Assembly (NCBI GenBank): GCA_947177175.1
Contig: CAMWTK010000012.1
Location: forward strand, 1 to 47,531
DNA from: an uncultured Treponema sp.
GTDB lineage: Bacteria; Spirochaetota; Spirochaetia; Treponematales; Treponemataceae
DNA: 47,531 nucleotides
Direction: 5' to 3'
The notes below the pieces were generated by a model. That model saw nothing but the letters and a program-made list of their open reading frames with translations. It searched no databases and was not told the DNA's origin. Every line of letters starts with the position of its first letter. Position 1 is the first letter of the stretch. Positions 1 to 47,531 of this stretch are shown here, one piece after another. The position numbers were made by a program, and so were the translations under genes.

Positions 1-36
1 GCGTTCGTTCTGAGCCAGGATCAAACTCTCCATGAT
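1..36 (-). rRNA. rrs: 16S ribosomal RNA, 5' end (partial)
   Basis: The reverse complement of positions 10-29 is the universal bacterial 16S 5' sequence (AGAGTTTGATCCTGGCTCAG). It continues into GAACGAACGC at the window edge, so the gene runs leftward out of the window. The mature 5' end is estimated near 36 by counting back to E. coli position 1; the exact processing site is not visible. Confidence 0.97.
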
Positions 37-178
37 CCTTCCTGCGCCCCGAGGGGCACAGTATTTTCTTCTTCTCTCGCTGCCGTCCGTGCTTCCCGGA
101 GAGCTTCCGCCCCCCGGTCCTCTTCCCCTTCCCTCGTCTCGTCTCAAAGACCTGCCCGTCCGCCTCCCGACGGCGGGT
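37..178 (-). other. 16S leader region
   Basis: GC-rich untranslated leader between the promoter and 16S. It contains several short hairpins, for example GCCCC-GA-GGGGC near 47-58 and a CCGTC/GACGG pair near 155-175. These are typical of rRNA processing stems. I see no credible coding sequence in it. Confidence 0.6.
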
Positions 179-185
179 AAGAATG

Positions 186-215
186 ACTATATCACCACTA
201 GACACCTCTTGTCAA
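186..215 (-). promoter_or_regulatory. rRNA operon promoter with A-tract UP-like element
   Basis: On the minus strand there is a perfect -35 TTGACA (215-210), an 18-nt spacer and -10 TATAGT (191-186). The 30-40 nt upstream (216-253) is rich in A/T tracts, like an UP element, and overlaps the 3' end of pgsA. Transcription would start near 179, giving a leader of about 140 nt before 16S. TCTTTGAGA in that leader (about 151-142) resembles a boxA antitermination site, but this is weak. Confidence 0.85.
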
Positions 216-244
216 TACCGCAAACAAATATTTTTCACTTTTTT

Positions 245-856
245 TTACAAATCTTTTTTCAAAATCGACGCGAAAATCCGCAGATAGTCGATGAATGAAA
301 GATAACTGAGTACCAAACAGATTGAAAACAATACGACCGCCGCCGTATGCAGTTCAGCGCCGTAGCCGCCAAGACCATACCCCAAGCGGAGCGCACTTTC
401 CACGGCAAGCGCGAAAAAGCCCGAGGCGATATACGATACGGTCTTGAGCTTGCCGCCCTTGCGCGCCGCAATCGCCACGCCCTGTTTTGAGGCAATCATG
501 CGTAAAAAATTCATGCTCAGCTCGCGGTACAAAATCAGCACGAAGATAAGCGGGGGCATATATCCGCCGAAAATGCGGTTTACGGAAGTCATGGCACAAA
601 GGAACACTGTCAGATTGAGCATGACATCCGCAAAAGGATCGAAAAGCTTGCCGAAGTCGCCGACCTCGCCGCGTTTGCGCGCATAGTAGCCGTCAAAAAA
701 ATCGGTCAGCTCAAAAATAATGAGCAACGGAATCATGCTATATGCGGAAATCTGCTGCAACAGCACGCTGCCCGTCCAAATCGGAATAGAATAGATAAGG
801 AAAAAAACGGGGGCGAAACAGACGCGCATTAACGTAAACTTATTGGAAAGTTTCAT
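245..856 (-). CDS. pgsA: CDP-alcohol phosphatidyltransferase, probable CDP-diacylglycerol-glycerol-3-phosphate 3-phosphatidyltransferase
   Basis: 203-residue membrane protein. It carries the complete CDP-alcohol phosphotransferase motif: D52, D55, G56, A59, R60, G69, D73 and D77 in the D-x2-DG-x2-AR-x8-G-x3-D-x3-D pattern. Several hydrophobic segments surround the motif. Family members of this length transfer a phosphatidyl group from CDP-diacylglycerol to glycerol-3-phosphate in the inner membrane, the first committed step to phosphatidylglycerol. PgsA is inferred from length and the N-terminal MKLSNKFTLMR context; a related CDP-alcohol substrate cannot be excluded. It lies downstream of a cytidylate-kinase-like gene on the same strand. 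The ATG has no Shine-Dalgarno and sits 7 nt after a -10 motif. Confidence 0.88.
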   Translation of the reverse strand: MKLSNKFTLMRVCFAPVFFLIYSIPIWTGSVLLQQISAYSMIPLLIIFELTDFFDGYYARKRGEVGDFGKLFDPFADVMLNLTVFLCAMTSVNRIFGGYMPPLIFVLILYRELSMNFLRMIASKQGVAIAARKGGKLKTVSYIASGFFALAVESALRLGYGLGGYGAELHTAAVVLFSICLVLSYLSFIDYLRIFASILKKDL

Positions 857-863
857 ATTCTCT

Positions 864-892
864 AGTATCTAAAATCACGGGCAAGAAGTCAA
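864..892 (-). promoter_or_regulatory. pgsA promoter, predicted leaderless transcript
   Basis: Minus strand -35 TTGACT (892-887), 17-nt spacer, -10 GATACT (869-864). Only 7 nt (863-857) separate the -10 from the ATG at 856, so initiation would fall at or next to the start codon. Confidence 0.6.
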
Positions 893-896
893 GAGC

Positions 897-935
897 AAAA
901 TGCCCCGCACGGAGCGGCTGAAAAATCAGTGCGGG
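897..935 (-). terminator. weak terminator-like hairpin
   Basis: Arms CCCGCAC and GTGCGGG (904-910 and 929-935) flank an 18-nt loop at the 3' end of the kinase-like gene. On the minus strand it is followed by GGCATTTTGC. The U-tract is short and the upstream arm overlaps the last codons, so activity is uncertain. Confidence 0.35.
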
Positions 936-1750
936 TACGCCTTGAAATCCTGCACCACGCTGATAGCACTCTCCACGGTATAGCCGGGAAGCTCGCTCGA
1001 AGCAATCGCCATGGCGCGATCCACGATTGCGGTGGAATCGGCAATGCCCTGCAAGGTGACTTTTTTGTCCTTAATGCCGGCGCGCAGAAAACTGATGTTA
1101 AGATGGTAATCAAAGACGAGCATATTGACGATACGCTGCCCGATGAGCAAATCGTCCACGCGCCGCTGACCGGCCGTCTCTTTTTCGGGCGTTATGGTGG
1201 ACTTGACGGTCTCCGCAATCATCACGGCGGCACTCTCAACGTCGAGCATTCCGGTGTTAATCACGAGATGAAACAGCGCCGGATTAGTGCTGTCGTAATT
1301 GAAAAAACTTTTGTGAAAGCCGAGCCGGTTTGAATCGCTCTCCTGAATGCGCTTGAGTGCCTGCCGGTCGTTCCAATTAAACTCGCGCTTGAGCCGCTCA
1401 AGGCGGATTTCGTCGGGCGCAATAAAACGGAACGCAAGGTGATTGGGCAAATCTTCCAGAATGATGAACGAACCGCGACCGATAAGGATGACATTTCCGT
1501 CCGCGGCGTTTTCCAGAATGGCAGTCTGCAAATAGTCCAGATATTCGTCGCGGTCTTTGGTGAGCGACGCGAAGAATCCAGGCTTTTTCTCATCGTACCG
1601 GCGCAATTTTTCGGCAGGAAAGCCAAGTTCGACGATGCGCCGCTCGATGTCGGTGCGGGTGACAAAACGGTAGCCGATTTTTGCCGCAGTCGCGGCGGCA
1701 ATCTCATCGCCAAACGCGGCGACTTGCCGGGAAATCGTCAAAACTGCCAT
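926..1750 (-). CDS. cytidylate kinase-like family protein with C-terminal BON-like region
   Basis: 274 residues from the ATG at 1750. A GTG two codons upstream overlaps the Shine-Dalgarno AAGGGGG and is less likely. The N-terminus (AVLTISRQVAAFGDEIAAATA) has the SRQ/G-x-E-I pattern of the cytidylate-kinase-like family. It is followed by R/D-rich segments such as ERLKREFNWNDRQALKRIQESD near 125-145, which resemble the LID and NMP-binding parts of this family. About 70 C-terminal residues contain VTLQGIADSTAIVDRAMAIA, reminiscent of a BON domain, which binds membranes or ligands. The family phosphorylates CMP/dCMP or unknown nucleotides; the substrate here is not determined. It is divergent from the NUDIX gene, sharing a short intergenic region. 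Confidence 0.8.
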   Translation of the reverse strand: MAVLTISRQVAAFGDEIAAATAAKIGYRFVTRTDIERRIVELGFPAEKLRRYDEKKPGFFASLTKDRDEYLDYLQTAILENAADGNVILIGRGSFIILEDLPNHLAFRFIAPDEIRLERLKREFNWNDRQALKRIQESDSNRLGFHKSFFNYDSTNPALFHLVINTGMLDVESAAVMIAETVKSTITPEKETAGQRRVDDLLIGQRIVNMLVFDYHLNISFLRAGIKDKKVTLQGIADSTAIVDRAMAIASSELPGYTVESAISVVQDFKAYPH

Positions 1751-1767
1751 ACGCACCCCCTTGAGAC

Positions 1768-1796
1768 TTGCCAGTATCGGATTTTGGATTTATGCT
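1768..1796 (+). promoter_or_regulatory. promoter of NUDIX gene
   Basis: -35 TTGCCA (1768-1773), 17-nt spacer, -10 TATGCT (1791-1796). The predicted leader of about 53 nt contains a GGCAGA/TCTGCC hairpin (about 1819-1840) just before the ribosome binding site. Confidence 0.55.
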
Positions 1797-1855
1797 GTCT
1801 CTATCATAAAACGAAATCGGCAGAAAGTAAAGGTCTGCCTTGCGAGGTACATGAA

Positions 1856-2413
1856 ATGACACCGACGGACGACGAAAAACTGACCTGGACGCGCGGGAAA
1901 AAAACGACGCTCCTCAAAACTCCCGTGCTAGACGTGACGACCATTGAATCGACGGCGAGCGACGGGCTGAAAGGCGACTACATCGTCATGGACGCGCCTG
2001 ACTGGGTGATCGTCATTCCCGACGCGGGCGACACGTTCCTGCTCGTCAAACAATGGCGACACGGCGAGAACGCGCTGAGCATTGAATTTCCGGGCGGCGT
2101 GATTGAGCGCGACGAAACGCCCGAACAGGCGGCGGCGCGCGAACTGGCAGAGGAAACGGGATTTGCAGCGGGAAAACTGATTAAACTGGGCGCGATGAAT
2201 CCGAACCCTGCGCTGATGAGCAACCACGTGCACGTCTTTGTCGCGACCGACCTGCGACCGGCGGGCGGACAGCATTTGGACGAAGACGAATACGTGCAGT
2301 ATTTTGAACTTCCCAAGCAGGAAGTCTACGCAAACATGGGAACGAAAGCATTTCCGCACGCGCTGATGTCAGCAGGGCTGTCGCTGTACCGGGAATACCT
2401 CGCGCACCGATAA
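1856..2413 (+). CDS. NUDIX hydrolase, ADP-ribose pyrophosphatase type
   Basis: 185 residues. The start is the ATG preceded by GAGG at 1843-1846, although the frame stays open much further upstream across the divergent gene. A complete Nudix box (G-x5-E-x7-REL-x-EE-x-G) spans G81 to G102, with E96, E99 and E100 as metal ligands. Before it lie FLLVKQWRHG and EFPGG, the usual Q-x-R and E-x-P-G-G signatures of ADP-sugar pyrophosphatases. Family members cleave ADP-ribose or similar nucleoside diphosphate sugars in the cytosol; the exact substrate cannot be read from sequence. It converges on the LysM gene and shares the hairpin at 2412-2435. Confidence 0.9.
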   Translation: MTPTDDEKLTWTRGKKTTLLKTPVLDVTTIESTASDGLKGDYIVMDAPDWVIVIPDAGDTFLLVKQWRHGENALSIEFPGGVIERDETPEQAAARELAEETGFAAGKLIKLGAMNPNPALMSNHVHVFVATDLRPAGGQHLDEDEYVQYFELPKQEVYANMGTKAFPHALMSAGLSLYREYLAHR

Positions 2414-2435
2414 AAAATCCCGCGCGGGGCGGGAT
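2412..2435 (-). terminator. rho-independent terminator
   Basis: Stem ATCCCGC (2417-2423) and GCGGGAT (2429-2435) with a 5-nt loop. On the minus strand it is followed by a run of T residues (A-run 2412-2417). It terminates the leftward envelope-protein pair and could also fold at the end of the NUDIX mRNA. Confidence 0.75.
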
Positions 2436-2441
2436 ATATCC

Positions 2442-3143
2442 TTAGCGGTTGGCGTTGTACGGCTCGTAACTTTTTGCGGGATTATACGTGCCTTCCCGGA
2501 ATTCTCCCGTAATGCTCGGGATTTTCATTTTCATGCCGGGCAAAATCAAGTTAGGGTCGGACGGGCGCGGCATGTTCTGCTTGTTCTCTGCGTCTTGATA
2601 CAAATTCTCCCACAACAGCGGATTATTGTACACATAGGCGCGGCCGGAAATATTCCAGTAGCAGTCTTTGGTGTCTGCCCAGGGACGAACCACATAGAAT
2701 TCGGGGAGTGGCGTAATCTCACGGACATCGGCAAGCGCGGCAAGCACCTGATTCGCGTAGGCAGTCGCCGCCGCGTAATCTTCGCCGTCGTAAGATTCCT
2801 GCGCGGTCGCATACGCCTGCTGTGCGGCGGTGAACGCCATCGGAAAATTCCGGTCCGCATGAATCGACTTGGCGTAGTCCAGCCGTTTCGACGCATCTTT
2901 CATCGCCTTGTCGCAATCGGTCTTGGCAAGCATTTTCTTGATGTACGCTTCGGAGAGCGCGGCATTCTCTTCTGCCTTGGCGGCATATTCTTCGGCAAGC
3001 GCGTATTCACCCGCGTCCAACGCCTGCTCCGCCTTTTTTGTGTATTCGTCGGCGAGTTTTTGGTACGTATTGTTTTTGTAGCTCGCGGCGAACACGAACG
3101 ACGCGGCAAACAGCACCGCAAGGGTTATCAGCACTTTTTTCAT
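2442..3143 (-). CDS. exported coiled-coil protein with C-terminal LysM-like domain
   Basis: 233 residues. A clear signal peptide (MKKVLITLAVLFAASFVFAA) is followed by an Ala/Glu/Tyr-rich helical region (about 25-140) with TPR/coiled-coil character. The C-terminal part (about 150-215) reads FYVVRPWADTKDCYWNISG...NNPLLWENLYQDAEN...NLILPGMKMKIP. This pattern (Y-V-V, W-I, NP-W-LY, I-PG-L-IP) is that of spirochaetal LysM-like peptidoglycan-binding domains. A periplasmic, cell-wall-associated role is inferred. Its ATG overlaps the stop of the upstream lipoprotein gene in an ATGA, so the two are probably translationally coupled. Confidence 0.8.
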   Translation of the reverse strand: MKKVLITLAVLFAASFVFAASYKNNTYQKLADEYTKKAEQALDAGEYALAEEYAAKAEENAALSEAYIKKMLAKTDCDKAMKDASKRLDYAKSIHADRNFPMAFTAAQQAYATAQESYDGEDYAAATAYANQVLAALADVREITPLPEFYVVRPWADTKDCYWNISGRAYVYNNPLLWENLYQDAENKQNMPRPSDPNLILPGMKMKIPSITGEFREGTYNPAKSYEPYNANR

Positions 3144-4210
3144 TTTTTGTCTCCATTTAGTGCCGAATCAATCAGATTTTCGACCGCATTGTCAAAAATC
3201 TCTTCGGCAGCGATTGCGGCAGCGGCGGCAGATTCAGCAGCCTGCGCGGTCGCCCCTTCGCTCACGTCAATAACCGCGTCGTCGGGATTTGCCCACTCAT
3301 CCTCTTCGAGCAACACGGCGTTTTCGTCCTCAATGCCCTGCACGTTCCCGGAAATCGGGGCGATTTCGTCCGCGTCGGCGGCATAATTCGCGCTGTCGGC
3401 GGCACGTTGCTTTGCGCGCGCAATGGCGGCTTGGGCGGCGGCGCGGGCGGCAGAGACTGTCTCGTACAAACCGCTGAACGTCTCTTTTGCCGATTTGTAG
3501 CCCTCATAAGCCGCCTCAATGCTTTTGGTCACATAATTGCTGTCCGCCCGTTTGAACGCATCGGCGGCTTGCCCGTAGGTTTCTTTCTGCGATACGCCGG
3601 CTTTTACGCTGTCCGCCATTTTTTTTGCGTCAAGCGCGGCGGCGCGTTCTTTTCCCGCAAGCGCGACAAATCCTTTGTTCAGCAGCAATTTGTACGATTC
3701 ATACGCGGCACGGGCATCAACCAACTGCGCCGCGCCCGTATCGTCCTGCGCGAATTTATCCAGCGCGGCGGCACCCGCGTCATACGCGGCTTTGTCGAAC
3801 GCAGAAAAATCCATGTCATCGGCACGTTTCCTCATGCGCTGGGCTTCAGCGGCGGCGGCAAGCGCCTCGTAGCGGGCGATGACATCGTTGATGTCGGCAG
3901 AAAAGTCAGTGTCCGGGTACGCTTCCGTATCTTTTTTGACCCGATCGCCCCGCGCATCTGCGTCGGCAAATTCTTTGGGATAGTACGATTTTGCGTCGGC
4001 TTCGACCGCCTTCTCACGCGCCGCGTCCAGTTTTTCCAGCAAAGCCTGATTGGCGGCAGAAAAATCCGACGACGGTTCCGGCTCAGGCTCAGGTTCTGGC
4101 GTTGGCTCGACAACCGGCTCGGGCTGCGGTTCCGGCGCGACTTCGGTAGACTTACACGCGACAAACGCCGCCACGGCGCACAGCAACGCCACGATTCGTA
4201 TAATCTTCAC
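3140..4210 (-). CDS. putative lipoprotein, proline/glutamate-rich then alanine-rich coiled coil
   Basis: 356 residues if started at the GTG at 4210, which has GGGAGG 6-7 nt upstream; an ATG ten codons earlier lacks a ribosome site and would disrupt the signal. The N-terminus is a lipoprotein signal ending AAFVAC (lipobox, Cys near 19). A Pro-Glu repeat stretch (PEPEPEPEP) follows, of the kind that spans the periplasm, then a long Ala/Lys/Asp-rich helical domain. It resembles spirochaetal envelope lipoproteins of unknown function. It is the first gene of a two-gene unit with the LysM-like protein, suggesting a joint role at the cell wall. Confidence 0.75.
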   Translation of the reverse strand: MKIIRIVALLCAVAAFVACKSTEVAPEPQPEPVVEPTPEPEPEPEPSSDFSAANQALLEKLDAAREKAVEADAKSYYPKEFADADARGDRVKKDTEAYPDTDFSADINDVIARYEALAAAAEAQRMRKRADDMDFSAFDKAAYDAGAAALDKFAQDDTGAAQLVDARAAYESYKLLLNKGFVALAGKERAAALDAKKMADSVKAGVSQKETYGQAADAFKRADSNYVTKSIEAAYEGYKSAKETFSGLYETVSAARAAAQAAIARAKQRAADSANYAADADEIAPISGNVQGIEDENAVLLEEDEWANPDDAVIDVSEGATAQAAESAAAAAIAAEEIFDNAVENLIDSALNGDKK

Positions 4211-4289
4211 TCGTTCCTCCCAAAAGTTGAAAAAACTCACGTATTATCTACAATCATAAAGCATAAAGCCGTTGTGCGCAACAATGTTC

Positions 4290-4319
4290 TTGGCAAATTT
4301 TTGAAATACGGCATATAAT
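4290..4319 (+). promoter_or_regulatory. promoter of ydbC-like gene
   Basis: -35 TTGGCA (4290-4295), 18-nt spacer, consensus -10 TATAAT (4314-4319). The leader is about 27 nt and carries AAGGAG 7-8 nt before the ATG at 4353. Confidence 0.8.
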
Positions 4320-4352
4320 GAAAAAACAGAGATTTTCGGCAAGGAGTGTTTT

Positions 4353-4580
4353 ATGGCAGATGATTTCAGTTTTTCGATAGAAAAATCGCTCGGCGTGATT
4401 TCCGAAGGCAAGGGCGGATGGAACTTGGAGCTGAACAAAGTGTCCTGGGGCGGCAGACCCGCAAAATACGACATCCGCTCCTGGTCGCCCGACCACCAGA
4501 AAATGGGAAAAGGTGTTACGCTCACCAAAGAGGACTTGGAGTCGCTCAGGCACCTGCTCGCGGACGCGCCGCTCGACTGA
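4353..4580 (+). CDS. YdbC/PC4-family ssDNA-binding protein
   Basis: 75 residues, MADDFSFSIEKSLGVISEGK... with the motifs ELNKVSWGGRPAKYDIRSW and GKGVTLTKEDLESL. These match the bacterial YdbC family, which has the fold of the eukaryotic coactivator PC4 and binds single-stranded nucleic acid as a dimer. A role in transcription or DNA metabolism is inferred from the family only. It has its own consensus promoter and strong Shine-Dalgarno, suggesting good expression. It converges on rpoN with a 6-nt gap. Confidence 0.9.
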   Translation: MADDFSFSIEKSLGVISEGKGGWNLELNKVSWGGRPAKYDIRSWSPDHQKMGKGVTLTKEDLESLRHLLADAPLD

Positions 4581-4586
4581 GCACCG

Positions 4587-6119
4587 CTAGCGTTCGTATG
4601 ACGAATTGATATGCAGCTCCGCGCGGTATTTTGCCACCGTCCGGCGCGCAACGGCGATTCCTTTTGCCGCAAGCGCGTCCGCGATTTTTTGGTCGCTCAG
4701 CGGCTTTTTATCGTCTTTATGCGCGCGCAGCAACTGCGCGATTTCATACTTGACGGCCGCCTTTGAATGCGCCGCCCCGTCGCGTTCTGCCTGCGCCGTC
4801 TGCTCCGCGCCGCCGACCGCGTTCGTAAAAAAATAGCCGATCGCAAACAATCCCCACTCGCACTGCAAGAATTTTCCGTTTGCCATGCGCGAAACAGTCG
4901 CCTCATGCACGCCAAGCGACTCGGCGACATCTTTTTGCCGCAATGGCACCAGAAACCGCGGTCCTTCGCAAAAAAAACGCGCCTGCCGCCGCACGATTTC
5001 CGCGACCGCCTTGGCAATCGTCGCTTCCCGGAACTGCACGCTTTCGATAAACACGTTCGCTTCACGCACGGAATCCTGCACGAAGCGGCGTTCGGCCTTC
5101 TGCCGCTCGTCCTGCGGCTTTTCGCCCTGCGCGGTGAACGCGGTGAATTCTTTTGAGACGGCAAGCCGCGGCACGGCATCCCGCGCGAGCGTCACCTTGA
5201 ACGAACACGTGTCCGCCGCCACAATGCCGTTCGCCTCGTCCGCTTCCGCCGGCGGGATTTTCTCCACGAACACGTCGGGGGCGATGAACTGCGCCCGCTC
5301 CGTGCCGAAATTGCGCGCCGGGTACGGGTCGAGCGTACGGATATAGGCAATCGCCTCGGCGATGTCGGCTTCGGAATACTGCGCCGCGCCCGGCTGCGTT
5401 TCGCCGCCGAACGACAATGCCGCGCTGTCCCGCACGAGCGATTCGATTTTTTTCGCAACCCGCGCCGCCTGCGGCGGATTCAGCACGTCAAGATGTCCGT
5501 CCAGTATGAACAGCGCGGCCGGGGGCGCGTCGCCACGGACAGCCGCCTGCACCAACAGGCTTTCCTCCACGCCGGACGTGCACGTCCCGATCGGGTCGAG
5601 CGCGCGGATCGTCTCCATGCACGACTGCAACAACGCCGCCGTGTGCGCCGGATTGTCCTTGTCCAGCAGCGAGACGGGCGCGAGCAGGTGAAATCCCCGC
5701 GAGTCAAGGTTGCGGATAAGACGAAGCCCCACGACCGTCTCCGCGTCCGTGTGCCGCACGCTGTTGAACTGCCGCTCCAAATGCTCCTGCAATGTCTCCC
5801 GCTCGTCGGCACAGCTTTCCAACGCCGCCTGAAACGTATCGCTCGCCAGCTCTCCGGCCGCCGTCGCCGCCCCATACCGCGTGTTGTCGGAAAAATGGCT
5901 CTGCCGCTCCCGCGCCGTCTTCGCGCCCGCCGCAAGGCTGTCGCGCACAATCTCCAGCGCGGGGTTCTTTGCCGCCTGCGCGTAGATTTCGTCGCGCAAA
6001 TCGACGCTTGCCAGCGCGAGCACGTTGAGCGACATAATCTGCTGCTGGCTCATGCGCTGCTGCTGCGCCTGCACGGCGCGCGCGGAAAGTCTCATCCCCT
6101 GCGAAAACGGTTCGCCCAT
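4587..6119 (-). CDS. rpoN: RNA polymerase sigma-54 factor
   Basis: 510 residues from the ATG at 6119; the open frame continues 49 codons upstream through a hairpin repeat but without family similarity. The N-terminal region I (RMSQQQIMSLNVLALASVDL...AAKNPALEI) is the Gln/Leu-rich activator-interacting domain. The core-binding middle and the helix-turn-helix (ESLGVHEATVSRMANGKFLQ) follow. The C-terminal RpoN box VARRTVAKYR lies near 490-499 and recognises the -24 element. Sigma-54 directs activator-dependent transcription. No enhancer-binding activator is encoded in the window. The start lies 6 nt after an extended -10 and has no Shine-Dalgarno. Confidence 0.95.
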   Translation of the reverse strand: MGEPFSQGMRLSARAVQAQQQRMSQQQIMSLNVLALASVDLRDEIYAQAAKNPALEIVRDSLAAGAKTARERQSHFSDNTRYGAATAAGELASDTFQAALESCADERETLQEHLERQFNSVRHTDAETVVGLRLIRNLDSRGFHLLAPVSLLDKDNPAHTAALLQSCMETIRALDPIGTCTSGVEESLLVQAAVRGDAPPAALFILDGHLDVLNPPQAARVAKKIESLVRDSAALSFGGETQPGAAQYSEADIAEAIAYIRTLDPYPARNFGTERAQFIAPDVFVEKIPPAEADEANGIVAADTCSFKVTLARDAVPRLAVSKEFTAFTAQGEKPQDERQKAERRFVQDSVREANVFIESVQFREATIAKAVAEIVRRQARFFCEGPRFLVPLRQKDVAESLGVHEATVSRMANGKFLQCEWGLFAIGYFFTNAVGGAEQTAQAERDGAAHSKAAVKYEIAQLLRAHKDDKKPLSDQKIADALAAKGIAVARRTVAKYRAELHINSSYER

Positions 6120-6125
6120 GCTTTT

Positions 6126-6134
6126 ACTATAGCA
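6126..6134 (-). promoter_or_regulatory. rpoN extended -10 promoter, predicted leaderless
   Basis: Minus strand TGC-TATAGT (6134-6126), an extended -10. A poor -35 (TTGCCC, 19-nt spacer) overlaps the hairpin at 6136-6171. Only 6 nt separate the -10 from the ATG. Confidence 0.55.
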
Positions 6135-6135
6135 C

Positions 6136-6171
6136 AAAAAACGCCGATTTGGGCAAATCGAGCGTTTTTTT
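6136..6171. terminator. bidirectional terminator-like hairpin upstream of rpoN
   Basis: Inverted repeat CGATTT (6145-6150)/AAATCG (6155-6160), extended by AACGC/GCGTT with one bulged A. There are six A on the left and seven T on the right, so either strand would give a stem plus U-tract. It insulates rpoN from the repeat region and overlaps its predicted -35. Confidence 0.6.
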
Positions 6172-6195
6172 CCGCTTAAAAGCGGGCGAACTTTC

Positions 6196-6287
6196 TTGGA
6201 GGGAGGAAACCCCTCTACTCGGAAACGGGGGTTTCCTCCCTCCAAACCACCCACTTTCCCCAGCACCGCTTAGGGCGCTGCCCTAAG
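6196..6287. repeat. pair of large perfect hairpins (dispersed palindromic element)
   Basis: An 18-bp perfect inverted repeat (6196-6213 with 6228-6245, arms TTGGAGGGAGGAAACCCC) with a 14-nt loop is followed by CTTAGGGC-GCT-GCCCTAAG (6269-6287). No gene is present. Motifs of the second hairpin (TTAGGG...CCCTAAG followed by ACCC) recur in variant form at 21283-21375 and inside the ABC ATPase gene near 23680-23775, suggesting a dispersed element family. Confidence 0.7.
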
Positions 6288-6320
6288 AACCCGCTCCGTA
6301 AAGAAGATGATTGATCGAGC

Positions 6321-6797
6321 ATTTTTCCTCAAAATAAGGAAATCCGCCCGGAGCAAAGTCAGCCTTCCGCAAAACGAGGAAAGCCGCCCGACGCAAATCC
6401 AGCATTCCGCAAAATAAGGAAATCCGCCCGGCACAAAGTCAGCGTTCCGCAAAATGAGGATTCCCGCTTTTGGTAAAAGTCGGCTTTCCGCAGAATGAGG
6501 AAACCTGTTTTCCGCCTAGGCAACGTTCCTACAAGCGTAGAAAGCCTGTTTTTCATCTGGGCAACGTTCCTACAAACGTGGGAAACCCGCTTTTCGTTCG
6601 GGGAACGTTCCCACAAGTGTGGGAAGCCTGCCTTTCGTCCGGGGAGCGTTTCTACAAGCGTAGAAAGCATGGTTTCGTCCGGGGAGCATTTTCTACAAGC
6701 GTAGAAAGCCTGCGTTCGACCGGGGCGTTTTCTACAAATGAAGAAAGCCCGTTTTCGTTCGTAATCGTTTCTCCGCGCGGAGAAAGCCTGTTTTTTT
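6321..6797. repeat. array of about 12 degenerate ~41-nt tandem units, each a hairpin
   Basis: Gene-free stretch composed of units of 39-43 nt. The best-conserved units begin at 6608, 6649 and 6690, exactly 41 nt apart. Each opens with an inverted repeat such as TTTCTAC-AAGC-GTAGAAA (6649-6666), TTCCCAC-AAGT-GTGGGAA (6608-6625) or TTTCTCCG-CG-CGGAGAAA (6768-6785). The arms change together between units, so pairing is preserved while sequence is not. Open frames through it are by-products of the repeats and match no protein I know. Confidence 0.85.
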
Positions 6798-6799
6798 CT

Positions 6800-6829
6800 T
6801 TGCCGACTGGCGGGGTTGTGCGGTATACT
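6800..6829 (+). promoter_or_regulatory. promoter of DUF1015 gene
   Basis: -35 TTGCCG (6800-6805), 18-nt spacer, -10 TATACT (6824-6829), directly after the last repeat unit. The leader contains a small ACGAC/GTCGT hairpin and GAGGAG before the ATG at 6868. Confidence 0.6.
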
Positions 6830-6867
6830 GAGGTGAGACGACGGGAACGGTCGTTGAGGAGCAAAGC

Positions 6868-8211
6868 ATGACAGCATTTGAAACGTATGAGGCATACGGC
6901 GTGGCAGTGCCGGAGATCCTGCTGCCGGAACAGATCGACCTGAACCGCTGGGCGGTGATTGCGTGCGACCAGTACACGCAGGATCGCTCGTATTGGCAAA
7001 AGGCCGCGCAGGTTGCGGGCGACGGGCCGTCCACGCTCAACCTGATTTTCCCCGAAGCCTACCTTGCGGACGCGGACAAGGACGAACGCATCGCGCGCAT
7101 CAAGCAGACCATGCGCCGCTACCTTGACGACGGCGTGTTTGCGCCCGCGCGGCAGGGATTCATGTATATCGAACGCACGACGGCATACGGGCGAACGCGC
7201 AAAGGGCTGATCCTTGCCGTCGATCTGGACACATACGAATGGCAGCCGTTCAGCAAGGCACTGATCCGCGCCACCGAGGCCACCGTGCCAGAGCGCATTC
7301 CGCCGCGCATGAAAATCCGCACCGGCGCGCCGCTTGAGCTGCCGCACATCATGCTGCTTGCCGATGACCCGGACGACGCGCTCGTGGGCAAGACGGGCGA
7401 CCTCGCCAAGGCCGGAACGCCCGTGTACGACGGCGACTTGCAGCAGGAAAGCGGTCACCTCACGGGCTGGGCAGCCTGCGGCGAGGCGGTATACGCGCAC
7501 GTCGCGCGCGCGCTGGACGCAATCGCCCAAAAAGGCACGGACAAGGACGGCAATACGTTCCTGTTTGCCGTGGGCGACGGCAACCACAGCCTTGCCACCG
7601 CAAAAGCCGTCTGGGACGAACACAAAAAAACGCTGCGGGCGCAGGGCAGGAGCGAGGCGGAAATCAGCGCAAGCCCCGTGCGCTATGCGCTCGTGGAGGT
7701 GGTGAACATCTATGACGCCGGGCTGACCTTTGAGCCGATTCACCGCGTCGTGTTCAACGCGGACAACGCCGACCTGATTGCCTTCCTGCGGCAAAAGCTG
7801 GGCGGCACGATAGAAACAATCGGAAGCGCAGCGGAACTGGAACGCCGCGTGAGCGACCGCTCGGCACGGGGCGCGCCGTTCGGGCTTGTTACCACGGACG
7901 CGGGAAAAACGACCTATCAACTTTTGCAAACTGCAATCACCGACCTTGCGATCGCTTCGCTCCAGCCCGCGCTGGACGAATACATTGCGGCGCACCAGGC
8001 GGCAGGCATCGAAATCGACTATATCCACGGAACGGACGAAACCGTACAGCTGGGCAGCACGGACGGACAGCTGGGCATCCTGCTCCCGCCGATTGCGAAA
8101 GACAGTTTTTTCGCCACGATAAACGGCCGCGGCCCGCTCCCGCGCAAGAGTTTTTCCATGGGCGAAGCGAGCGAAAAACGCTTTTACGTTGAGGCGCGGC
8201 GGCTGTTCTAA
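6868..8211 (+). CDS. DUF1015 family protein
   Basis: 447 residues. It starts at an ATG with GAGGAG 7-8 nt upstream. It is full length for DUF1015 and contains the typical motifs: VIACDQYTQD near the N-terminus, RxGFMYIERT, the conserved VGDGNHSLATAK in the middle, and IDYIHGTDE near the C-terminus. The family is widespread in bacteria, often near serine/phosphoglycerate metabolism genes, and its biochemical role is not established. The GDGNH and HGTDE motifs suggest a nucleotide or metal site, which is inference. It abuts recQ tail to tail with no intergenic base. Confidence 0.9.
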   Translation: MTAFETYEAYGVAVPEILLPEQIDLNRWAVIACDQYTQDRSYWQKAAQVAGDGPSTLNLIFPEAYLADADKDERIARIKQTMRRYLDDGVFAPARQGFMYIERTTAYGRTRKGLILAVDLDTYEWQPFSKALIRATEATVPERIPPRMKIRTGAPLELPHIMLLADDPDDALVGKTGDLAKAGTPVYDGDLQQESGHLTGWAACGEAVYAHVARALDAIAQKGTDKDGNTFLFAVGDGNHSLATAKAVWDEHKKTLRAQGRSEAEISASPVRYALVEVVNIYDAGLTFEPIHRVVFNADNADLIAFLRQKLGGTIETIGSAAELERRVSDRSARGAPFGLVTTDAGKTTYQLLQTAITDLAIASLQPALDEYIAAHQAAGIEIDYIHGTDETVQLGSTDGQLGILLPPIAKDSFFATINGRGPLPRKSFSMGEASEKRFYVEARRLF

Positions 8212-10155
8212 TTACTCGGCGTTCTCGCGGATGACCCGCAGGATTGCCGCGCCGAATTTTTCCGCCTTGCTTTCGCCGATGCCGGTGACCATCAGCAAAT
8301 CGTCGGTCGTCTGCGGGCGCAGGGCGACAAGCTCGTACAAGGTCTTGTCGCCAAAAATGATGTACGGCGGCATGTTCTGCTCGCCCGCTTCCCTGCGCCG
8401 CCATTTTTTGAGCGCGTCAATCAGCACGCGATTTTCGGCGCGCTCCACAAGCGAGTCCGCCACTTTTTGGTTGTACTCGGCGGAAAGCTGCTTCTTTGAC
8501 TTCTTGCCCGTCGGCTTGGGGAACAGCATGCCACCATTCGCGCCCGCCGCCGCCCGCTGTTTTGGCACGAACACGCCGTCCGCGCCCCACTGTGCCGCCG
8601 GAGTTGCGCGGGCAAAGGCAAGCGGCAGCCGCACCGCGTCCCGGTTGCGCAATGCGGTCGCGCCTTTATCCGTAATCTGCAAGACGGCGTAGTCCTCGGT
8701 CTTGCGCAGATAGTCCGCGTCAAGCAGCGCGTTCACCACGGCGAACCATTGCTCCCGGTCAAGCTCGCGCCCAATGCCGTAAGTGGAAAGCGCGTCATGG
8801 TGATTGTCAAGAATGCGTTTCTGCCGCGAGCCGAGCAGCACGTCAATCACATACTGCGCGCCAAACCGTGCGTTCGTGCGGATAATGCAGCTCAGCAGTT
8901 TCTGCACGGGAACGGTCACGTCAATGAGCGGCAGTTCGCCACGGTCGCAGATGTCGCAGCACGTCGCGGCAGGACGATTCGCGTCGCCCGGGCTGTACCG
9001 CTCGCCAAAATAGCCGAGCAAAGCCTTCCGGCGGCACGTGCGACCGGCGGCGTAGGAAATCATGCCCTGCAAAAGCTGCTCCGATTTTTCCTTGTCGGCG
9101 GCTTCGTCAAAAAAGTACCGGATTTTGTGCATGTCGCCCGGACTGTACAGCAGCAATGCCTCGGCGGGCAAGCCGTCGCGCCCCGCCCGCCCGATTTCCT
9201 GATAATACTGTTCGAGCGATTTGGGCAGCTCATGGTGAATGACAAACCGCACGTTCGGCTTGTCGATTCCCATGCCGAACGCAAGCGTCGCCACCATAAT
9301 CTGCACTTCATCGCGGATAAATTTGTTCTGATGCGCGGCGCGCTCGGTGTCGGGCAAGCCCGCGTGATAATTCAGCACGGCGTAGCCCAGCTTTTCGAGC
9401 TGCGCCGTCAGCGAATCCACCTGCCGGCGCGAGAAACAATAGACAATGCCGCTTTCGCCCCAATGCCGGCGGATGCAGTCCACAATCTGCCCCAGCCCGT
9501 TCTGCTTGGGAACGACGTTCAGGTACACGTTCGCGCGGTCAAAACTGGAGACAAGCACCGCCGGATCCCGCAATTGCAGATTGCGCACGATGTCGTCGCG
9601 CACCTGCTTGGTCGCCGTCGCCGTCAGCGCAAGGCAGACCGCAGACGGGAACAACTTCCTGACCGCCGCAATCTCAAGGTAGTCGGGGCGGAAATCATGC
9701 CCCCACTCGCTCACGCAATGCGCTTCGTCAATCGTCATGCACCGAACCGTCACGCGCCCGTCGGTCAGCAAATCGCGGATTCGCGCCGTGGCAAGCCCTT
9801 CGGGCGACACATAGACGATTTTTGTGTCGCCACGACGAATCGAATCCGCCGCGTCCCGGTAATCGCCCCATTCCACCGTGCTGTTCAGGAAAACCGCGTG
9901 AACGCCCGCCGCCTGCAAGCCCGCCACCTGATCCTGCATGAGCGAGATGAGCGGCGAAACGACCACCGTCAGCCCGTCAAAAATGAGCGCGGGAATCTGA
10001 TAGCACAGCGACTTTCCGCCGCCCGTCGGCATGACCGCCAGCGTATCGCGGCCGCGCAGCACGTGGTCAATCGTCTCTTTCTGCAAGAGCCTGAACGAAT
10101 CATAGCCGAACACGCTTTTGAGCACCGCTTCGGGCGCGGCATGGGTAAAATCCAT
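8212..10155 (-). CDS. recQ: ATP-dependent DNA helicase RecQ
   Basis: 647 residues from the ATG at 10155; an upstream in-frame extension lacks family sequence. It contains Walker A TGGGKS (44-49), DEAH (143-146) followed by CVSEWGHDFRPDY, and helicase motifs V-VI (ATLAFGMGIDKPNVRFVIH, QEIGRAGRDG). The RQC domain has four zinc-binding cysteines (CRRKALLGYFGE...CCDICD), and the C-terminal HRDC domain (PYIIFGDKTLYELV...VTGIGESKAEKFG) is present. All canonical RecQ domains are there, so it is expected to unwind DNA 3'-5' in recombination and fork repair. Confidence 0.96.
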   Translation of the reverse strand: MDFTHAAPEAVLKSVFGYDSFRLLQKETIDHVLRGRDTLAVMPTGGGKSLCYQIPALIFDGLTVVVSPLISLMQDQVAGLQAAGVHAVFLNSTVEWGDYRDAADSIRRGDTKIVYVSPEGLATARIRDLLTDGRVTVRCMTIDEAHCVSEWGHDFRPDYLEIAAVRKLFPSAVCLALTATATKQVRDDIVRNLQLRDPAVLVSSFDRANVYLNVVPKQNGLGQIVDCIRRHWGESGIVYCFSRRQVDSLTAQLEKLGYAVLNYHAGLPDTERAAHQNKFIRDEVQIMVATLAFGMGIDKPNVRFVIHHELPKSLEQYYQEIGRAGRDGLPAEALLLYSPGDMHKIRYFFDEAADKEKSEQLLQGMISYAAGRTCRRKALLGYFGERYSPGDANRPAATCCDICDRGELPLIDVTVPVQKLLSCIIRTNARFGAQYVIDVLLGSRQKRILDNHHDALSTYGIGRELDREQWFAVVNALLDADYLRKTEDYAVLQITDKGATALRNRDAVRLPLAFARATPAAQWGADGVFVPKQRAAAGANGGMLFPKPTGKKSKKQLSAEYNQKVADSLVERAENRVLIDALKKWRRREAGEQNMPPYIIFGDKTLYELVALRPQTTDDLLMVTGIGESKAEKFGAAILRVIRENAE

Positions 10156-10253
10156 AGCAATCACCGTTTCCGTTCTGATACTACCATAATTCCGCGCGTT
10201 TTTCCAATCTTCCGGCGGCACGGGCAAAAGCCGAAAAATCTCCCCACGCCCCC

Positions 10254-10283
10254 TTGCCAAACCCGGCGCATTTCTGCTATAGT
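10254..10283 (+). promoter_or_regulatory. tRNA-Leu promoter
   Basis: -35 TTGCCA (10254-10259), 18-nt spacer, extended -10 TGC-TATAGT (hexamer 10278-10283). The predicted start is about 3 nt before the mature tRNA. Confidence 0.75.
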
Positions 10284-10292
10284 GAGGAACAC

Positions 10293-10375
10293 GCCGGCTT
10301 GGTGGAATGGTAGACACGAAGGACTCAAAATCCTTTGCCCCTAAAAGCGTCTGAGTTCAAGTCTCAGAGCCGGTA
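10293..10375 (+). tRNA. tRNA-Leu (anticodon CAA)
   Basis: 83 nt class II tRNA. The acceptor stem GCCGGCT/AGCCGGT pairs with one terminal G-T wobble, and the discriminator is A at 10375. The anticodon loop CTCAAAA sits on an AAGGA/TCCTT stem, giving CAA, which reads UUG. The long variable arm and a TTCAAGT T-loop are present. CCA is not encoded. Confidence 0.95.
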
Positions 10376-10414
10376 TCAGCCGTCTTTCCGCAACGGACTG
10401 ACAGACATTCGAGA

Positions 10415-10436
10415 ACGCGCACCCGCGCGTTTTTTT
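10415..10436 (+). terminator. rho-independent terminator after tRNA-Leu
   Basis: Perfect 6-bp stem ACGCGC-ACCC-GCGCGT (10415-10430) followed by six to seven T. Confidence 0.85.
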
Positions 10437-10447
10437 ATTGCCCGCTG

Positions 10448-12025
10448 TCATACATCGCCGCCGAAAAAAGCGAACGGTCCGTCATTCCTGCGCAAATCGA
10501 TCGCCTCCTTGAGGTGCGCCACCGCAATGCGCTCCGAGCCGCTCATGTCGGCAATCGTGCGCGCAAGCTTCAGGCAACTGCTGACCGCGCGCGGGGAAAA
10601 GTCGTTGTTTGCGGCCGCCGTGTCCAAAAACGACTGCCCCGCCGTATCAAGCCGACACCACTGCATCACTTCCTGCGGAATAAGATACGCATTGCGCTTG
10701 CCCTGCCGCCGCCGCTGAACGGCAACCGCCCGCGCAATCTCCACCCGCAGCGATTCGCTCGAACAGCGGAACGACGCATCCGCGCTCCGTTCGTCGGGAA
10801 CGGCAACGGGAACACGAATGTCCACGCGGTCAAGGAGCGGACCGCTGAACCGTCGCCAATACTGCTCCACCGCCTTGCCGCTGCACAGGCAGAGTTTTCC
10901 GCTCACACCGTAATTCCCGCACGGACACGGATTCGTCGCGAGCAATAACTGAAAGTGCGCGGGATACACCGTCGTGCGACCGGCGCGGCTGAGCGAAACC
11001 GACCCGCTTTCCAACGGAACGCGCAGCATCTGCAAGACGCTCGTCTTGAATTCCGCCGCCTCGTCCAAAAAAAGCACGCCATGGTGCGCAAGCGAGATTT
11101 CTCCCGGACGACAGTACGCGCCGCCCCCGCACATCCCCTCAATGCTCGCCGTCTGGTGCGGCTGCCGGAACGGACGCTCGCGGATAAGCGGCTGCTGCGG
11201 AGAAAGCAATCCCGCAACGCTGTGCACGCGCGTCACCGACTGCGCCTCTTCCACCGTGAGCAGCGGCAACAACGACGGAAACCGCTGCATGGCAAGCGTC
11301 TTGCCGCACCCCGGCGGACCGAACGCAAGCACGTTATGCCCGCCCGCCGCCGCAACATGCAGCGCGCGCACCAAACGGCGTTGCCCTGCCACGTCGCGCA
11401 TATCGCCGTCGGCACGCAGCGCGGGAAACAGCACGCCGTCCACGTCCACCGCGCCCGGCGGCACGAACGACTGCCCCACCGGCTCGCCGCTCGTGAACAA
11501 TTCGGGACGGGAAAGCGCAGCATAGGCTTCCGCAAGGTTTGCCGCGGCAAACACCTTCATGCCGCGCACCTCACGGGCTTCCGCGCCATTCGCCGCGCTC
11601 ACGACGCACCGCGTAATTCCCGCCTGCGCCGCCGTCGTCGCCGCCGCATTCACGCCTTTTACCGGGCGGAGCGCGCCGGAAAGCTCCAGCTCGCCCATCA
11701 CCAGCACGGCATCCGCCGGATCGGCATGTTCCGAACCGGCAGCGGTCTTGCGGTCATTCGCGGACAGCACGGCAAGTGCCAGCGCCAAATCAAACCCGGC
11801 ACCCTCTTTCTTCAAGTCAGCGGGAGACAGGCTGATCAGCACGCGCTCCGGCGGAAACGGAAACCCGCTGTTCCGAATCGCCGACCGCATCCGCTCGCGG
11901 CTTTCCTTGACCGCGCCGTCGGCAAGCCCCACCACGTCAACGGCAGGAATCCCGCGCCGCAAATCCACTTCCACGGCGACCAACGCGCCCTCATACCCAA
12001 ACGGAGAAAACGAAAAAATCTGCAT
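10448..12025 (-). CDS. comM: YifB/ComM family Mg chelatase-like AAA+ ATPase
   Basis: 525 residues from the ATG at 12025, preceded by GAGGGG. The N-terminal Lon-like fold domain (DVVGLADGAVKESRERMRSAI, LSPADLKKEGAGFDLALA) is followed by Walker A FGPPGCGKT (235-243), Walker B VLFLDEAAEF (317-326) and CPCGNYG with a C-x-C zinc-like signature. The C-terminal Mg_chelatase_C region is also present. ComM homologues are ring-forming branch-migration helicases acting in recombination during natural transformation. Family assignment is firm; competence in this organism is not shown. It sits next to recQ but across the tRNA gene. Confidence 0.93.
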   Translation of the reverse strand: MQIFSFSPFGYEGALVAVEVDLRRGIPAVDVVGLADGAVKESRERMRSAIRNSGFPFPPERVLISLSPADLKKEGAGFDLALALAVLSANDRKTAAGSEHADPADAVLVMGELELSGALRPVKGVNAAATTAAQAGITRCVVSAANGAEAREVRGMKVFAAANLAEAYAALSRPELFTSGEPVGQSFVPPGAVDVDGVLFPALRADGDMRDVAGQRRLVRALHVAAAGGHNVLAFGPPGCGKTLAMQRFPSLLPLLTVEEAQSVTRVHSVAGLLSPQQPLIRERPFRQPHQTASIEGMCGGGAYCRPGEISLAHHGVLFLDEAAEFKTSVLQMLRVPLESGSVSLSRAGRTTVYPAHFQLLLATNPCPCGNYGVSGKLCLCSGKAVEQYWRRFSGPLLDRVDIRVPVAVPDERSADASFRCSSESLRVEIARAVAVQRRRQGKRNAYLIPQEVMQWCRLDTAGQSFLDTAAANNDFSPRAVSSCLKLARTIADMSGSERIAVAHLKEAIDLRRNDGPFAFFGGDV

Positions 12026-12194
12026 AGCACCCCTCGGTACTCTTATAGACACAGAAATTGCATTTTTCCCCAAAAAACGCAAAAAAAAGATACTTTTTTT
12101 GTCAAAAGAAGCGTCCGCGCGGACCGGATGAACGTCCCACACGATGCGGACGGCACGGATGCCCGGTATCGGCAGCGCACGATGACGAATGCCG
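12026..12194. other. intergenic region with palindrome
   Basis: 169 nt between two leftward genes. It holds a perfect 12-bp palindrome GTCCGCGCGGAC (12113-12124), A/T tracts, and TTGACA on the minus strand (near 12103-12098) without a convincing -10. CTATAAG close to the comM ribosome site may be its -10. No gene is seen. Confidence 0.5.
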
Positions 12195-13058
12195 TCACCA
12201 CCGACAGTCGGCAAAATGCGGCAGGTGCGGGAACAACTCGTCATGCCAAAAGCGGTCGTCGATTTTCTTGTCGCCGCTCGTCCTGCCCAGATGCCGGTCG
12301 GCACGGACACCCGCCCCGTGGAAATCGCTCCCCGCCGTCACAAAGCAGCCGAGTTTGTGCGCCAGTTCCTCAAGGCGGATCGCTTCGCCCACCCGCGCGC
12401 CGGGATGCCACGCCTCCATGCCCTGAATACCCCGCGCAACGAGGTCGGCAAGCACGCCTTCGATTTTTCCCCAAGAAACATAGAGCGAAAGCGGATGCGC
12501 CAGAACGGGAACGCCGCCGCTTGTCAGGATTGCGGCAATCGCCGCGTCCAAATCCGCGCCCTGGTGCATGGCATACCACGGCCGCCCCTGCGACAAATAG
12601 TTGTCAAACGCCTGCTGCCGCTTCTTGACCACGCCTTTGTGCACCAAATAGTCGGCAAAATGCGGGCGGCCCAGCTGCTCCACGCCGCAGAACGCCTTGA
12701 TTTCGTCCGCCGTCACCTGTACGCCGTCCTCCGCCATCTTTTCTATAATAATACAGTTGCGCTCGTCGCGGTTTTTCTTGAGCACGGCAATCAGTGCGGT
12801 CAGCTCCGGCGAGCAATGCGTCAGCCCGTGCCCCAACAGATGCATTTCCCCCGTCGGCCAGTGCACCGTGATTTCGATTCCCGGCACAAAGACAACGCCC
12901 GTCTCCCGGCAGACGGCGGCGGCTTCGGGCAGACCCGCCACCGTATCGTGGTCGGTCAATGCCCACACGGACAGCCCTTTCTCCGCGGCATAGCGGGCCG
13001 CCTCGGCAGGGGACGACGTGCCGTCGGAAGCCGTCGAATGCGAATGCAAGTCAATCAT
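12195..13058 (-). CDS. PHP domain phosphoesterase
   Basis: 287 residues from MIDLHSHSTASDG at 13058. Metal-binding PHP motifs are in order: DLHSH (3-7), LTDHDT (34-39), a GIEIT turn carrying the conserved Glu, RPHFA, PVLAHP, and GSDFHG near the C-terminus. The organisation matches the YciV/RNase AM group, which hydrolyses 3',5'-nucleoside bisphosphates or trims short RNAs; that specific activity is inferred. The start has no Shine-Dalgarno and lies 7 nt after an extended -10 (TGC-TAGTAT, 13074-13066), so a leaderless transcript is likely. It is divergent from the cyclic-nucleotide-domain gene. Confidence 0.88.
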   Translation of the reverse strand: MIDLHSHSTASDGTSSPAEAARYAAEKGLSVWALTDHDTVAGLPEAAAVCRETGVVFVPGIEITVHWPTGEMHLLGHGLTHCSPELTALIAVLKKNRDERNCIIIEKMAEDGVQVTADEIKAFCGVEQLGRPHFADYLVHKGVVKKRQQAFDNYLSQGRPWYAMHQGADLDAAIAAILTSGGVPVLAHPLSLYVSWGKIEGVLADLVARGIQGMEAWHPGARVGEAIRLEELAHKLGCFVTAGSDFHGAGVRADRHLGRTSGDKKIDDRFWHDELFPHLPHFADCRW

Positions 13059-13065
13059 GGCACTG

Positions 13066-13074
13066 ATACTAGCA
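13066..13074 (-). promoter_or_regulatory. PHP gene extended -10 promoter, predicted leaderless
   Basis: Minus strand TGC-TAGTAT with 7 nt to the ATG at 13058. The possible -35 (TATCAA, 13094-13089) is weak and overlaps the divergent promoter. Confidence 0.45.
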
Positions 13075-13090
13075 TATATCGCGCCGTTTT

Positions 13091-13098
13091 GATATAGT
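13091..13098 (+). promoter_or_regulatory. extended -10 promoter of double-CNB gene
   Basis: TGA-TATAGT (hexamer 13093-13098) with transcription expected near 13105. AAGG at about 13109 serves as ribosome site for the ATG at 13120. Confidence 0.5.
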
Positions 13099-13119
13099 AA
13101 AGCGCATAAGGTACGAGTT

Positions 13120-14382
13120 ATGCCGAAGATCACGCAATACAAAAAGGGTGCGGTCGTCTTTTTCAAGGGCGATACCGACGATCGCATCTTTATCCTGCAA
13201 CAAGGGCTTGCCGTCAGTATGACGGTTGACATCGAGACAAAACTACGCCTCAACGAGCGGATTAGAGCCGGGGAATTCTTTGGCGTAAAAAGCGCGCTCG
13301 GTCAGTTCCCGCGCGAAGAGACCGTCTCTATCGAAGAAGATTCCGTCTGCATTTCCATGACCGTCCCCGAATTCGAGACGATGTTCGCGTCCAACACGCA
13401 GATAATCATGAAAATGCTGCGCGTGTTCTCCGGGCAGCTGCGGCAAGTGCACCGCAAAACCGAATCTATCCTGCACAAGGACGACGAAATCAACCAGGTG
13501 TCGGGTATGCGGGCGGTGGCGCAGGCGTTCTTTGACGACGAGCAGTACCGTTCCTGCTGCGACGTGTGCCTTTCGTTCCTCAAACGCTACCCGGACTATC
13601 CCGGCAGGCTTGACGTGGCAAAACTGTACACGAACGCAAAGCTGAAAGCGCAGGCGCAGGTCGTCGTTCCGCAGGACAAAGTGCCGGACGAACGCTACGA
13701 AACCTACGACGAAGAAGCCTATTCCTATGATGAGGCGCTCCGCCAGTTCGACCTGCCCGCGTTCCAGCGGTTCGCAAAGACGTATGAGCCGGGGCAGGTG
13801 ATTATCTGCGAATACGAGCCGGGCGATTCGTTCTATCTCATTCAGAGCGGCAACGTGCGGCTTGTCAAATGCGTCAACGGCACGAACAAAAACCTTGACA
13901 TCCTGCGCCCCGGCGAGTTCTTTGGCGAAATGGCAATCCTTGACAATTCCCCGCGCTCGGCGACGTGCCTTGCGGCGGACGACGTAAAGTGCCTCGCGTT
14001 CAACAAGGCGAATTTTGACCTCCTGGTGACGGGAAACCCGAAAATGGCGATAAAGCTGCTCAAGCTGTTCTGCAAGCGCATTTACGACCAGAAGCACCGG
14101 CTCAAGATACTGACGATCGCCGACTTGCCGGCGCGCGTGGCGGAAGTGCTCGTGCTGCTCGAAGAAATGTCGCAGAACACGAAACGCTCCGACAAGCGGC
14201 GCGTGGACACGACGATCAACGACATTGCCCGCTGGGCAGGACTTCCGGCGGACACCACCCGTTACGAAATCGACAAATACGTCTCACGCAAGAAAATCCA
14301 GGTGTACGACACCTATATCATCATCAACAGCATCACCGACATGAAGCGACTTGCGTCGAGCAGTCAGATTTCACGCGAGTAG
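13120..14382 (+). CDS. CRP-like regulator with two cyclic nucleotide-binding domains
   Basis: 420 residues. The first cNMP-binding fold is at about 1-120 (YKKGAVVFFKGDTDDRIFILQQG...GEFFG). A linker of about 110 residues includes an acidic Tyr-rich patch. The second, better conserved fold is at about 235-350 (YEPGQVIICEYEPGDSFYLIQSG...PGEFFGEMAILDNSPRSAT). A C-terminal CRP-type helix-turn-helix region (TTINDIARWAGLPADTTRYEIDKYVSRKKI) follows. The phosphate-binding GE-x6-R/SA signature is complete only in the second domain (GEMAILDNSPRSAT), so that domain probably binds the nucleotide. Likely a transcription factor; its targets are unknown. Confidence 0.87.
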   Translation: MPKITQYKKGAVVFFKGDTDDRIFILQQGLAVSMTVDIETKLRLNERIRAGEFFGVKSALGQFPREETVSIEEDSVCISMTVPEFETMFASNTQIIMKMLRVFSGQLRQVHRKTESILHKDDEINQVSGMRAVAQAFFDDEQYRSCCDVCLSFLKRYPDYPGRLDVAKLYTNAKLKAQAQVVVPQDKVPDERYETYDEEAYSYDEALRQFDLPAFQRFAKTYEPGQVIICEYEPGDSFYLIQSGNVRLVKCVNGTNKNLDILRPGEFFGEMAILDNSPRSATCLAADDVKCLAFNKANFDLLVTGNPKMAIKLLKLFCKRIYDQKHRLKILTIADLPARVAEVLVLLEEMSQNTKRSDKRRVDTTINDIARWAGLPADTTRYEIDKYVSRKKIQVYDTYIIINSITDMKRLASSSQISRE

Positions 14383-14409
14383 TTTTTGCCAATAACGTGC
14401 GCAAAGCGA

Positions 14410-14438
14410 TTGACTGAACTGCTTATATTTGTTATGAT
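14410..14438 (+). promoter_or_regulatory. tRNA-Thr promoter
   Basis: -35 TTGACT (14410-14415), 17-nt spacer, -10 TATGAT (14433-14438), with the start expected about 3 nt before the tRNA. Confidence 0.8.
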
Positions 14439-14447
14439 ACCATATTC

Positions 14448-14520
14448 GCCAACTTAGCTCATCCGGTAGAGCAGCGCATTCGTAACGCGCAGGTGGTTGG
14501 TTCAAGTCCGACAGTTGGCT
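14448..14520 (+). tRNA. tRNA-Thr (anticodon CGT)
   Basis: 73 nt. Acceptor GCCAACT/AGTTGGC, discriminator T, D-arm GCTC/GAGC, anticodon loop TTCGTAA giving CGT (reads ACG), T-arm GTTGG-TTCAAGT-CCGAC. The anticodon stem GCGCA/CGCGC has an A-C mismatch at the base next to the loop. CCA is not encoded. Confidence 0.94.
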
Positions 14521-14523
14521 CTA

Positions 14524-14549
14524 TCCCGCACTCGTTGCGGGATTTTTTT
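14524..14549 (+). terminator. rho-independent terminator after tRNA-Thr
   Basis: Stem TCCCGCA (14524-14530)/TGCGGGA (14536-14542), loop CTCGT, then seven T. It lies between the tRNA and fusA, so it could also attenuate read-through into fusA, for which I see no separate strong promoter. Confidence 0.85.
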
Positions 14550-14580
14550 CACAGGAAACTTTTTTTGAGAGGTAAACAAT

Positions 14581-16668
<2,088 letters not shown>

Positions 16669-17319
16669 ATGGTAAAGCAAGATTTGTATGACAAAAGCCC
16701 TATCCGTCTGTTCGACGAAGCGACGGACGGCGGACTCAAGGCGGGCGAAATCGGCATTGTGACGGCGAAAAAAGGCTTGGGCAAGACGAGCGTGCTCGTG
16801 CAGTTCGGCATGGACACGCTGTTGCAGGACAAGCAGCTTGCGCACGTTACGTTTGACCTGCATTCGTCAAACGTCATTTCTTGGTACGACAGCATCTTTG
16901 CGGAAATCGCCAAGAAAAAGAACGGCGCGGCAGAGCTGAAAGACGGCGTGGTCTCAAAGCGCACGATCTTGAACTTTTCGCTGGACAATTTTACGCTGGC
17001 AAAGGTCGTGAACACGCTCAAAGCGCTGAAAGCGGGCGGCATTGTCGTTGCCGGCGTGGTGATGGACGGCGTGGACTTTGCGAAAGTTAGCGAAGACGAC
17101 GTGAAGGCGGTTGCGGACTACGCAAAGGCGGAGAACGTAAAAGTATGGTTCAGCTCCGACAGCGTACCCGCCGCCCTTGAGCAGTATTTTGCCGTGGTCG
17201 CAAACCTCGAGCAGAAGAATGACGGCGTTATGCTCACGGTCATAAAACTGGGCGACAAGAAGCCCGTGGAGACAAGCCTCAAACTTGACACCAAGACGCT
17301 TCTTATCAGCAAGAAGTAA
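16669..17319 (+). CDS. RecA-like P-loop protein of unknown function
   Basis: 216 residues; the start codon follows the fusA stop with no gap, so translation is probably coupled. The N-terminal layout (PIRLFDEATDGGLKAGEIGIVTAKKGLGKTSVL) is that of a RecA/KaiC-type ATPase with a modified Walker A (KKGLGKTS, 34-41). A hydrophobic beta strand (GIVVAGVVMDGVDF) could be the Walker B. It lacks recognisable DNA-binding or hexamer motifs. I do not know a function. Its fixed position behind EF-G suggests a role near translation or simply shared expression. A strong terminator closes the pair. Confidence 0.78.
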   Translation: MVKQDLYDKSPIRLFDEATDGGLKAGEIGIVTAKKGLGKTSVLVQFGMDTLLQDKQLAHVTFDLHSSNVISWYDSIFAEIAKKKNGAAELKDGVVSKRTILNFSLDNFTLAKVVNTLKALKAGGIVVAGVVMDGVDFAKVSEDDVKAVADYAKAENVKVWFSSDSVPAALEQYFAVVANLEQKNDGVMLTVIKLGDKKPVETSLKLDTKTLLISKK

Positions 17320-17328
17320 CAAGGCAGC

Positions 17329-17359
17329 ACACCTCGCCGTTACGGCGGGGTGTTTTTTT
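17329..17359 (+). terminator. rho-independent terminator
   Basis: 11-bp stem ACACC-T-CGCCG/CGGCG-G-GGTGT with loop TTA (17329-17353) followed by seven T. It ends the fusA operon. Confidence 0.92.
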
Positions 17360-17496
17360 GCACAAACAATCATTGCATTATCGCGCACGTTTCCAAAAAA
17401 TTTGAACATCGGTAGCAAGACAAAGTCAAAGACATATTTACAATTGCCGTTATTTGGGTAAAATAGTTCCATGGCTACAGAATATCATCGGCTCGT

Positions 17497-17502
17497 TATA
17501 AT
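17497..17502 (+). promoter_or_regulatory. candidate -10 for the 81-aa gene
   Basis: Consensus TATAAT at 17497-17502, 27 nt before the ATG; the -35 is poor (TGGCTA-like). Confidence 0.4.
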
Positions 17503-17529
17503 GCAAGCGAGTTTTTTTCAAAGGGATAT

Positions 17530-17775
17530 ATGTATCATAAAGAGAACGGCATAGAGATTACATCGAACAATGAAAAAGAAGGTGCTGCCGCCGAATTCAA
17601 AATTACTGGCGGAAGCCTGCGCATCGAAATCTATGAAGGGCAAACCTTGCCCACCGGCAAGCATATCTACGTATATTCTGGGCGGGAAGGAAAAGGCGAA
17701 CGTATCGGCACGATAGTCATCACAAAAACCGACGACAGACTTACCTTTGAATACAGAGAAAATGATTATTGGTGA
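17530..17775 (+). CDS. small hypothetical protein
   Basis: 81 residues with AAGGGA 6-7 nt before the ATG. The composition is soluble and beta-rich with alternating charged and aromatic residues (GKHIYVYSGREGKGERIGTIVITKTDDRLTFEY). There is no signal peptide, membrane segment or known motif. Base composition is more AT-rich than its neighbours. The single-gene context after a terminator gives no hint of function. The coding call rests on the ribosome site, the upstream TATAAT and the plausible protein composition. Confidence 0.55.
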   Translation: MYHKENGIEITSNNEKEGAAAEFKITGGSLRIEIYEGQTLPTGKHIYVYSGREGKGERIGTIVITKTDDRLTFEYRENDYW

Positions 17776-17807
17776 GAACAGAACAGTGCTTTGTACAAAA
17801 ACAGTCA

Positions 17808-17836
17808 TTGCATTATCTGCGGCATAGCGGTATAAT
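17808..17836 (+). promoter_or_regulatory. promoter of PilZ-like gene
   Basis: -35 TTGCAT (17808-17813), 17-nt spacer, -10 TATAAT (17831-17836). The expected start near 17843 leaves a leader of only about 7 nt before the ATG at 17850, too short for a normal Shine-Dalgarno. Confidence 0.7.
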
Positions 17837-17849
17837 AAGAACGACATTT

Positions 17850-18680
17850 ATGGACAACGGACAGAAACCAGCCGTACCGGCATTTGGACGCAAAGTGTTT
17901 TTTCTCTACCCGCCGACTTTTTCGGTTGGCGCGCGCATTGTGGAGGCACTGAAGCGGCTGGAATACGAAGTCTATACCATATCAGATTACCGGCGCGCCA
18001 AGGCCTATATGCGGATTCATCACGACGCGCTGCTGTTCGTCAACCCCGACATACAGATGTCCATTCCCGCCTGGATCAATTTTTTCCGCAGCATCAAAGA
18101 AGACGTATCGTTCAGCTCCACGGTTATCGGCATCTGCTATGAGTACCTCACCCCCGTTGACCTGAAAAGTTTGCAGGACTGCGGCTTCATTGAGGCGGGC
18201 ATCTTCCGTGTTGAAAAACAGCTTGTCGGCATGGTGACCAGTATGGCGGTAAAGATGAACAGCCTCGGCACAAAAGGACAGCGGCAGCACGTGCGGGCAA
18301 GCTGCGCAAGCGACCGAAACGCGGGCTTTCTGTGGATTTCCCAGGGGCGGATGTTCAAGGCGAAGCTCATCGACATCAGCACGGCGAGCGCGGCAATCCT
18401 TGTTTCGGAAGACAATTTGCCATTCTTGAACACCAAGACTAAATTCGTGGTGTCGCTCCAGCTGAGCGCAAAGCAGATGCAAATTCACGTAAAGTCACTG
18501 GTCGTCAAGCCGAAAAGCCCGGGTGTGTACGCCGCCATTTTCCTGATAACCGAAGACACGCCCGAAGAATCTATCACGATGATACGCGAATACATTTTTG
18601 GAACGCTCGAGATACTCATGGAGCAGTCCATAGAGGGATTCTCCATAGACAAGACGAACTACGCGATTGCGCCGCGCTAG
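17850..18680 (+). CDS. PilZ-like domain protein with N-terminal receiver-like region
   Basis: 276 residues from the ATG at 17850; an earlier in-frame start lies upstream of the promoter and is rejected. Residues 1-125 (FFLYPPTFSVGARIVEALKRLEYEVYTISDYRRAK) look like a degenerate response-regulator fold. Residues about 135-240 (RQHVRASC...GFLWISQGRMFKAKLIDISTASAAILV) have the R-x3-R...D/N-x-S-x2-(G/A) layout of PilZ c-di-GMP-binding domains, but the first motif lacks one Arg. Two-domain proteins like this occur in treponemes. c-di-GMP binding is therefore possible, not shown. Confidence 0.65.
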   Translation: MDNGQKPAVPAFGRKVFFLYPPTFSVGARIVEALKRLEYEVYTISDYRRAKAYMRIHHDALLFVNPDIQMSIPAWINFFRSIKEDVSFSSTVIGICYEYLTPVDLKSLQDCGFIEAGIFRVEKQLVGMVTSMAVKMNSLGTKGQRQHVRASCASDRNAGFLWISQGRMFKAKLIDISTASAAILVSEDNLPFLNTKTKFVVSLQLSAKQMQIHVKSLVVKPKSPGVYAAIFLITEDTPEESITMIREYIFGTLEILMEQSIEGFSIDKTNYAIAPR

Positions 18681-18705
18681 GCATTGGTCGCGCGGGCGTT
18701 CCCGC

Positions 18706-19506
18706 CTATTTCCACGGAAAAATGAACGAGGTCAGTTTGCGCTCACCCAAAGTTTCTTTGTCGGCGGCGATTAGTTCTGCCCAAGGAATGTCGGTTCGTT
18801 TGTCGCGGTCGGTCAGAAAATCGGGGTGGTCTTCGAGCCAGTCGTACTTGTACAGGCGCAGGCGCAGCGCGTTCATGGAAGCAAGGGTGATGCCGTGAAC
18901 GCCGGGAAGCAGGAAAAAGAGGACCTGCGAAAGGACGAACAGCACCGCGTTGTAGCAGAGCATGGCAAACGAAAACAACGTGTTGTCAAAAAAGATGATG
19001 AACGACTTTTTGAGGCATTTTCTGAACGTGTTCTGCTCCTGCAAAAAATAGAGCGGCACGAACCATTGCAGTGCCATAACGCACACGAGCGCGAACACGG
19101 CAACGAGCAGCGTAAAAAACACGCCGACAGCGTTGCCTCTCAACGCCATAAGCACATAATACCGCGCCGCAACCGTCACGAACAGGACGAACGCGCCGAG
19201 CAGCAGCCCAAAGAGAAAGCCGGTGCGCCACGATTCTTTGAGCGAGCGGAAGAACAGCGCCGCAGACGGCGCGTTGAAGTCGGCGATTTTTCGCGCGACC
19301 GCGCCCCAGGCAAACACGACGGTCATCAGAACGCCGCCGGAAAGCACGAGGGCGGCAAATACGGCGATGAGTGCAAACTGAGCAGCAACCTGTACCAGCA
19401 GCCCCAGCCCCGTGAGCACGGCAATCGTGACGAGGTTGCTCACCAGGATAAAAAAGAGATTGTCCCAGCCGTCACAGAAGTTTTTTTTCAGAAAAAATTT
19501 GAACAT
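18706..19506 (-). CDS. polytopic membrane protein, YesL/DUF624-like
   Basis: 266 residues with about six hydrophobic segments. The N-terminus (MFKFFLKKNFCDGWDNLFFILVSNLV) and general plan resemble the DUF624/YesL group: a conserved aromatic N-terminus, a segment near LFFRSLKESWRTGFLFGLLLG, and a C-terminal cytosolic tail. The function is unknown; YesL relatives often accompany sugar transporters but no such genes are adjacent. The ribosome site AAGGAA precedes the ATG. It lies downstream of fhs on the same strand with a 39-nt gap. Confidence 0.65.
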   Translation of the reverse strand: MFKFFLKKNFCDGWDNLFFILVSNLVTIAVLTGLGLLVQVAAQFALIAVFAALVLSGGVLMTVVFAWGAVARKIADFNAPSAALFFRSLKESWRTGFLFGLLLGAFVLFVTVAARYYVLMALRGNAVGVFFTLLVAVFALVCVMALQWFVPLYFLQEQNTFRKCLKKSFIIFFDNTLFSFAMLCYNAVLFVLSQVLFFLLPGVHGITLASMNALRLRLYKYDWLEDHPDFLTDRDKRTDIPWAELIAADKETLGERKLTSFIFPWK

Positions 19507-19545
19507 AGCGTTTTCCTTATTTTGTGCCGATAGTATGCGCGGCGG

Positions 19546-21228
19546 TCAGAACAGCCCCGAAATCACACCGTCATCGTCCACGTCAATAGTGAGCGCGGCG
19601 GGACGCAGGGGAAGCCCCGGCATGGTCATCACGTCTCCGGCAAGGACGACCACAAAGCCCGCGCCGGAATACAACTGCACGTCGCGCACGGGAAACACGT
19701 AGCCGCTCGGCGCGCCGGTGAGCTTGGGATCATGGCTGATGCTGTTCTGCGTCTTTGCGACGCAGACGGGAAGCGCGCCGTAGCCGTCCGCCGTAAACTG
19801 CGCCAGTTTTTTGCGCGCGGCGGCAGAGAATTCCACGCTGCCCGCACGGTAGATTTCGCGCGCGACGGTTTCGATTTTCTGCACGAGCGGCATATCGTCG
19901 GCATAGAGCGGGGCAAACGCGGCTTGGCGCGTGTCGCAGAGCGAGACGACGGCGCGCGCCAGATGTTCCGCACCCGCGCCGCCCTTGCCCCAGCCTTCCG
20001 TGACCACCGCCTGCACGCCGCAGTTCTGGCACAACGCTTGGAGCGCGGCGGTCTCTTCCGCGCTGTCCGTCTCAAAATGATTGATCGCCACCACGGACGG
20101 CACGCCGAATTTCGCGACATTCTCAATATGGACGCGCAGGTTCGCAAAGCCTTTTTCAAGCGCGGCGACGTTTGGCGCGGCGAGCGCGGATTTTTCCACG
20201 CCGCCGTGCATTTTGAGCGCGCGGACGGTCGCCACGATTACCACGGCATCGGGCGAAAGGCCGCCGATACGACACTTGATGTCAAAGAATTTTTCCGCGC
20301 CCAAGTCGGCGGCAAAGCCCGCTTCGGTCACCACGTAGTCGCCGGCGGCAAGCGCGCAGACGGTCGCATTCAGGCTGTTGCAGCCGTGCGCGATGTTGGC
20401 GAACGGCCCGCCGTGCACGAACGCGGGCGTTTTTTCGAGCGTCTGCACGATGTTGGGGCGCACGGCATCTTTGAGCAGCGCGGCGACCGCGCCCGTGCAA
20501 CCCAGTTCGGCAAAGCGCACGGACTTTTTCGCAAACGTCTGCCCGATTGTAATGCCGTCGATGCGCTTTTTCAGGTCGGATATGGATGTGGCAAGGCAGA
20601 CAATCGCCATCAGCTCGCTGGCAACGGAAATGCAGAAATGGTCTTCGCGCGGAACGCCGTTCGCGTTGCCGCCAAGCCCGACGACAATCAAGCGCAAGGC
20701 GCGGTCGTTCAGATCGACGCAACGTTTCCAGCTGACGGTGCGCGGGTCAATGCCGAGCGCGTTTCCCTGCTGGATATGATTGTCGATGAGCGCGGCAATC
20801 AGGTTGTTTGCGATGGATATGGCATGGATGTCTCCCGTAAAATGCAGGTTGATGTCTTCCATGGGAACAATCTGCGCGTAGCCGCCGCCGCACGCGCCGC
20901 CCTTTACGCCGAAGCACGGACCGAGCGACGGCTCGCGCAGCGCAATAACCGCGTTCTTGCCAATGGCGCGCAAGCCGTCCGCAAGCCCGATAGAGACGGT
21001 GGACTTGCCTTCTCCGGCGGGCGTAGGCGTGACTGCCGTCGTCAGAATGAGTTTGCCGCGCGCGCCGTCCGCGACTTTTTGCTGCCGCTCACGCAACGCG
21101 CGCATGGTCAGCTTTGCCTTGTACGGGCCGTATAATTCCAGGTCTCCGTCCGCAAGTCCGATAGTCCGCGCCACGTCGGCAATCGGCGCACTGTCGTTCG
21201 CCTGCGCAATCTGAATGTCGGTACGCAT
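19546..21228 (-). CDS. fhs: formate-tetrahydrofolate ligase
   Basis: 560 residues from the ATG at 21228, preceded by GGGGGCGG; a GTG four codons upstream overlaps that site. The N-terminal P-loop TPTPAGEGKSTVSIGLADGL and the family signatures (EPSLGPCFGVKGGACGGGYAQ, FTGDIHAI, NNLIAALIDNHI, HGGPFANIAHGCNS) are intact, and the length matches the family. The enzyme makes 10-formyl-THF from formate, THF and ATP in the cytosol, feeding purine and formyl-Met synthesis. It is divergent from the MarR/nucleoside-transporter operon, which fits a purine-supply context, although co-regulation is not shown. Confidence 0.97.
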   Translation of the reverse strand: MRTDIQIAQANDSAPIADVARTIGLADGDLELYGPYKAKLTMRALRERQQKVADGARGKLILTTAVTPTPAGEGKSTVSIGLADGLRAIGKNAVIALREPSLGPCFGVKGGACGGGYAQIVPMEDINLHFTGDIHAISIANNLIAALIDNHIQQGNALGIDPRTVSWKRCVDLNDRALRLIVVGLGGNANGVPREDHFCISVASELMAIVCLATSISDLKKRIDGITIGQTFAKKSVRFAELGCTGAVAALLKDAVRPNIVQTLEKTPAFVHGGPFANIAHGCNSLNATVCALAAGDYVVTEAGFAADLGAEKFFDIKCRIGGLSPDAVVIVATVRALKMHGGVEKSALAAPNVAALEKGFANLRVHIENVAKFGVPSVVAINHFETDSAEETAALQALCQNCGVQAVVTEGWGKGGAGAEHLARAVVSLCDTRQAAFAPLYADDMPLVQKIETVAREIYRAGSVEFSAAARKKLAQFTADGYGALPVCVAKTQNSISHDPKLTGAPSGYVFPVRDVQLYSGAGFVVVLAGDVMTMPGLPLRPAALTIDVDDDGVISGLF

Positions 21229-21282
21229 ATCCGCCCCCACAGCAATGATATGCTATTCTAGATGAAATTCGCAAGATGAGCA

Positions 21283-21375
21283 ACGGGGTTTTAGGGGTGC
21301 GACGCAGTGCGCCCTAGGGGCATTCGCAACGAGCACGAATGTGCGAAGTTTCGAGCGAAGGCTTTTCCCCCTCAA
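21283..21375. repeat. dispersed palindromic element, copy 2
   Basis: Gene-free stretch with GGGGTTTTAGGGG...GCGCCCTAGGGG and an inner TTCGCA/TGCGAA inverted repeat, ending GGCTTTTCCCCC. The same string of motifs (GGGG-TTAGGGG, GCGCCCCTAGG, a run near GCTTTTCC) occurs in reverse orientation at 23680-23775 inside a coding region. Confidence 0.5.
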
Positions 21376-21386
21376 AGAAAAAAAAT

Positions 21387-21400
21387 GTTTTATATAAAAC
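21387..21400. promoter_or_regulatory. candidate MarR operator
   Basis: Perfect 14-bp palindrome GTTTTATATAAAAC, four bases upstream of the marR -35. The symmetry, length and location fit an autoregulatory MarR-family site. Confidence 0.6.
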
Positions 21401-21404
21401 TATC

Positions 21405-21433
21405 TTTACACGGACGCGGTTTTCCGCTAGACT
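21405..21433 (+). promoter_or_regulatory. marR operon promoter, predicted leaderless
   Basis: -35 TTTACA (21405-21410), 17-nt spacer, -10 TAGACT (21428-21433), then 6 nt (GGGTGC) to the ATG at 21440. Confidence 0.65.
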
Positions 21434-21439
21434 GGGTGC

Positions 21440-21886
21440 ATGGATTATGGCGTGGACGCGGTGGTCTCGCTCATCTCGCGGATTCATTCGCTTTCGCAGG
21501 ATTTTTTGCGGCGAAAAATGACGGAGGCGGGGCTGCCGGAACTGGTTTCGTCGCACGGGTTCATGCTGTTCTGCCTTTCGCGGACGGAACGAATGACGCT
21601 CGGCGAGCTGGCGCAACGAATCAACCGCGACAAATCGACGACGACGGTACTCGTGCGCAAGCTGGAAGCCGCCGACCTGGTGGCGACCGAGCGCGACGAA
21701 TCCGACAGCCGCAAAAAATATATCCGCCTGACGGAAAAAGGCACGGCGTACAATGCCGTGACGGCGCGGCTTTCGGACGAACTGCTGCGGACAAGTTACC
21801 GTGATTTTTCCGCGGCGGAACAGGACGAACTGCTGCGCCTGCTGCTCAAGCTGCACGGAAACATCGCGGACGCGCGGGCGGAATAA
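21440..21886 (+). CDS. MarR family transcriptional regulator
   Basis: 148 residues with the winged helix-turn-helix layout. The recognition segment is LGELAQRINRDKSTTTVLVRKLEAADLV (about 54-81) and the wing is ERDESDSRKKYIRLTEKG (about 84-101). Dimerising helices are at both ends. It is the first gene of a transporter operon, 43 nt before the lipoprotein gene, and probably represses it through the palindrome at 21387. The ligand is unknown; a purine or nucleoside is a reasonable guess from the operon. The ATG lacks a Shine-Dalgarno. Confidence 0.92.
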   Translation: MDYGVDAVVSLISRIHSLSQDFLRRKMTEAGLPELVSSHGFMLFCLSRTERMTLGELAQRINRDKSTTTVLVRKLEAADLVATERDESDSRKKYIRLTEKGTAYNAVTARLSDELLRTSYRDFSAAEQDELLRLLLKLHGNIADARAE

Positions 21887-21929
21887 TGCGGGGCATATTA
21901 TTGAAGACATTGCGAAACAAGGAGTCGTT

Positions 21930-22949
21930 ATGAAAAAACTGCTGGCTTTGTGCGCGGGAATCGCGCTGCTGTGCGTGGGCTGCGCAAAGAAATCTGCCGA
22001 CCGCGCGCCGGCAATCGCGCTGTTCATCACGGGAATCATCGCGGATTCGCCCGCGTATGCGCATCTGGCGGCGGGAACGGCGGCGGCGGTGGACGAATAC
22101 AATGCCGCGATTGCGGACGAAAAACAACACGCGACGCTGTACGTCATGGAAGCGGGCACGAATCAGGCGGAATGGGCAAGCAAACTGACGGCGCTCGCGG
22201 CTTCGGGCGCATACGACGTGATTATCTCGTCCAATCCCGCGCTGCCTGAGCTGGTCGCGCCGATTTGCCAGCAGTTCGCCGACGTAAAATTCATTCTTTT
22301 TGACGCTTCGGCGGAGGGAAACCCGCAACTGTACACGGTGAGCTATGACAAACGCGACCAGGCGTATATTTCGGGCTATATGGCGGGGCTGTTCTCGCGA
22401 ACGCATAAGGTCGGTCTGATTGCGGCGCAGGAATATCCGATTATGAACACGGTTTTGTATCCGTATTTTGCCAAGGGCGCGGCGGATGCCGTTCCCGGAA
22501 CGACGGCGGATTTCCGCGTGGTGGGCAACTGGTACGATGCCGCCAAGGGCGCGGAAATCGCCCGCGCCATGCACGATGCCAACATCGACGTGATCCTGCC
22601 GATTTGCGGCGGGGCATCGCAAGGGGTCATCGCCACTGCCCGCGAAAAAGGCATGCACATCGTCTGGTTCGACGAAAACGGCTTTGAGAAAGCCCCCGGA
22701 GTCATCATCTCGTGCTGCATGACCAAGCACGAATTTGCCGCGCAGGAAACGACCCGCGCCTATCTTGCGGGCGAAACGCCCTGGGGAACGGTGCGCTCGG
22801 TGGGACTGCGGGAAGGCTACCTGTCGTATTTTGACGACAATCCCGCGTACATCGAAACCGTGCCGCAGGACATCCGCGAAAAAATGGCGGCACTGGTCGC
22901 CGCCCTGCGCGACGGGGAACTGACCTTGCCGCAGCGGCTGGACGACTGA
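21930..22949 (+). CDS. BMP/PnrA-family nucleoside-binding lipoprotein
   Basis: 339 residues from the ATG with AAGGAG 7 nt upstream. Signal peptide with lipobox LCVGC (Cys near 18). The body follows the Bmp/PnrA fold: IALFITGIIADSPAYAHLA, DVIISSNPALPE, YISGYMAGLFSRTHKVGLIA, DVILPICGGASQGVIATAREKG and VWFDENG. Relatives such as Treponema pallidum PnrA (TmpC) bind purine nucleosides and deliver them to an ABC permease. It is followed by exactly such an ATPase and two permeases. The precise ligand is inferred. Confidence 0.88.
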   Translation: MKKLLALCAGIALLCVGCAKKSADRAPAIALFITGIIADSPAYAHLAAGTAAAVDEYNAAIADEKQHATLYVMEAGTNQAEWASKLTALAASGAYDVIISSNPALPELVAPICQQFADVKFILFDASAEGNPQLYTVSYDKRDQAYISGYMAGLFSRTHKVGLIAAQEYPIMNTVLYPYFAKGAADAVPGTTADFRVVGNWYDAAKGAEIARAMHDANIDVILPICGGASQGVIATAREKGMHIVWFDENGFEKAPGVIISCCMTKHEFAAQETTRAYLAGETPWGTVRSVGLREGYLSYFDDNPAYIETVPQDIREKMAALVAALRDGELTLPQRLDD

Positions 22950-22954
22950 CCGGC

Positions 22955-24466
22955 ATGACCGTCGAAACCCTCGGGCTGACCAAATCATATCCGCTCAAAA
23001 CCGCGCTCGACCGGGTAAGCGTGTCGTTCGCGGGCGGACAGATCCACGCGCTCGTCGGCGAAAACGGCGCGGGAAAATCCACGCTCGCGCGGCTGCTCTG
23101 CGGCGACCTCCTGCCGACGGCCGGCTCAATCCTGCTTGACGGAACAAACGTCGCATTCGCCTCGCCCAAAGACGCGCTCCGTGCGGGAATCGTGCCCGTG
23201 CACCAACGCCCGCTGCTCGCGACGGCAATCACCGCGCACGAAAATATCATTTTGCAAATGCAGGCAAGCCGCGCAAGAAAGCCGCTTTTCCTGCACACGC
23301 CGACCGCCGAACTGCGTTCGCTCCGTGACCGCTGGGCAGAACATCTGCATTTGCATGCGCTCGTCAAAGACTTGGGCGGCAACATGCGCTTTTACGTGTC
23401 GCTGCTGGGCGCGCTGTTGCGCAAGCCACGCGTCCTCCTGCTCGACGAGCCGTCCGCGTTCCTTGACAGCAGTGAGCGCGCGCGCCTGTACCAAAACCTG
23501 CGCACGCTCGCGGACGGCGGCACGAACGTCATCGTCATCACGCACAGCCGCGCCGAAGCCACCACCTGTGCCGATTCGGTGACGCTCCTGCAAAACGGCA
23601 CGCTTGTCGCACAGTTCGATTCGCCCAAAGCCTATGACGACTGGCTCACACAGCACCAGACCATCACCCCGAACGAAATGCACGGCGGGGAAAGTCTTCC
23701 CCCCGCTCCAAAGCAGAGCTTTTCCGCTTCCCCTTCTCCTAGGGGCGCGCCCCTAACACCCCCTTCCGCCCCGCAAAAAAACGCGATCGCCGTCATGCAC
23801 CTGTCCTCGCTGCCAAAAAACCGCCCCGCCCTGCTCGACGCGTCGCTCACGGCGGCATACGGCGCGATTACGGCCGTGACGGGACTGCAAGAAGCCGCGC
23901 TCGACACGCTTGAGGACGCGCTCACGGGCATGGAGACTGCCAGCGCAAAAGGATTTGTCACGCTCACCGCCGCAGACGGCGCAAGCACCACCGTCCGCGC
24001 CAACAAGGTCACGCCCCGGCTGTTGCGCGCGCACCGCACGGCAATCGTCCCATCCGACCGCACGTTCCGCGCCGCGCACCCGGACATCACCGTGGAACAG
24101 CTGCTTTCCGTCTACGCAAAAACCGACCCGCGCGGCACTGCCCTGCGCCTTATCCGCCAAGCGGACGTGCATATCACGCCGGAGCAGTCGGTCGCGCAGC
24201 TGAGCGGCGGCATGCTCCAACGGCTTATCCTAACCCGCGAGCTTGCCACCGACCCCGCGCTGCTCATGCTGTGCAATCCCATGCAGGGGCTGGACATACA
24301 GGCGCAGGCAACGCTCTGCCAGACGCTCGTCACCCTTGCGCGCGCGGGTACGGCAATTCTAGTCTTGGGGACGCAGGATTTTCCGCTTTCGCTCTGCCAG
24401 ACCGTCTACGCGCTCGAAAGCGGCGTGCTGCACCTGCGCTTTGCCGCCACGGAGATTCCCGCATGA
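22955..24466 (+). CDS. nucleoside ABC transporter, fused double ATP-binding protein
   Basis: 503 residues with two ABC domains in tandem (about 1-235 and 275-503), as in RbsA/YufO-type importers. Domain 1 has Walker A GENGAGKST (35-43), Walker B LLLDEPSAFLD and a THSR switch, but its signature is changed to LGGNM. Domain 2 has a good LSGGM signature but no Walker A (TGLQEAALDT in its place) and LCNP instead of LDEP. One ATP site is therefore complete and the other degenerate. The inter-domain linker (about 243-272) is Pro/Ser-rich and coincides with a palindromic DNA element. Five nt separate it from the lipoprotein gene. Confidence 0.9.
   Translation: MTVETLGLTKSYPLKTALDRVSVSFAGGQIHALVGENGAGKSTLARLLCGDLLPTAGSILLDGTNVAFASPKDALRAGIVPVHQRPLLATAITAHENIILQMQASRARKPLFLHTPTAELRSLRDRWAEHLHLHALVKDLGGNMRFYVSLLGALLRKPRVLLLDEPSAFLDSSERARLYQNLRTLADGGTNVIVITHSRAEATTCADSVTLLQNGTLVAQFDSPKAYDDWLTQHQTITPNEMHGGESLPPAPKQSFSASPSPRGAPLTPPSAPQKNAIAVMHLSSLPKNRPALLDASLTAAYGAITAVTGLQEAALDTLEDALTGMETASAKGFVTLTAADGASTTVRANKVTPRLLRAHRTAIVPSDRTFRAAHPDITVEQLLSVYAKTDPRGTALRLIRQADVHITPEQSVAQLSGGMLQRLILTRELATDPALLMLCNPMQGLDIQAQATLCQTLVTLARAGTAILVLGTQDFPLSLCQTVYALESGVLHLRFAATEIPA
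23680..23775. repeat. palindromic element inside the ABC ATPase coding region
   Basis: It contains the perfect inverted repeat TTAGGGGCGCGCCCCTAA-like core (CCTAGGGGCGCGCCCCTAAC, 23738-23757) and GCAGAGCTTTTCCGC. The motif order matches the intergenic copy at 21283-21375 in reverse. It encodes the low-complexity linker in frame. Confidence 0.5.
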
Positions 24467-25491
24467 CCGCCCGCACCGCCAGAAGCATGCTTTCCGCGCT
24501 CATATCGCCCGCCGCCGGAATCGCTGTCTGCGTCGCGCTTATCCTGTGCTGCGCAAAAACGCCCGCCGCCGCCCTGCGCAGCCTGTTCGCGGATTCGTTC
24601 ACGTCGGCATATTATTTCGGCACAATGCTCAACACGGCAGCGTTTTTCATGCTTGCCGGGTGCGGCTCTGCGCTTGCCATTACGGGCGGCGTGATGAACC
24701 TGGGCGGCGAAGGGCAGGTGTACGCCGGCGGCTTTGTCGGCTGCGTCGTGCTGAACGCGCTCCGCCTGCCCGCGCCGCTTGCGAGCTGCCTTGCCCTGCT
24801 CGCGTCCGCCACTGCCGGTGCGATCCTTGCACTGATTTCCGCCCTGCTGCGCGAACTGCGCGGTGCGCGCGTGCTGCTCACCACGTTCTTGGTGTCCTCC
24901 GCTGTCATTCCGCTTATCGACGGGCTGATTACCGCCTCAAAGAACAGCGCGCAGACGAACATGCTCGCCCTGCCGTATATTGCGGACGCATACCAGCTGC
25001 CGCATATCCTGCCGCCGTCGCCGCTGTCCTGGTCGTTCGCGGTCGCGGTTGCCGTCTGCGTCATCGCCTGGGCGATCGTCTTTAGGACACGCACGGGGCG
25101 CACGCTGCGGCTGTGGGGAACTGCCCCCGTCTTTGCCACCTACTGCGGCTACTCCACGCGGCGCAACACGTACCTGACGCTTGCCGTCTCAGGCGCACTC
25201 CACGCGCTCACCGGGTTTTTCGCCGTCTGCGGCACGTACTACACCTGCCACAAAGGATTTTACGCCAACATGGGCTGGAACGCGCTCAACGTCGCGCTCA
25301 TCGCCCGCGCAAACCCGCTCGCCGTCGTGCCGGTGAGCCTGCTGCTTTCCTGGATATTCACGTCGGCATCGCGCGTGTCGCTCACGCAGGGCTTCGACTT
25401 TGACATCGCGGGCATCGTGCAGAGCGTCATCCTGTTTTCTATCGCGATCCCGGTCGTCATCACGACGAAACGAACGGAGGCACGGCGATGA
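24463..25491 (+). CDS. nucleoside ABC transporter permease 1
   Basis: 342 residues, about ten hydrophobic segments, BPD_transp_2 family. Family motifs include ITGGVMNLGGEGQVYAGGFVG and the cytoplasmic loop RTRTGRTLRLWGTAPVFATYCGYSTRRN, the EAA-like contact to the ATPase. The ATG overlaps the ATPase stop (ATGA at 24463). It pairs with the next permease to form the heterodimeric membrane channel. Confidence 0.88.
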   Translation: MTARTARSMLSALISPAAGIAVCVALILCCAKTPAAALRSLFADSFTSAYYFGTMLNTAAFFMLAGCGSALAITGGVMNLGGEGQVYAGGFVGCVVLNALRLPAPLASCLALLASATAGAILALISALLRELRGARVLLTTFLVSSAVIPLIDGLITASKNSAQTNMLALPYIADAYQLPHILPPSPLSWSFAVAVAVCVIAWAIVFRTRTGRTLRLWGTAPVFATYCGYSTRRNTYLTLAVSGALHALTGFFAVCGTYYTCHKGFYANMGWNALNVALIARANPLAVVPVSLLLSWIFTSASRVSLTQGFDFDIAGIVQSVILFSIAIPVVITTKRTEARR

Positions 25492-26321
25492 ACGGCGTGA
25501 TTTCGGTCATCCATATTGCCGCGCCGCTGCTGCTTGTCACGCTCGGCGGACTTATCAGCGAATACGCCGGGCGCATGGCGATGTTCCTGGAATGCATGAT
25601 CAACTTGGGCGCGTTCTGCTGCTACGCCTGTACGCAGTGGACGGGCAGCCTCGTGGCGGGCATCGTGCTGTCCGTCGCCGCCTGTACGCTGCTCGTGTGC
25701 GCAATCGAACGGGTCGCGGCGCGGCGCAAAGCGAACATGTTTCTCGTCTCGCTCGCCATGAACATGTTTTTTGCCGCGCTCGCCACGTTCCTGTCCGCCA
25801 CGCTGTTCGGGACGCGCGGGGTGCTGTACGGCGACGCGTTCCGCTTTGATGCCGCCACCGTCCGCGCCGTCACCACGGCAGCCTGCGCCGTGCTCGCCGC
25901 CGCGCAAATCGTCATGCTCCGCCGGACGACGTTCGGGCTGACACTGCGCGTAACGGGAAGCGACGGCGACATGCTCCAGTCATGCGGCATTTCCCCCGCC
26001 CGCTACCGCACGATTTCCTGGCTGTTCGCCGCGGCAAATGCATCGCTCGCCGGGTGCGTACTCGCCGCGCGGCTGTCGTCATACGTGCCCGGCATGGCGG
26101 GCGGACGCGGCTGGACGGCACTCGCAGCAGTCTATCTGGGAAAAAAGCATCCCCTCTTCGTCGCGCTCGCCGTGCTCGTCTTTTCCGCCGCCGAATACGC
26201 GAGCATCACCGCGCAGAACATCGCCGCGCTCAAAAACATGCCGCCGTCCGTCCTGCTTGCCCTGCCCTACCTCGTCTCGCTCGCCCTCATCGTGGCAGTC
26301 CCGCAGAAAAAAGGCGCGTGA
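25488..26321 (+). CDS. nucleoside ABC transporter permease 2
   Basis: 277 residues, about eight hydrophobic segments, BPD_transp_2 family. Motifs are LGGLISEYAGRMAMFLECMINLGAF near the N-terminus and the loop TTFGLTLRVTGSDGDMLQSCGISPARYR that contacts the ATPase. It lies in a four-base ATGA overlap with permease 1 (25488). It is the last gene of the marR-bmp-ATPase-permease-permease operon. It is short for the family but contains the expected core. Confidence 0.88.
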   Translation: MNGVISVIHIAAPLLLVTLGGLISEYAGRMAMFLECMINLGAFCCYACTQWTGSLVAGIVLSVAACTLLVCAIERVAARRKANMFLVSLAMNMFFAALATFLSATLFGTRGVLYGDAFRFDAATVRAVTTAACAVLAAAQIVMLRRTTFGLTLRVTGSDGDMLQSCGISPARYRTISWLFAAANASLAGCVLAARLSSYVPGMAGGRGWTALAAVYLGKKHPLFVALAVLVFSAAEYASITAQNIAALKNMPPSVLLALPYLVSLALIVAVPQKKGA

Positions 26322-26381
26322 GCGGCGGGACAATCCTTACGATAAGGAACAGCCGCGCGCACAAAACCGCCCGCCCGTTCC

Positions 26382-26410
26382 TTTACTTTTCCGCGAAATC
26401 GGTGTATCGT
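26382..26410 (+). promoter_or_regulatory. nfeD promoter, predicted leaderless
   Basis: -35 TTTACT (26382-26387), 17-nt spacer, -10 TATCGT (26405-26410), 6 nt to the ATG at 26417. Confidence 0.55.
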
Positions 26411-26416
26411 AGGTGT

Positions 26417-26869
26417 ATGGATTCCGTTTCGTTTTTCCTGCTGAACAATCTGCCCTGGTTCTGGCTTGCGGTGGCGGTGCTGTGCATCGTGCTGGAGGAC
26501 ATGACGATGGCGCTGACGACGGTGTGGTTCGGGTGCAGCGCGTTCGTGCTGATTTTTGTCTCGTTCCTGCCCGTGCCGTTCAAGTGGCAGCTGCTGCTGT
26601 TCGTGGTGCTTTCGCTCGTGCTGCTCGTCTTTACGCGCCCGATCGCCGTCAAAAAACTCAAGGTCAAGAAAATGCCGACCAACAGCGACGCGCTTGTCGG
26701 CAAAATCGTGCTCGTCACCGAAAAAATCACCGCCCTGCAAAAGGGCGCGGTCAAGGTGAACGGCGTTACCTGGTCTGCCCGCAGCGCGGACGGCACGGAA
26801 ATCGCCAAGGGCGCGGAATGCGTCATCACGAAAATTGAAGGGGCAACGGCCGTTGTCAGCAAACGATAG
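26417..26869 (+). CDS. NfeD family membrane protein
   Basis: 150 residues. Two or three hydrophobic segments (LPWFWLAVAVLCIVLEDMTMALTTVWFGCSAFVLI, WQLLLFVVLSLVLLVF) precede a C-terminal OB-fold-like domain (ALVGKIVLVTEKITALQKGAVKVNGVTWSARSADGTEIAKG) typical of NfeD. NfeD proteins partner with SPFH/stomatin proteins in membrane microdomains, and the SPFH gene follows 30 nt downstream. The start lies directly after a -10 motif. Confidence 0.9.
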   Translation: MDSVSFFLLNNLPWFWLAVAVLCIVLEDMTMALTTVWFGCSAFVLIFVSFLPVPFKWQLLLFVVLSLVLLVFTRPIAVKKLKVKKMPTNSDALVGKIVLVTEKITALQKGAVKVNGVTWSARSADGTEIAKGAECVITKIEGATAVVSKR

Positions 26870-26899
26870 CGCGGCCGCCGGCCGCCGCAAGGAGTAACT

Positions 26900-27820
26900 A
26901 TGGAATTGTATGTCATCATCGCGCTGCTGTTCGTCGTGATTCTGCTGATTATCACGAACATCCGCATTGTGCCGCAGTCGCATGCGTCGATCATCGAGCG
27001 GCTGGGAACGTATGTCGCCACCTGGCAGACGGGGCTGCACGTCAAAGTGCCGTTCCTCGACCGCATCGCCAATCAGGTGTCGCTCAAGGAAAAAGTCCTC
27101 GACTTTCCGCCGCAGCCGGTCATCACCAAGGACAACGTGACGATGAAAATCGATACGGTGGTCTACATGCAGATTACCGACCCCAAGCTGTACACGTATG
27201 GCGTGGAAAACCCGATGACGGCGATTGAGACGCTCACCGCCACGACGCTGCGGAACATCATCGGCGAGCTGGAGCTGGACGCGACGCTCACCAGCCGCGA
27301 TGTCATCAACACCAAAATGCGCGCCATTCTTGACGAGGCGACCGATCCCTGGGGCATCAAGGTGAACCGCGTGGAAGTGAAGAACATCATGCCCCCGGAG
27401 GCGATCCGCGAGGCGATGGAAAAGCAGATGCGCGCCGAGCGCGAACGCCGCGAAAAAATCCTTGTCGCCGAAGGGCAGAAGCAGTCCGAAATCCTCGTTG
27501 CCGAAGGGCAGAAACAGGCGCGGATTCTGGAGGCGGAGGCGCAGAAGCAGGCGGCAATCTTGCAGGCTGAGGCCGAAAAAGAGGCGAAAATCCGCAAGGC
27601 GGAGGGCGAAGCGCAGGCGATCCTTGACGTGCAGAAAGCAACCGCCGACGGTCTGCGCATGATAAAAGAAGCCGCCGCCGATGAGGCGGTCATCAAACTG
27701 CGCAGCCTTGAGGCACTGGAAAAAGCCGCCGACGGTCAGGCGACCAAGCTCATCGTGCCGGCGGATTTCCAGAATCTTGCGGGCGTAGTCGCCTCGCTTG
27801 CCGAAATAGCGAAACGATAA
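26900..27820 (+). CDS. SPFH/band 7 (paraslipin) membrane protein
   Basis: 306 residues. One N-terminal membrane anchor (YVIIALLFVVILLIITNIRIV) is followed by the SPFH domain (SHASIIERLGTYVATWQTGLHVKVPFLDRIANQVSLKEKVLDFPPQPVITKDNV). A long coiled coil then has Glu-Gly-Gln-Lys-Gln repeats (about 175-245) and the conserved C-terminal tail (IVPADFQNLAGVVASLAEIA). Paraslipins oligomerise into membrane rafts or cages and are thought to support membrane-protein quality control. The ribosome site AAGGAG is present. It ends directly against the P83/100 gene on the other strand. Confidence 0.93.
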   Translation: MELYVIIALLFVVILLIITNIRIVPQSHASIIERLGTYVATWQTGLHVKVPFLDRIANQVSLKEKVLDFPPQPVITKDNVTMKIDTVVYMQITDPKLYTYGVENPMTAIETLTATTLRNIIGELELDATLTSRDVINTKMRAILDEATDPWGIKVNRVEVKNIMPPEAIREAMEKQMRAERERREKILVAEGQKQSEILVAEGQKQARILEAEAQKQAAILQAEAEKEAKIRKAEGEAQAILDVQKATADGLRMIKEAAADEAVIKLRSLEALEKAADGQATKLIVPADFQNLAGVVASLAEIAKR

Positions 27821-29281
27821 TTATTTTGCGTCCAGCCCCGCGCTCGTCCACAGCGTGCTTAAATCGCGCAGGTCGAGCAGGCGCGGGTTGCCGTCCGCGT
27901 CCGTTACCAATATGCCCCGGTCGGTGATGTTGAACGGCGTGGTCGGCTTGACGGCAAGCGCGCTTTTCTGCGTCATCGTCAGGTTTTTGTCGAACGCGGC
28001 GGCAAAGCATTCCTTGCCCTGCTGGACGACGGCAAAAAACACGTCGTTGTACGGCACGAGCGACGTTCCTTCCGCGAGCGTCTCCTCGCTCTGCTTTTGC
28101 AGTTCCAGCCGCTCCGTGTCGAGCAGGCAGAGTTTTACGGCAGATTTGCCCCCGTTCACGCCGCAGACGGCAAGGTAGAGTTCGGGGAACGTCACGCGCG
28201 TCCCGTCCTCCTGCGTCACGGTCACGCCCGAAACGCCATACACCGCCGTGCCACGGATTTGCGTGACGGGCGAGCGGCGGATAATCGCGCCCGTGTCGCC
28301 GTCCACCGTCACCAGCCGGTACAGTCCTTTTGCGGCATCCGCCACGAACAAGCCCGTCAGGAAGCGTTCCGAGCCGGGCGCGGCGGTCGCAATCGTTTCT
28401 TTATCTTTGGCAATGCCCTGCCGGTCGTTCTTGACTTCGGCAGTCTTGCGGTCGGCAATCTGCTGCTGCGCCGTGCTTTCCCGCGCCGACTGCGCCGCGC
28501 CCGCCGTGTCGCCGTCCTTGCGCTGCTGTGCCGCCTCTTGCTGTGCCGTCTGCGCTTTTTCGGCGGCATCGGTTGCCTCGCGCTCCTTGATGTCGGCAAG
28601 GGCTTCGCGCTCGGCAATGCCTTTGTCCGCTTCTTCCCGCAAGGCTTCCACCACGTTCTCGTCGCTGATTGTCGTCGTGTCCACGGCGGCATCGGTACTG
28701 GTCACGTCGTTGAGCGGAATGACCAGCTGCGTGTGTCCCGCCCAGTCCTGCCATTTCGTGCTCAGCCCCACGTCCGCTTCCGACAGATACTGCATCACGC
28801 TGTCCTTGTACTTTTCGCCGAACACGGCAAGCTGACCGCGGTAGACGGCGTTGTACACCGTGACGAACGTCGCGAGCGTCTCCGCGTCGTCCCACGCATA
28901 ACCGTAGGCGGCCGACAGATACCCCGCGACAATCCGGCGGAGATTGCGGATATGATCGACGCCCGCCGTCTCGTTGAGCAGCAAGATGTCGGCATCCAGT
29001 CTGTCCTGTGCCTGAGCGCCGACCGCATGCACGAGCGTATATTTTGCGCCGGGCTGAACCGTGGCGGCAGCCGTAACGTCCGTGGCAACTTCCTGCCCCA
29101 GTGCCGTGCCGATTCCGACGATTGCCTCCGCGCTTTCAATGACGGCATACGGCCCGCCATAGTTCTCAAACTGAATGACATCGCTGCCCGGAACGCGCAG
29201 TTCCTGCTCGTCAACTTCAATTGCCGCAAGACGCACGGCCACGGCGGCGCACAGTGCCAGCACACAGAATCTTTTTCTCAT
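27821..29281 (-). CDS. P83/100-family exported antigen
   Basis: 486 residues. The signal peptide ends near VRLAA and is followed by the conserved N-terminal domain (EVDEQELRVPGSDVIQFENYGGPYAVIESAEAIVGIGTALG). A central Ala/Glu/Gln/Lys coiled coil (about 205-300) and a C-terminal beta-propeller-like region (FLTGLFVADAAKGLYRLVTVDGDTGAIIRRSPVTQIRG...LLDLRDLSTLW) follow. This organisation matches the P83/100 family of Borrelia and Treponema, a periplasmic or membrane-vesicle antigen of unknown function. The ATG has GAGGGG just upstream, between it and a terminator-like hairpin. Confidence 0.85.
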   Translation of the reverse strand: MRKRFCVLALCAAVAVRLAAIEVDEQELRVPGSDVIQFENYGGPYAVIESAEAIVGIGTALGQEVATDVTAAATVQPGAKYTLVHAVGAQAQDRLDADILLLNETAGVDHIRNLRRIVAGYLSAAYGYAWDDAETLATFVTVYNAVYRGQLAVFGEKYKDSVMQYLSEADVGLSTKWQDWAGHTQLVIPLNDVTSTDAAVDTTTISDENVVEALREEADKGIAEREALADIKEREATDAAEKAQTAQQEAAQQRKDGDTAGAAQSARESTAQQQIADRKTAEVKNDRQGIAKDKETIATAAPGSERFLTGLFVADAAKGLYRLVTVDGDTGAIIRRSPVTQIRGTAVYGVSGVTVTQEDGTRVTFPELYLAVCGVNGGKSAVKLCLLDTERLELQKQSEETLAEGTSLVPYNDVFFAVVQQGKECFAAAFDKNLTMTQKSALAVKPTTPFNITDRGILVTDADGNPRLLDLRDLSTLWTSAGLDAK

Positions 29282-29292
29282 ATCCCCTCGAT

Positions 29293-29327
29293 AAAAAAAC
29301 AGCGTCTGCCTTAATATCGGCAGACGC
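29293..29327 (-). terminator. terminator or attenuator between lysS and P83/100 gene
   Basis: Perfect 9-bp stem GCGTCTGCC (29302-29310)/GGCAGACGC (29319-29327). On the minus strand it is followed by TG and seven T (29299-29293), only 11 nt before the P83/100 start. It follows the lysS stop by about 12 nt. Confidence 0.85.
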
Positions 29328-29338
29328 GGCCTGTTTCC

Positions 29339-30961
29339 CTAGTATACGCTCAGAATCTGTCGCAGTTTTTCCTGCCCGATGATGCGCATAAAACTCGCCA
29401 AGCGCGGCCCTTGATCCTTGTTCACCAGCACGTGGTACATCGTGGTGAACAACGCCTTTGCGTCCATGCCGTTCGCCAGCGCCACGTCGTAAATCTTCTG
29501 CTGCAAGTCCTTGTCGGTCGCGCAATCGTCCATGACGGGAAGCACGTTGTCGCGGACGGCGCGCACGGCGTTCGTTTCCGCCGCCGACAAGTCCGCCTTG
29601 CTGCCGTCCGTGCGCAGCGCGAATTTGAAATCGTCGGGCGCACATTCGTTCACCCAGTACCAGGCACACGCGCAGCGGCGGCGCAACGTTGCCTCCTGCT
29701 CCGGCTTTACGTCGCCCAGCGATGCGATAACCGCGTCCACGTCGCCCGAATACGTCTGCAACAGCGTGGTCAGCAGGCGGAACGGCACCTGATACGGCAT
29801 GACCGGCGGCATATCCGCGACCTGCGCGAGCGCGTACACACGTTTTTCCCGCAGGAGCAGGTCGTCGCTCTTCGCCTTGTCCACGCCCCAGGCGATGCGC
29901 TCGGTGCGGTCGTATGCCTCATACATGGTGATAACGTCAAGGTCAAAGCTGACCGCAAATTCGTGGTCGGGCTTGTTGATGGCAAAAATGTAGCGCAGCA
30001 CCTCCGGCTGGTACACTTCCAGCGCGTCCACGAGCGAGATGACCTTGCCCTTGGAGGACGACATCTTGCCCGGAATGCCTTTCAGCCCCACAAAATCGTA
30101 TTTCATCGTAATGGGCGCGTCCCAGCCGTAAATTTTCTTGCTCACCAGTTTTGCCGTGTCGTAACTGCCGCCCGGACTGATATGGTCTTTTCCGCCCGGC
30201 TCAAACACGACGCGCTCTTCGTTCCAGCGCATGGGCCAGTCCACGCGCCAGCCCAGTTTGAATTCCTTTGACGTGCGCAGATCCCCGTGTGCCTCGTGCC
30301 CGCAGCTCGTGCAGCGGTAATCCACGCCGTATTCGCCGTCGTAGCCCGTGATTTCCGTCGTGTCCTTGTTGCAGTTGCAGCAGAACGCGGCAACCGGCCA
30401 GTACACGTCATCGTCCTTCATCTTGTGCGCGTCGTCGCGGTAATTGTTCAGGCACCATTTGATGAGGTCGCGGTTCTGAAGGGCTTTCCGCATGCCTTCG
30501 GCGTAGCGGTTGGCGCGGTAGCGGCTCGCCTGATACAAAAATTCGGGGAAAATGCCCACGCGCGGCAACTCGCGCTCCACGTCCATTTCATGGTGCCGCG
30601 CATAGTTCTCGTCGCGCCCCGTCGTGTCGGGCACCATCGTAATCGGAAAGCGCAGGTACTGCCGCAACGTCTCCTGATCGGGCATGTTCGCCGGCACTTT
30701 GCGGAACACGTCGTAATCGTCCCACGAATAGATGAAACGCACGTTTTTTCCCCGGCTTCTGAGCGCGCGCACCACCAAATCCACGGTGATGATCTCGCGG
30801 AAATTCCCGATATGCACCGTCCCGCTCGGCGTAATGCCGCTCGCGCACGTGTACAGCGGCAAATCCCCGCGCTCCTGTATAATCCGCGCCGCCATCTGGT
30901 CAGCCCAATGACACAGCTCGCGCGCTTGCGTATGCTCGTTTCGTTCTGTTTCGTTGCTCAT
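29339..30961 (-). CDS. lysS: lysyl-tRNA synthetase, class I
   Basis: 540 residues from the ATG at 30961. It has class I signature motifs: HIGN (50-53) and KMSSSKG (299-305). A C-x-C-type zinc-finger region lies at 194-220 (CCNCNKD...CTSCGHEAHGD), and the alpha-helical cage fills the C-terminal part. Most bacteria use a class II LysRS; spirochaetes are among the known bacteria with this archaeal-type class I enzyme, which charges tRNA-Lys. A longer open frame continues into the repeat array upstream but is not part of the enzyme. The start codon lies 6 nt after a -10 motif and lacks a Shine-Dalgarno. Confidence 0.96.
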   Translation of the reverse strand: MSNETERNEHTQARELCHWADQMAARIIQERGDLPLYTCASGITPSGTVHIGNFREIITVDLVVRALRSRGKNVRFIYSWDDYDVFRKVPANMPDQETLRQYLRFPITMVPDTTGRDENYARHHEMDVERELPRVGIFPEFLYQASRYRANRYAEGMRKALQNRDLIKWCLNNYRDDAHKMKDDDVYWPVAAFCCNCNKDTTEITGYDGEYGVDYRCTSCGHEAHGDLRTSKEFKLGWRVDWPMRWNEERVVFEPGGKDHISPGGSYDTAKLVSKKIYGWDAPITMKYDFVGLKGIPGKMSSSKGKVISLVDALEVYQPEVLRYIFAINKPDHEFAVSFDLDVITMYEAYDRTERIAWGVDKAKSDDLLLREKRVYALAQVADMPPVMPYQVPFRLLTTLLQTYSGDVDAVIASLGDVKPEQEATLRRRCACAWYWVNECAPDDFKFALRTDGSKADLSAAETNAVRAVRDNVLPVMDDCATDKDLQQKIYDVALANGMDAKALFTTMYHVLVNKDQGPRLASFMRIIGQEKLRQILSVY

Positions 30962-30967
30962 AGCGTC

Positions 30968-30996
30968 AGTATAGAAGAAAACGGCGATTTGTACAA
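30968..30996 (-). promoter_or_regulatory. lysS promoter, predicted leaderless
   Basis: Minus strand -35 TTGTAC (30996-30991), 17-nt spacer, -10 TATACT (30973-30968), then GACGCT and the ATG. Confidence 0.7.
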
Positions 30997-31035
30997 TGCG
31001 ACGACAAATCCCCGGACGAAACGCAGTTGCCCATC

Positions 31036-31314
31036 CAGACGCATTTTTGATGAACGGCAAAATGCCGATGCTTGTCCAAACGACATTTTGACGAACGGCG
31101 GAATGCCGGTGCTTGCCCGAACGGAATTTCGACGAACGGCAAAACGCCGGTACTTGCCCGAACGTATTTTTGACCAACGGCAAAACGCCGGTGCTTGCCC
31201 AGACGCATTTTCGACGAACGGAAAAATGCCGTTGCTTGTCCAGACGCATTTTTGGCGAACGGCAAAACGCCGGTGCTTGTCCAAACGGAATTTCGATGAA
31301 CGGCGCGGCGACCG
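31036..31314. repeat. array of six to seven 41-nt tandem units
   Basis: Gene-free stretch between the SPOR gene and the lysS promoter. Units of 41 nt share the pattern ACG-(A/C)ATTTT-(T/C)GACGAACGGCAAAA(C/T)GCCGGTGCTTG(C/T)CC and differ at about a fifth of positions. Each has a CGGC/GCCG hairpin with a five-base loop in the middle. The array ends at the SPOR stop codon. Confidence 0.9.
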
Positions 31315-32343
31315 TCACTCAAAGACGGGATAGCACTCAAAGCCGGCGTTGCGCAGTTCCGCGCCCATCGTGCCGGAGCGGTTCTCGTCAACGACGACCA
31401 GATAATACGTCGTGCCGCTCGGGCGTTTTTCGGTCGTGATTTTTGCGGCAAAGCCTTTCTTCTTGAGCTGCTCGACCAGACCTTTCGCATTGTTCTCGTC
31501 GCGGAACAAGCCCAGCTGCTGATAGACGGCGCGCTCGGATTTTTCGCCCGCCGATGTCGCTTCCCCCGCACTGCTCACACTGCCCGCCACGTTCTCGTCG
31601 GGCGACTGCTGGTAAGTGACCGGCTCTTGCTCCACGTCGGGAACGGCATTGCCCCTGCGCGGGACAAAATACCAGAACGGCGCGGGAAGTTGCTGAATCG
31701 TCCCCTTCACCACCGCCGCTTCGGGCGTGGACGGCCAGTCTTTTTTGAGCGTGTCGGCAAACGACCGCTCGCCGGAAATATGCCACAGCGTCAGCAGCAC
31801 GGCGGGTGCGACGGCGCGCATGGACGGCAAGGTCGCGTAGGTTTTGAGCAGGGCGATCGGCTCGGCAAGGTCGCCCTCGCCCTTTGCCTTGCACAGCGCG
31901 CTCCACTGCTCGTACAGCTTGACCTGCGCGGCGACCGTCGCGTCCGGCGAAGCGCGCACGGCACTGCCCAGATACGCGTCGGCGGTCGCGGAATCCCCCG
32001 TGGCTAGCGCACAGCGCACGGCATCCAGCACCAGCTGTTCGTTCGATTTTTTGGGCATTCCGGCGGCATCCCCGGCAGCAATGGCGGCGGCCGCGGCATA
32101 CGACGCTCCGGCGGCGGCGTACAAGCCCATCTGCTCCTGCACGGCACCCAAAAAGGCATATCCCGCCCGTTTTTCTGCCGCCGCCGACAGCAGGGGAATC
32201 TGCCGCGTAAGGTATGAGACGGCTTCGTCCAGCGAATCTTTTTTTTCTGCTTCTTTGGCGGCAAGCCGCGCCGTGTTGATCGCGGTCTGCGCCGCCAGCG
32301 GGAACGCCAGCACCGCCGCAAGGAATAGCACCGTTTTTTTCAT
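31315..32343 (-). CDS. exported TPR-like protein with C-terminal SPOR domain
   Basis: 342 residues. The signal peptide MKKTVLFLAAVLAFPLAAQ is followed by an Ala-rich helical-repeat region (about 20-220) and a linker. A C-terminal SPOR domain (about 265-342; YQQLGLFRDENNAKGLVEQLKKKGFAAKI...YLVVVDENRSGTMGAELRNAGFECYPVF) ends the protein. SPOR domains bind denuded glycan strands of peptidoglycan at division septa, so a periplasmic cell-wall role is likely. It is the last gene of the miaB unit, 6 nt after the LapA-like gene. Confidence 0.85.
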   Translation of the reverse strand: MKKTVLFLAAVLAFPLAAQTAINTARLAAKEAEKKDSLDEAVSYLTRQIPLLSAAAEKRAGYAFLGAVQEQMGLYAAAGASYAAAAAIAAGDAAGMPKKSNEQLVLDAVRCALATGDSATADAYLGSAVRASPDATVAAQVKLYEQWSALCKAKGEGDLAEPIALLKTYATLPSMRAVAPAVLLTLWHISGERSFADTLKKDWPSTPEAAVVKGTIQQLPAPFWYFVPRRGNAVPDVEQEPVTYQQSPDENVAGSVSSAGEATSAGEKSERAVYQQLGLFRDENNAKGLVEQLKKKGFAAKITTEKRPSGTTYYLVVVDENRSGTMGAELRNAGFECYPVFE

Positions 32344-32349
32344 CGTCGC

Positions 32350-32781
32350 CTACTTTGCCGCCGCCGCTTCCGGCTTGATGACGGGCACTTCGTTCGCGGC
32401 GGTCACCTGCGCCTTTTCGGCGGCTTCGGGGTGCTTCTTCGCCTGTTTCTCCTGCGCCTTGCGCGCGCGCTCGGCTCGGTCAGCGTCCTTTTTTGCCTGC
32501 GCGTCAGCCTTTGCCTGCGACCGGGCGGTCTCCCGCTCCTGCCGTGCCTTTGCGTCCGCCGCTTTCTGCGCCGCGCGGAATTTTGCGTTCCCGAACGAGA
32601 ACGGCATCATCAGCAGCACACCCGCAAAAAACGAAATGAGCACCGTCAGAAAGACGGGCACGTCCCGGAACGTATGGAACAGCAGGTTGATGTCGCAGCG
32701 GAATTCGTCGTCCAGGTTGAATCCGCAAAAAATCGTGACGATGATAAGAAGCGCGACCGTTCCCAACAACTTGACTGGCAT
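32350..32781 (-). CDS. LapA/DUF1049-like membrane protein
   Basis: 143 residues. Two hydrophobic segments (LLGTVALLIIVTIFCGF and VPVFLTVLISFFAGVLLMMPF) are separated by a short polar loop with NLDDEFRCDINLLFHTF, the layout of LapA (DUF1049) proteins. A Lys/Ala/Glu-rich cytoplasmic coiled-coil tail follows. LapA takes part in lipopolysaccharide assembly in E. coli; treponemes lack classical LPS, so a different envelope role is likely here. It lies between miaB (30-nt gap) and the SPOR gene. Confidence 0.65.
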   Translation of the reverse strand: MPVKLLGTVALLIIVTIFCGFNLDDEFRCDINLLFHTFRDVPVFLTVLISFFAGVLLMMPFSFGNAKFRAAQKAADAKARQERETARSQAKADAQAKKDADRAERARKAQEKQAKKHPEAAEKAQVTAANEVPVIKPEAAAAK

Positions 32782-32811
32782 AGGTATCTCCTGAAATCCG
32801 CAGTGCGGATG

Positions 32812-34248
32812 CTACGGTAGCATTGTACCACGGAACGTGTTTCCGTTCAATGCGTCAAAACGCACGGTGACGAACTGCCCGATGAGCGACGTGTCCGCCC
32901 GGAAAGCGATGCGCTCGTCCCGGTCGGTCTTGGCAAGCACTTCGTCGGCGCAGTCGCGGCTCTGTCGCTCGACCAGGACTTTTTCCGTCGCGCCGACATG
33001 CCGCGCCATTTCCCGCTGCGTGATGTCCAGCTGCACGTCGATGATGCGCTGGAGACGGCGTTTTTTTTCGGCAAGCGGCACTTGGTTCGCCATGCTCGCG
33101 GCGGGCGTTCCCTCGCGCGGGTTAAAATAGTACATGAACGCGCTCTCAAACTGCACGCGCTCCATGAGGTCGAGCAGCTCGGCAACGTCGTCCTCGGTCT
33201 CGCCGGGAAAGCCCAGCATGATGTCCGTGGTCATCGCCACGCCGGGGATTGCCGCGCGGATACGCGCCACGAGCGCAAGGTAGTCCGCCTTGGTGTAATG
33301 GCGGTTCATCGCCTTGAGGATGCGGTCGCTGCCGTGCTGCACGGCAAGGTGGATGCCTTTGCACAGGCAGTCGTTCCGGGCAATCACCGCAATCAGCTCG
33401 TCGCTCAAATCCTTGGGATGGCTCGAATCGAAGCGCACCCACCCGATGGTCGATTTGGTGCGCGCAAGGTGATCGGCGATTATCTGCAAAAGCCCGGGGA
33501 ACGTGACGATTTCCGTGTCCGCACCGTCCGCCGTGCGCCGCCCCCGGTAGCTGTTCACGTTCTGTCCGAGCAGCATGATTTCGCGCACGCCGCGCCGGTT
33601 CAACTCGTCCAGCTCGGCAAGGATCGCGTCAACGGGGCGGCTCACTTCCCTGCCCCGCACATACGGCACGATGCAGTACGTGCAGAAATTGTTGCAGCCG
33701 TTCATAATCGGCACGAACGTGGAGAACGCGCCCTGCCCCGCGCTGATCGGCGCGAACGAATACACGGGGTCTTCGGTGATGATGCCGTCGCGCCGGTTCA
33801 CGCGGACTGCCGGATGCGCCGCGCCATGTTCGTTCTCAATGTCGTCAATCAGCTCGTCCAGATGCTGTTTCGCATACGTCCCGATCACATAATCCACCAC
33901 GGGATAATCGCGCCGGAGCGACTTCTGGAGCCGTTCCGCCATGCAGCCCATGACGGCGACTTTCAGCGGCTTCGCGCCGTCCTTGACGTAGGCGGCGGCT
34001 TTCTCCAGCGACTTGTTCTTTGCGTCGGGGCGGCACGCGCGCAGGGCTTTCAAGCCCGCATACCAGCCGAGCCGCCCGAAAATGCGGTTCTCCGCCGTCG
34101 CGCGCACCGAGCACGTGTTGATAATCACCAAATCGGCGACTTCCGCGTCCTCAGCCCGCGTCCACCCCCGCGCAAGGAAACGCTGCTCAGCCGCCGCGCT
34201 TTCGGCACTGTTCATCTGACAGCCGTAGGTCTCAAAAAAATACGTCAT
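32812..34248 (-). CDS. miaB: tRNA-2-methylthio-N6-dimethylallyladenosine synthase
   Basis: 478 residues. The N-terminal UPF0004 domain has cysteines C10, C46 and C102 for the auxiliary iron-sulfur cluster. The radical-SAM motif is CNNFCTYC (C185, C189, C192) followed by IVPYVRGRE, and a C-terminal TRAM domain (VLVERQSRD...FVTVRFDALNGNTFRGTML) is present. The enzyme methylthiolates i6A37 of tRNAs reading U-starting codons. A Lys/Ala-rich insertion at about 70-95 is longer than usual. The start lies 5 nt after an extended -10. It leads the miaB-lapA-SPOR unit. Confidence 0.95.
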   Translation of the reverse strand: MTYFFETYGCQMNSAESAAAEQRFLARGWTRAEDAEVADLVIINTCSVRATAENRIFGRLGWYAGLKALRACRPDAKNKSLEKAAAYVKDGAKPLKVAVMGCMAERLQKSLRRDYPVVDYVIGTYAKQHLDELIDDIENEHGAAHPAVRVNRRDGIITEDPVYSFAPISAGQGAFSTFVPIMNGCNNFCTYCIVPYVRGREVSRPVDAILAELDELNRRGVREIMLLGQNVNSYRGRRTADGADTEIVTFPGLLQIIADHLARTKSTIGWVRFDSSHPKDLSDELIAVIARNDCLCKGIHLAVQHGSDRILKAMNRHYTKADYLALVARIRAAIPGVAMTTDIMLGFPGETEDDVAELLDLMERVQFESAFMYYFNPREGTPAASMANQVPLAEKKRRLQRIIDVQLDITQREMARHVGATEKVLVERQSRDCADEVLAKTDRDERIAFRADTSLIGQFVTVRFDALNGNTFRGTMLP

Positions 34249-34253
34249 GCGCT

Positions 34254-34262
34254 ACTATAGCA
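34254..34262 (-). promoter_or_regulatory. miaB extended -10 promoter, predicted leaderless
   Basis: Minus strand TGC-TATAGT (34262-34254) with 5 nt to the ATG at 34248; no good -35. Confidence 0.5.
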
Positions 34263-34297
34263 TATTTTCCGCCCGTCGCATACCGCCGCAGGACGAT

Positions 34298-34624
34298 TTA
34301 CAGCAGCCGCAGCAGCATGTAGACAATCGTGCCGCCAAAAATGCTGATCATCGCGTTGTTGCGCCACAGGTGCAGGACGGCCGTCACCGCAATGCCGACG
34401 AACGACGCAATCCCGAACGGCGCGACCGTCACCCGCACGTCCTTGAGGCAGTAGACGATGAGAATCGCCATTATCATTGAAGGAATGTATTTTTCGATAA
34501 AGCGGAGGAACGGCGGCGGATCTTTCTTGCTGAACAGCAGGAACGGGAACGCCCGCAGCAGAAAAATCACCGCGGCCGTCAGCACCGTCGCCACGAACGC
34601 GGCCGAAAGCGACAGCCTCATCAC
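34298..34624 (-). CDS. azlD: AzlD family branched-chain amino acid export subunit
   Basis: 108 residues, four hydrophobic segments, with the AzlD motif LLRAFPFLLF and FLRFIEKYIPSMIMAILIVYCLKDV. AzlD is the small partner of AzlC in exporters of branched-chain amino acids or analogues. The ATG lies in a four-base overlap with azlC (34621-34624). Confidence 0.9.
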   Translation of the reverse strand: MMRLSLSAAFVATVLTAAVIFLLRAFPFLLFSKKDPPPFLRFIEKYIPSMIMAILIVYCLKDVRVTVAPFGIASFVGIAVTAVLHLWRNNAMISIFGGTIVYMLLRLL

Positions 34625-35331
34625 GACACCTCCGCGCGGAATTTCCTGCCCCGCACCGCGACGAGCGCGGCAAGACCGAGCGCAATCGCCGCCAGAATGA
34701 TGTGCTGCCCCGGCAGTATGCCCGCGCGGAACAGCACGATCGCCACCACCGTCGTCGCAATGCCGATTGCCGGCGGCAGGAAATCCTTGCTCGCCCGCAC
34801 CTGATTGATCAGCAGGACCGTGAACAGCGCGGTCAGCGCAAAGTCAACGCCCGCAAAACTGAACGGAAGCACCGTGCCCAGCAGCGCGCCGATCACGCTG
34901 CCGGTAATCCAGTACACATAATCAAGCACGGCAATCGTCCCGTAATACGCGCCCGCATCCGCGCCGTCGGGAACGGTCACGTCCGTCAGCAGCGCATACG
35001 TCTCGTCGGTCAGCAGGAACACCAGCAGCGGCTTCCATTTTCCCACGTCCTTGAATCGCGTGATGAGCGAAAGCCCGTACACGATATGGCGGATATTCAC
35101 GAACAGTTCCGCGAGCAGGATTGCGGCAAGCGGCGTACCCGCCGCGAACAACGCCACCGCCATATACTCGCCCGCGCCCGCATACATGAACACGCTCATC
35201 ACCGCAGAAAGCCACCACGGATAGCCCGCGTTCACCAGCATCAGCCCGAACGGAATGCCGATAGCGATATAGCCGAAAAACACGGGGATTGTCGTCCTCG
35301 CCGCCCTGCGGAAATGTACCTGACTAAGCAT
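34621..35331 (-). CDS. azlC: AzlC family branched-chain amino acid export permease
   Basis: 236 residues from MLSQVHFRRAARTTIPVFFGYIAIGIPFGLM at 35331; an earlier in-frame start lies within the promoter. The N-terminal AzlC signature and the later motifs YAGAGEYMAVALF, VNIRHIVYGLSL and FLLTDETYAL are intact, with about six membrane segments. With AzlD it forms an inner-membrane amino acid exporter. No Lrp or other dedicated regulator is adjacent. The start codon lies 6 nt after a -10 motif. Confidence 0.93.
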   Translation of the reverse strand: MLSQVHFRRAARTTIPVFFGYIAIGIPFGLMLVNAGYPWWLSAVMSVFMYAGAGEYMAVALFAAGTPLAAILLAELFVNIRHIVYGLSLITRFKDVGKWKPLLVFLLTDETYALLTDVTVPDGADAGAYYGTIAVLDYVYWITGSVIGALLGTVLPFSFAGVDFALTALFTVLLINQVRASKDFLPPAIGIATTVVAIVLFRAGILPGQHIILAAIALGLAALVAVRGRKFRAEVS

Positions 35332-35337
35332 GTCATC

Positions 35338-35366
35338 ACTGTACTCATTTTCTGTTGAATTTTCAA
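35338..35366 (-). promoter_or_regulatory. azlC promoter, predicted leaderless
   Basis: Minus strand -35 TTGAAA (35366-35361), 17-nt spacer, -10 TACAGT (35343-35338), 6 nt to the ATG. Confidence 0.6.
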
Positions 35367-35418
35367 GCAATCTGTGCGATGATAGCATATAACACATCAT
35401 TTCCGAAGGGAGAACTAT

Positions 35419-35643
35419 ATGGTAGCAATGTTAGTCGGTCTTATCCTCATCGCGTTCGCCGTGATTGCCTGCCTGCCCGCCGGCCTGAACTGGGGCACAG
35501 ACATCATCGCGTTCCTCAAAGGCGCAGCCCCCGTCCTGGCGGCATTCGTCGGCATGATTGCCCTGTTCATCGGCTTTGCGGACATCAAGGACAAAAAAGA
35601 GGCGAAAAAAGAAGAGGCGGCAAAGCAGGCGGAAGAAAAATAA
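35419..35643 (+). CDS. small membrane protein
   Basis: 74 residues with AAGGGAG 7 nt before the ATG. Two hydrophobic segments (MLVGLILIAFAVIACLPAGL and VLAAFVGMIALFIGFADI) are separated by WGTDIIAFLKGAAP, followed by a Lys/Glu tail. Similar small proteins occur in treponemes; the function is unknown. It stands alone between azlC and potA. Confidence 0.7.
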   Translation: MVAMLVGLILIAFAVIACLPAGLNWGTDIIAFLKGAAPVLAAFVGMIALFIGFADIKDKKEAKKEEAAKQAEEK

Positions 35644-35694
35644 GGGCGTTCCCCGCTCGCGCGGGTCGCTACGTCCGCCCTTCGCTGCGCTCAT

Positions 35695-35710
35695 ACGCGG
35701 CGCGCCGCGT
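35695..35710. repeat. 16-bp perfect palindrome
   Basis: ACGCGGCGCGCCGCGT in the 234-nt gap between the small membrane gene and potA. A related string (catACGCGGCGCGGC) follows potC at 38974-38987. The rest of the gap holds a CCCGC/GCGGG hairpin and the pot promoter; no gene is seen. Confidence 0.6.
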
Positions 35711-35779
35711 ACTGCGGGGCTTCCATCGCTAACGCATCGCCGCCGCGCATAATTTTCTGAAAATAATTCCCCAAATATA

Positions 35780-35808
35780 TTGATAACTTTGCGCATTCGT
35801 TCTATTGT
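35780..35808 (+). promoter_or_regulatory. potABCD promoter
   Basis: -35 TTGATA (35780-35785), 17-nt spacer, -10 TATTGT (35803-35808), leaving a leader of about 65 nt before the GTG start of potA. Confidence 0.6.
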
Positions 35809-35877
35809 TAGGGCTATGCATTGTTTTCTGCACGAAATCAACATACCTGCGACAGCGGGCTAGGTAGAGGAAAAAGA

Positions 35878-37071
35878 GTGAAAGGAAGCCAGGTTACCAT
35901 TGACCACGTGTCAAAGCGATTCGGTGATTTCGTCGCGCTCGACGACGTTACCGTCACGATTAAGCCGGGAGAGTTCTTCTCCCTGCTCGGGCCTTCAGGC
36001 TGCGGAAAAACCACGCTGCTGCGCATCATCGCCGGATTTGAATTCCCCGACGACGGCGTGGTGCTGTTCGACGACACGAACGTCATTCCGTTCTCCCCGA
36101 ACAAACGGCAGTCAAACACGGTGTTCCAGACCTACGCGCTCTTCCCGCATTTAAGCGTGTACGACAACGTGGCGTTCCCGCTCAAACTGAAAAAGCTTCC
36201 CAAGGCGCAAATCGACGAAAAAGTCCGCGAGTACCTGCGCCTCGTGCAATTGGAAGCGCATATGTTCAAAAAGCCGAACCAGCTTTCCGGCGGACAGCGG
36301 CAGCGCGTGGCAATTGCGCGCGCGCTCATCAACGAGCCGAAAGTCCTCCTGCTTGACGAACCGCTGTCCGCGCTCGACGCAAAACTGCGCGCGAACCTGC
36401 TCATCGACCTTGACGCGCTCCACGACAAAATCGGCATCACCTTTATCTACGTGACCCACGACCAGAGCGAGGCACTCGCGGTGAGCGACCGCATTGCCGT
36501 GATGAACAGCGGGCACGTCTTGCAGGTGGGAACGCCGTTCGAGATTTACGAAAGCCCCGCCACGCAGTTCGTGGCGCAGTTCATCGGCGAGACGAACCTG
36601 TTTGAGAGCACCGTGGTCAAATGCGAGGAATACAACGTGCCGGGCAAGACCGACATCGAGCACATGGTCACGCTCAACACGCCCGCGCTCGGTATGCAGG
36701 CGCAGCTGACAGGCGAGACGGCGGCGACGCGCGAAGAGGACAAGAATATCCTCGTCACCGACTACGAGCATACCGACGAAGGGCAGAAAGTCGCCTTCAC
36801 GATCCGCCCCGAAAAGATCCGCATCACGCTGGAAGAACCGAAATTCGCGGGGCGCAAGGACATCAACGTGTTCAAGGGCGTGGTTGAAGAGCCGATCTAC
36901 ACGGGATTCCAGTCAAAATTCTACGTGCGGCTGGAGAACGGCACGATCGTCAAAGTGTTCAAGCAGCACATCAACTATCTTGACGAAGGCCCGGAAATCG
37001 CATGGAAAGACACCGTGTACATCTCCTGGGCGGCGAACGACGGCTACATCGTGGAGGACATCAACAAATGA
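35878..37071 (+). CDS. potA: spermidine/putrescine ABC transporter ATP-binding protein
   Basis: 397 residues from a GTG with GAGG 8 nt upstream. Walker A GPSGCGKTT, Q-loop, signature LSGGQRQR, Walker B VLLLDEP, D-loop SALD and switch VTHDQ are all intact. A C-terminal TOBE regulatory region follows (about 265-397). PotA energises polyamine import. The TOBE part has an acidic insertion of about 35 residues (TGETAATREEDKN...EHTDEGQK). The order potA-B-C-D with ATGA overlaps is the classical operon. Confidence 0.94.
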   Translation: MKGSQVTIDHVSKRFGDFVALDDVTVTIKPGEFFSLLGPSGCGKTTLLRIIAGFEFPDDGVVLFDDTNVIPFSPNKRQSNTVFQTYALFPHLSVYDNVAFPLKLKKLPKAQIDEKVREYLRLVQLEAHMFKKPNQLSGGQRQRVAIARALINEPKVLLLDEPLSALDAKLRANLLIDLDALHDKIGITFIYVTHDQSEALAVSDRIAVMNSGHVLQVGTPFEIYESPATQFVAQFIGETNLFESTVVKCEEYNVPGKTDIEHMVTLNTPALGMQAQLTGETAATREEDKNILVTDYEHTDEGQKVAFTIRPEKIRITLEEPKFAGRKDINVFKGVVEEPIYTGFQSKFYVRLENGTIVKVFKQHINYLDEGPEIAWKDTVYISWAANDGYIVEDINK

Positions 37072-38108
37072 GCGCGGAACAGGAAAAGACGCAGGCGCGT
37101 CCCAAGCAGCCGTTCCTGCTCAGGCTCGCGGCAAAGGCGCACGGCGCGGCGTACAAGAAGGCGAATCCCGGCCCGTGCTACGCATATCCCATGGGGCTGT
37201 GGTTCACGCTGTTCTTTGTCGTGCCGCTCGTCATCATCGTGGCGTACTCGTTTATGAAACGCGACGTGTACGGCGGCGTGGTGCACGAATTCACGCTCAA
37301 GGCGTACCAGCAGATGCTCGTTCCTGCCTACGGCATGATTTTCCTGCGCACGCTGTTCATCACGGCGGTGTCCACGCTCATCACGATCGTGGTCGCGCTT
37401 CCGTGCGGCTATGCCATGGCGCGCAGCAAATACCAGACGTTCCTGCTCGTGCTCGTGGTCATTCCGTTCCTCACGAACAGCCTTATCCGCATCTTCGCCT
37501 GGATGACGATTCTGGGCGACAACGGACTGCTCAACGCAATCTTCCGCTTTTTCTGGCACATCAAGCATGCGTTCGGCTTTGGCGGCGACGCGTTCGTGCC
37601 GCACAAATTCATGTTCACCAAGGGCGCGGTCATCCTCGTCAGCGTGTACATGTACCTGCCCTATGCCATCCTGCCGATTTTTACGGCGGTTGACCGCTTT
37701 GACTTCAGCCTGCTCGAAGCCGCGCGCGACCTGGGCGCGACAAAGGCGCAGTCCATGCTCAAAGTGCTCATTCCCGGCATCAAAAGCGGCATCGTGAGCG
37801 CGCTCATCTTCACGTTCATCCCGATTTTCGGCACGTACACCGTCCCGCAGCTCGTGGGCGGCAAAGACAGCTATATGCTCGGCAACATCATCGTCGATCA
37901 GGTGCAGAAAGTGCGCAACTGGCCGCTCGCGTCCGCGTTCAGCCTGGTGATTACCGCCGTCTCCATGATTGCCATTCTCTGGATGCTCTCGACCAACCGC
38001 AAAGAGGCGAATCTCAAGAAAGCGTCGGCAAAAGAAGACGCGGCGGCAAGCACGGACGCGCCGATTTTGGCGGCGAGCCTCAAGAAAAGCGAAATCGGAG
38101 GCGCATGA
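37068..38108 (+). CDS. potB: spermidine/putrescine ABC transporter permease
   Basis: 346 residues, six to seven membrane segments, with a cytoplasmic N-terminal extension of about 40 residues and a Lys/Ala-rich C-terminal tail. The EAA loop (SLLEAARDLGATKAQSMLKVLIPGIKSG) contacts the ATPase. MetI-like inner-membrane permease. The ATG overlaps the potA stop (37068-37071). Confidence 0.93.
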   Translation: MSAEQEKTQARPKQPFLLRLAAKAHGAAYKKANPGPCYAYPMGLWFTLFFVVPLVIIVAYSFMKRDVYGGVVHEFTLKAYQQMLVPAYGMIFLRTLFITAVSTLITIVVALPCGYAMARSKYQTFLLVLVVIPFLTNSLIRIFAWMTILGDNGLLNAIFRFFWHIKHAFGFGGDAFVPHKFMFTKGAVILVSVYMYLPYAILPIFTAVDRFDFSLLEAARDLGATKAQSMLKVLIPGIKSGIVSALIFTFIPIFGTYTVPQLVGGKDSYMLGNIIVDQVQKVRNWPLASAFSLVITAVSMIAILWMLSTNRKEANLKKASAKEDAAASTDAPILAASLKKSEIGGA

Positions 38109-38974
38109 TGCATTTTAACCCGTACAAACTGTTTATCCGGCGCGCGCGGACGAGCGAAAACGCCAAGCACGCCAAGCGCGACTGGAAAAAACGCGCGCCG
38201 CAGTTCAGCCTGTCCAACACCGCCCTGTGCCTGTCGCTGCTGTTCCTGTTCATTCCGCTGTTCGTCATCATTTTCTATTCGTTCAACTCGGCAAAGGACA
38301 CGACATTCCAGCATTTTTCGTTCGTGTGGTACGAAAAACTGCTGTTCGACTCAAAGGATTTGTGGTCGGCGCTGCTCAACAGCCTGCTGGTCGCGCTCAC
38401 CTCGTCGCTCGTGGCGACAATCCTGGGAACGCTCGCCGCTATCGGCATATCCTGGTACCGCTTTGCGGGCAAGCAGTACATACAGACGCTCGGATTCCTG
38501 CCGATGGTACTGCCCGAAGTGATTATGGGCGTGTCGCTGCTGATTTTTTTCAGCGGCATCAAGCTTTCGCTCGGGCTGTTCACGATTTTCATCGCGCACA
38601 CCACGTTCTGCCTGCCGTTCGTCTACCTCATGGTCAGCGCGCGGCTCGATGAATTCGACTATTCAATCATTGAGGCGAGCCACGATCTGGGCGCGAACGA
38701 ATGGCAGACGCTGTTCAAGGTCATCATTCCCGCAATCATGCCCGGCATTGCCGGCGGATTTGCCATGAGCGTCACGATGTCGCTGGAAGATTACGTCATC
38801 ACCTCGCTCGTCAGCGGGCCGGGAAGCACCACGCTCCCGCTGTACGTGTACTCGATGATTCGGTTCGGCGTAAGCCCGGTGATAAACTCGCTTTCGTTCG
38901 TGCTGATCCTTGCCGTCTGCGTACTCGTGTTCGTGCTGCGAAAAGGCCTCAAGTCGTTCGCCAACGCGCGCTAG
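38105..38974 (+). CDS. potC: spermidine/putrescine ABC transporter permease
   Basis: 289 residues, about six membrane segments. The EAA loop is YSIIEASHDLGANEWQTLFKVIIPAIMPG. Start ATGATG overlaps the potB stop (38105-38108); either Met is possible. It forms the heterodimeric channel with PotB. Confidence 0.93.
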   Translation: MMHFNPYKLFIRRARTSENAKHAKRDWKKRAPQFSLSNTALCLSLLFLFIPLFVIIFYSFNSAKDTTFQHFSFVWYEKLLFDSKDLWSALLNSLLVALTSSLVATILGTLAAIGISWYRFAGKQYIQTLGFLPMVLPEVIMGVSLLIFFSGIKLSLGLFTIFIAHTTFCLPFVYLMVSARLDEFDYSIIEASHDLGANEWQTLFKVIIPAIMPGIAGGFAMSVTMSLEDYVITSLVSGPGSTTLPLYVYSMIRFGVSPVINSLSFVLILAVCVLVFVLRKGLKSFANAR

Positions 38975-39015
38975 CATACGCGGCGCGGCTATTCTTCATA
39001 TTTTAGGAGCACGTC

Positions 39016-40068
39016 ATGCAAAAACGCATCGCTCACCTTGTATCCGCGGCACTGGGATTCGCCGCCGCACTCGCCCTCGCCTCCTGCGCCAAAAAGGACG
39101 GCCGAACATTGTACCTGTACAACTGGACGTACTACACGCCCGATGCCGTGATCGCGCAGTTCGAGCAGGAATTCGGCTGCACGGTCAAAGTGGACAGCTA
39201 CGCGTCGAACGAAGAGATGTACGCCAAGCTCCGCGCGGGGGCAAAAGGCTACGACATCGTGGTCCCGTCGCAGGACTACACGTCCATCATGATCAAGCAG
39301 GGCATGCTCCGCGAGCTTGACCAGAGCAAGCTGACCAACCGCGCGCTCATCAACCCCGCCGTGCTGGAAAAAGCGACCTACGACCCCGACATGCGCTATG
39401 CCGTCCCGTACTATTTCGGCGCGGCGGGCGTTGCCGTGAACAGGACAAAGGCGACCGCCCCGTACACCCGCGACTGGAACATCTTTGCCGACCCGCAGTT
39501 CAGCGGACACGCCACGATGATGGACGACATGCGCGAAGTGCTCGGCGACGCGCTCGCCTACCTGGGATACAGCGTCAACTCGCTGGACGACGGCGCGCTC
39601 GATGCCGCCGCACGGCTCGTCAGCGACCGCTGGAAGCCCAACCTCGTCAAGTTCGACGCGGAGGGATTCGGCAAGTCGTTCGCGAGCGGCGACTTCTGGC
39701 TGTGCCAGGGCTACGCCGAAGTCATCTACAGCGAAGTGCCGCAGGAAAAATGGGGCGAGATGATCGACTTCTTCATTCCGCAGGAGGGCGGCCCGTCCTA
39801 CCTCGACAGCATGTGCATCCTCAAGGACGCGCCGCACTACGAGCTGGCAAACGAATTCATCAATTTTATCCACCGCCCACAGATTTACGCGCAGTTCCTT
39901 GATGCGTTCAACTTTCCCTGCTTCGTGAACACGGAGGCGGCGCAGTACATGACGGCAGTCCCGATGTACGACGCGGGCGAGCTGACCAACTGCGAGCTGA
40001 AAGAAGACCTCGGCGACGGGCTGGACAAATACAACGCCCGCTGGCAGGCAATCCGCTTCACCGACTGA
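39016..40068 (+). CDS. potD: spermidine/putrescine-binding lipoprotein
   Basis: 350 residues. Signal with lipobox LALASC (Cys near 24), then the polyamine-binding fold beginning LYLYNWTYYTPDAVIAQFEQEFGC. Typical PotD motifs are YDIVVPSQDY, YAVPYYFGAAGVAVN, MMDDMREVLGDALAYLGYS and the aromatic/acidic ligand residues in that context. Anchored outside the inner membrane, it delivers polyamine to PotBC. It has a 41-nt gap after potC with AGGAG before the ATG. Confidence 0.94.
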   Translation: MQKRIAHLVSAALGFAAALALASCAKKDGRTLYLYNWTYYTPDAVIAQFEQEFGCTVKVDSYASNEEMYAKLRAGAKGYDIVVPSQDYTSIMIKQGMLRELDQSKLTNRALINPAVLEKATYDPDMRYAVPYYFGAAGVAVNRTKATAPYTRDWNIFADPQFSGHATMMDDMREVLGDALAYLGYSVNSLDDGALDAAARLVSDRWKPNLVKFDAEGFGKSFASGDFWLCQGYAEVIYSEVPQEKWGEMIDFFIPQEGGPSYLDSMCILKDAPHYELANEFINFIHRPQIYAQFLDAFNFPCFVNTEAAQYMTAVPMYDAGELTNCELKEDLGDGLDKYNARWQAIRFTD

Positions 40069-40092
40069 CCCGCACACCCCCGCCACAAACAC

Positions 40093-40146
40093 GGACGCAC
40101 CCGGGCCGCCCCGCGCGGCAACAGACCGGGTGTGTCCTGTTTTTTT
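40093..40146 (+). terminator. potABCD terminator
   Basis: Long stem GGACGCACCCGG/CCGGGTGTGTCC with an internal GC-rich sub-hairpin (GCCGC...GCGGC), followed by TG and seven T. It closes the conserved part of the window. Confidence 0.9.
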
Positions 40147-40199
40147 GTGCGCGCCGCCATCCCGCCCCGCGCACGGACGAACGAACACCGCGCCGCCGC

Positions 40200-40232
40200 C
40201 ACGGACAGCCGCGCGTAGCGCAGCTGTCCGTG
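40200..40232. repeat. 10-bp inverted repeat at boundary
   Basis: CACGGACAGC (40200-40209)/GCTGTCCGTG (40223-40232), loop of 13 nt, 7 nt after the DUF4469 gene end. It may terminate that leftward operon, although no T-run is seen. Confidence 0.5.
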
Positions 40233-40239
40233 CACAATG

Positions 40240-41004
40240 CTATCCGACGGAAACAATTTCCGGGAACGTGCTGGTTCGTACGGTTTTGTTTATCCTTGTT
40301 CCCGATCCGTATGCCGTGCGGACAATGAGGCGGTAGTTTCCGCTCGCCATTGTTTCCGGCACGTTAAAGAGCAGGATAGAGGTGGTGTTGTCGATGATTT
40401 CAGACACGGGAATGTGCGTCCATGTCGAAAGATCGCCCGCACTGTTGCCGTTTTCATCGCAGGCGGCAAAGAAAATGCCCGTTTCGGCTTCCTCACCGGC
40501 GATTTTCAGGCGTTTGCCTTTCAGGCGCACGGTCTGCCCTTTTGCCAGTGCCGTGCCGCTTGTGCGGGCGCTAATATTGTACAGCTCGCTGATTGCCGGG
40601 TCGTTTGACTCGGTAATGTCGGCGGCGACCTTCACGCCTTTTACGGCCTCAAGCGCGAGTTCTGACGGGGTAAAGGCAAGCCCCATCGCCGGAACGTCGC
40701 TGATGCACGGATTCGCCGTGTCCATGCCTCCCACCGGCTTGATGTACAGCGTTCCCATTTCCAGCAAGTCAACGGCTTTCCCGGTCTTGAGCAGTTCCAG
40801 AATCCCGTTGCGCAGCAGTCCGGCGGAAAACAGGAGCGTTTCCCGGTCGAGCGTCTGGTTATGTTCCAGCGTGTTGTCTATGATGTTCCCGATATATGCC
40901 GTGTTCCGCTGCACTTTTGCATAGGAAATATCCTTTTCCGATAGCGCGAGCGAATGCATGGTGACATTCACCGTTTTGGTCAGTTTACTAGATCTATCAT
41001 TCAT
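40240..41004 (-). CDS. HU-like/DUF4469 domain protein
   Basis: 254 residues. The N-terminal region (about 15-120; VTMHSLALSEKDISYAKVQRNTAYIGNIIDNTLEHNQTLDRETLLFSAGLLRNGILELLKTGKAVDLLEMGTLYIKP) resembles the HU-like domain of a DUF4469 protein group. The C-terminal 100 residues (LYNISARTSGTALAKGQTVRLKGKRLKIAGEE...RLIVRTAYG) are a DUF4469 Ig-like domain. The function is unknown; DNA binding is a guess from the HU-like part. GAGG overlaps the stop of the 66-aa gene 9 nt upstream, so it belongs to the XRE-ImmA operon. Confidence 0.72.
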   Translation of the reverse strand: MNDRSSKLTKTVNVTMHSLALSEKDISYAKVQRNTAYIGNIIDNTLEHNQTLDRETLLFSAGLLRNGILELLKTGKAVDLLEMGTLYIKPVGGMDTANPCISDVPAMGLAFTPSELALEAVKGVKVAADITESNDPAISELYNISARTSGTALAKGQTVRLKGKRLKIAGEEAETGIFFAACDENGNSAGDLSTWTHIPVSEIIDNTTSILLFNVPETMASGNYRLIVRTAYGSGTRINKTVRTSTFPEIVSVG

Positions 41005-41013
41005 AACGATACC

Positions 41014-41214
41014 TCATCGTGTTCGTATAGTGGTGACGGTTCGTGCCCGTCCCTCTTGCCAACCGGTCGGCGATGTGGTATGCTCTTTGCTGACAGCTTT
41101 AAGATACACATCTTTTTGCAGGGTCTGTAATGTATGTGCCGTACATTGCAGACCTTTTGTTTTACGTCGTTCCGCTTCCGGTTTTGCGGACAGACGCGCT
41201 GCTTTTGTTTTCAT
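41014..41214 (-). CDS. small basic protein of unknown function
   Basis: 66 residues, rich in Lys/Arg/Thr, no known motif. The ATG is preceded by GGGAGG at about 9 nt and lies 19 nt after immA. Its TGA provides the Shine-Dalgarno of the following DUF4469 gene. The ordered operon spacing is the main evidence that it is real. Confidence 0.5.
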   Translation of the reverse strand: MKTKAARLSAKPEAERRKTKGLQCTAHTLQTLQKDVYLKAVSKEHTTSPTGWQEGRARTVTTIRTR

Positions 41215-41233
41215 CTGCGTTTGCCTCCCTCAT

Positions 41234-41878
41234 TTAATCCCATAGCAGGCTGACGTTCCCGCTCATTGCAAAGCGGTACGACCAGCGCACGAAATCCCCA
41301 AAATCTGATTCCCGGTAAGGAATGCCGCGGGAATGGCAGTAGGCAATCTGCGCCGCCTTTCTGCTTACCCCGCACTGCTTTTCTATGTCGTCTATCTCCA
41401 TGTTCCGCACGATGTCCGGCTTGCACAAAAATGCCCCGGCGAAGGTGTTTGCCTGCCATTCGGGATCCATTGCCTTCAGCGTCGCGTCTGAAAAGTCGTC
41501 GATTTTTTCGAGCGGCATGGTATGCGGAATGCCCCATAGTTTAAACAGGATATAATGCGCTATCTCATGCAAAATGGTGAACCGTGCCCTGCCGTCACCT
41601 AACATTGCCTTGCCGTAGACATCGGCGCGGATATAAATGACGTTCTTTTGCGCGTCATAATACGCCTCCTCTTCTCTGTACCATTCATCCGGCACGGAGA
41701 ACGTGATGTCGTCATCAAAAAGCGACGGGAGCATAAATTCCAGTATGCCAAGGACATCAATGTACAGGATATGTATTCCGATTTTTAGTAATTCTCGGAT
41801 TTTAAGGGCAAGCCGAACGACATCTTTCCGGCTTTTTGGTTTTACCACAATCAGGTTATAGTTTTCGTCTAAAGTCAT
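41234..41878 (-). CDS. ImmA/IrrE family metallo-endopeptidase
   Basis: 214 residues. Zinc motif HEIAHY (HExxH at 104-108) follows FTILHEIAHYILFKLWG, with the third acidic ligand expected in the EWQANTFAGAFLC segment (about 138-150), exactly the ImmA/IrrE pattern. Such proteases cleave partner XRE repressors, for example ImmA on ImmR in ICEBs1. Its gene overlaps the XRE gene by ATGA (41875-41878), supporting a repressor/protease pair. Confidence 0.88.
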   Translation of the reverse strand: MTLDENYNLIVVKPKSRKDVVRLALKIRELLKIGIHILYIDVLGILEFMLPSLFDDDITFSVPDEWYREEEAYYDAQKNVIYIRADVYGKAMLGDGRARFTILHEIAHYILFKLWGIPHTMPLEKIDDFSDATLKAMDPEWQANTFAGAFLCKPDIVRNMEIDDIEKQCGVSRKAAQIAYCHSRGIPYRESDFGDFVRWSYRFAMSGNVSLLWD

Positions 41879-42255
41879 AGCATCTCCTCAGAAGTTTTTT
41901 TGTCGGCCATGTGGCTGAGCATAGCCCGCAGTTCTTTTACAGAAAGATTTTTGATTTCTCGCGCGAACATAACGGCCGCGTCCACTGCTTCCGGGGGGGC
42001 ATCCTGCAAATCTATGGTGAGCGATTTGTTCGTGTCCGCTTCGGCCTTCAGAAGGCGTGTCCGCAATGCATGGTCAAATTTATATGCCTCCGACACTTTT
42101 TCGGTCAGCCCGGCCGGAATCGCCCTGCTGCCCGTTTCTATTGAAGAAAGATAGGCCGGCGAAATGTCCAATTCCTTTGCCATAGCCGCAAGCAGAATCC
42201 GATTGTCCAGTCGGTAATGCCGCAAGATTTTTCCGTATTCGGTCAGTGCGTTCAT
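41875..42255 (-). CDS. XRE family transcriptional regulator
   Basis: 126 residues. The helix-turn-helix (ILRHYRLDNRILLAAMAKELDISPAYLSSIETGSRAIP, about 9-46) is followed by a helical C-terminal region that probably dimerises or is recognised by the protease. The ribosome site AGGAG precedes the ATG. Likely autorepressor of the XRE-immA-66aa-DUF4469 operon through the TTCACA sites upstream. The pairing with ImmA is characteristic of integrative elements and toxin-antitoxin-like modules. Confidence 0.88.
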   Translation of the reverse strand: MNALTEYGKILRHYRLDNRILLAAMAKELDISPAYLSSIETGSRAIPAGLTEKVSEAYKFDHALRTRLLKAEADTNKSLTIDLQDAPPEAVDAAVMFAREIKNLSVKELRAMLSHMADKKTSEEML

Positions 42256-42284
42256 AGGGTTCTCCTGTCATATTGTTCTCCTTT

Positions 42285-42337
42285 TTCACAGAATATCATA
42301 TTTATTTTTAAAGTCAATTATTTTCACAATATGTGAA
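42285..42337 (-). promoter_or_regulatory. XRE operon promoter with operators
   Basis: Minus strand -35 TTGACT (42317-42312), 16-nt spacer, -10 TATTCT (42295-42290). A perfect inverted repeat TTCACA-ATA-TGTGAA (42323-42337) lies just upstream of the -35. A half-site TTCACA (42285-42290) overlaps the -10. This is a good fit to XRE autoregulation. Confidence 0.68.
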
Positions 42338-42349
42338 TAGAGCAATCCC

Positions 42350-42491
42350 GTTAGTGTCCTTAACGGAGCGTTTTCCGTTAAGGACATTAACCGCGTGGTT
42401 TCCGTTAAGGTTCTTAACGGTGCCAAGGAGAGTGGTTTAAACATGGCAAGGAGAGCTCCCTCTCGCCGTAAGTCTTGGCGGCTCTCCTTGC
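42350..42491. repeat. structured intergenic region with three nested inverted repeats
   Basis: An 18-nt arm pair with one mismatch (GTTAGTGTCCTTAACGGA 42350-42367/42374-42391) is followed by CCGTTAAG-gtt-CTTAACGG (42402-42420), sharing the CCGTTAAG core. A third hairpin GCAAGGAGAGC (42446-42456)/GCTCTCCTTGC (42481-42491) contains an inner CGCC/GGCG stem. No ORF with a ribosome site is seen in this 360-nt gap. A structured RNA or protein-binding region is possible. Confidence 0.65.
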
Positions 42492-42537
42492 AGGGAGAGG
42501 ATGGGTCTCGCGGAGAGTGCATTTTTTTCGGGAAATG

Positions 42538-42546
42538 TGATATAAT
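42538..42546 (+). promoter_or_regulatory. hsd operon extended -10 promoter
   Basis: TGA-TATAAT (hexamer 42541-42546); -35 weak. The leader is about 62 nt, with GGAGG before the hsdM ATG. Confidence 0.6.
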
Positions 42547-42615
42547 GCAATAAGGGATTTCTTTGTAAAAGCATGACTATTCGTGCACAAAATAAAACAA
42601 CGGAGGAACGCCCTG

Positions 42616-44508
42616 ATGAGCAACAATACAATTTCAGACACGATGTGGGATGACAATCCCATTGACATAACGCAAGAGGCGAATTTTATTTGGTCGATTG
42701 CGAACAAGTTGCGCGGCTCGTATATGCCCGACCATTACGGTGATGTGATTATTCCCATGACGATTTTGCGCAGGTTTGAGTGCGCACTCGAAGAGAAGAA
42801 GCGGAAAGTCGTAGATGCGTTCAAAGCCGACTCCGCATTGCCGTACAAGAAGCTGTGCAAAATTTCGGGATTCCAGTTTTACAATACGAGCGAATACACG
42901 CTTGCGGAGCTGTGCAACGATTCCAAGCGCATAGCGGCAAATTTCAAGAATTACCTAGAGGGCTTTTCGCCGAATGTATACGAGATTTTCAGTGATTTGG
43001 AAATGTCCAAGCACATTGACAAAATGGACAAGGACGGCTGCCTTTATACGGTGGTGGAGGCGTTTGCCACGCTCGATTTGTCCATTCAGACATACGACAG
43101 CATAAAAATGGGATATATTTTTGAAAACCTCATCGGCAGGTTTTTCCAGAACGTTGACGCAGGACAATTCTATACGGGCAGGGACATAATCAAGCTTTTG
43201 GTGGAAATCTTGCTGGCGGAAGGGTGCGACGACATTTTTGACAGCCACAAGGTCATTACCGTCCTTGACCAAGCGTGCGGAACGGGCGGAATGCTGTCCA
43301 CGGCGTATTCGTACATAATGCACTATAATCCCACGGCTGAAGTGCGGCTTTTCGGGCAAGAATTTATGGGGCAGACGTATGCCATAGGACTTGCCGAAAT
43401 GCTCATCAAAAATCAGGATGCCGACAACTTCCGCCATATCGATACTTTTAAAGAGGACTGCTTTCCCGATACGAAAATGCGCTTTGTCATCGAAAACGGC
43501 TCGCCTTTGTTCAATGGCGACACCGCTTCGGGCGAAAGCCAGATACGCCGCTGGCTTTTGGAGCGCGATTTAATCGAGGCGATTATCGCGCTGCCGACGG
43601 ACTTGTTCTACAATACTGGCATTCAGACTTATGTGTGGATTTTGTCCAAGAACAAGCGGAATGAACGCCGCGGCAAAATCCAGCTCATAAACGCAGCGGA
43701 CATTTATCATAAGTTGCGCAAGGCGGTGGGCAACAAAAAGAACGAAATAACCAAAGAGGACAGGAAAGCAATCACGCATTTGTACGCGGATTTCGTACCC
43801 ACCGAAAACTGCAAGATATTCGACAATACGGAATTCCTGTACCGCGAATATGCGGTAATGCAGCCGCTGCAAAGAAACTATGCCATTACCGAAGAGCGCA
43901 TAGAGCAGATGCTCGCAAAGGGCACGCTGTCGTCCTTATATGACGAAGCGAAAGTGGCGGAATTTGAAAGCAAGGGCATCGCCATCGAAGAAAAGGACAG
44001 ACGCAAATATGAGGCGATGCTGAACAACAAGCCGCTTTACGAAAGCCTCTTGCGGACGCTCAAGGCGAACGTTTCGGACAAACTTTACAAAGAGCCGAAA
44101 GGTTTTGTCGAGCGGCTTTCCGCGATTCTTCCGGCGGACAAAAAATTGATAGAAAAGATTGCCGCAGGACTTTCCGAAATGGACAAGACGGCGGCAATCC
44201 AGCGCGACAAGAACGGCGACATTCTTTACGACAAAGAAACCTATGACAAGGAAATCGTAAAGTACGCCGAGAACATCGAGGACTATATGGCGCGCGAAGT
44301 CTTGCCTTACGTTCCCGACGCGCAGTGGTTTTGGGAGGAAAACCTCGGCGCGAAAAAGCCCGTCATAAAAGTGGGCGCGGAAATTCCGTTCACAAGGTAT
44401 TTCTATACATACAGCCAGCCACAGCCGAGCGCAGAGCTTGCCGCGAAGTTTATGGAACTGGAAGCAAGCGTGAGCGAAAGGATAAAAGGATTGTTCGGAG
44501 AGAAATAA
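42616..44508 (+). CDS. hsdM: type I restriction-modification methyltransferase subunit, lacking the NPPF motif segment
   Basis: 630 residues from MSNNTISDTMWDD, with GGAGG about 10 nt upstream. The N-terminal HsdM helical domain (1-150), ENLIGRFFQNVDAGQFYTGRDI and SAM-binding motif I VLDQACGTGG (216-225) are intact. GQEFMGQTYAIGLAEMLIKNQDADN is also family-typical. In relatives, DTKMRF(V/I)I is followed by ANPPFG and some 65 residues before IIENGSPLF. Here DTKMRFVIENGSPLF (285-299) joins the two directly, removing catalytic motif IV. The rest (GDTASGESQIRRWLLE...IALPTDLFYNTGIQTYVWILSKNK and a long C-terminus) is normal. Composition is moderate GC, unlike the AT-rich genes that follow. Confidence 0.9.
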   Translation: MSNNTISDTMWDDNPIDITQEANFIWSIANKLRGSYMPDHYGDVIIPMTILRRFECALEEKKRKVVDAFKADSALPYKKLCKISGFQFYNTSEYTLAELCNDSKRIAANFKNYLEGFSPNVYEIFSDLEMSKHIDKMDKDGCLYTVVEAFATLDLSIQTYDSIKMGYIFENLIGRFFQNVDAGQFYTGRDIIKLLVEILLAEGCDDIFDSHKVITVLDQACGTGGMLSTAYSYIMHYNPTAEVRLFGQEFMGQTYAIGLAEMLIKNQDADNFRHIDTFKEDCFPDTKMRFVIENGSPLFNGDTASGESQIRRWLLERDLIEAIIALPTDLFYNTGIQTYVWILSKNKRNERRGKIQLINAADIYHKLRKAVGNKKNEITKEDRKAITHLYADFVPTENCKIFDNTEFLYREYAVMQPLQRNYAITEERIEQMLAKGTLSSLYDEAKVAEFESKGIAIEEKDRRKYEAMLNNKPLYESLLRTLKANVSDKLYKEPKGFVERLSAILPADKKLIEKIAAGLSEMDKTAAIQRDKNGDILYDKETYDKEIVKYAENIEDYMAREVLPYVPDAQWFWEENLGAKKPVIKVGAEIPFTRYFYTYSQPQPSAELAAKFMELEASVSERIKGLFGEK

Positions 44509-44509
44509 A

Positions 44510-45349
44510 ATGTCGAATGAAGATATTATGAAAGACGTGATACTTGAGACCGCAAAGCAAGTGGCAGTTGATGTTTATAAAGATACAACTCATCCAACGG
44601 CAAAAAACATTGGAGGTTTTTTGGGAACTCTTTCAGGCTTCTTTAATCATGTTGTAATGTATCCTCTTAAAAAATTAAATATAAAATACGAACAAAAAGC
44701 CATTGCTTTTGAAAAAGCAATGGAAAAAAAGTTTAATGCTATACCAGAAAATGATAGGGTCGAACCACAATTGCATATAGTTGGCCCGGCATTGGAATCA
44801 TTAAAATATAACATCATGGAAGATGATATTGCTGAAATGTATTCCAACTTACTTTTAAGCGACATGGATAATAAAACTCAATCTCTTTGTTCTCCAGCTT
44901 TTATAAAAATAATCGAGCAGTTATCCCCAATAGATGCAAGAGTATATAAAAGTATAATTGATATGCTTAAACAGAAAAATGCCTTACCTATATGCTCAAT
45001 AAATTTTATCAAAAAAAGTGACCCTCAACTGTTCTACACGATACAGTTACCGAAGTATTACAGTGAAAAATGCGAAAAAATGGATGATTTTGCATTTAGT
45101 GCTTCCTTGGTAAATCTTAATAGGTTAGGATTATTGAATTTTTCTTTTATGCAATGGCTTACAGATGACAATCAATATACTGCTCTTTTACAAAGTGAAA
45201 GCATAAAAGAGAGATTATTGTTCTTGCAAACTAAAAATGACGGAGATGTGGATACATATATTTTTAATAAAGGTGTTATAGAAATAAATGATTTTTCAAA
45301 ATCGTTCGCAAGGGTATGTTTTAGAGGAGGTAGCGTATGCGAAAAATGA
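44510..45349 (+). CDS. DUF4393/Abi-alpha family protein
   Basis: 279 residues, one base after hsdM. The region 75-150 (VEPQLHIVGPALESLKYNIMEDDIAEMYSNLLLSDMDNKTQSLCSPAFIKIIEQLSPIDARVY) matches the DUF4393 (Abi-alpha) pattern: I-GPA-E-x2-(K)Y, E-D(E/D)L-x2-(M)-YANLL, HP-F-x-IIxQLSPLDA. An N-terminal segment with Lys-rich helices (LKKLNIKYEQKAIAFEKAM) precedes it. Members are linked to abortive infection by context; the mechanism is unknown. Strongly AT-rich, suggesting acquisition separate from hsdM. Confidence 0.75.
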   Translation: MSNEDIMKDVILETAKQVAVDVYKDTTHPTAKNIGGFLGTLSGFFNHVVMYPLKKLNIKYEQKAIAFEKAMEKKFNAIPENDRVEPQLHIVGPALESLKYNIMEDDIAEMYSNLLLSDMDNKTQSLCSPAFIKIIEQLSPIDARVYKSIIDMLKQKNALPICSINFIKKSDPQLFYTIQLPKYYSEKCEKMDDFAFSASLVNLNRLGLLNFSFMQWLTDDNQYTALLQSESIKERLLFLQTKNDGDVDTYIFNKGVIEINDFSKSFARVCFRGGSVCEK

Positions 45350-45420
45350 AAAAGTGAAGTGATTTTGATTTGACGGATGTCATTCAAGAAATAAACGAAT
45401 TAATTGGAGGAGTGATTGCT

Positions 45421-46221
45421 ATGGATGAAACAACAAAAGAAAAATTTTTAGACCTATTCACAAAACAAGGTGTGTATGGCAGATTAAAATGTGCATATAA
45501 AGATTTTCATGATTTTATTTGTAACGAAACATTGCGGAGTATGGATTTATATTGTACTAAATGTAAATCGAATAAAACGTTTGTGCATAACGGCTATAAA
45601 AGTATTGAACAATTTGGTATGGCATCAATAGAGTCGTATTCGTTTTATGCGTATTCTTTAAGGTATAACTGCCCAACTTGTCAGAATAATTTGTGGTATA
45701 TTTTTTACTATGATAAAAACAAAGAATCAGTCGTAAAACTTGCACAATATCCCACACTCCATGACGTAACGCCGGACGAATTAAAGAAATACAAAAAAAA
45801 TGATTTAATTGACGAGGAAAGCTTTAATCAAATTTATAAGGCAGATACTTGTGCAAGCGAAAGCTATTTTATTGCAGCTTATACATATATGCGTCGTGTA
45901 TATGAGTCATTGCTTGTTAATATATTTACACAAAATAAAGAAGAAATAGGAATCAGTGAAGAAGATTTTAAAAAACTTCGTTCAGATGAAAAAATTGCAA
46001 AAATAAAACCGTATTTAGCGATTGATGATGAAATATACAAACCGCTATATGCGTTGCTTAGTGCCGGCATACATTCTTTAAGCGAAGAAGAATGCCGTGA
46101 AGATTATACCCTTCTAAAAAGTATTTTACTTGATATAATAGCGGAACAAAAAGCAAGAAAAGAAAAAGAAGAAAAACGAAAAAATATTAAAGATTTATAT
46201 TCAAAAAGGAAGGGAAAATAA
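45421..46221 (+). CDS. unrecognised protein with zinc ribbon and HEPN-like C-terminus
   Basis: 266 residues if started at the ATG at 45421 (GGAGG 10 nt upstream); a TTG 17 codons earlier is possible. Two CxxC pairs (C45/C48 in YCTKCKSN and C84/C87 in NCPTCQNN) form a zinc ribbon around a 35-residue spacer. The C-terminal part (about 148-225; YFIAAYTYMRRVYESLLVNIF...KIKPYLAIDDEIYKPLYALLSAGIHSLSEEE) resembles DUF4145/HEPN-type helical domains found in defence loci, but the R-x4-6-H ribonuclease motif is not evident. It is AT-rich, inside a type I R-M operon, and 5 nt before hsdS. Confidence 0.6.
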   Translation: MDETTKEKFLDLFTKQGVYGRLKCAYKDFHDFICNETLRSMDLYCTKCKSNKTFVHNGYKSIEQFGMASIESYSFYAYSLRYNCPTCQNNLWYIFYYDKNKESVVKLAQYPTLHDVTPDELKKYKKNDLIDEESFNQIYKADTCASESYFIAAYTYMRRVYESLLVNIFTQNKEEIGISEEDFKKLRSDEKIAKIKPYLAIDDEIYKPLYALLSAGIHSLSEEECREDYTLLKSILLDIIAEQKARKEKEEKRKNIKDLYSKRKGK

Positions 46222-46226
46222 AACTC

Positions 46227-47483
46227 ATGCGGCAAATGAAAGATAGCGGAATCGCTTGGGTGGGAGAGATTCCGCAAGATTGGGATATTCAAAAAAACAA
46301 ATATATTTTTAAGATAACTAAAGATATAGTTTTGCCCAATAAAAATTATCAATTATTATCTCTTACTACTAATGGCATTAGAGAAAAAGATGAAAATAAT
46401 GTTAATGGAAAAGTTCCAGAAAATTATGACGATTATCAAATTGTTAGAAAGAAAGATTTGGTAATGTGTTTATTTGATTTGGATTGCTCTGCTGTTTTCG
46501 CAGGTTTAAGCAAATATGAGGGTATGATTTCTCCTGCATATAAAGTTTTGAAAACTAATAACTCAAAGGCAAATGAGCGTTATTATGCATATTGGTTTAA
46601 TTATGTAAGTTCAAAACGTTATTACAAGCAGTATTCTAAAAGTTTAAGATATACGCTTAATGCTGATGAATTTAGTAGACTATTTTCGCCAGTTCCACCG
46701 CTTGATGAACAACAACGCATTGCGGATTTTTTAGATAAGGAATGCGAAAAAATTGACGGGTTAAAAACGGACACTCAGACACAAATTGATATGCTCGAAC
46801 AATATAAGCGTTCTGTAATAACCGAGGCGGTAACGCACGGACTTAATCTAAATGTCCCTATGAAAGATAGCGGGGCTGGTTGGATGCCGTTTGTGCCAAA
46901 GCATTGGGAAGTGGAAAAGTTCAAATATCATTTGCGATTACGTGGCGTTAAAAACCAAATTGATAAACAGGTTTTGTCTTTGTATAGAGAATTGGGGATT
47001 GTTCCAAAAAATAGTAGAGATGATAATCATAATGTTACTTCGGAAGATGTTTCTGATTATAGATATGTTCGAGCCGGAGATTTTGTAGTTAATAAGATGA
47101 AGGCGTGGCAAGGCTCTGTTGCCATATCGGACTATGAGGGTATTGTTAGTCCGGCATACTATGTGTATGAATTTATTAACGATGAAATAGACAAAAAGTA
47201 TTTTCACTATTTAATACGCAATAAATCGTATACTACGGAATTCAGAAGGTTGTCAGGTGGTATTAGAGAAGGACAATGGGATTTGCCTGCGGAAGCATTA
47301 CAAAACACGTTGGTTTTGTTGCCTCCTCTTGATGAGCAAAAAGCAATTGCCGATTATCTCGACCACAAATGTGCCGAAATCGAGCAAATCATCGCCGACA
47401 AAAAGACACAACTCGACACGCTTGACGACTATAAAAAATCGCTCATTTACGAATATGTCACCGGCAAAAAGGAGGCCGCATGA
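46227..47483 (+). CDS. hsdS: type I restriction-modification specificity subunit
   Basis: 418 residues from MRQMKDSGIAWVGEIPQDWDI. Two target-recognition domains each begin with MKDSG...W (4-20 and about 212-228). They are separated by conserved helical spacers LDEQQRIADFLDKECEKIDGLKT and LDEQKAIADYLDHKCAEIEQIIA. The two halves set the bipartite DNA target. Most of the gene is AT-rich, but the last ~150 nt return to a GC-richer composition. It overlaps the hsdR start by ATGA (47480-47483). Confidence 0.93.
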   Translation: MRQMKDSGIAWVGEIPQDWDIQKNKYIFKITKDIVLPNKNYQLLSLTTNGIREKDENNVNGKVPENYDDYQIVRKKDLVMCLFDLDCSAVFAGLSKYEGMISPAYKVLKTNNSKANERYYAYWFNYVSSKRYYKQYSKSLRYTLNADEFSRLFSPVPPLDEQQRIADFLDKECEKIDGLKTDTQTQIDMLEQYKRSVITEAVTHGLNLNVPMKDSGAGWMPFVPKHWEVEKFKYHLRLRGVKNQIDKQVLSLYRELGIVPKNSRDDNHNVTSEDVSDYRYVRAGDFVVNKMKAWQGSVAISDYEGIVSPAYYVYEFINDEIDKKYFHYLIRNKSYTTEFRRLSGGIREGQWDLPAEALQNTLVLLPPLDEQKAIADYLDHKCAEIEQIIADKKTQLDTLDDYKKSLIYEYVTGKKEAA

Positions 47484-47531
47484 ACAATATACTTTCCGAA
47501 AAAGAATACCAGCGTTACATGGCGGAAATGC
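47480..47531 (+). CDS. hsdR: type I restriction enzyme R subunit (N-terminal fragment)
   Basis: Only 17 codons are visible: MNNILSEKEYQRYMAEM. The SEKEYQRY start is typical of HsdR N-termini. GGAGG precedes it and the start overlaps the hsdS stop. The gene runs off the window. Confidence 0.8.
   Translation, partial: MNNILSEKEYQRYMAEM

Follow-up and report, generated by a model that had tools for sequence, protein, structure and literature searches.

Can a cell tolerate a type I restriction-modification operon whose methyltransferase gene has lost its catalytic motif, and could such a gene still serve a purpose? The question arises at the 3' end of the window, by which we mean the whole stretch of 47,531 nucleotides analysed here from an uncultured Treponema sp. 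(contig CAMWTK010000012.1). The HsdM protein encoded there matches HsdM_N (PF12161, E 5.9e-22) and, in two stretches, N6_Mtase (PF02384), and retains the SAM motif I DQACGTGG. The hsdS gene beside it, which the initial annotation took to be apparently intact, is indeed full length and lies in the same operon, as expected of a type I system (Table 1). The domain order, motif I and an operon with hsdS and hsdR are shared with ordinary type I HsdM (Pfam HsdM_N and N6_Mtase; PADLOC PDLC03029 MTase_I). In contrast to these, the window protein lacks 67 residues and with them the catalytic motif IV, NPP(F/Y/W), so that it cannot be a working methyltransferase. Judged by its sequence, the protein is a type I HsdM by descent that is broken and no longer a working enzyme.

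Table 1. Features of the hsd operon, with positions in the window.
Feature	Position	Strand	Description
Type I restriction-modification operon	42616-47531	+	3' end of window; order hsdM, two cargo genes, hsdS, hsdR start
hsdM, whole	42616-44508	+	ATG at 42616, stop ending 44508; GGAGG upstream of ATG
hsdM 5' part	42616-43488	+	HsdM_N helical domain, motif I (DQACGTGG), to ...TKMRFV; Pfam HsdM_N and N6_Mtase matches
Deletion junction	43489-43497	+	Single leftover copy of direct repeat ATCGAAAAC (I-E-N)
hsdM 3' part	43498-44508	+	GSPLF..., remaining MTase domain, C-terminal region, in frame to stop
Cargo gene 1	44510-45349	+	Abi_alpha (PF14337) / PADLOC candidate PDC-S47; between hsdM and hsdS
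Cargo gene 2	45370-46221	+	283-aa ORF, TTG start as listed
hsdS	46227-47483	+	418 aa, full length; Methylase_S match in two stretches
hsdR start	47481-47531	+	17 codons, then contig end

The loss is a single contiguous block. HsdM relatives were gathered from species genomes and 23 were aligned with the window protein; all 23 contain the block, including the PPF of motif IV. The gap amounts to 67 residues (201 bp) against the nearest relatives L024, L006 and L007, and mostly to 66 residues against the other relatives measured, in which the two sites are spaced 198 bp apart. The initial annotation, with about 65 residues, was nearly right. Relatives read RF(V/L/M)(I/L)ENPPFGTPW... to ...AIIxN(G/A)SPLF, usually with E at x. 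The window has RFVIENGSPLF instead, and DTKMRFVIENGSPLF is encoded there with no stop or frameshift across the junction. The edges fall between RFV-IEN and PPFG on one side and between AAI-IEN and GSPLF on the other, and the missing block spans PPFG of NPPF to ...RAAI. It comprises the PPF of motif IV, the helix region that follows and the core strand before GSPLF. The clean in-frame deletion of the catalytic segment proposed for 43474-43510 is thus confirmed, and its exact junction lies within 43486-43500 (GTC ATC GAA AAC GGC). Outside the gap, the window HsdM is 89% identical to that of L024. With identity to the nearest relative reaching 89% in the rest of the protein, the absence of one contiguous block is, on this alignment, far beyond chance. 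One intact HsdM relative, with NPPF present, was also found on viral contigs.

The edges of the gap point to how the deletion arose. Both code for I-E-N (VIEN and IIEN), and at the DNA level they form the direct repeat ATCGAAAAC. The intact relative L007 carries an exact 10-bp pair, TTATCGAAAA, at both sites and 201 bp apart, and this pair is one of only two repeats of at least 10 bp within 1 kb in its hsdM. At the protein level, the I-E-N repeat brackets the catalytic segment in most of the HsdM family; at the DNA level, most relatives have it in imperfect form. A single step of replication slippage, or of recombination at short homology, between two in-register I-E-N coding repeats of about 9-11 bp probably removed one repeat and the intervening stretch, 201 bp in all. 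Such a step would explain both the size of the deletion and the kept frame, which is preserved automatically because both copies share the same codon register. The in-frame state alone is therefore no evidence of selection. The initial annotation had considered recombination between similar joined sites plausible. The repeats, the deletion size and the frame are all observed, and from them we infer the recombination event itself.

The deletion appears to be recent. A conservation test covered 210 columns, gap excluded, that are invariant in 19 relatives. The window HsdM breaks none of them, whereas intact relatives tested likewise break 1-12, and the earlier view that all other motifs are present holds. 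Changes specific to the window hsdM comprise 27 nonsynonymous and 71 synonymous substitutions (the L024 side has 14/51 and the L006 side 34/67), with dS at about 1.8 and thus near saturation, so that dN/dS is unusable for dating and the age rests on the absence of further decay. Since hsdM shows no sign of prolonged decay elsewhere, its sequence indicates a recent event. A degenerate pattern of the junction matches one of 200 genomes of the genus, this genome alone (G000:C12:43477-43505).

The shortened protein retains its N-terminal domain together with motif I, but NPPF and a strand-helix unit of the SAM-dependent fold are gone. AlphaFold2 models, built on shallow alignments of 19-20 sequences, give the window HsdM a mean confidence of 65.3 (pTM 0.44) compared with 72.5 (pTM 0.58) for L024. 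Relative to L024, confidence falls from 68 to 47 in the part of the methyltransferase core that precedes the junction and from 86 to 69 in the N-terminal domain; there is no change in the C-terminal part (75 in the window, 74 in L024). The drop is suggestive of a disrupted methyltransferase core, which the deletion probably unfolds. With NPPF and the strand-helix unit gone, no methylation is expected and a competent M2S core probably does not form. Without M2S, HsdR could not be directed to DNA, and the system would most likely be silent (r- m-) and do its host no harm, a step that draws on established type I biochemistry.

The initial annotation had called such a locus dangerous unless hsdR were also inactive or the complex had another role, and had pointed to hsdR beyond the window. 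Part of that gene could be recovered. Its last ~294 codons open contig C21 (L068:3-887), with a normal terminus and 89% identity to L024 across the 205 residues that the two have in common. The middle of the gene (residues ~18 to 706, ~690 codons, ~2.07 kb) is an assembly gap, into which the expected nuclease and motor motifs would fall. The ends of contigs C12 and C21 showed neither an overlap nor repeats within the genome itself. The claim of danger is not supported, as a segment of the fold has been lost and not just a point of NPPF changed, and HsdR activity needs both HsdM and HsdS. HsdS needs HsdM for DNA binding, as the HsdR endonuclease does for its activity (summarised in PMC8084154). 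Group A Streptococcus survives both a spontaneous hsdM deletion of 694 bp and an engineered in-frame one of 1,005 bp, and the engineered one brings no growth defect (PMC8084154). Because the core is probably unfolded, HsdR depends on HsdM and strains with a deleted hsdM survive, danger is not implied, and the deleted hsdM is probably not dangerous to the cell. Restriction alleviation keeps even true type I R+M- mutants under control, which is not so for type IIB (PMC4231737). The source genome encodes ClpX.

Losses of this kind have precedents. The spontaneous group A Streptococcus mutant likewise silenced its type I system through an internal hsdM deletion and remained viable, although that deletion came with a frameshift, whereas the one in the window is 201 bp, in frame and located at a coded direct repeat (PMC8084154). 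Natural type I immune-deficient S. aureus also lost function at the hsd locus in natural populations, but there it is usually hsdR that is lost (loss-of-function mutations of hsdR in 4% of strains, of hsdM in 0.2%) and in the window it is hsdM (PMC13216270). Among the relatives gathered here, frame changes break hsdM in at least three (L023, L027 and L036) and possibly in L039; L036 and L039 are distant, at about 40% identity. The hsdM of L036, a Clostridium sp. MAG (L036:8001-9412), misses ~197 residues across motifs I-IV in addition to the frame change and is, by its sequence, an independent loss. Sequencing errors in the draft assemblies may account for some of the frame breaks. The broken hsdM genes in relatives are consistent with frequent loss of hsdM.

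Taken together, the locus very probably holds a recent loss-of-function hsdM allele, created by a short-repeat deletion in a type I operon that is otherwise ordinary and was probably acquired horizontally. The deletion most likely just switched the defence system off through an ordinary type of mutation, with no sign of a new function. The best-surviving alternative, itself unlikely, is that hsdM is mostly intact in the population, and that either a chimera arose at the short repeat as an assembly or library artefact or a minority allele became the consensus. The assembly is indeed fragmented and MAG-like (2.38 Mb, 111 contigs, 90.4% completeness), breaks 4 kb downstream within hsdR leaving ~2.07 kb unassembled, and the repeat is a possible site of PCR template switching. 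However, the join is exact and clean, and relatives too have frame-broken hsdM copies. A typical de Bruijn graph would not collapse repeats of only 9-11 bp, and reads across the junction should exist.

The cell might instead have retained a catalytically dead HsdM as a structural or DNA-binding subunit, either as a regulator or for restriction without methylation. One point against loss of function speaks here: the allele is in frame and otherwise perfectly conserved, motif I included, which would equally fit a retained function, and hsdS and the hsdR C-terminus are intact. Yet the deletion removed a core strand and helix and not NPPF alone, the predicted confidence of the core is lower, and the allele is private to this genome with no hint of maintenance. 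We consider such retention highly improbable. On the structural models, a DNA-binding, restriction-competent complex with the deleted HsdM is unlikely, and we give very little weight to the idea that the dead in-frame protein folds and joins HsdS and HsdR in a complex that binds or restricts DNA independently of methylation, for a purpose other than self-marking. Also highly improbable is a reversible switch in which hsdM phase-varies by way of the short repeats, even though the repeat flanks the catalytic segment at the protein level in most of the family, given that a 201-bp deletion between short repeats is irreversible without a template, that most relatives carry an imperfect DNA repeat, and that neither the missing segment (chance match at E 0.4 only) nor a second copy of the window hsdM was found in an assembly that misses about 10% of the genome. 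As far as 90% of the genome shows, there is no other copy of the segment from which the cell itself could undo the loss. Contig C48 carries a distant type I system with an intact NPPY, which was considered as a complementing methylase and rejected as too diverged (about 22% identity).

The surroundings of the deleted hsdM carry other putative defence functions. Close relatives differ in the genes that separate hsdM from hsdS and, in the relatives, hsdS from hsdR as well (window 44510-46221; L024:10109-12600 and 13891-15375; L025:10101-12240 and 13553-14578). The cargo is of the Abi_alpha/PDC-S47 type in the window, and KAP NTPase (PDC-S20), AbiJ-like (PDC-S32) and FRG (PDC-S15) genes occur elsewhere, along with several genes lacking any family. 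By this comparison of gene content, the hsd operon behaves as a carrier of exchangeable defence cargo. The 283-aa ORF embedded in the operon has two CxxC pairs and no significant match in Pfam, PADLOC or NCBIfam, and is a candidate defence gene. Directly upstream of hsdM and divergent from it lies a pair encoding an HTH regulator and an IrrE/ImmA-like peptidase (41234-42255, minus strand), which may regulate the island. Past the hsdR end, contig C21 (L068:884-6860) encodes a Fic/DOC protein with a winged helix, an 822-aa ORF with a P-loop-like motif and, identified by eye, an AAA-ATPase-like/RloB-like gene pair, and the stretch looks like a continuation of the defence island. G+C drops from about 59% to 35-47% across the operon (window 42000-47531), and the best hsdM relatives are mostly from gut Clostridia and not from the host's own genus. 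These two features make it probable that the hsd operon was horizontally acquired.

For the most part, the probably silent locus represents ordinary decay in a known kind of system and its meaning is modest. What stands apart is a weak point built into the HsdM family, in which an in-frame coding of IEN lies on either side of the catalytic segment. A single short-repeat deletion kills the enzyme yet preserves the reading frame. Annotation by domain searches still labels the deleted gene HsdM, and surveys of defence genes would score a silent system as active.
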